33,122 bases of DNA, from contig WJIP01000395.1 in NCBI GenBank assembly GCA_014730185.1, forward strand, positions 1 to 33,122, written 5' to 3'. Under the pieces are notes generated by a model. That model ran no database searches and had not been told where the DNA came from. It worked only from the letters and a program-made list of their open reading frames with translations. Source of the stretch: Caldithrix sp. GTDB taxonomy: Bacteria; Calditrichota; Calditrichia; Calditrichales; Calditrichaceae. The first letter of the stretch is position 1. Each line of letters begins with the position of its first letter. Made by a program: the position numbers and the translations under genes. This document shows, in pieces, positions 1 through 33,122 of this stretch.

Positions 1-2
1 AG

Positions 3-512
3 GATAAAGAAAGCAATGAAAATCTAACGATATACGGTCCGGATAATGTTAAAGAATGGTTTAATCATGTTGCTGCTACTCAAGGCAGCTGGTTGCACGA
101 ACATTGGCCTCGTCTTTTACCCGTGAAATCGGTTTCTTCTCTGAAGTGGGCTTCATTATCTGTAAGTTCAACAAGAACTTTGCATACAGATGTTAGCATT
201 GCTTATCGTTTTGAGGACAGTTGCTCTCTTTTTTACAGTGGTGACACTGGGTACAGTCCTAAAATTACTAAATTCGCCAAAAACGCCGATATTGGAATAA
301 TTGAATGTTCTCATCCGGATGAACACCCAAGTGACGGACACCTCACTCCCAGTCAAACCGGCAAAATTGCTACAGAGGCTGATATTAAACATCTTGTGGT
401 TACACACATCTATCCTGAAAATGACACGGCGTCTTTGTTGGATCGAATTCGAAACTATTATTCAGGAAAAATTACAATAGCCCGGGATTTTATGGAATTG
501 AATACTTCGTAA
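3..512 (+). CDS. MBL-fold metallo-hydrolase (RNase Z-like), 3' end only
   Basis: The reading frame is open from the window edge, so this is the last 169 codons of a longer gene; the TTG at 93 is internal. The fragment carries late motifs of the metallo-beta-lactamase fold: an HTD triplet, YSGDTGYSP (the metal-bridging Asp), ECSHPDEHPSDGHLTPSQ, and VVTHIYPE with the last metal-ligand His. The order and spacing match RNase Z/ElaC-like hydrolases of about 250-310 residues. The HxHxDH metal motif must lie outside the window. These enzymes use two metal ions, usually Zn, to hydrolyse phosphodiesters or other esters. Whether this one processes tRNA 3' ends or has another substrate cannot be told from the fragment. 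No terminator is evident after the stop. Confidence 0.85.
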   Translation, partial: DKESNENLTIYGPDNVKEWFNHVAATQGSWLHEHWPRLLPVKSVSSLKWASLSVSSTRTLHTDVSIAYRFEDSCSLFYSGDTGYSPKITKFAKNADIGIIECSHPDEHPSDGHLTPSQTGKIATEADIKHLVVTHIYPENDTASLLDRIRNYYSGKITIARDFMELNTS

Positions 513-878
513 TCAAATGTACTACAGAATATATCTTCTCATAAATTTATTGCAACAGAATAAAAGAAAATATCAATACCTACTATAGGTATAATTTAAG
601 CTAGTGTAAAATATGCGCTTGAAAATAATATGGTTTTTTGTCGACTAAATATACTTTATCTTTACAATTCTATCAAGATAGGAGGAGTCTCTAATAGAAG
701 CACAGTAGATCCATTTTTTACGACTGAAATAAGGACATGTCTCCTGGCTATATTTGGCGATTGAAAATAAATTGCATACGTGGTCAAATCCTAAAGTATT
801 TTATATATTTGCTAATATATGGTTAAAATAATCCGACGATGAATATAGCAGAAATGAATTTAAAAAAGAGTATATACA
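513..878. other. Intergenic region, no gene seen
   Basis: These 366 AT-rich bases have no credible reading frame on either strand. The only structured element is a perfect palindrome at 576-592, annotated separately. A run AGGAGGAG near 680 is not followed by a usable start codon. Nothing else is recognised. Confidence 0.5.
576..592. promoter_or_regulatory. 17-bp perfect palindrome overlapping a -10-like hexamer
   Basis: ATACCTA-CTA-TAGGTAT is a perfect 7-bp inverted repeat with a 3-bp centre. A TATAAT hexamer at 590-595 overlaps its right arm. No convincing -35 is seen 16-18 bp upstream. The geometry suggests an operator over a promoter, but the next gene starts almost 290 bp downstream, so function is uncertain. 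Confidence 0.3.
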
Positions 879-2738
879 ATGTTTTTTTCCGAAAGATTTA
901 AAGAGTTTATGGATTATTATACATATGTAATGAAAAATTACTTTCGTAAAATGCCCCCGGTATCCACACCGGAATATTTGGATCAGGACTTGATGGATGA
1001 TGCTGATGTCCGTAAACAAGTGGCCCAACATTGTCATTTCCCATCAATTATTAATGTGTTAGCCAATGATCCGGATGAAGAAGTAAGAACCGCAGCCAGA
1101 CGTAATGAGTACTGGCAATTACTGGGGCAATATCAGGATGTTTTGGGGTTCGAAAAACGCGAAAGAATGGAATTCGCCAAAATTGAGGGGGAACATAATC
1201 TTGTTTTACTCCTCATGTTTGAAGATGACCTGGAAGTGATCAAAGAAGCATTAAGCAATTCTTCCTTGACGGTAAAAATGTTAGCTCTTTATTTTCAACT
1301 TCTGTCCAGAAGGGGTCAGGGCAAAAAAGATCAACAGTTGTATGAATTGGCTCGAACCATTCTTCAGGAAAGAAAAAGTCAAATCATCAAGATATCCCAA
1401 ATGCACCGAGCAATCAGGGAAATTTCCGTTAAAGATACATTTGCGACCATCATACGCTATCTGGGTGATGATAATCCGATGGTGCGCAAAGCAACCCGAA
1501 ATGCTTTGAATGCTTTAAAAACAGAAATTATTAACGATATTATTTTTGCTTGCCTCAGCCTTAGCAAAGAACAATTAAATAAAAACAGTTTCGTTGCAAT
1601 TAATGAATTAATAAAAATTTGTACCGGGCGTGAAGATCTCAGAAAATTATCTGTGGATAAACTGAGTGTGTCAAAAAAAGCAAAATTGTCTAAAACCTAT
1701 TCTTCTGCCGCAGAATTATTCATGGATTTACTCAATAAGCAGCGCTATAAAATTGCCAGTCTGGTTTCTGAAGATACCACGAATCTGGAGAATTTGGTTA
1801 TTAATGCGCTATGTCATACCGACCAAGACCGGCATTTAAAGGAGCTTGCTGATCGTAACATGTCTATGGAAGATTTAATGCAGTTAGTAAACGAACCTTC
1901 TGTTCCACGACGTTATTTTAAAGAAATATTATCGATACTTGGTAAACATCCGGACAAAAATGTTGCTGAAATGGTGCGCAACTCCTACATGAATGAAACA
2001 AAACGCATGAAGAAAAAACTACAAGAATTGGAAATGAGTGTCGAGGCGTATTTTGATATTATTTTTCAATCAGTAGGATATAACAAGATTAATGAATACA
2101 AAGCAGCTATCAACGCCATAAATTCGGCTGAACGGCAAATAAAGAAATTTGATTCGCTTTGGAAAACGGATTCCGTATCCCACATGCAGATGGAATCAAA
2201 TAATATGCAGGATATCAAATCCAATCTAAAAAAACAAGCAGCTCAGATTTATTATGATACGAGCCCCAAAATTATGCAGGAACTGGAGTATATTGATAGT
2301 TCAATCGAAGAAATTTTTCAGTTAAGGGAAATTGGATTGTTATCCATCAGACCGGGTACACCGGAAGATGTGGAAAGTGAGTTACGAGCTAAGGGACGCA
2401 CGATATGGCAGAGCGCTATTAGTTCATATCTGGGCCGAATTAAAGACCTGTCGGAAATGCTCCAGAAAAAAATCGAGTGTTTGAACAGAAAAGAATACAA
2501 TGATGAAATATTGATGTCTGATTTGGATCTGGCTCTTAAAGAACTGGAAGGATCGTATAAAAAAACAATTAACTGTCATTTAAAAATTCCTTGCAAACAG
2601 TGCAGTAAGCGTGGTTGTGCTTCTGAGCGTTTTTTAAGAGAAGTCCGATTTCTGATTGATGTGATTTTCGATGATATAAGCCCTCAAAGTACATCCTATG
2701 AAGTACAGGGCGAATTCGCAACAACCCGCTTGGAATAA
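879..2738 (+). CDS. HEAT/LRV-like repeat protein with C-terminal four-cysteine cluster
   Basis: A 619-residue soluble protein without signal peptide or membrane segment. The N-terminal half consists of helical repeats. Residues about 43-80 (DVRKQVAQHC followed by LANDPDEEVRTAARRN) resemble a leucine-rich variant or HEAT unit, and DDNPMVRKATRNALNAL near 200 is another. The middle and C-terminal parts are charged and probably coiled coil. Near the C-terminus sit Cys566, Cys572, Cys575 and Cys580 (C-x5-C-x2-C-x4-C), a plausible Zn or Fe-S site. The ATG is preceded by a weak purine-rich stretch (AAAAAAGAG, 8 bp away). A role as a scaffold is inference; no enzymatic motif is visible. valS follows on the same strand after 192 bp. 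Confidence 0.75.
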   Translation: MFFSERFKEFMDYYTYVMKNYFRKMPPVSTPEYLDQDLMDDADVRKQVAQHCHFPSIINVLANDPDEEVRTAARRNEYWQLLGQYQDVLGFEKRERMEFAKIEGEHNLVLLLMFEDDLEVIKEALSNSSLTVKMLALYFQLLSRRGQGKKDQQLYELARTILQERKSQIIKISQMHRAIREISVKDTFATIIRYLGDDNPMVRKATRNALNALKTEIINDIIFACLSLSKEQLNKNSFVAINELIKICTGREDLRKLSVDKLSVSKKAKLSKTYSSAAELFMDLLNKQRYKIASLVSEDTTNLENLVINALCHTDQDRHLKELADRNMSMEDLMQLVNEPSVPRRYFKEILSILGKHPDKNVAEMVRNSYMNETKRMKKKLQELEMSVEAYFDIIFQSVGYNKINEYKAAINAINSAERQIKKFDSLWKTDSVSHMQMESNNMQDIKSNLKKQAAQIYYDTSPKIMQELEYIDSSIEEIFQLREIGLLSIRPGTPEDVESELRAKGRTIWQSAISSYLGRIKDLSEMLQKKIECLNRKEYNDEILMSDLDLALKELEGSYKKTINCHLKIPCKQCSKRGCASERFLREVRFLIDVIFDDISPQSTSYEVQGEFATTRLE

Positions 2739-2791
2739 CAGCCTTCATCGACAGATTTTAAGTTCCATAAAAACAAGTAGTGACATTTTGA

Positions 2792-2816
2792 CCAAAATTT
2801 TTTATATTGCTCACCA
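2792..2816 (+). repeat. 25-bp dispersed motif, copy 1 (upstream of valS)
   Basis: This segment, ending TTGCTCACCA, matches 22154-22178 at 22 of 25 positions. Both copies lie on the plus strand ahead of the first gene of a transcription unit, here 114 bp before the valS start. It contains a T6 tract followed by AT and the conserved GCTCACCA tail. It could be a shared promoter or regulator site. Confidence 0.45.
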
Positions 2817-2930
2817 CTGTAGAGTGATGAAATTGTGGTAATCATAGGATGTTTTTTAATCGCTCTAACATTTAGTCCATATTAATATATAAAGCTGAAT
2901 GAATGCCATAAAACTCGTGGAGCCGGATAG

Positions 2931-5576
2931 ATGCAACATGAAATCGCCAAGCATTACGACCCCAAAAAAGTTGAAGATAAATGGTATGAAAACTGGATTA
3001 AAAATAAATTTTTTCATGCCGAAATTAACACGGAAAAAGAACCCTATGTCATTGTGATTCCCCCACCTAATGTGACTGCTATTCTGCATATGGGTCATGC
3101 TTTCAATAATACCCTGCAGGATATATTCATACGTTATAAGCGTAAAAAGGGATTTGTGACCCTATGGCTTCCAGGAACTGACCACGCCGGTATAGCCACT
3201 CAAAACGTCGTTGAAAAAAAACTGGCCAAAGAGGGTACATCCCGTCACGAGCTAGGCCGGGAGGCATTCATTCAGCGCGTCTGGCAATGGCGTGAAAAAT
3301 ATGGTTCTACAATTATCCATCAACTCAAGAAATTGGGATCATCCTGTGATTGGCAACGGGAACGATTTACAATGGATGACGGCCTTTCCAATGCTGTAAA
3401 AGAAGTGTTTATCAGACTGTATGAAAAGGGGTTAATTTATAAAGGTAAGTATATAATCAACTGGTGTCCGCGTTGTTCTACGGCATTATCCGATGAAGAA
3501 GTGGAACATCAGGAAACCCGCGGACATCTGTGGCATATTGCTTACCCGGTTAAGGGAGAGGATCATAGAGTTGTTGTAGCGACAACACGTCCTGAAACAA
3601 TGCTTGGTGATACTGCTGTTGCTGTTCATCCGGATGATGAACGCTATAGAGATCTGCTGGGCAAAACATTAATATTGCCGTTACTGAACAGAGAAATTCC
3701 TGTTATTGCGGATGAATATGTCGATATGGAATTCGGAACCGGCTGTGTAAAAGTTACTCCTGCTCACGATCCCAATGATTTTGAAATGGGATTGCGTCAT
3801 AATCTGCAACAAATCAACATCATAAACACCGATGGTTCTTTAAACGAAAATGCCGGTCCTTATAAAAATCTGGATCGATTTGACGCTCGGAACAGAGTGG
3901 TGCAGGATCTTAAAAAAGAAAAATTATTACTGGATACGAAACATCACCATCACAACGTAGGCCATTGCCATCGGTGTGATACCATGGTGGAACCGTATCT
4001 CTCCGAACAGTGGTTTGTTAAAGTTCAGCCGCTGGCTGATAAGGCCTTGCAGGCTGTTCAGGACGGTAGAATTAAACTTCATCCCCATGATCGTTGGTTC
4101 AAGACCTATAAAAACTGGATGGAGAATACCAGAGACTGGTGTATTTCCCGGCAATTATGGTGGGGACACCGTATACCGGTTTACTATTGTCAGGCTTGCG
4201 GCGAAATGATTGTTGACCGCAATGAGCCTGAAAAATGTCCGAAATGTAATAGCATAAAATTTAAGCAGGAAGAAGATGTTCTGGATACATGGTTTTCGTC
4301 CTGGCTATGGCCTTTTTCCACTCTGGGCTGGCCGGAAGAAACCGAAGATCTGAAATATTTCTATCCTACGGATTTATTGGTAACCGCGCCGGATATTATT
4401 TTTTTCTGGGTGGCCCGTATGATTATGGCCGGTTTGGAATTTATGGACGATATCCCTTTTGATGATGTTTTGTTCAACGGTGTCGTGCGGGATGCCCACG
4501 GACGAAAAATGTCCAAGTCCCTGGGCAATGGAATCGATCCGGTGGAAATGATCGATCAATTCAGTGCCGATGCAGTTCGATTTACACTGGTCATGCTCAG
4601 TTCTGAGGGACAGGATATCAATTTAGCCGAAAAGCACTTTGAAATGGGGAGGAATTTTTCCAACAAAATATGGAATGCTTTCCGTTTTTTAAGTATGCAT
4701 ATCGAAAAACCGGATACCGAATTCCAGAAGTATCAGCAGTATTTTACCCTTGAAGATCGGTGGATATTAAGCCGTTTTCAAAAAGCAGTGCAAGGGGTGG
4801 ATACCAATTTAAGGAACTTTAGAGTAAATGATGCTTTAACCACCGTTTACCACTTTTTCTGGCACGATTACTGCGATTGGTATCTGGAAATGATTAAACA
4901 CAGACTGTATGATGGGGAAGAAAAGAGGGCTAAAAAAACCGCTCTTAGTGTGGCATCCCATATAATGAAAGGTACGATGGAACTAATGCATCCCTTTATT
5001 CCGTTTATAACGGAGGAAATCTGGCAAAACCTAAAAGATACCCATGAGAAAAGTGTGGTCATTTCTGAATGGCCCCGGTCGGATATAAGTTGGCTAAATG
5101 AAGAAGCTGAAGGAAAAATTGCCTTATTGCAGGAAGCCATCAGTGGTATTCGTAATGTGAGAGCCGAGATGAATGTGCCGCCGGCCAAAAAAGCCCATCT
5201 TTTTGTTAACGGACCGGACGAGGCCAGGAATTTGTTTAACGCCCATGCCCATCATTTCCAATCATTGGCTAAAATTCAGAGTATTGATGTGATTGACCAT
5301 TCTTTCGATAAATCAGATGCGGCAACAGTTGTTGTCAAGAATGTTGAACTTTTTCTGCCTATGTCGGATTTAATTGATAAACAAAAAGAAAAAGAGCGTC
5401 TGCAAAAAGAGCTGAATCGTTTGCAAAGCCTGGAAAGCAGTATATTGAAAAAACTTAATAATGAAAATTTTAGGAATAGGGCGCCACAGCCTGTTGTACA
5501 AAAAGAGCAGGATAAACTACAAAATATTCAGGATAACCTAAAAAAAGTAAGAGAAAATTATGAAAAATTTAATTAA
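2931..5576 (+). CDS. valS: Valyl-tRNA synthetase
   Basis: A class I aminoacyl-tRNA synthetase that charges tRNA-Val in the cytoplasm. The HIGH signature appears as HMGH at residues 53-56 after PPPNVTA, and KMSKS at 526-530 within GRKMSKSLGN. The editing (CP1) domain lies between, with TTRPETMLGDTAVAVHP and GTGCVKVTPAHDPNDF. Cysteine pairs CPRC, CHRC and CQAC...CPKC suggest zinc ribbons. The C-terminal 65 or so residues are a charged coiled coil, the tRNA-binding arm typical of ValRS. At 881 residues it is a normal bacterial length. GGAG at 2919-2922, 8 bp before the ATG, supports the start. The last 17 bp overlap the next gene. No T-box leader is seen upstream. Confidence 0.98.
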   Translation: MQHEIAKHYDPKKVEDKWYENWIKNKFFHAEINTEKEPYVIVIPPPNVTAILHMGHAFNNTLQDIFIRYKRKKGFVTLWLPGTDHAGIATQNVVEKKLAKEGTSRHELGREAFIQRVWQWREKYGSTIIHQLKKLGSSCDWQRERFTMDDGLSNAVKEVFIRLYEKGLIYKGKYIINWCPRCSTALSDEEVEHQETRGHLWHIAYPVKGEDHRVVVATTRPETMLGDTAVAVHPDDERYRDLLGKTLILPLLNREIPVIADEYVDMEFGTGCVKVTPAHDPNDFEMGLRHNLQQINIINTDGSLNENAGPYKNLDRFDARNRVVQDLKKEKLLLDTKHHHHNVGHCHRCDTMVEPYLSEQWFVKVQPLADKALQAVQDGRIKLHPHDRWFKTYKNWMENTRDWCISRQLWWGHRIPVYYCQACGEMIVDRNEPEKCPKCNSIKFKQEEDVLDTWFSSWLWPFSTLGWPEETEDLKYFYPTDLLVTAPDIIFFWVARMIMAGLEFMDDIPFDDVLFNGVVRDAHGRKMSKSLGNGIDPVEMIDQFSADAVRFTLVMLSSEGQDINLAEKHFEMGRNFSNKIWNAFRFLSMHIEKPDTEFQKYQQYFTLEDRWILSRFQKAVQGVDTNLRNFRVNDALTTVYHFFWHDYCDWYLEMIKHRLYDGEEKRAKKTALSVASHIMKGTMELMHPFIPFITEEIWQNLKDTHEKSVVISEWPRSDISWLNEEAEGKIALLQEAISGIRNVRAEMNVPPAKKAHLFVNGPDEARNLFNAHAHHFQSLAKIQSIDVIDHSFDKSDAATVVVKNVELFLPMSDLIDKQKEKERLQKELNRLQSLESSILKKLNNENFRNRAPQPVVQKEQDKLQNIQDNLKKVRENYEKFN

Positions 5577-6939
5577 ATGTTCTGTTCTAATAACGCTGAT
5601 AATATCTTCTCTGGGTGTTCCGAAAATCAATGCCCAGCAGGACGTTATTGTAACGATTACTAATCAAAACAGGGCATTGGTTAGAGAAGTCCGTAACTTT
5701 GATCTGAAAAAAGGGCAACAGGAGATTAACGTGCACAATATTCCGGAGCAGCTTATTCCCAGCAGCGTTATAATTGAGAATGCAGACCAAAGTTTTCGGG
5801 TAATAGAGCAAAATTTCGAATACGATTTACTTAATTTAAACAGATTGATAGACAAAAGCATTAATACAACCATCGAAGTAATACACCCGGAAATGGGTTT
5901 GATAAGCGGTAAATTGCTGGCAGGCAATGCATCCCATCTAATTCTATTGGATGAGACAGGCCAATTGCAAATGGTGCCCAGAAATGATGAGCAAAAAATC
6001 ATTTTTTCTGATTTGGAAAAAACTGTAGGTGCTTTCGTAACCAAACCGACCTTAGTCTGGAAGGTAAATGCCCGGCGAAATGGTAACCATACTACCCGTC
6101 TTTCTTATCTGACCAATGGTCTGAACTGGCAGGCTGATTATATCGGCCGTTTACACGAAGAGGATAAGCAGATTGAATTTGACTGCTGGGTGACCATTAA
6201 TAATAACAGCGGGCATACCTTTAGAAATACACAATTGAAATTGATGGCTGGTGATCTTAACCGCGTAAGTAAAGGAAGAGATGGAATTACCGAAATTGCT
6301 TCCAGAACAAAATTGGCGCAGGCCGGACTGGAAAGTAAAAATTTTGCTCAGAAAAACTTATTTGAATATCATTTGTATGCACTTGATCGGCGGACGACAC
6401 TGGAAGATCGCCAGGTGAAGCAAATTCAGTTATTCAAAGGCAAGTCCAGCCCGGTACAAAAAAAATATCATGTGAATTCGCGAAATAGTGAGACCGTTGC
6501 AGTCATGATCTCATTTAAAAACGAAGCCCGCGGTGGATTGGGTATGCCTCTACCACAGGGCAAAGTACGGTTATACAAAAAAGTTAACGGGGATATGGAG
6601 TTTATCGGTGAAGACGCCATATCACCCACTCCCGAAGATGAAGAAGTGCAAATTTTAATTGGAACCGCGTTTGATGTGATCTCCGAACGTACTGTTACTG
6701 ACGTTAAACGACCGGCCAAGCGAACGGAAGAAAGTACAATTGTGTATGAACTGAGAAACCGCAAAGATGAAAATATCGAGGTAGAGGTACTTGAATATCT
6801 TAACCAATATCAGCAAAACAAAATCATAACGAGTAACTATCAACCATTTGAAGTACAGGCGTCTCATGTTAAATTTCGTGTACCGGTTGAAGCCAATGGT
6901 GAAAATCAATTACGATTTACCCTATCGCGAAATTGGTAA
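5560..6939 (+). CDS. Exported DUF4139 domain protein
   Basis: A 459-residue exported protein. The N-terminus is a signal peptide (MKNLIK, hydrophobic core, PKINA) with likely cleavage after Ala25. The body is beta-rich and carries the DUF4139 signature: TRLSYLTNGLNWQADYIGRL, then a stretch on hyperstable beta strands ending VEANGENQLRFTLSRNW. An Asn-rich linker and QVKQIQLF/YHV segment precede the last third. The family is widespread in FCB and other bacteria without an established activity. The ATG lies inside the end of valS in another frame (17-bp overlap), suggesting coupled translation rather than a related function. No lipobox is present, so a periplasmic or surface location is inferred. 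Confidence 0.85.
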   Translation: MKNLIKCSVLITLIISSLGVPKINAQQDVIVTITNQNRALVREVRNFDLKKGQQEINVHNIPEQLIPSSVIIENADQSFRVIEQNFEYDLLNLNRLIDKSINTTIEVIHPEMGLISGKLLAGNASHLILLDETGQLQMVPRNDEQKIIFSDLEKTVGAFVTKPTLVWKVNARRNGNHTTRLSYLTNGLNWQADYIGRLHEEDKQIEFDCWVTINNNSGHTFRNTQLKLMAGDLNRVSKGRDGITEIASRTKLAQAGLESKNFAQKNLFEYHLYALDRRTTLEDRQVKQIQLFKGKSSPVQKKYHVNSRNSETVAVMISFKNEARGGLGMPLPQGKVRLYKKVNGDMEFIGEDAISPTPEDEEVQILIGTAFDVISERTVTDVKRPAKRTEESTIVYELRNRKDENIEVEVLEYLNQYQQNKIITSNYQPFEVQASHVKFRVPVEANGENQLRFTLSRNW

Positions 6940-7131
6940 CGCTTAACATGCTTAAATCTACGATGCTCGGCGCTACGATGGAGCAATGGGTTGCTGTTTG
7001 AGATTCAAAGTAATACATAATAATTTGTAATTTTGATAATTATAACCTCTAAAATGTATCGTCAAAAAACGCTTCTTAGCTATCATTCCGGCTATCAAAT
7101 AATAGGTATGCAGTTTAATTAAACAGAAAGT

Positions 7132-9318
7132 ATGATGTGGAGAATGGCTAAAGAACCCCACAAGAAAAATAAAAAACAATTACGTGAACAGATTCGATCT
7201 GAGTTGGAACAGAAGTATCAGAACAAACAAAATGAAAAATCCGACAACTCCCAATTACCCACGTCGGATGAGAAAAGTTATTCTCATTTTTATCGGCGGT
7301 ACATGGAACAGTTGGTTTATAACCAGACGGCTGATGACGTTTATGGCAGACATGTGGAATTCATTCGCTGTGAAAATCATCTTGGCGAAATAAAATGGTT
7401 AACACCGATAGAGGAGGAAAATGACCAGGAATTTACTCGCCAGGAAAAGACTTGGTGGAAAGCGTTGTTATCCATCTTTCGTAAATCTTCAAAAATTGAA
7501 ATCCCTCAAGACTCTGAAATTGACTCGTTAAAAGAAAAATGGAAAGAAGAGTTCGAAGCCGACGCGCTTCAGCGTATAGAAAACTATCATCATCAAATTG
7601 AAAAAGACCGTAAACAATACGAGGAAGAAAAAAATCTTCAAAAAATATATCAGCAGGAAGAAGATCGCTTTTTTAAAAATAAACCCGGATATAAAAAATA
7701 CAGAAATCAAAAAGGCGAAATACGTTGGATGACCGAAGATGAATTTGAAGAACAGGAAGAATATTATGAAGAAGCATCAGCCCGTTATCGCCGATGGTTA
7801 TATATTGCGGCATCTTTGATCTTTGTTATTACGGCCATTTTGGCTTGGTTAAAACTTCCCGGCAATGGCCAGATAAACCGAGGTTATCTTGTTGTCGAAA
7901 GTAATCGACAAGCAGGTACCCTTTATCTGAATAAAAGCCAGGTTGTGGGTTTTGCCTTGAATGAGCCTTTTCCACTCGAAGCGGGTGATTATGAAGTCGC
8001 TTTAATTGACAGACATTACAGAACCATACCCGCTAAGCATTCCGTTTCAATTACAAAAAATGATACCATAACGGTTTCCTTTGAGCAAATAGAGCGGGCA
8101 TTACAAAATGCCGGTTATATTGAGATTGACAGTCCGTATAACGACGCTGCCATTTATCTTGACTTTGATTTTGTAGGCAGAACGGGTGATTATAATCTAA
8201 TTGCAGTGGAAGCGGGTCAACATGATCTGGCTTTGCAAAAAGAAGGAATGGAGACCAGACCCGAAAAAGTTAGTTTTGATGTGACTGCGGGTGATACGCA
8301 TCGCGTCGCTTTTCAATTCATTAATAAACAAAATGTACAGCCTGCAGAACAGACATTGACCAAACAGGCACTAGGCATGTTAGAGGTAACATCCAATGTG
8401 AAAGAGGCTGATATTTACCTGAACGGTCGGAAGACAGGTCATAAAACCGACTACATATTTCAACAACTTGAACCAGGGAAACATGTAGTTCGTCTACAGA
8501 AACCGGGTTATAAAATCTACCCAAATGAAAAAGTGATTACGATTAGTGAGAATCAGCGAAATGTTAAAGCAACTTTTACACTAAGTAGCACATTTCGGAA
8601 TGTTCGCCTGGTGACGCGACCGGTAAAGGGAGATATTTATGTGGACGGTGAAAAAGTTGGAGCCGGTACGGCCCGCATTTCTCTGCAATTGGGAAAACAT
8701 GCTGTTCAATTCGGAAAAATCCAAAATTATCGGGAACCGGATGTCGATTCCATTACTGTTACGCAAAACGGAAATGAAGATTTTATCTTTCGTTATAACA
8801 GAAAATTTTTTGTGGAATTTAAGCCGGAAGGTGTTGAGCCATCACCGGAAATGGCTTCGATAGATGAAGGTTATGTGCGTGGTAGCTACGAATTCAAATA
8901 TCGTAGAAATGCCAAAATTGAACGGAGAACCCTTGATAAACTGAATGACGAAATGTGGTTTCTTGGTTTTCCATTTCAATACCGTAATCCGCCAGGCCGA
9001 GAAGCTTTAAAATTTAATTTCTTTATTCCGGATAATGTATTGTTAGATGATAATATACGTTTGAAAGTATGGGGTTATCAGACCAAAGATAACTTCCCTT
9101 TAGCCCTAAGCGGTTCAACCATGTATACCATCATTACTAACTCTGTAATTGTAAAAGAAAATATAGCCCCAAAATTTGTAATTGATGATGCCGGTGAAGA
9201 ACAGTATTCGGATTTTAGCATCAATGACTTTTTAAGGCATGGTAACAATCAAATTCTGATATTCCCGTCTCCACAGGCTTCGGCTTATTTTGCATTATGG
9301 AAAGTTGTAATTCAATAA
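7132..9318 (+). CDS. Membrane protein with charged cytoplasmic domain and PEGA repeats
   Basis: A 728-residue predicted single-pass protein. Residues 1-220 are highly charged and partly coiled coil, with a duplicated motif GEIKWLTPIEE (about 85-95) and GEIRWMTEDEFEE (about 195-207). A single membrane helix follows at about 222-242 (YIAASLIFVITAILAWL). The rest is a series of PEGA-type beta domains, with units beginning near 250, 330, 415 and 485, each with a (I/L)YL(N/D) strand and a PG(K/D)H or AGQH turn. PEGA domains bind or anchor to the cell surface in many bacteria. The first residues offer ATGs at 7132, 7135 and 7144, and the ribosome site does not decide between them. No enzyme motif is seen; a link between cytoplasm and envelope is inference. 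Confidence 0.8.
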   Translation: MMWRMAKEPHKKNKKQLREQIRSELEQKYQNKQNEKSDNSQLPTSDEKSYSHFYRRYMEQLVYNQTADDVYGRHVEFIRCENHLGEIKWLTPIEEENDQEFTRQEKTWWKALLSIFRKSSKIEIPQDSEIDSLKEKWKEEFEADALQRIENYHHQIEKDRKQYEEEKNLQKIYQQEEDRFFKNKPGYKKYRNQKGEIRWMTEDEFEEQEEYYEEASARYRRWLYIAASLIFVITAILAWLKLPGNGQINRGYLVVESNRQAGTLYLNKSQVVGFALNEPFPLEAGDYEVALIDRHYRTIPAKHSVSITKNDTITVSFEQIERALQNAGYIEIDSPYNDAAIYLDFDFVGRTGDYNLIAVEAGQHDLALQKEGMETRPEKVSFDVTAGDTHRVAFQFINKQNVQPAEQTLTKQALGMLEVTSNVKEADIYLNGRKTGHKTDYIFQQLEPGKHVVRLQKPGYKIYPNEKVITISENQRNVKATFTLSSTFRNVRLVTRPVKGDIYVDGEKVGAGTARISLQLGKHAVQFGKIQNYREPDVDSITVTQNGNEDFIFRYNRKFFVEFKPEGVEPSPEMASIDEGYVRGSYEFKYRRNAKIERRTLDKLNDEMWFLGFPFQYRNPPGREALKFNFFIPDNVLLDDNIRLKVWGYQTKDNFPLALSGSTMYTIITNSVIVKENIAPKFVIDDAGEEQYSDFSINDFLRHGNNQILIFPSPQASAYFALWKVVIQ

Positions 9319-9334
9319 CTTTGAAAACATATTT

Positions 9335-10648
9335 ATGACCAAAGATTTGTTTGATAGAAATTTGCAACATGAGCGGCCACTGGCTGAACGCTGCCGTCCA
9401 GATTCATTAGACGCTATTGTGGGACATAGTCGTCTGATCGGTGAAGGCTCGGCACTGCGGAAACAAATTGATCAGGGATATTTACCCTCTGTAATATTTT
9501 GGGGACCTCCGGGTGTGGGCAAGACGACGCTGGCACGTCTGCTGGCTAAAGCTATGGCCTATCATTTTATTGATATATCGGCGGTCAGTTCAGGGGTGCG
9601 CGAAGTGAAAAATATTATCAGCGATGCAAACGATAAGCTGCGTTATCACTCCCAAAAAACATTACTATTTATTGATGAAATCCATCGATTCAATAAAGCA
9701 CAGCAGGATGCTTTATTGCATGCGGTCGAAGAAGGTACACTTACGCTGGTAGGTGCTACCACAGAAAATCCTTCTTTCGAAGTAATCGCCCCTCTTTTAT
9801 CCAGGTGTCAGGTTCTAAAAATGGAGGCGCTGACTAAAGAGGATCTGCAACAGATTATACAGCATGCCATCGATTATGATGCGCTCTTAAAGCGCTATAC
9901 ATTTAAACTACCGGGCATGGACACGCTCATTTATTATGGCAGCGGTGATGCTCGCCGCACTCTAAATTTGATTGAAATTGCCTTCCACATGGCCGACAAA
10001 ACAGGCCAAAGCATTACAATCACGGAGGAACTGGTTAAACAGGCGGCTGATCAGAATCCGCTATATTATGATAAAAAGGGGGATGCACATTATGACACTA
10101 TATCTGCATTTATCAAAAGCGTAAGGGGTAGTGATCCGGACGGAGCCATCTATTGGTTGGCTAAAATGATTGAGAGTGGAGAGGATCCTGTCTTTATTGC
10201 CAGGCGTTTGATTATTCTGGCATCGGAAGATATTGGCAATGCAGAACCCTATGCATTGATGCTGGCCAACAATGCTTTTCAGGCCGTTACACATGTTGGA
10301 ATGCCCGAGGCCCGAATTATTTTGGCCCAGGTCACTACGTATTTGGCCTCGGTACCCAAGAGTAACGCAGCTTATTTAGCTATTAATCGTGCCCAGGCTT
10401 TTATTCGCCAAGATGGTTTAAGACCTGTTCCATTGCATTTGCGAAACGCCCCCACTGATTTGATGAAATTATTGAACTATGGGGCGGATTACAAATATCC
10501 TCATGATTTTCCCGATCATTTCGTAGAGCAATCCTATTGGCCAAAGGATATAAAGCCGCAAACGTTTTACGAGCCGACCGACCAGGGTAGAGAGTTCAAG
10601 CTCAGTAAATATCTTCAAAGTACCAGCCGGTTGAAAAAGGAGAAATAA
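9335..10648 (+). CDS. rarA: Replication-associated recombination protein A (AAA+ ATPase)
   Basis: RarA/MgsA belongs to the clamp-loader branch of AAA+ ATPases and acts at stalled replication forks. The 437-residue protein shows Walker A GPPGVGKT (57-64), Walker B LLFIDEIHRFNKAQQDALL (Asp114-Glu115), sensor 1 VGATTENPSFEV, and sensor 2 YYGSGDARRTLNLIE. The C-terminal tetramerisation part carries the family signatures KSVRGSDPDGAIYWLAKM, RRLIILASEDIGNA and YKYPHDFPDHFVEQSYWP. Length is typical. The start ATG is 16 bp after the preceding stop, with only a weak ribosome site. The 3' end contains the ribosome site of the next gene. Confidence 0.96.
   Translation: MTKDLFDRNLQHERPLAERCRPDSLDAIVGHSRLIGEGSALRKQIDQGYLPSVIFWGPPGVGKTTLARLLAKAMAYHFIDISAVSSGVREVKNIISDANDKLRYHSQKTLLFIDEIHRFNKAQQDALLHAVEEGTLTLVGATTENPSFEVIAPLLSRCQVLKMEALTKEDLQQIIQHAIDYDALLKRYTFKLPGMDTLIYYGSGDARRTLNLIEIAFHMADKTGQSITITEELVKQAADQNPLYYDKKGDAHYDTISAFIKSVRGSDPDGAIYWLAKMIESGEDPVFIARRLIILASEDIGNAEPYALMLANNAFQAVTHVGMPEARIILAQVTTYLASVPKSNAAYLAINRAQAFIRQDGLRPVPLHLRNAPTDLMKLLNYGADYKYPHDFPDHFVEQSYWPKDIKPQTFYEPTDQGREFKLSKYLQSTSRLKKEK
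10637..10642 (+). promoter_or_regulatory. Ribosome binding site within the rarA 3' end
   Basis: AAGGAG lies inside the last codons of rarA, 8 bp before the ATG at 10651. Only two bases separate the rarA stop from that ATG, so the two genes are almost certainly co-transcribed and translationally coupled. Confidence 0.7.
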
Positions 10649-10650
10649 GT

Positions 10651-11160
10651 ATGTTCGAAAGGTTAAAGGAATCTTTGGCAGAACGTTACATTAAATACCG
10701 ATTAAAAAGCTGGTATAAAAAACAGCAAATGTATGATTTTTCAAATGAACCCCAAAAAATCAATCACGCGCTTATAATTTTACCAGCAAATCCCCTGCCG
10801 GATAATGTTTTACAACAATTATATAAAGATTTGTATCAGACCTTCGCATCCATAAAAATATCGACATTTGAACGCAGTAATTTAAGGAAACAGGATTGTA
10901 ACTGGTTAAACATCCCCAACAACTCCTACCTCGGCGGATATTTTGCTCATGAAAGAATGGATATGGTTATCGATTTGAATGAATCACAGGATATTATAAG
11001 CGTATATTTAACCGCCATGAGTAATGCACCATTACGAATAAATTTGAACAGGGGGCCATTCGATTTTGTTTATAATTTATACATTGACACATCAACGAAG
11101 GATAAAATGGCGGATCGCGTGTCCGTTATAAGCAATTACCTTAAGCAATTGCATCATTAG
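10651..11160 (+). CDS. Hypothetical protein, DUF6913-like
   Basis: A 169-residue cytoplasmic protein without signal peptide. It begins with a basic helix (AERYIKYRLKSWYKKQQ), continues with an alpha/beta fold (HALIILPANPL, then MDMVIDLNES) and ends with SVYLTAMSNAPLRINLNRG and a helix. The pattern of a Rossmann-like strand 'VIDLN' followed by 'TAMSNAPLRI' resembles the DUF6913 family of Bacteroidota, which is distantly like glycosyltransferase family 9, but the resemblance is by eye. It is translationally coupled to rarA by a strong ribosome site. No function is known; the pairing might only reflect transcription. Confidence 0.7.
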   Translation: MFERLKESLAERYIKYRLKSWYKKQQMYDFSNEPQKINHALIILPANPLPDNVLQQLYKDLYQTFASIKISTFERSNLRKQDCNWLNIPNNSYLGGYFAHERMDMVIDLNESQDIISVYLTAMSNAPLRINLNRGPFDFVYNLYIDTSTKDKMADRVSVISNYLKQLHH

Positions 11161-11334
11161 TTTGTGGATACAAATATATGCTTTCAATGGCGGAGTTTAA
11201 AGAGTTATGTATAGAATGACAGTGAAAGTTGCTCATCAGCTCCCATTAAAAAAGTAAAGGGTTTTGTCTTATTTCTTTTTTTATTATATTAATTCCTTTA
11301 ATCTAAGTTAAACCAAATTTAATCCGTTATAATT

Positions 11335-11910
11335 ATGAAAGAAAAGTATATCTCCCGAGTGGACAGCGAAAAAAGCAAGATGTATGGCTATCTTGTGCGT
11401 TTATATCGTGGCAAAGGTGTTTTATTTCAACAATGGTTTCCGGATAGGGAATATGGTGGTAAAGAAAAGTGTTTCGAGGCGGCTAAAGCGATGCGGGATA
11501 AAAAAATTGTTGAACTCAATTATCATCAGCTCAAAGGGCCGAAAAACAGGGAATGGAAACCGGTGCAATCCAGCCAAAAACCAAGGAGCAATACCGGGCA
11601 TCTGGGTATTTATGAATCCCAGGATTATAAAAAATTAAAAGATGGTACACTGCGTGAAAATCCATATATTGCGGTTTCGTATGTGGAAACCAAAGGGCAG
11701 TCACGTACAAAAAAGTTTTACATTGGTAAAAAGCGAAACCGGGAGCAGGCCTTGAAAGAGGCGGTTGAGTTTCGCAACGCCAAAGAAATAAGCGCCCGGA
11801 TCGCTGCGGTCGAATACAACCGTGAATTACAAAAAAGACTCATCGAAGAAGAAAATAAACTACGGAAAAAGGTCGGGAACCCGTTCTCCCGGAAAAAAAA
11901 GGAAGGTTAA
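11335..11910 (+). CDS. Protein with two AP2-like DNA-binding domains
   Basis: A 191-residue basic protein. Residues about 12-63 (YGYLVRLYRGKGVLFQQWF, then YGGKEKCFEAAKAMRDK) follow the bacterial AP2 pattern of three beta strands then an amphipathic helix, with the characteristic 'YGGKEKA..AA...RD' helix start. Residues about 88-155 repeat the theme (TGHLGIYE, PYIAVSYVE, KKFYIGKK, then EQALKEAVEFRNAK). The C-terminus is a long charged helix ending in a Lys-rich tail. AP2 domains bind DNA; in bacteria they occur in homing endonucleases, in phage proteins and as stand-alone proteins. No nuclease motif is visible here. The upstream region is AT-rich and no clear ribosome site was found. It stands alone between two gene clusters; a role in DNA binding is inferred. 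Confidence 0.7.
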   Translation: MKEKYISRVDSEKSKMYGYLVRLYRGKGVLFQQWFPDREYGGKEKCFEAAKAMRDKKIVELNYHQLKGPKNREWKPVQSSQKPRSNTGHLGIYESQDYKKLKDGTLRENPYIAVSYVETKGQSRTKKFYIGKKRNREQALKEAVEFRNAKEISARIAAVEYNRELQKRLIEEENKLRKKVGNPFSRKKKEG

Positions 11911-12101
11911 TGAGTACCCGTAGCTGCAGAATTGATGGTACCCTGCCAGGCAAAGTATTTGGATAGGTACTGCTGATTTATTGAGGTAGGGTAACGATTT
12001 AGGGTGCTCCAAATATTGACTCCTATCGTTATTGAATATATAAAGAACAGTTCATAAAATTAAGATACTACATTGAAAAAATAAGATTAATGGAAGACCA
12101 G

Positions 12102-12107
12102 AAGGAG
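12102..12107 (+). promoter_or_regulatory. Ribosome binding site that selects a TTG start
   Basis: AAGGAG lies 7 bp before TTG at 12115. No ATG or GTG exists at a suitable distance in that frame, and a signal peptide begins at the TTG. Confidence 0.65.
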
Positions 12108-12114
12108 AAATCAA

Positions 12115-13050
12115 TTGCGTAATTTATTGTGGATTGTTGGTCTGGCTCTGACTTTACCTCTGCTGGCCCAGGAAAACCAAATTGAAATTGGAACTTTCAA
12201 TATTGAATGGTTTCCCTGTAAGGACGATGGCAAGCTGTTAAAATCATATGGTATTGATTTACGTTATCCTCCTCAAGGTGAATCAACAGACATCGAAGCT
12301 CTGTTTCACCTACTGGACAGTCTGGATATCGAATTATTAGGTGTACAGGAAATCGTAGATGGACCATTGTTTGCTCAGAAAGCGCAGCACTATTTAGGTG
12401 ACCATTATAGATTTATCTATTCTAAAAGTGGAGGTTCTCAGAAGGTTGGTTTCCTCTATGATAGTACTCGGTTAACTCTGAAAGGTGAATCCCGAACCTA
12501 TTTGAGCGTTGCTTTGGGAGAAGATTCACGCCTGCGACCTGCCTTTAGCGCGTTCTTCCAGTACAAAAAAAACGGTTTTGATTTTCATGCCCTCGTGACA
12601 CATTTAAAAGCTATGCCCTCCGGTCGGGATATCCGGGAAAAACAATGGAAGGCAATCAAAACTATACTAACCGATATTCAAAAGGATAACGAAAAGGATA
12701 TCATCCTGCTGGGTGACTTTAATAATGTATCTCCCATTAGAGAACAAGAATTCCTACCTCTGATGGATCAACTTAATTATTATTGGGCAACCGGTGAGCT
12801 GGAAACGAAAGGCAGTAACTACTGGCAGCCAGACTATAAGGTTGAGCGTGTCCAATCTTCTCTCATTGACCACATCTTTATATCGGATGATGCCAAAGTG
12901 GAATATGTGGATAACAGTCTGAAGGTAGGCGGGATGTGCGCCACGGGTGCAGAAGAATTCAAGGGGGATGCCATACCGGACTATTTTCATACCATATCGG
13001 ATCATTGCCCAGTATTTGCAACCTTCAGAGCTGACGTGGACAATGATTGA
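12115..13050 (+). CDS. Secreted endonuclease/exonuclease/phosphatase family protein
   Basis: A 311-residue exported member of the DNase I-like phosphodiesterase fold. The start is TTG, chosen because it has a strong ribosome site and begins a signal peptide (RNLLWIVGLALTLPLLA, cleavage after Ala18). All family motifs are present: GTFNIEWFP (Asn ligand), GVQEI (metal-binding Glu), LVTHLKA (catalytic His), LLGDFNN (Asp/Asn), LIDHIF and SDHCPVFATF (last Asp-His pair). These enzymes use Mg2+ to cleave nucleic acid or phosphoester substrates; an export signal suggests extracellular or periplasmic nuclease or phosphatase activity. The substrate cannot be read from sequence. The gene ends 11 bp from the convergent lipoprotein gene. 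Confidence 0.88.
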   Translation: MRNLLWIVGLALTLPLLAQENQIEIGTFNIEWFPCKDDGKLLKSYGIDLRYPPQGESTDIEALFHLLDSLDIELLGVQEIVDGPLFAQKAQHYLGDHYRFIYSKSGGSQKVGFLYDSTRLTLKGESRTYLSVALGEDSRLRPAFSAFFQYKKNGFDFHALVTHLKAMPSGRDIREKQWKAIKTILTDIQKDNEKDIILLGDFNNVSPIREQEFLPLMDQLNYYWATGELETKGSNYWQPDYKVERVQSSLIDHIFISDDAKVEYVDNSLKVGGMCATGAEEFKGDAIPDYFHTISDHCPVFATFRADVDND

Positions 13051-13061
13051 ACAATACCGGT

Positions 13062-14009
13062 TTACTGAATCGTAACAGTCATCAACTCTGAAGTACCGGT
13101 ATTTCCGGCCTCGTCATAAGCTTTAATGTATAAGGTATGTAAAGTGCTGTCGGCCTTATTTGTCGAGTTCCAGTTAAAAATCCATGGAGAATCGGGATTG
13201 GTTACTTCCCGTTCTTTAATACCATCCACGTAAAATTCACTTTTCACAACTTCTTCATTATCATACAAGTCTGCAGAAACTGTTATTTCCCCCGTTATAG
13301 TAGAACCTGTAACAGGATAAAGAAAAAAGGCGGTAGGCGGCGTTACATCAGGCGCCTCCACTGATCGCGGATAAACGGTTACTCCAATTACCGGTGATAC
13401 CGCCACATTATTGCCGCTGTCAAAGGCTTTTGCAAATATGGTGTGCTCTGTGGAGTCCGAAAAATTACTTGTGTTCCATTCATAAGTATATGGATATTGA
13501 AAATCATTACCTACGGAGTCTCCGTTAATAAAGAAGCCTACATTTTTGATCGATCGTTCATCCTCGGCATGGGCTACGATACGAACCGTACCTTCAACAA
13601 CCTGACCACCCTGGGGATTCACAATGATTACAGAGGGATCAATCACGTCCGGCGTTTCAGCGATGGTAAACCGAACGGGCGGAGAGTAGCTGGCATTGCC
13701 TTCTTTATCACGTGCTGCAGATTGTATTACGTGCGTTACACCTTTTTCAAAACCATCGATACTCAATTCTTGTTCATAGGGTGATTTAGTAATATCTCCA
13801 TATTTTGTACCGTCTATGTAAAACCACACTTTGGATATTTCGTCGTCGTCGTGAGCATCGATACGGACGGTAATATCTGAAGAAATAACAGCTCCTTCAT
13901 ACGGATAAACCATCAATGTCACCGGTGGAATATCGTCTGTGGGTTCCGGGAGACTACAAGCATTTAAGAACCATAGAATTGATATGAATACGATTATCAA
14001 TCTGGGCAT
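13062..14009 (-). CDS. Lipoprotein with three bacterial Ig-like repeats
   Basis: A 315-residue predicted lipoprotein. The N-terminus (PRLIIVFISILWFLNAC) is a type II signal with lipobox LNAC and lipidated Cys18. Three Ig-like (Big_7 type) repeats of about 90-95 residues follow. Each opens with a VYPYEG/VNPQGG/LYPVTG turn and continues with VWFYIDG/VGFFINGD/SEFYVDG and a closing AxDxxGN strand. These repeats are usual in cell-surface binding or adhesion proteins. A strong ribosome site (GAGGAGAA, read on the minus strand at 14017-14023) lies 7 bp before the ATG. No catalytic domain is attached, so this is a stand-alone repeat protein, perhaps a surface scaffold. Confidence 0.85.
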   Translation of the reverse strand: MPRLIIVFISILWFLNACSLPEPTDDIPPVTLMVYPYEGAVISSDITVRIDAHDDDEISKVWFYIDGTKYGDITKSPYEQELSIDGFEKGVTHVIQSAARDKEGNASYSPPVRFTIAETPDVIDPSVIIVNPQGGQVVEGTVRIVAHAEDERSIKNVGFFINGDSVGNDFQYPYTYEWNTSNFSDSTEHTIFAKAFDSGNNVAVSPVIGVTVYPRSVEAPDVTPPTAFFLYPVTGSTITGEITVSADLYDNEEVVKSEFYVDGIKEREVTNPDSPWIFNWNSTNKADSTLHTLYIKAYDEAGNTGTSELMTVTIQ

Positions 14010-14198
14010 AACTAATTCTCCTCATTAATCATCAATCAAGATGGTTGATTTGTGCTCTGAACTGAGACCAAAAATTACATTAATTTTGGCCGTTCACTTT
14101 GTGATCAAACGCAATCCTGTTCAACTAAATTAAATTATCGGTTAAAAATCATGAAATTAAAGGGATATCAATCAAAAAAGATAATGCCTGCATTTTTA

Positions 14199-14963
14199 TT
14201 ATGCTTGTAAATCGATGGCCACCGGACAATGGTCCGAACCTTTAACATCACTAAGAATATGGGCGTCGGTAATCATATGCTGATGTTCGGCGTCAATAAA
14301 AAAATAATCGATACGCCAACCGATATTCCGTTGCCGGGCGTTGTTGCGATAAGTCCACCAGCTATAATTACCACCATCTTTATTGAACAGCCTGAACGTA
14401 TCCACATAACCCTGTGCTAAAAATTTATCCATCCAGGCACGTTCAACCGGTAAAAAACCGGAATATTTTTCATTGGCCTTGGGATTTTTCAGATCAATAG
14501 GTTTATGAGCGGTATTAAAATCGCCGCAGGTTATAATTGCCTTATTGCTCTTGCGCAATTGATTGACATAATCCAGATAAGCATCATAAAAACGCAGTTT
14601 GTAATCCAGCCGGTTCATATCCCGCTTCCCGTTGGGAAAATAAATGTTAAGCAAAATAAAGGACTCAAACTCCTGTATGATGATTCGGCCTTCGTCATCA
14701 AATTCATGAATTCCAAAACCAAACCAGGATTTTAAGGGTGCTATACGATTCAAATTGGCTACACCGCTATAACCTGGTTTTTGTGCAGCATTCCATTCGA
14801 TCTGGTAACCGTTTACATTTTTAAGATGAGATGCTGCTTGTTCTCGGCGTGCTTTTACTTCCTGCAGGCAGAGTATGTCGATATTATTACCGGCCAGCCA
14901 TGTTAAAAAACCATGCCGGATAGCGGCTCGAATGCCGTTTACGTTCCACGAAACGATACGCAT
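14199..14963 (-). CDS. xth: Exodeoxyribonuclease III (AP endonuclease)
   Basis: A 254-residue DNA repair enzyme of the ExoIII/APE family that incises abasic sites and removes 3' blocks. Motifs: RIVSWNVNGIRAA, LCLQEVKA (metal Glu), GYSGVANL, NIYFPNG, ITCGDFNTAH (Asp/Asn), and GSDHCPV (catalytic Asp-His). I place the start at ATG 14963 (MRIVSWNVNG, as in most homologues). The GTG four codons upstream overlaps the stop of the preceding gene and has AGGGA directly abutting it, whereas that sequence is about 11 bp from the ATG. It is the last gene of a minus-strand run behind the AtuA pair. Functional linkage to AtuA is unlikely. A short AATG/CATT hairpin with a T-run follows the stop, a weak terminator. 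Confidence 0.95.
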   Translation of the reverse strand: MRIVSWNVNGIRAAIRHGFLTWLAGNNIDILCLQEVKARREQAASHLKNVNGYQIEWNAAQKPGYSGVANLNRIAPLKSWFGFGIHEFDDEGRIIIQEFESFILLNIYFPNGKRDMNRLDYKLRFYDAYLDYVNQLRKSNKAIITCGDFNTAHKPIDLKNPKANEKYSGFLPVERAWMDKFLAQGYVDTFRLFNKDGGNYSWWTYRNNARQRNIGWRIDYFFIDAEHQHMITDAHILSDVKGSDHCPVAIDLQA

Positions 14964-14971
14964 GGGTATCT

Positions 14972-15304
14972 TCACTCCCTAAAAAGCGTTTCGTCCACTT
15001 CTATTTCCATACGCAAAAGTGCAGCGCTGATGGTTTTGCCCTGCGCATCATGCTTAAGTGTAAGCGTGCCTCCGCCACCAAGGGCATTATGCAAAAGAAA
15101 GTTCAAAGCGCAGATATTTGGCAGTTCAAATCGTTCCACTTTACCTTTTACCATATTCCCAAAATGTTTTTTTACTTTATCAGCTGTAACATGTTTTTTA
15201 ATAATGGAATAATATTCCGGCTTCAAGGCAATAATGCCCACATTGGCGGTATCGCCTTTATCACCGGACCGGGCATGGGCTAACTCTATCAATTTAACTT
15301 TCAT
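14972..15304 (-). CDS. AtuA-like C-terminal (ferredoxin-fold) domain protein
   Basis: A 110-residue protein carrying the domain usually fused to the C-terminus of AtuA proteins: IELAHARSGDKGDTANVGI, FELPNICALNFLLHNALGGGG, then a TLKHDAQGKTISAALL strand pair. Its function is unclear. Start: the TTG at 15316 is possible, but ATG 15304 has GGAAAG 5 bp upstream, so I use it. It follows the AtuA gene on the same strand with a 40-bp gap, and xth starts 8 bp after its stop. In many bacteria the two domains are in one chain of about 590 residues; here they are separate, which suggests they form a complex of two subunits (inference). Confidence 0.82.
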   Translation of the reverse strand: MKVKLIELAHARSGDKGDTANVGIIALKPEYYSIIKKHVTADKVKKHFGNMVKGKVERFELPNICALNFLLHNALGGGGTLTLKHDAQGKTISAALLRMEIEVDETLFRE

Positions 15305-15344
15305 GTTGCTTTCCAATCTGTTTAATAGCCATGATCCACCGAGA

Positions 15345-16709
15345 TTATCCGGTCTCGATCGTTAATACCTTTGGTGAAACCATTTCTTTGCTGATCAACG
15401 CCGGCCAATAAGCGATTACATCCCGAACACGTGGACGACCTCCTCCGAATCCGGTGACATTAGGCGGACCGGTCAGTACCAACGGAACAATTTCATTAGC
15501 GAATTTTTGCATATCGGCTTTATTACGACCACGTACCCCAATTTGAAACACAATTTCATTGGGATCATCAATTTTATGCGCCGTTGTACCATGCGAAGCG
15601 TTGTATCCCAAAAATTCGGTTTGGATTTCATCAAATTTGAGGCCAAGGTACTCAATTCGTTTGCGAACAATTTCATCGGCCTTGTGAGCTTTTTTCAAAG
15701 CGTCCGGCCATGTATATGTCAGATTACCGATACATGTGTAACCATCAAAGTAGGAAATGGATACTTTATAATAAGGTGTATCCGGTTTTCCTTTAATATT
15801 TTTAATTTTCACCCGGTCTTTTCCAACGGTCTCCAGTTCTATCGTAGTAAAATCGGCCACTACGTCCGGCGTGATGTATTCGCGAGGATCTCCCAATTCA
15901 TACACAAGTTGTTCCTTAATGGTTTGTTCAGTGATGAGTCCACCCAGAGATTCATGCTTGGTGATAATGAGATGTCCATCGGGATAGGCTTCCACAATGG
16001 GGAAACCAATACGTTCCATTCGGGGTACATCTTGCCAGCCGGCAAAAAAATTACCACCGCTGGCCTGAGCACCACACTCGTTGATATGACCACCAACCAC
16101 ACCAGCGGCAAGTTTATCCCATTCGTCATTTTTCCAGCCGAACTCATGGATCATCGGTGCTAATGTTATGCCTGTATCCGTTACTCTTCCGGTTACAATA
16201 ATATGAGCACCCTGCTGCAATGCTTCCACCACCGGTTTAGCACCGAAATAGACGTTGGCGCTGGTAACTTGTTTACGAACGCTGCTCAGCGATTTCCCGG
16301 TTTCCATATTTTTTAAATCATTGCCACTGGCAATCAAACCATCCAGCTGATGAAGTATATCATCACCATAGATGGCAGCTATTTTCAAATCTCTAAAACC
16401 CTGCCTTTCTGCCACTTCCCGCATAGCCAGCATGCAACCTACCGGATTTACACCGCCGGCGTTTGTAATAACCCGGATATTTTTTTCCACCAGCGTCGGC
16501 AGTAAAGTATCCATAAGTGGTATAAAATCTTTAGCATAACCCAGGTCAGGGTTCCTGGATTTTTGTTTCTGCATAATCGACATCGTTAGTTCCGCAAGAT
16601 AATCCATGACCAGATAATCAATTTCCCCTTCATTTACCTGGTCGTAAGGGGCGTCAAAACGGTCGCCCCAATAGCCCTGTCCGCTGGCGATACGAATATA
16701 ATCCTTCAT
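15345..16709 (-). CDS. AtuA family protein (DUF1446)
   Basis: A 454-residue cytoplasmic protein of the acyclic terpene utilisation AtuA family. Signatures are RIASGQGYWGDRFDAP at the start, VITNAGGVNPVGC, IVTGRVTDTGITLAPMIHEFG, GGHINECGAQASGGNF, EFLGYNASHGTTA and VTGFGGGRPRVRDV near the end. The family is named for a gene of the Pseudomonas citronellol/geraniol pathway but occurs far more widely, often beside acyl-CoA genes; its reaction is not established. No carboxylase or CoA-transferase genes lie beside it here, so terpene use should not be assumed. The start is ATG 16709, with GGAG 5 bp before it, rather than the TTG one codon upstream. The second half of the usual fused protein is the next gene. 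Confidence 0.88.
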   Translation of the reverse strand: MKDYIRIASGQGYWGDRFDAPYDQVNEGEIDYLVMDYLAELTMSIMQKQKSRNPDLGYAKDFIPLMDTLLPTLVEKNIRVITNAGGVNPVGCMLAMREVAERQGFRDLKIAAIYGDDILHQLDGLIASGNDLKNMETGKSLSSVRKQVTSANVYFGAKPVVEALQQGAHIIVTGRVTDTGITLAPMIHEFGWKNDEWDKLAAGVVGGHINECGAQASGGNFFAGWQDVPRMERIGFPIVEAYPDGHLIITKHESLGGLITEQTIKEQLVYELGDPREYITPDVVADFTTIELETVGKDRVKIKNIKGKPDTPYYKVSISYFDGYTCIGNLTYTWPDALKKAHKADEIVRKRIEYLGLKFDEIQTEFLGYNASHGTTAHKIDDPNEIVFQIGVRGRNKADMQKFANEIVPLVLTGPPNVTGFGGGRPRVRDVIAYWPALISKEMVSPKVLTIETG

Positions 16710-16970
16710 CAATTCTCCATATTAATGTCATTTACTAAACAACTGGTAAATGCCGGATATAAGCACTATGTAATGCAATACCCCAAAAAATAATTTCATA
16801 AAAGCCGTTAAATTAGCAAATTAATGTTAATTTCAAAAATAGAAAGATAATTGAAAAATACAAACTCAAATTTTCAGATCAAAAGAGCAATGGAATATCC
16901 GTCGAGTGGAGCCGTTGTAGATGGCGAATTGCGGCATTTCATTGACAGCGATTTGGTAAATAGGCCATAT

Positions 16971-16977
16971 AAGGAGG
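16971..16977 (+). promoter_or_regulatory. Strong ribosome binding site fixing the SDR start
   Basis: AAGGAGG, 5 bp before ATG 16983. It overrules the longer frame beginning at TTG 16851, whose extra 44 residues precede the normal SDR N-terminus. Confidence 0.75.
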
Positions 16978-16982
16978 AAATT

Positions 16983-17771
16983 ATGAATTTTGGTTTAGAG
17001 AAAAAAAAGGCCATTGTTATGGCATCCAGTAAAGGGTTGGGCAAGGCAACAGCCCGATTGCTGGCTATGGAAGGTTGTATGGTGAGTATTTGCGGCCGAG
17101 ACAACGAGATGCTGCGCAAAACGGCCGCTGAAATTGAAACCGAAAGTGGTCAAACGGTTTTTTATGATACGGCCGATGTGGGCGACTCTGCATCGTTGCA
17201 TCGTTTTATAGATCGGGCAATTGATACAATGGATGGCGTGCATATTTTGGTAACCAATGCCGGTGGTCCCCCGGTGAAGGGTTTTGCGGAAACAACCGAT
17301 GAAGAATGGCATCACTGGTATGACATTACTTTTATGAGCGTCGTTAGAGCCATTCGGCGGGTATTACCCGAGATGGAAGGGCAATCATGGGGTCGGATCA
17401 TCAACATCACATCGGTTTCGGTAAAAGCACCGGTCGAAAATTTGATTTATTCCAATGCGTTACGCATGGCTGTCGTCGGACTGGCCAAAACTTTATCCAA
17501 TGAACTGGGTCCCAAAGGGATTACGGTTAATAATGTGGCGCCCGGTTATCATTTAACCGATGGACTGGAACGCATTGTCCGTAAAAAAACGGAACAGGGT
17601 ATGAAACGGGAAAAAGTGCTCAGCGATTGGTCCGATAAATTGCCGGTAAGGCGTATCGGTATGCCGCAGGATTTGGCCGGTCTGATTACCTTTCTGGCCT
17701 CCGAGCATTCGGCATATATGACGGGGACGACCATTCAGGTGGATGGTGGTGGTTATCCGGGTACACTTTAA
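16983..17771 (+). CDS. SDR-family oxidoreductase, non-canonical active site
   Basis: A 262-residue Rossmann-fold protein of the short-chain dehydrogenase/reductase family. The cofactor loop reads ASSKGLGKATARLLA in place of the usual TGxxxGIG, followed by CGRD (suggesting NADP) and LVTNAGGPP. ITSVSVKAP supplies the active-site Ser region. Where YxxxK should stand, the sequence is YSNALRMAVVGLAKTL; aligned on the following VVGLAKTL helix, Ser replaces Tyr and Arg replaces Lys. A group of SDRs annotated as 3-oxoacyl-ACP reductase-like shares this. The substrate is unknown. The true start is ATG 16983, with AAGGAGG 5 bp before it; the frame also extends upstream to TTG 16851 but lacks a ribosome site. 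It is divergent from the AtuA gene and could share its pathway. Confidence 0.87.
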   Translation: MNFGLEKKKAIVMASSKGLGKATARLLAMEGCMVSICGRDNEMLRKTAAEIETESGQTVFYDTADVGDSASLHRFIDRAIDTMDGVHILVTNAGGPPVKGFAETTDEEWHHWYDITFMSVVRAIRRVLPEMEGQSWGRIINITSVSVKAPVENLIYSNALRMAVVGLAKTLSNELGPKGITVNNVAPGYHLTDGLERIVRKKTEQGMKREKVLSDWSDKLPVRRIGMPQDLAGLITFLASEHSAYMTGTTIQVDGGGYPGTL

Positions 17772-17786
17772 CTTCCAGCCCGGCAA

Positions 17787-17819
17787 ACCGGATATGCGTA
17801 AAGGTAAAAATTATCCGGT
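17787..17819. terminator. Possible hairpin between convergent genes
   Basis: ACCGGATA (17787-17794) and TATCCGGT (17812-17819) form a perfect 8-bp stem with a 17-nt loop, in the 55 bp between the SDR and MutS-like stops. There is no strong T-run on either side, so this would be a weak or factor-dependent bidirectional terminator. Confidence 0.3.
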
Positions 17820-17826
17820 AATCGAT

Positions 17827-19644
17827 CTATCGGTTAGTGGTCGGTAAACCCTCCTTGCGCATAATTGCCAGCGCATTGGTGGATTGGCTCGGGCCTTTTT
17901 TTATGAGGTAGTCGAAATAAAGTTCATCGTCAAGCACAGTTTCTTCAAAGTGATAGTTTATCAGATGATTGATGGATTCGGCCAGTTCCACCAACTCCAG
18001 ATCATGTGTACTGATGATACCGGCGGCCTTTTTTTGCGATAAAGCCTTAATGTAAGCCCGGCTTCCCAGCAAACGTTCTCGGTTGTTGGTACCTTTATAT
18101 ATTTCATCTATGAGGAAGAATAAGGGACGTGAATCATTCTCATCGGCAGCCTCCAGCAGCAAACGCAACCGTTTAACTTCAGCATAAAAATAGGATAAAC
18201 CATCTTTGAGTGAATCGCTGATATTGATACAGGTAAACAACCGGAAAAGAGATACCTCAAAATATGCAGCATCCACTGCGGTTCCGGCATAAGTCAAAGC
18301 CATGTTGACGCCTATTGTTCGTAAAAAAGTGCTTTTACCAGACATATTGGATCCCGTAATCATGGCCAGTTTAGTGGTTTCGGTGACATGAAAATCATTG
18401 GTTACTTTTTGTTCTTTATCAATCAGCGGATGCCCCATCTTCCGGCATTTTAACACTAAAGAACCTTCATCGAGAGTGGGAAAGGTGTATTGCTGGTTGA
18501 GATCGGCAAAACCGGCAAGGGCAGATAGTGCTTCGATCTGATACCAGACCGAAAGCCATGAAGGTATGTTTGCATCTCCCGCACGAATAAGATATTGTAA
18601 ATGCCAGGCCATCCAGTAATCGTAGGGGAAAACGATATTTAACAGAATTAACATAACCGGATTCATTCTAAAGCCTATAGCTGTCAAGTTTAGATTTATA
18701 TGCTGAATGAGTTTGGAAGGTTGCCACTTCTGATTGCGTAGTGCATCCGTAATATTTTGCAAACACAAATCGTTTCTAAAACGAAAACGTTGCAGATAGG
18801 TCAGAATATGCCGCAGTTTTTCAATTTGCTCATGGAAGGTTAACGCTTTATCGAATAGTGAACGCAGGGGACGTCCGGCGCCAATAAAGATAGAAATATA
18901 AAGAATAAAGCTCAAGGATACGAGCGGCGGCAGCCAACCTGCCAAATAAAACACTAATAATATTATGTTGATCAAGGCCAGAGAGGTTAATATGATTGAT
19001 GGCAGGATAGGCGCCTTTTTTTGCGCCTCTTTGTTCAGCCACTCGGCCAAAGACTGCCCGTCAAAAATATGCTCAGACGCCAGTCCGGGCAATACGTTTA
19101 ATTTATTGCGAAATATCGAACGCTTTTGTAAGGCTTTGATGCAATCCTGGCGGTATATAATGGCGCCTTTTTGGGGATGGGTGATGGTTAGCCATTCCAG
19201 CAGTTGTTGACTGCCCTCTCTGGTTTGACAAATATCCAGTAACCGGTGTATGGAATAATTGCCTGTAATGTGCAAGTCATTGGCAAATGGATGGCTAATA
19301 TCGGTTGCCGCTTTGGAAGGGGGCAGAGAAGCCCAGTTTAACCGAAAACGGTTCAGCTGATCCTGTTTGAATTCCTTCCAAACCAGGAAATACCGGATGG
19401 TTTTTTTTAGACGCCCATGCAACCATCCGGCTATGCCGAATATAACAATTAAAACGAATAAGGCGGCAAAGCTGAGCCATTCACTGGAAAAATACAACGC
19501 AGCGATAATCAGTAAAAGCCCCACCCCGGCAATTGAAAGACGCAGAAATGCATACTGATTACTTCGTTTTTCCAAAGCCTTGATTCTGGTCTGAATACGT
19601 TCAAGATGTCTTTCTAATTGTTTTGCTTTTTGATTATGATTCAT
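17827..19644 (-). CDS. Membrane-anchored MutS-like ATPase
   Basis: A 605-residue protein with the MutS C-terminal ATPase (domain V): Walker A MITGSNMSGKSTFLRT (Lys437), a TCINISDSL loop, Walker B FFLIDEIYKGTNNRERLL (Asp513-Glu514), and IISTHDLELVELA. The mismatch-recognition (domain I) sequence is absent. The N-terminus has a coiled coil followed by four predicted membrane segments (about 33-52, 56-75, 213-236 and 238-257). Such proteins are found in Bacteroidota and relatives, usually annotated as MutS-related; their biological role is not settled, and mismatch repair is not implied. No mutL lies nearby. The start ATG is 266 bp from the divergent nfeD gene. The ribosome site is weak. Confidence 0.85.
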   Translation of the reverse strand: MNHNQKAKQLERHLERIQTRIKALEKRSNQYAFLRLSIAGVGLLLIIAALYFSSEWLSFAALFVLIVIFGIAGWLHGRLKKTIRYFLVWKEFKQDQLNRFRLNWASLPPSKAATDISHPFANDLHITGNYSIHRLLDICQTREGSQQLLEWLTITHPQKGAIIYRQDCIKALQKRSIFRNKLNVLPGLASEHIFDGQSLAEWLNKEAQKKAPILPSIILTSLALINIILLVFYLAGWLPPLVSLSFILYISIFIGAGRPLRSLFDKALTFHEQIEKLRHILTYLQRFRFRNDLCLQNITDALRNQKWQPSKLIQHINLNLTAIGFRMNPVMLILLNIVFPYDYWMAWHLQYLIRAGDANIPSWLSVWYQIEALSALAGFADLNQQYTFPTLDEGSLVLKCRKMGHPLIDKEQKVTNDFHVTETTKLAMITGSNMSGKSTFLRTIGVNMALTYAGTAVDAAYFEVSLFRLFTCINISDSLKDGLSYFYAEVKRLRLLLEAADENDSRPLFFLIDEIYKGTNNRERLLGSRAYIKALSQKKAAGIISTHDLELVELAESINHLINYHFEETVLDDELYFDYLIKKGPSQSTNALAIMRKEGLPTTNR

Positions 19645-19849
19645 GATAAATTTAGCTTTTTTTGCTGATCCCTTAAATATTCTTTTAAAATATATTGATA
19701 TTCACCATATTGACCAAACTTTTAAATGGTTTAGCGAACCAAGTGGTGATTTTTATCTGCGGTAATGAAATAAGTAAACTTATGCATCTATCCGGCGTTA
19801 AACAGTAGCCATATCGCGGAAAGACATAATTTAAGAGCAGGAAAAAAGC

Positions 19850-19878
19850 TTGACTTAGAAATACAAGACATCTATTTT
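19850..19878 (+). promoter_or_regulatory. Sigma-70-type promoter of nfeD-slipin
   Basis: TTGACT (19850-19855) and TATTTT (19873-19878) are separated by exactly 17 bp and end 32 bp before the nfeD start. It lies in the divergent region between the MutS-like gene and nfeD. Confidence 0.5.
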
Positions 19879-19910
19879 ACAAGTAACCATTATACCAGTA
19901 GGTGAACACC

Positions 19911-21209
19911 ATGCGTTTAAAATTTTCTATTCTTCTTATTATAATTCTCGGTGTGTCTATGGCCCATGCGGCCACGGTGCATCGAATCGTGATTGATGGG
20001 GTGATCAATCCGGCTGCGAAGGATTATATTGAAAAATCCATTCTTCGTGCGGAAGAAGAAAACGCTGAATTACTCATTATTCAGATGGATACACCGGGCG
20101 GTCTGATGAGTTCTATGCATGAGATCAGCAAGGCCATTCAGAATGCCTATGTACCGGTGGCGGTTTATGTGGCGCCCGGAGGCGCCCGTGCAGGCTCGGC
20201 AGGTGTTTATATTACATATGCGTCGCATATAGCCGTTATGGCTCCGGCTACCAATATCGGATCGGCACATCCCGTTTTCGGCAGCGGTATTGGTGGGCAA
20301 CAACCCGATTCGGCCAGCAGCGAAACCATGATGGAAAAAGTAATCAATGATGCTGTCGCTAAGATAAAAGCCGTAGCCGAGAAGCGAGGACGTAATGCGG
20401 AATGGGCGGAAAAAGCCGTGCGGGAAAGCGCTAATATCACGGCTGAAGAAGCTCTGGCATTGAATGTTATTGAATACATCGCGCCCGATACGGATTCATT
20501 ACTGACTGCTGTCGATGGCATAGTTATCAAATTGGATGTGGGGGTGGAAAAAGAACTGCGTACCAAAAATGTCCGTATCGTCACGTATGAAATGGACTGG
20601 CGGCAGCGTTTGCTGGATGTCATTTCCAATCCCAATATTGCTTATTTTTTAATGATTCTCGGGTTTTACGGATTATTGTTTGAATTGTACAGTCCCGGTG
20701 CTATATTGCCGGGAGTGGTAGGAGGTATTTCACTGATACTTGGATTGTATGCCCTGCAAACCCTTCCGGTGAATTATGCCGGTTTGTTGCTGATAATTTT
20801 TGCCATTATTTTGTTTTTATTGGAAATAAAGGTGCAAAGTTTTGGATTACTATCCATAGGAGGCGTAATTGCGTTGGTATTGGGAAGTGTTATGTTAATC
20901 GATAGTCCTTTTCCCTTTTTGCAGATATCCTGGCAGGTTATTTTAGGGGTGGTTATTATAACCATTTTGTTCTTTGGATTTGCCATCGGGATGGCCATAC
21001 GTACTTTTCGCAGTAAAGTCAATACCGGTCGCGAAGGTATGGTGGGCGAAATTGGAGAAGTTTATAAAACCATCAATCCTGAGGGGCGCATCAAAATTCA
21101 CGGGGAATTGTGGAAAGCCCTCAGCGATGAAAAGATAACAAAGGGAAAACGGGTTAAAATTGTTGAATATGATGGTAAAAATTTACTGGTAAAAGTAAAA
21201 AAGATTTAA
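19911..21209 (+). CDS. NfeD membrane-bound ClpP-class serine protease
   Basis: A 432-residue protein of the long NfeD (STOPP) type. A signal peptide (cleavage near AHA-AT, residue 20) leads a ClpP-like domain with [14 protein letters not shown], nucleophile Ser96 in [11 protein letters not shown], and the predicted general-base Lys143 in MEKVIND (aligned by eye to Ser97/Lys138 of Pyrococcus 1510-N). Four to five membrane helices follow, then a C-terminal OB-fold soluble domain ([13 protein letters not shown] to LLVKVKKI). The protease works with slipin in membrane protein quality control. ATG 19911 is preferred over the GTG at 19902 because the latter is part of its AGGTGA ribosome site (5 bp spacing). 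The slipin gene follows after 16 bp, as in most genomes. Confidence 0.92.
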
Positions 21210-21225
21210 AACAAAGGAGCCATTT

Positions 21226-21978
21226 ATGCCTTTTATGACAGCAATAATCGTTATTGTACTCCTGCTGCTGGCCAGCGCCATCAGGGTTTTGAAGGAGTAC
21301 GAACGCGGTGTGATCTTCCGTTTGGGCCGTCTGGTGGGATCCAAAGGACCCGGCCTTATCATACTTATCCCGATCATTGATAAGATGGAAAAAGTGAGCC
21401 TCAGAACCGTGGTAATGGACGTGCCTCCGCAGGATGTGATTACCAAAGACAATGTTTCCGTACAGGTTAATGCCGTGTTGTATTTTCGTGTACTCAATCC
21501 GGAAAAAAGCGTGATTGAAGTGGAAAATTTTGTGTTCGCCACCTCCCAGCTGGCGCAGACCACGTTACGCAGTACGGTCGGTCAAGCGGATTTGGATGAA
21601 CTGCTGACCGAGCGCGATAAAATTAACGCCCAGTTGCAGGAAATAATCGATACGCATTCCGATCCCTGGGGTATCAAAGTATCACTGGTGGAAGTAAAAC
21701 ATATCGACTTACCGGAAGCCATGCAGCGGGCGATGGCCCGTCAGGCAGAGGCCGAGCGTGAACGGCGGGCTAAGGTGATTGCCGCGGAAGGTGAATTCCA
21801 GGCCGCCCGAAAATTAACCGATGCCGCTAAAATTATCGATGAAAATCCGTCCGCATTACAATTACGCTTTCTGCAGACATTAATTGAAGTATCGGCAGAA
21901 AAGAATTCCACAACGGTCTTCCCGATTCCTATTGACCTGTTTAAACCCTTTCTGGAAAAGGCAGCCAAAGAATCCTGA
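21226..21978 (+). CDS. Slipin / SPFH (stomatin-like) membrane protein
   Basis: A 250-residue stomatin-family protein that associates with the membrane and oligomerises. It begins with a hydrophobic hairpin or helix ([17 protein letters not shown]), then the SPFH domain with [38 protein letters not shown] and [21 protein letters not shown] coiled coil ([23 protein letters not shown]) and a C-terminal region ending [12 protein letters not shown] follow. It partners with NfeD, whose protease cleaves slipin in Pyrococcus; the pair is thought to help maintain the membrane. Strong AAGGAG upstream and a 16-bp gap to nfeD mark one operon. A good terminator follows. Confidence 0.94.
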
Positions 21979-22012
21979 ATAACCGGTTAAGCGAGTTAAC
22001 CAAACGTTGTTG

Positions 22013-22047
22013 AAACCTGCTGTCATTCGATGGCAGGTTTTTTTGTT
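22013..22047 (+). terminator. Rho-independent terminator of nfeD-slipin
   Basis: AAACCTGC (22013-22020) pairs perfectly with GCAGGTTT (22033-22040), loop 12 nt with a further inner CAT/ATG pairing, and the arm runs into a T-rich tract. It lies 35 bp after the slipin stop. Confidence 0.85.
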
Positions 22048-22153
22048 TGGGATACGAATAAATTGTTCACAATGTGTAAAATCCGCATCCCATCGCAGGG
22101 GCTTACTACGTTCCATTGAGTTGAATAATGTATGAATAAATTAGCATCCACCC

Positions 22154-22178
22154 GCAATATTTTTTATTTTGCTCACCA
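22154..22178 (+). repeat. 25-bp dispersed motif, copy 2 (upstream of tatT)
   Basis: It differs from 2792-2816 at three of 25 positions, two of them A-to-T, and shares the TTGCTCACCA tail. It sits 55 bp before the tatT start, after the slipin terminator, so it is in the promoter region of a new transcription unit. Confidence 0.45.
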
Positions 22179-22233
22179 ATTCTTAAACCGATGGTAAAGG
22201 TTTATATAAACTATTTAAATTGAGAGATTTGTT

Positions 22234-23097
22234 ATGTCTCTGCGCAATGTATCTGTTTTTATGATTGGGGCCTTTTTGTTGAGTTGTTCACCGCAAAGGC
22301 TGGTTATTCGCCAACTGGAACCTGTTCTTGATAATAGTGTAAAAGCTTTGTACGAAGAAGGCGATTTACAACTGGCTGAACAAGCAATGGCAGCGGATTT
22401 AAAACTTGTGGAAGGATTACTTAAAAGTGATCCCCAAAATGAAAAATTATTGACTATCGCTGCGCAGGGTTATGCCGGTTATGCCATGGGTTTTGTGGAA
22501 GATAAACAACCGCAGCGAGCCAAAAAATTGTATTTAAGAGCCAGAGATTATGGTTTGCGCTTACTGTTTGATGACGATTCCATTGAAGCGCATCTGAACA
22601 AACCTATAAACCAGTTCGAGAGTCTCATTGCTCAAAAAAAGGAGGATGAGCTGCCCGGTTTGTTTTGGTCCGGATTTGCCTGGGGCGGTTATCTCAATTT
22701 ATCGCTTAACGAGCCCACAGCATTGATCGATTTTCCAAAAGTACAGGCTATTATGAAAAGAGTCGCGACCTTGCAACCGGATTATTTTTATGGTGGGGTT
22801 TATCTGTTTTTAGGGGCGGTATACGGTATGAAGCCCAGAATGCTCGGTGGAAATCCGGAAAAGGCTCTGCAGTATTTTCAAAAGAACCTGCAAATGACCG
22901 GTGAACAATTTTTATTGACCTATATTTACATGGCCCGTTATTACGCGGCCAAGGTGCTGGATGAAGAAAAATTCGATAACTATATCCAACAAATTGAATC
23001 CGCTTCCGAGGATATTTTACCGGAGGCGCGGCTGCTGAATGCCATTGCAAAAAAGAAAGCCCGGTTGCTGAAAGAAAAAAAATCGGACATCTTCTAG
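22234..23097 (+). CDS. TatT: TRAP transporter-associated lipoprotein
   Basis: A 287-residue lipoprotein of the TatT family (TRAP-associated protein T; characterised in Treponema pallidum as a partner of a TRAP solute-binding protein). The N-terminus is a lipoprotein signal with Cys18 after FLLS. The rest is all-helical and TPR-like: LAEQAMAADLKLVEGLLKSDP, AAQGYAGYAMGFVED, GLFWSGFAWGGYLNL and YFYGGVYLFLGAVYGMKPRMLGGNPEKALQYF, close to the family signature. TatT trimers bind solute-binding protein and may hold hydrophobic ligands. The DctP gene follows 30 bp downstream, which strongly supports the assignment. GAGAG upstream is a weak ribosome site. Confidence 0.85.
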   Translation: MSLRNVSVFMIGAFLLSCSPQRLVIRQLEPVLDNSVKALYEEGDLQLAEQAMAADLKLVEGLLKSDPQNEKLLTIAAQGYAGYAMGFVEDKQPQRAKKLYLRARDYGLRLLFDDDSIEAHLNKPINQFESLIAQKKEDELPGLFWSGFAWGGYLNLSLNEPTALIDFPKVQAIMKRVATLQPDYFYGGVYLFLGAVYGMKPRMLGGNPEKALQYFQKNLQMTGEQFLLTYIYMARYYAAKVLDEEKFDNYIQQIESASEDILPEARLLNAIAKKKARLLKEKKSDIF

Positions 23098-23127
23098 TTG
23101 AAAACACTAACGCATAAGGAATTGATT

Positions 23128-24144
23128 ATGTATAAACGCTCATTGCTCATAGCTGGCTTGATCTTATTGTTTACCTTCGGATTAAATGCCAAACCGACCA
23201 CCATAAAATTTGCCACCCTGGCACCGGACGGATCCACATGGATGGATGTGATGAATGCTTTTAAACAAGCGGTGGAGGACAGTACCGACGGGCAGATTGT
23301 GTTCAAGATTTATTCCGGCGGGGTACAGGGTGATGAGGTGGATGTGCTGCGCAAAATGCGTTTTAGACAGTTACACAGCGCCGGATTTACAGGGGTAGGT
23401 CTGGGGGAAATTTTGCCGGAGGTACGGATTCTGGATGCCCCCTTTTTATTCCGCAGTTATGATGAAATCGATTTTATATCCGATAAATTTTTTGACCGCT
23501 TTGCCGCAGCTTTTGAAGAAAAAGGTTTTGTCCTTTTAGGCTGGGCTGAGGTTGGTTTTGTGTACATTTACACCAACACACCCGTGCGCCAGCCGTCTGA
23601 CTTTAAAGGGGTTAAAATGTGGATGTGGGAAGGTGATCCCCTGGCTCAGGCCACCTTTGAGGCCTTTAACGTGCATCCCATTCCGCTGTCTATAACGGAT
23701 GTGCTGACATCGTTGCAAACCGGATTGATTGATGGGGTTTACACTTCACCCATGGGCTGCGTGACATTGCAGTGGTTTACCAAACTAAAATATGTACTCG
23801 ATCTTCCCCTGGCCAATTCCAATGGGGCGGTTCTGGTCTCCAAACAAGTATTTAATCGTTTGAGTAAAGAGCATCAGAATATATTACGAAGGTTAGGTCG
23901 TAAATACTTTGATGAACTGACCCGCCGTAGCCGGATTGATAATAATAAATCGCAGCAGGAAATGCTCAAATCCGATATAAAGAAAATCACAATCGATGAT
24001 CCGGCAGAGATAAAAAAATTTGAATCCATCGGAGCTGAAGCACGCCGGGAATTGGTCGGCAGGTTATACGATCAGCAATTACTGGATAAAGTGGAAAAGG
24101 CTGTCCGGCAATATCGTCATCAACAAAAAACGGGTGGTGAATGA
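23128..24144 (+). CDS. TRAP transporter solute-binding protein, DctP family
   Basis: A 338-residue periplasmic binding protein. The signal peptide (MYKRSLLIAGLILLFTFGLNA) is cleaved near residue 21. The DctP fold is clear: IKFATLAPDGSTWMDVM, IYSGGVQGDEVDVLRKM, EVRILDAPFLFRSYDE, a GVKMWMWEGDPLAQ loop, and LQTGLIDGVYTSPMGC. The ligand-binding Arg of sialic acid and C4-dicarboxylate binders ('R-x-...') is not in its usual place ('KGVKMWMWEGD' replaces 'KGxKxR'), so a different ligand, perhaps hydrophobic as proposed for TatP, is likely. ATG 23128 with AAGGA 7 bp upstream is preferred to TTG 23098. It pairs with TatT. The usual DctQ and DctM membrane subunits are absent beside it: the next gene encodes a Nif3 protein, overlapping by 4 bp. 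Confidence 0.9.
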   Translation: MYKRSLLIAGLILLFTFGLNAKPTTIKFATLAPDGSTWMDVMNAFKQAVEDSTDGQIVFKIYSGGVQGDEVDVLRKMRFRQLHSAGFTGVGLGEILPEVRILDAPFLFRSYDEIDFISDKFFDRFAAAFEEKGFVLLGWAEVGFVYIYTNTPVRQPSDFKGVKMWMWEGDPLAQATFEAFNVHPIPLSITDVLTSLQTGLIDGVYTSPMGCVTLQWFTKLKYVLDLPLANSNGAVLVSKQVFNRLSKEHQNILRRLGRKYFDELTRRSRIDNNKSQQEMLKSDIKKITIDDPAEIKKFESIGAEARRELVGRLYDQQLLDKVEKAVRQYRHQQKTGGE

Positions 24145-24896
24145 TGCAAAGGGATGAATTGGTAAATTATTTACATACGTATTTACACACCGCTGATTTC
24201 AGTGATTTGTGCCCCAATGGCTTGCAGGTGGAAGGTCGGCATCAGGTTAAACACATTGTCACAGGAGTGAGCGCCTGTGTTGAATTATTTGAAAAAGCGG
24301 TGCAAAAAAAGGCGGATGCTGTATTGGTGCATCACGGCATCATATGGAATTTTGAACGGCCGGTGTATAAAGGGGGCTATAAAAAGCGGGTTAAAATGTT
24401 ATTGGAAAATGATATCAATTTACTGGGTTACCATCTGCCTTTAGACGCCCACCCTGAAGTTGGTAACAATGCCCAGATTGCCAATATATTGAATATGGAT
24501 ACGATAGAACCCTTCGGCGAAATGAAAGGGCAATATATTGGTTTTAAAGGAACGGTTGCCGATTATACAGCGGATACCTTATTCGCCCGAATTAGGGATA
24601 ATATTAACTCCCATGCTTTGATTTTCCCCTTCGGACCGGAGCGCATCAGACACATCGGAGTAATCAGCGGAGGAGCGCAGAAAGAAGTGAAACAAGCAGT
24701 TTTACAAGGATTGGATGCTTTTATCACCGGAGAAGTCAGTGAGCATATAATGCATTATGTAAAAGAGGAGGGCATCCATTTTATTTCCGCCGGGCATCAT
24801 GCCTCTGAACGCGTGGGCATTATCGCCCTGGGTCGCCATTTGCAGGAAAAGTTTGATGTGCAGGTTGAATTTATAGATATACCAAATCCCGTCTGA
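24141..24896 (+). CDS. Nif3-like dinuclear metal centre protein
   Basis: A 251-residue member of the NIF3/YbgI family (often annotated GTP cyclohydrolase 1 type 2, though activity is not established). It forms a toroidal hexamer with a two-metal site. Motifs: SDLCPNGLQVEG at the start, ADAVLVHHGIIW (metal His pair), LLGYHLPLDAHPEVGNN, VISGGAQKEV, DAFITGEVSEHIMHY, and the closing GHHASERVGI. The length matches the compact form without the middle insertion. The ATGA overlap with dctP indicates coupled translation. A functional tie to TatT/DctP is not implied; overlap may just reflect operon packing. Confidence 0.93.
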   Translation: MMQRDELVNYLHTYLHTADFSDLCPNGLQVEGRHQVKHIVTGVSACVELFEKAVQKKADAVLVHHGIIWNFERPVYKGGYKKRVKMLLENDINLLGYHLPLDAHPEVGNNAQIANILNMDTIEPFGEMKGQYIGFKGTVADYTADTLFARIRDNINSHALIFPFGPERIRHIGVISGGAQKEVKQAVLQGLDAFITGEVSEHIMHYVKEEGIHFISAGHHASERVGIIALGRHLQEKFDVQVEFIDIPNPV

Positions 24897-25007
24897 GTGC
24901 CCTGTCTGATTTGTTATGGGTGCATTTACCACAATTTGGACATCATCCTCATAAGGATTAAAGCATTTTGAATTTGTCCCGGTAGAATGTCGGGATCTAA
25001 AAAAAAA

Positions 25008-25037
25008 CGCGGTATTCGGTAGATCCAGAATACCGCG
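25008..25037 (-). terminator. Rho-independent terminator of the katG unit
   Basis: CGCGGTATTC (25008-25017) and GAATACCGCG (25028-25037) form a perfect 10-bp stem with a 10-nt loop. Read on the minus strand the hairpin is followed by nine T (24999-25007), 134 bp after the katG stop. On the plus strand there is no T-run, so it is specific for minus-strand transcription. Confidence 0.85.
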
Positions 25038-25170
25038 CTTGCATGTTATTACCAACTTCACTGGGTTTGAAGGGGAATGTTCAATCGTTTGAAAATCATA
25101 ACACCCCGATCAGCTGGTCTTCAGCTATTAATTCGTCTTTAAAATCTCGAAGACCGTAAGATTGTTACGA

Positions 25171-27378
<2,208 letters not shown>

Positions 27379-27444
27379 TTATTTATTATACGTGCACGAT
27401 TTAAATTAACTGATGTTGTTGTATTCGGGATGCATATACTCCGC

Positions 27445-27939
27445 TTACTCTGCGGGAGGTGCTCCCATGTTTTTACTTCTTTCAATGGATTGCAACGCCA
27501 GGTATCGTTCTCCGAATTTTGCAATGTTTTCCAGCTCTGTATCAAACTGATCGAAATGCTGTTCCTCATCGGCAACCAAATCTTCAAATAGCTTTTTAGT
27601 TACAGAGTCTGCATTTTTGGCGCATTCATTAGCCCAGGTATTGTAAGCCTTTACCGCATCACTTTCCATTTGGCAGGCCATTTCCAGCATACTTTTTATA
27701 TCATGAACATTTTTAACCGCCCGCGAAGCTTTTAATTCGATTTCCCCCTTCAAAAACAAAATGCGTTCAGAGAGGTCTTCCACGTGTGTCATTTCATCGA
27801 TAGCCGAACGTTTAAACATGCCGGCAAGCAGATCAAAGCTCTGATCATCACAGTGGAAGTGAAAGTACATATATTGATGGACCGCGGTCATTTCGTCAGC
27901 AATGGCTTTGTTTAACAATGTAATGCTTTCTTCATGCAT
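27445..27939 (-). CDS. bfr: Bacterioferritin-type iron-storage protein
   Basis: A 164-residue four-helix ferritin-like protein. The ferroxidase ligands Glu16, Glu49, His52, Glu92, Glu125 and His128 keep exactly the spacing of E. coli bacterioferritin (Glu18, Glu51, His54, Glu94, Glu127, His130, shifted by two). Met50, equivalent to the haem-ligating Met52, is also present, so haem binding between subunits is possible. These proteins oxidise Fe2+ with oxygen or peroxide and store it as a mineral core. The last residues (about 150-164) are an unrelated hydrophilic tail. Strong AAGGAG before the ATG. The gene lies between perR and katG, 106 bp and 93 bp away respectively, as one expects of a peroxide regulon. 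A Dps is less likely given the residue spacing. Confidence 0.9.
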   Translation of the reverse strand: MHEESITLLNKAIADEMTAVHQYMYFHFHCDDQSFDLLAGMFKRSAIDEMTHVEDLSERILFLKGEIELKASRAVKNVHDIKSMLEMACQMESDAVKAYNTWANECAKNADSVTKKLFEDLVADEEQHFDQFDTELENIAKFGERYLALQSIERSKNMGAPPAE

Positions 27940-27996
27940 CGAAATTTCTCCTTATAAATCTGTACTCTAAATGGTTAAAAAAATTCTAGTATTCAG

Positions 27997-28007
27997 AACG
28001 ATTATTA
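27997..28007. promoter_or_regulatory. Possible PerR operator half-site upstream of bfr
   Basis: AACGATTATTA is identical over 11 bp to part of the perR operator (28454-28474, read on the minus strand). It lies 58 bp before the bfr start. Only one arm of the palindrome is well kept, so the match may be partial. Confidence 0.4.
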
Positions 28008-28045
28008 TTTATGAATCTATGTTTTATTCATTAATTCAAAGCACC

Positions 28046-28447
28046 TTATTTTATTTTGCAGTCTTCACACACGCCAAAAAATTCCAGTTTATGGTGGTGT
28101 ACAGTGAAGCCGGTTAGTTGGGTCGCCTGTGTATTCAGATCATGATAAATGGGCATTTCAAAGTCGAGAATTTTTCCACATAATTCGCAGATCAGATGAT
28201 AATGCGGTTCCGTGTTTGCCTCAAACCGATCAAAGGTACTGCCAAAATGTATTTTTTTGACCAGCCCCATATCGATGAGTACGGTTAAATTGCGATATAC
28301 AGTACCCAGGCTGAGCTGCGGAAACTCTTTTTTGATTTGTTCATAAAGCCAGTCCGCTGTCGGATGTGTATCGGTTGAGCGTAATAGTTCCAATATACGG
28401 TCGCGATGTTTACTCTGTCTAAATTTTTTCTGTTCTGTTTTGCACAT
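28046..28447 (-). CDS. perR: PerR-type Fur-family peroxide regulator
   Basis: A 133-residue Fur-family repressor. The DNA-binding winged helix contains LSLGTVYRNLTVLIDMGLVKK. The regulatory metal site follows PerR: His28, His82, His84 and Asp95 (PerR Asp104, which is Glu in Fur), while the position of PerR Asp85 is Glu76. The structural zinc site is intact with CxxC pairs Cys87/Cys90 and Cys127/Cys130. In PerR, Fe-catalysed oxidation of the regulatory histidines releases DNA. The neighbours, bacterioferritin and katG, are typical PerR targets. An upstream promoter with a palindrome in the start region suggests autoregulation. A zinc or iron sensor (Zur/Fur) is the alternative. Confidence 0.88.
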   Translation of the reverse strand: MCKTEQKKFRQSKHRDRILELLRSTDTHPTADWLYEQIKKEFPQLSLGTVYRNLTVLIDMGLVKKIHFGSTFDRFEANTEPHYHLICELCGKILDFEMPIYHDLNTQATQLTGFTVHHHKLEFFGVCEDCKIK

Positions 28448-28453
28448 AATTAT

Positions 28454-28474
28454 TATTAATAATCGTTATTATTA
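28454..28474. promoter_or_regulatory. Fur/PerR-box-like operator before perR
   Basis: Read on the minus strand, TAATAATAA-CGA-TTATTAATA is an imperfect palindrome: the 9-bp arms match at 8 of 9 positions around a 3-bp centre. It covers the expected transcription start just below the -10 box, ending 7 bp before the perR start codon. It resembles Fur and Per boxes in AT-rich composition and arm spacing. Confidence 0.55.
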
Positions 28475-28476
28475 GC

Positions 28477-28505
28477 ATTTTAGCAAATAAGAATATTTTT
28501 GTCAA
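28477..28505 (-). promoter_or_regulatory. Promoter of perR
   Basis: On the minus strand TTGACA (28505-28500) and TAAAAT (28482-28477) are separated by exactly 17 bp. Start of transcription is expected inside the adjacent palindrome. Confidence 0.65.
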
Positions 28506-28560
28506 GTTGAAATTCAATTTCGCATGTAATCCATACTTGCGATAACCTGAGGAACAGAAC

Positions 28561-28689
28561 ATGTTGTTTGCTAGAAAACATGGGAAAGAGAACAACAATT
28601 TTTTCAAAGGAATGCGATTGGTTATGGTGGAAGGTACCGATACATCGGAGAATTTAGAGGAGCAATATGTATTGGACGGTACTTATTAA
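28561..28689 (+). CDS. Possible small ORF, 42 aa
   Basis: A short frame (MLFARKHGKENNNFFKG at its start) preceded by GAGGAA 6 bp from the ATG, divergent from perR. It has no recognisable domain and the region shows signs of decay, so it may be chance. It is recorded because the ribosome site is good and nothing else occupies the sequence. Confidence 0.2.
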   Translation: MLFARKHGKENNNFFKGMRLVMVEGTDTSENLEEQYVLDGTY

Positions 28690-29114
28690 ATTAGTTATTA
28701 CGCATCAATGGGTTGATTTGATTTAGGTATCTCACTGTGCTATTCTCAACCTTACCAACTTGGTGGAAATTTTTATTAGGCCGCTATAAAGGTCACTAAA
28801 AACATCACTTGCCTAGAATGAAGGAAGATGATCAATTCAATTTATGGATCCCGGTCTTACATAATTTATTTTTCCATGAAACTTGTTCCGTGTTTTACAA
28901 TTCTTCCGATATCTTGAGGACATGCCGCGGCATATTTTGTACAGGACATTAATTTTTTTTAACGCTTCACGAGAACCCATTAACATGTTATTGCGAAAGA
29001 CTGCCACTGAGGGTTGAATTCAGCATGGGCTATTTAATCCCGTGGCGGATTTTCAAATATTCATGAGGCATGTTCGCTTCACAGTTGAAATCGCGGTTCC
29101 GTGCTCCAATAGAA
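28690..29114. other. Non-coding stretch, probably decayed sequence
   Basis: About 425 bp with stops in every frame on both strands. No family was recognised. It lies downstream (in minus-strand terms) of the decayed serine hydrolase and may be former coding sequence. Confidence 0.4.
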
Positions 29115-29448
29115 TTACGGGTTTCTTTGAATATTGCTTAATATTTCAACACCACTATCAAATAATTTATCTGAGCGTAAATTATTAAGAATGATGACCG
29201 TTTGGTTATCGGTGAAGGATCATAAAATAATGCCCGCTCCGCCTCCGGTATGAGCATACATTCTCTTTTTCTTTCCATTAATATCCATATCGGCGATGGG
29301 CCATCCGTATCCGTAAAAATGCGGCTCGGACCGGTTTACTAAAAAGTGATAGTAGGGGCAGGGCAGTCAGTTTTTTCAGATGGGAGGCGTTTGTGTGGTT
29401 CATTAATCAATCCATTTTTAAAACCTTCAAAAAATCGTTGTTTCATCT
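29115..29448 (-). pseudogene. Decayed beta-lactamase-type serine hydrolase, C-terminal part
   Basis: Minus-strand translation from about 29354 to 29115 reads FYGYGWPIAD, then KKKRMYAHTGGGAGIIL, an in-frame TGA at 29220-29222, and FTDNQTVIILNNL to the final stop. The HTGGGAG box is the KTG-equivalent motif of class C beta-lactamase/penicillin-binding-protein-like esterases (PF00144), and GYGW before it and TVIILNN after it fit. Upstream a second frame (from ATG 29446) reads FFEGFKNGLINEPHKRLPSEKT, resembling the 'RLLSEKTV' segment of the same family, with a frameshift and a stop at 29367-29369 between. The N-terminal two thirds, including the SxxK Ser, are missing. It is thus a broken remnant. 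Confidence 0.7.
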
Positions 29449-29614
29449 TCCGTCAATAACGGCTTGTGTTTGGTTGTGTAAAACGGGCGGCCGTTGCCTT
29501 AAAATAATCCCAAATTCCCACCGGATTAATGAACCCTCAAAAAAGTACATCTTTTCGGTCAGATGCAACGAGATATTGACATGCGGTTGTTAAGGTTTAA
29601 CCGAATTAACCGGC

Positions 29615-31303
29615 TCATTTCAAGAGAACCAGTTTCCGGGTCTGGTAAATTTTTCCATCGATTTCGATGCGGTACAGGTAAACGCCGCTTGATAAACCGT
29701 CCGCCTGCCAGCGAATGCTGTGTACCCCTGCATGCTTCCTTTCGGAAACGATGGTAGCCATTTTCTTTCCCAATATGTTGTATATTGCGATATTGACCTG
29801 GCATTCCCGGGGAATTTCATATTCGATGGTTGTAACCGGATTAAACGGATTGGGATAGTTTTGCTTTAATTTAAAGGTACCGATGACGTTGTCTTTATGT
29901 TCAATGGAAACCGGATCACGGCTCATTTTTGCAATAAATATCATATCCCCGCCTCCGGTATCCAGCGTATCCGCCGGTGTAAAATAGACTTCGGCATGAA
30001 TGGAACCGGTGACATATAAACCGCCTTTTCCGTCCGTGCAAATTCCCGTGCCCTGTTCCAGCGTTCCGTATCCGCCGACAGGCTTGGTCCATAAATAATT
30101 TCCGGTATTATCAAAAGCGGCAATAAAAATATCCGCATCATTGTTGCTCCAATGTGTCTCATCCTCAACAATGAGCGAGTCGGTAAAATAACCGGCAATA
30201 CAGGCATTGCCCAGGTCATCAATGGTTATCGACTTAGCGGTGCCCGAAGTGGGGTCTATTTGCCGAACCCACTGATATGAGCCATCGCTGTTGTATTTGG
30301 CTACAAAAATATCCGCGTTATTATCTTCGGAAGGCATTATGGTTATACTATCCTGTTCAAAATGGGCGGTAAGAAAAAAATGCCCGGTAATAAATACACT
30401 ACCATCTCCGTCCGTAACGATCCCCGTGGGATAGTCGTTTAATATACCGCCGGCCTGCCTTGCCCACTGAAATTCGCCGAGATCATTAAATTTGACCACA
30501 TAAATCCGGTTATTGCCTTCTTCGTATTCCATCGCATAGGTTCCGTCAAAGTTAATTTGATTGCTGTAGCCCCCGGTTACATAGACATTGTTCTGCTTAT
30601 CAACACAAATCGCGGTGCTAAACGGATCATACGGACCGGAGAATTTCTTTGCCCAGATTAGCGATCCGTCCGGGTTGTACTTGAGGAAAAAGACCTCCTG
30701 ACCGCCCCAGTCGGCATGTAATGAATCTCCATCAAAATAGGCGTCATATTTAAACGTCCCGGTCACATAAACATTGCCGTCATGATCCACGGCCACGGCA
30801 TTTCCATGGTCATGATTTGTTCCGCCGCCATGCTTAACCCACTGAACCTCGCCGGCACCGTTGTACTTGGCGATAAACATGTCGAAGGTACCATTTGAAT
30901 GTACGGTGTCCGTATCAAAAACGGCGTCCGATAGAAACGATCCGGTGATATACGCATTTCCCATTGGGTCCAGCGCAATGCTTCGTCCCCGTTCTTCATT
31001 TTGAGAGCCGCTTCTGCTGCCGGCGTGCTTCGCCCACTGCACCGCGCCCTCGTTATCGTATTTAGCGATAAAGATATCCTCACTGCCATAACTGGAAATG
31101 GTGGTTGACTCGAAACTGGCGTTTAACGTAAAATAGCCGGTTATAAAACTATTTCCTGAACTGTCGCAGGTAATACTGGTACTCAGCTCAGAAGTATAAC
31201 CGCCGGCCTGAACCGCCCATTCCCATTGCGGAATTTGAGCGTTTAAATTTAGCGCCCATATCAGGGCCGCTAAAAATACGGATGATTTTAAACAGGATTT
31301 CAT
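29615..31303 (-). CDS. Secreted SBBP-repeat protein with T9SS type A sorting domain
   Basis: A 562-residue extracellular protein. A signal peptide ends near NLNA (residue 22). Seven SBBP-type units follow, each of the form DxxGNxYVTGxFxxxAxF, then FIAKYDxxGxxQWxK (for example DHDGNVYVTGTFKYDAYF). Together they probably form a beta-propeller. The last 85 residues are the type IX secretion sorting domain with KLKQNYPNPFNPVTTIEYEI, YNILGKK, WQADGLSSGVYLYRI and a KLVLLK end. Function is probably structural or adhesive. ATG 31303 is preferred to ATG 31309 because GAGGA abuts the latter but is 6 bp from the former. No T9SS component genes lie in the window. Confidence 0.92.
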   Translation of the reverse strand: MKSCLKSSVFLAALIWALNLNAQIPQWEWAVQAGGYTSELSTSITCDSSGNSFITGYFTLNASFESTTISSYGSEDIFIAKYDNEGAVQWAKHAGSRSGSQNEERGRSIALDPMGNAYITGSFLSDAVFDTDTVHSNGTFDMFIAKYNGAGEVQWVKHGGGTNHDHGNAVAVDHDGNVYVTGTFKYDAYFDGDSLHADWGGQEVFFLKYNPDGSLIWAKKFSGPYDPFSTAICVDKQNNVYVTGGYSNQINFDGTYAMEYEEGNNRIYVVKFNDLGEFQWARQAGGILNDYPTGIVTDGDGSVFITGHFFLTAHFEQDSITIMPSEDNNADIFVAKYNSDGSYQWVRQIDPTSGTAKSITIDDLGNACIAGYFTDSLIVEDETHWSNNDADIFIAAFDNTGNYLWTKPVGGYGTLEQGTGICTDGKGGLYVTGSIHAEVYFTPADTLDTGGGDMIFIAKMSRDPVSIEHKDNVIGTFKLKQNYPNPFNPVTTIEYEIPRECQVNIAIYNILGKKMATIVSERKHAGVHSIRWQADGLSSGVYLYRIEIDGKIYQTRKLVLLK

Positions 31304-31379
31304 GATCATTCCTCGCTTTTAATTCACAAAATAATATACTGAATCAAATTTGCACAAACAATAGAGGAAATTCTTTTAA

Positions 31380-31498
31380 GCCGGTATTCCGGCGTTCCTT
31401 CAGGTATGGATATCGAATTAACCCACTAAAGCCCGCGGTTGGCCCCACCCGACGTGGGTAGGTCGCGCCGGTAGATATTACCAAAGGAGCGCACCGGC
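31380..31498. repeat. Cluster of GC-rich palindromes
   Basis: Three inverted repeats stand in 119 bp of otherwise AT-rich sequence: GCCGG-TATT-CCGGC (31380-31393), CCCAC-CCGAC-GTGGG (31444-31458), and GCCGGT (31467-31472) with ACCGGC (31493-31498). It separates the T9SS protein gene from the STAS-like pseudogene. It may hold a terminator for the latter or a small REP-like unit. Confidence 0.35.
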
Positions 31499-31516
31499 AT
31501 TGAATCCATGTTTAGG

Positions 31517-31883
31517 TTAGGCATTCTTTAACCACAGCAAAGCATCACCGTTTGAGGTAAAGGATTTTATATTAACTCCGCTATTCAGTCCTGATTTTTC
31601 AAGAAAGAGTTCGCCTTCACCCAATGAGTTGCAGACAACGGCAAATTTTACAAACCTAAGAAGGTTTTGAGATGTTACTACCACATTTTGATCATAGACA
31701 GTAACAACAGGTGGGAACCGTTTTAGAGCTGAGGAAATAATTAGAACTTTTTTAATGTTTTTTGGATATTACCTCAGTCACCAATTTTCTCTGTTCCGAT
31801 AAGTCTTCGTTTGTAACCTCGTCTGGAGAATACGTGACTTCAAGTATTTTTTCATCATTTAATAGGTTGACGTGAATTGCCAT
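31517..31883 (-). pseudogene. STAS/SpoIIAA-like small protein gene, frameshifted
   Basis: Read on the minus strand, ATG 31883 starts MAIHVNLLNDEKILEVTYSP and runs to VISKKH before a stop. The next frame continues NIKKVLIISSALKRFPP, then RFVKFAVVCNSLGEG and VNIKSFTSNGDALLWLKNA to the stop at 31517. The two parts form one plausible chain of about 121 residues with the alternating strand/helix pattern and 'FTSNGDALLWL' end of STAS/SpoIIAA-like proteins. The break falls at an A6 run (T6 on the plus strand, 31758-31763); five A would restore the frame. This is a real mutation, a sequencing error, or less likely slippage. Similar proteins may bind partners or ligands; no specific role is proposed. 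Confidence 0.65.
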
Positions 31884-32110
31884 ATAATTTATCTCAAATG
31901 CTAAGGAGAGAGTAAGGTGCTTTTACTACCTGTATTTTAAACAGGCATGCCCCCCAAATTAAAATCATAAAACATACCAGTAATTTAATTCTTAAAATAA
32001 AGGTATGCCATAACCAATCCACAAAAAAATGGAGGAAGACAAGAAATTAGCGGCAAATACCCAAACTAATCTGCTGCTCTAATATCCGATCTGAAAAACC
32101 TATGTCTATT

Positions 32111-32238
32111 GCACCCCAATATGTGGATCAGTGTCTATACTGAAAATTAAACTGAAGTGAGGTGCTATGCCGCCAAAAATATACGGTGCTGACATAAAAC
32201 AAAGTTGTTTTCGCCGCCGGTAAGGTGTTGCGGGGTGC
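32111..32238 (+). mobile_element. 128-bp element with inverted ends, possible IS3 relic
   Basis: GCACCCC (32111-32117) and GGGGTGC (32232-32238) form inverted ends, flanked on both sides by ATT, which would be a 3-bp target duplication as IS3-family elements make. Inside, an ATG at 32167 starts MPPKIYGADIKQ, resembling an IS3 OrfA N-terminus (MPKKRYSAEFKQ), and the +1 frame continues KVVFAAGKVLRG before stops. All is degenerate, and the inverted repeat is short enough to occur by chance. Confidence 0.35.
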
Positions 32239-32463
32239 ATTGTCAGGAACCCGACAATGGTTGTACAATCACCAAAAAATGTCCGGATTTTAAACGTTAA
32301 CCAGGTAATCCCGAATAATAAAAAAATATTATAGTAATTGCATCATAAGTTAAACACAAATTGATCTGTACAATTGGCTCCACGCTGCTGCATTATTTTC
32401 CGAGAAAAAAGGTTAGGAAAGGTTCAAATTAAGTGTAAAAAAATAGTCTGCAAATTGAAGCTA

Positions 32464-32508
32464 AAATTGCTGTCGCTCAAATGCATACCGCGCCTGAGAC
32501 AGCAATTT
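32464..32508 (-). terminator. Hairpin after the DUF2007-like gene
   Basis: AAATTGCTGTC (32464-32474) and GACAGCAATTT (32498-32508) form a perfect 11-bp stem, just 6 bp after the stop of the minus-strand gene. The minus-strand tail is only moderately T-rich (TTTTAG), so it is a weak intrinsic terminator. Confidence 0.5.
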
Positions 32509-32514
32509 CAATAT

Positions 32515-32937
32515 TTATCCCGTCCATTTTTCAAAACTTTCATTCCGTTGATTTAAAGGATAAAACCAATCCGGTTTTAACTGCAATCCCTCTTTGCTTT
32601 TCCAGATAAAGTTACTGGCACGTTCAATATGTAAGGATTGTTCCACTTTTAGCAGAAAGATTACGCCAGCTTTAAGCTTCGATTCTATAATGACTGATTC
32701 TATATTCTGGGCCCGGAGCGCGCCTTTAATGGTTTCGGCCTGTTCCGGATTATGAGTGGCCCAAACAATAGTGTCCGGGCCACCCGGGTATTCCGGTTTG
32801 TCGTAATGAATCGTAATGGTTATCTCGCTGCCAAAAGGAATGTCCGGTAAATCCGTATCATAGGCTGAATCATTTTCCAATTCTATTTTTGCAAGATCCG
32901 TATAAATCGCACTGTATTTTTTAGATTTGATTGCCAT
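32515..32937 (-). CDS. DUF2007-like hypothetical protein
   Basis: A protein of about 140 residues; the frame can be extended to codon 33057, but ATG 32937 (MAIKSKKYSAIYTDL) fits better, since the upstream part is an AT-rich translation without similarity. A linker (DLPDIPFGS) leads to a beta strand, then DTIVWATHNPEQAETIKGAL and SVIIESKLKAGVIFLLKVEQ, the alpha/beta pattern of DUF2007, a ferredoxin-like fold described as a putative signal-transducing domain. The C-terminus has an aromatic DWFYP segment. No partner gene is visible. The function is unknown and the family call is by eye. AGGTG stands only about 2 bp before the ATG, so the start may be later. Confidence 0.55.
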   Translation of the reverse strand: MAIKSKKYSAIYTDLAKIELENDSAYDTDLPDIPFGSEITITIHYDKPEYPGGPDTIVWATHNPEQAETIKGALRAQNIESVIIESKLKAGVIFLLKVEQSLHIERASNFIWKSKEGLQLKPDWFYPLNQRNESFEKWTG

Positions 32938-33122
32938 ACACCTATTCAAATTCCTTAAATAGATTACGTACCCTTTTATTGAACTATTTACGTTTAGGAA
33001 AATTTTCCGGTAGGTCATAATTATGCAGTGGCTGAAAATTAAATTCCTACCGTTCATTTTTCAACATTTTCCTTTTTTACTTGTTTAACTTTGGATGATA
33101 CATATACACCAGATCCTGATAT

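Follow-up and report, generated by a model that had tools for sequence, protein, structure and literature searches.

The tatT-dctP-nif3 locus

The window, that is, the whole stretch of DNA analysed here (33,122 nucleotides), is contig C356 of a 4.10-Mb Calditrichota MAG composed of 398 contigs and 96.5% complete. The features of the window that matter for the argument are the following:

19902-21209, plus strand: gene of an NfeD1b-type membrane protein (PF24961, PF25145, PF01957), an upstream neighbour kept in families f1-f3
21226-21978, plus strand: gene of a Band 7/SPFH (slipin-like) protein (PF01145, E 7.9e-38), an upstream neighbour also kept in families f1-f3
22012-22041, plus strand: terminator-like hairpin, downstream of the Band7 gene and upstream of tatT (13-pair stem, T-tail)
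22234-23097, plus strand: tatT, for the T component of a TPAT (TRAP) transporter, a lipoprotein of the TPR type (lipobox LLSC, Cys18; PF16811)
23128-24144, plus strand: dctP of the TPAT type, for a solute-binding protein of the periplasm that has a cleavable signal peptide but no lipobox (Trp165; PF03480, NF037995)
24141-24896, plus strand: nif3/DUF34 gene (PF01784) with an ATGA overlap with dctP, taken as a co-directional neighbour and not as a part of the transporter

The tatT, dctP and nif3 frames are stop-free at these coordinates, and the matches of their products to PF16811 (E 1.6e-72, residues 42-287), PF03480 (E 2.2e-39) and PF01784 (E 2e-62) are far above the cut-offs; DctP also matches the NCBIfam model TRAP_S1 (NF037995) with 299 bits, for a cut-off of 50. 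The listed dctP frame starts at TTG 23098, and the ATG at 23128, which precedes the signal peptide, appears to be the likelier start. The initial annotation had described these three genes, the ATGA overlap and a window devoid of dctQ and dctM, and all of this is borne out by the family searches and the sequence: the overlap is read at 24141-24144, and none of the DctM or DctQ matches of this genome falls on the contig of the window. The exact overlap (gap of -4) is found in three of the 17 genomes with adjoining dctP and nif3, the window included, the remaining genomes presenting gaps of 2-139 bp or start-choice-dependent overlaps of 8 and 38 bp.

Since the hairpin at 22012-22041 separates the Band7 gene from tatT, tatT-dctP-nif3 probably form their own transcription unit, as judged from the sequence. 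Terminator-like sites are not in excess in the region (8, against a shuffle mean of 6.4), nor are promoter-like sites (13, against 14.1).

Two other gene groups of the window, both on the minus strand, can be mentioned. At 25171-28447, genes of a FUR-family regulator, a ferritin-like protein and a KatG-type peroxidase stand in a row, likely as an oxidative-stress or iron operon, and at 14972-16712, AtuA and the AtuA ferredoxin-like domain are encoded by two adjoining genes.

The permease genes are located elsewhere in the genome

Family searches over all contigs retrieved a single match each for TatT, DctP and DctQ in this genome, DctQ being located at C344:407-781. DctM is matched only at C344:6-335 (model positions 3-115) and C95:5085-5549 (model positions 259-413), both pieces lying at contig ends on compatible strands. 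They align to residues 17-119 (82% identity) and 268-423 (76%) of the 423-aa DctM of a related genome (G014), and a SixA-like gene is found downstream of dctM in both genomes. Because the pieces match separate parts of the same protein, we read them as one dctM gene broken by an assembly gap, with about 430 bp absent from the assembly. The dctQ and dctM genes overlap by 4 bp. The genome thus has one dctQ and one dctM, on contigs other than that of the window, and does not present the single T-P-Q-M operon of Treponema pallidum. We judge the single operon to be a feature of the layout, not of the machine, as KSB1 and Nitrospina genomes also have separate TPAT-type QM genes.

The phylogenetic position of this DctM was assessed with three trees: 57 Calditrichota sequences, 98 sequences including other phyla (excluding the very divergent L106 and L112 and fragments shorter than 300 aa, except the two of this genome) and a 50-row subset, from which these two fragments were excluded. 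In the 57- and 98-row trees, a TPAT DctM clade was recovered with an SH-aLRT of 100 (78 rows in the larger tree), distinct from the dicarboxylate type. The two pieces from this genome and all other included separated DctM of families f1 and f2 group with every included TatT-linked DctM, the latter coming from Calditrichota, Ignavibacteriota, Bacteroidota, Pseudomonadota and others. The f1 and f2 DctM are monophyletic in the 98-row tree (SH-aLRT 96) and in the 50-row tree (bootstrap 88, SH-aLRT 93), and do not form one clade in the 57-row Calditrichota tree. On the 50-row tree, the split state requires four changes: one for f1 and f2 together, two in KSB1 and one in Nitrospina.

Gene order in relatives

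We compared 40 Calditrichota genomes from six families (f1-f6), f1 and f2 being the order of the window (21 genomes). The TatT relatives were found with an alignment (A1), and a scan of the genome contigs with the single TatT sequence gave no confirmed relative. TatT and TPAT-type DctP are present in 18 of the 21 f1 and f2 genomes. In 17 of these 18, nif3 is the next gene after dctP, the contig of the remaining one (G013) ending inside dctP, and in none does dctQM adjoin tatT-dctP. A TPAT-type DctM is encoded elsewhere in 18 of the 21 genomes, all except G006, G007 and G013. In G001, a single contig of 4,978,541 bases, tatT is at 4.746 Mb and dctQM at 3.569 Mb, 1.18 Mb apart.

In the other families the genes are together. 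All three f3 genomes have joined tatT-dctP-dctQ-dctM, with NfeD and Band7 upstream and nif3 elsewhere in two of them, the third (G021) lying on a contig too short to show this. In families f4-f6, dctP-dctQ-dctM are joined in 14 of 16 genomes, with TatT cut off or separated in some; the other two are outside this count (the DctP or DctM regions of G027 and G029 lie outside the gene-order data). The retention of joined genes in f3 and f4-f6 indicates that the joined order is ancestral and that of the window derived. The initial annotation had considered that relatives might reveal a recent insertion; on the contrary, the split is common to the 18 TatT-bearing genomes among the 21 of f1 and f2 and is therefore old.

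Outside the phylum, dctQ or dctM lies within 6 kb at 38 of 55 named TatT loci, a set that leaves out L117, labelled Caldisericota and counted here with Calditrichota. Among the 17 loci without dctQ or dctM at this distance, eight have dctP. Of these eight, three KSB1 loci (L128, L130 and L158) and one from Nitrospina (L163) were examined further: each of their genomes encodes a TPAT-type DctM elsewhere, and the fetched flanks of this distant dctM contain no dctP.

Regarding L117 itself (JAGHBR010000412.1, labelled Caldisericaceae), its gene order is that of contig C155 of the Calditrichota genome G002, and the label is probably wrong. In some relatives, genes are inserted between tatT and dctP, encoding a DUF5686/CarbopepD_reg protein, an MFS transporter or, on the opposite strand, a secreted protein with a Por secretion tail (L039:8051-10447; L079:10487-11815; L042:3970-6240).

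Joint loss and correlated divergence

Twenty-three genomes are near-complete (completeness of 90% or more, contamination of 5% or less), and 22 of them encode TatT together with DctP and DctM of the TPAT type. In the sole exception, G006, none of the four families (TatT, DctP, DctQ and DctM) is matched; at its corresponding locus (L040), NfeD-Band7-nif3 are kept and tatT and dctP are gone from between them. As one loss event this is weak as statistics, and it takes out two separate loci together while leaving nif3. Mismatches are found in less complete genomes: TatT and DctP are present without a TPAT-type DctM in G007 (87% complete) and G013 (76%), and DctM is present without TatT and TPAT-type DctP in G010 (72%) and G012 (73%). 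Genome incompleteness would be the simplest reason for these four cases.

Distance correlations were calculated from 12 split genomes, three of which are nearly identical in DctM; as the 12 genomes are related, the permutation counts given here serve as a guide only and not as strict probabilities. The DctP distances correlate at 0.89 with those of the distant DctM, compared with 0.66 for the adjoining Nif3. Given Nif3, NfeD and Band7, the partial correlation is 0.80 for DctP-DctM and 0.65 for TatT-DctP (0 of 5000 permutations in both cases), 0.74 for DctQ-DctM, 0.65 for DctP-DctQ, 0.43 for TatT-DctM and 0.39 for TatT-DctQ. That of DctP-Nif3, given NfeD and Band7, is 0.10 (1471 of 5000 permutations), and that of DctM-Nif3 is 0.36.

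The TatT and DctP proteins

The single-chain AlphaFold2 model of TatT (pLDDT 93.9) matches T. pallidum TatT (4di3_A, Z 29.8, rmsd 2.2 over 255 residues; 3u64, Z 29.4) and 8g52, titled as a bacterial TPAT family transporter (Z 29.4). Outside the T-component family the best match has a Z of 17.9, and unrelated TPR proteins are far below the TatT structures. Cys18 is invariant in all 41 TatT sequences of alignment A3. The protein thus combines a predicted helical TPR-like pore fold with the lipobox, as expected of a TPAT T component. The residue that follows a lipobox cysteine bears on outer-membrane placement in lipoprotein sorting. Here, a serine directly follows Cys18, and TatT probably sits in the outer membrane, on its periplasmic face.

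The DctP model (pLDDT 94.3) has the fold of a TRAP binding protein, with Z scores of 33-35 to canonical ones; with a Z of 32.7, T. pallidum TatP (3u65) comes no closer than the other TRAP binding proteins. A conserved arginine of TRAP binding proteins clamps the carboxylate of the ligand. In the corresponding column, placed by sequence alignment and not by pocket superposition, all 13 non-TPAT DctP have this arginine, whereas the 34 TPAT-type Calditrichota DctP have tryptophan (33) or phenylalanine (1), a count restricted to fetched regions, which hold 47 of the 61 DctP matches. Among the named loci, tryptophan is found in 64 of 66, with two fragments left unaligned. Trp165, Trp167 and Asp170 are invariant in the 34 TPAT-type DctP of alignment A2. 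The DctP of the window, with Trp165, is therefore not of the canonical dicarboxylate type; it is encoded with a TatT and has no clamp arginine, as is characteristic of TPAT. In the T. pallidum row of our alignment this position is alanine, whereas tryptophan is the rule among the DctP examined here; TatP homologues are mostly described with alanine in the relevant section of a review (PMC5812351). In TPAT-type DctP the arginine segment is replaced by Trp-x-Trp-x-Gly-Asp, which distinguishes them from the other DctP in almost every sequence examined; Trp165 in particular is a specific position bearing on what TPAT proteins bind. By analogy, the ligand of TatT-DctP is probably hydrophobic.

Nif3, upstream sequences and neighbours

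The initial annotation had viewed the pair as coupled to Nif3. This is so for the gene order in f1 and f2, and does not extend to function: G006 keeps nif3 without the transporter, and the Nif3 distances do not follow those of DctP, so that the tie does not look functional. We take nif3 as a co-transcribed neighbour or passenger without a transport role, and not as a subunit. The consulted portion of a review of DUF34, in which a role as metal chaperone or insertase is proposed for the family, mentions no link to TRAP transport (PMC8469502). Separately, PF01784 finds no nif3 in the 16 genomes of f4-f6 (G024-G039), in contrast to the described ubiquity of the family.

A dctQM pair co-regulated with tatT in the same genome had also been envisaged. 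The pair exists; for co-regulation, the words shared upstream of tatT and dctQ remain at chance level, with at most one of 40 shuffles as good in only one of 16 genomes, as do those shared upstream of nfeD and dctQ (one of 14 genomes). The neighbours of dctM, considered as a clue to the substrate, encode a GNAT protein, an APH-type kinase, TrkH, a secreted M6 peptidase and others, without a consistent theme.

A probable TPAT importer encoded in two places

Together, these observations make it highly probable that the window encodes the periplasmic half of an ordinary TPAT importer, whose dctQM genes were relocated within the same genome and whose neighbour nif3 has no transport role. The suggestion that the pair feeds a remote permease is thus supported: the genome has one dctQM pair, and its DctM belongs to the TatT-linked clade. 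Following the T. pallidum model, in which a hydrophobic ligand goes from TatT to TatP and from TatP to TatQM (PMC5812351), TatT would take a hydrophobic or amphipathic ligand into its helical pore and hand it over, by contact, to the soluble DctP. DctP would in turn deliver it to DctQM in the inner membrane, import presumably being driven by an ion gradient. The ancestor would have had tatT-dctP-dctQ-dctM as one operon, and in the common ancestor of f1 and f2 dctQM would have separated and nif3 come to follow dctP. The chance-level upstream words of tatT and dctQ and the four incomplete genomes with mismatched gene content count against this reading.

The initial annotation had also proposed that the pair works alone, for example in lipid transfer. 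TatT and DctP would then be a periplasmic lipid carrier pair without a TRAP permease, like the sterol carriers BstB/BstC, the remote dctQM serving otherwise. The TatT family is indeed also active outside TRAP systems: BstC, of the T-component family, has a link to sterol transport, its partners there being a binding protein of the phosphonate type and an RND protein (PMC10942540). Some TatT loci, moreover, have no dctP nearby, as in four of four from Spirochaetota. However, a permease-independent pair of this kind would be expected in a genome without cognate DctQM, and this genome has one. Its only DctP is that of the window, which would leave dctQM without any alternative binding protein of this type; its DctM falls within the TPAT clade, the divergence of DctP parallels that of the remote DctM, and all four families are gone in G006. 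We therefore regard a lone carrier pair as unlikely. A second role could have been gained by the split pair, with the separately expressed periplasmic half also buffering or chaperoning lipids alongside the NfeD-Band7 membrane proteins and dctQM importing part of the cargo. This would fit the presence of NfeD-Band7 upstream of tatT in f1-f3 and at one KSB1 locus (L130), and the separation permits differing expression levels. Nevertheless, no evidence was found of NfeD or Band7 touching TatT, a terminator-like hairpin lies between Band7 and tatT in the window, and G006 keeps NfeD-Band7-nif3 without TatT, which makes this second role unlikely as well. Little likelihood is likewise attached to the broader conjecture that the operon split freed TatT-DctP from a fixed permease ratio, the periplasmic half being also a lipid buffer or shuttle tied to NfeD-Band7 and DctQM serving part of the flux.

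Finally, the separation could be an assembly artefact, as the MAG is fragmented in 398 contigs and its own dctM is broken at contig ends. This is hardly credible, since a 33-kb contig carries tatT, dctP and nif3 without interruption and continues into katG, the single-contig G001 has tatT and dctQM far apart, and all 18 TatT-bearing f1 and f2 genomes agree. Thus, with an importer encoded in two places as the preferred reading, a TatT-DctP pair lacking dctQM next to it does not indicate a lipid carrier that needs no permease. Orthology and correlated divergence can reveal the cognate permease elsewhere in the genome, and TRAP annotation based on adjacency will miss split systems.

Comparison with known systems

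The T. pallidum TatQM gene, which we take to be Tp0958, has its counterpart here in another place, as two unfused genes. The primary papers on this system are reportedly Deka 2012 and Brautigam 2012; our literature search found no description of a split TPAT, although these papers could still mention one. The main text of the Caldithrix abyssi genome paper does not contain the term TRAP (PMC5317091). In the review section on T. pallidum, the TPAT is TatT-TatP-TatQM, with Tp0956-Tp0957 as the first two genes, and both of these proteins are called lipoproteins, whereas the DctP examined here has a plain signal peptide (PMC5812351). The two systems share the TatT fold (Z 29.8), a TRAP-type DctP (3u65, Z 32.7) without the canonical arginine, and a single complement of T, P, Q and M genes in the genome, and differ at the arginine position (tryptophan here, alanine in T. 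pallidum in the alignment). Canonical TRAP DctPQM systems are alike in the DctP fold (Z 33-35) and the DctQM families; in contrast, they have the clamp arginine (13 of 13 non-TPAT DctP), separate DctM clades and no TatT. The sterol-binding T-component protein BstC of Methylococcus capsulatus (7T1S) shares the superfamily and the general fold (Z 19.9), but is partnered by an RND protein and a binding protein of the phosphonate type instead of DctP and DctQM (PMC10942540).

Other arrangements of TatT-family genes were also observed. Four Spirochaetota loci (L165, L170, L175 and L176, L170 being a 4-kb contig) have no dctP or dctQM within 6 kb. On a gammaproteobacterial chromosome (CP070821; L177:7923-9493), tatT is followed by a shortened dctP frame and no dctQM lies within 6 kb, which may reflect a TPAT in decay. 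In the single-contig genome G039 (L092:6026-9857 and L093:7149-8941), tatT-dctP are found with a fused 623-aa DctQM branching at the base of the TPAT clade, the DctP of this set having phenylalanine instead of tryptophan, and a lone native TPAT-type dctQM is located elsewhere; this arrangement looks like a replacement by a Treponema-like set.
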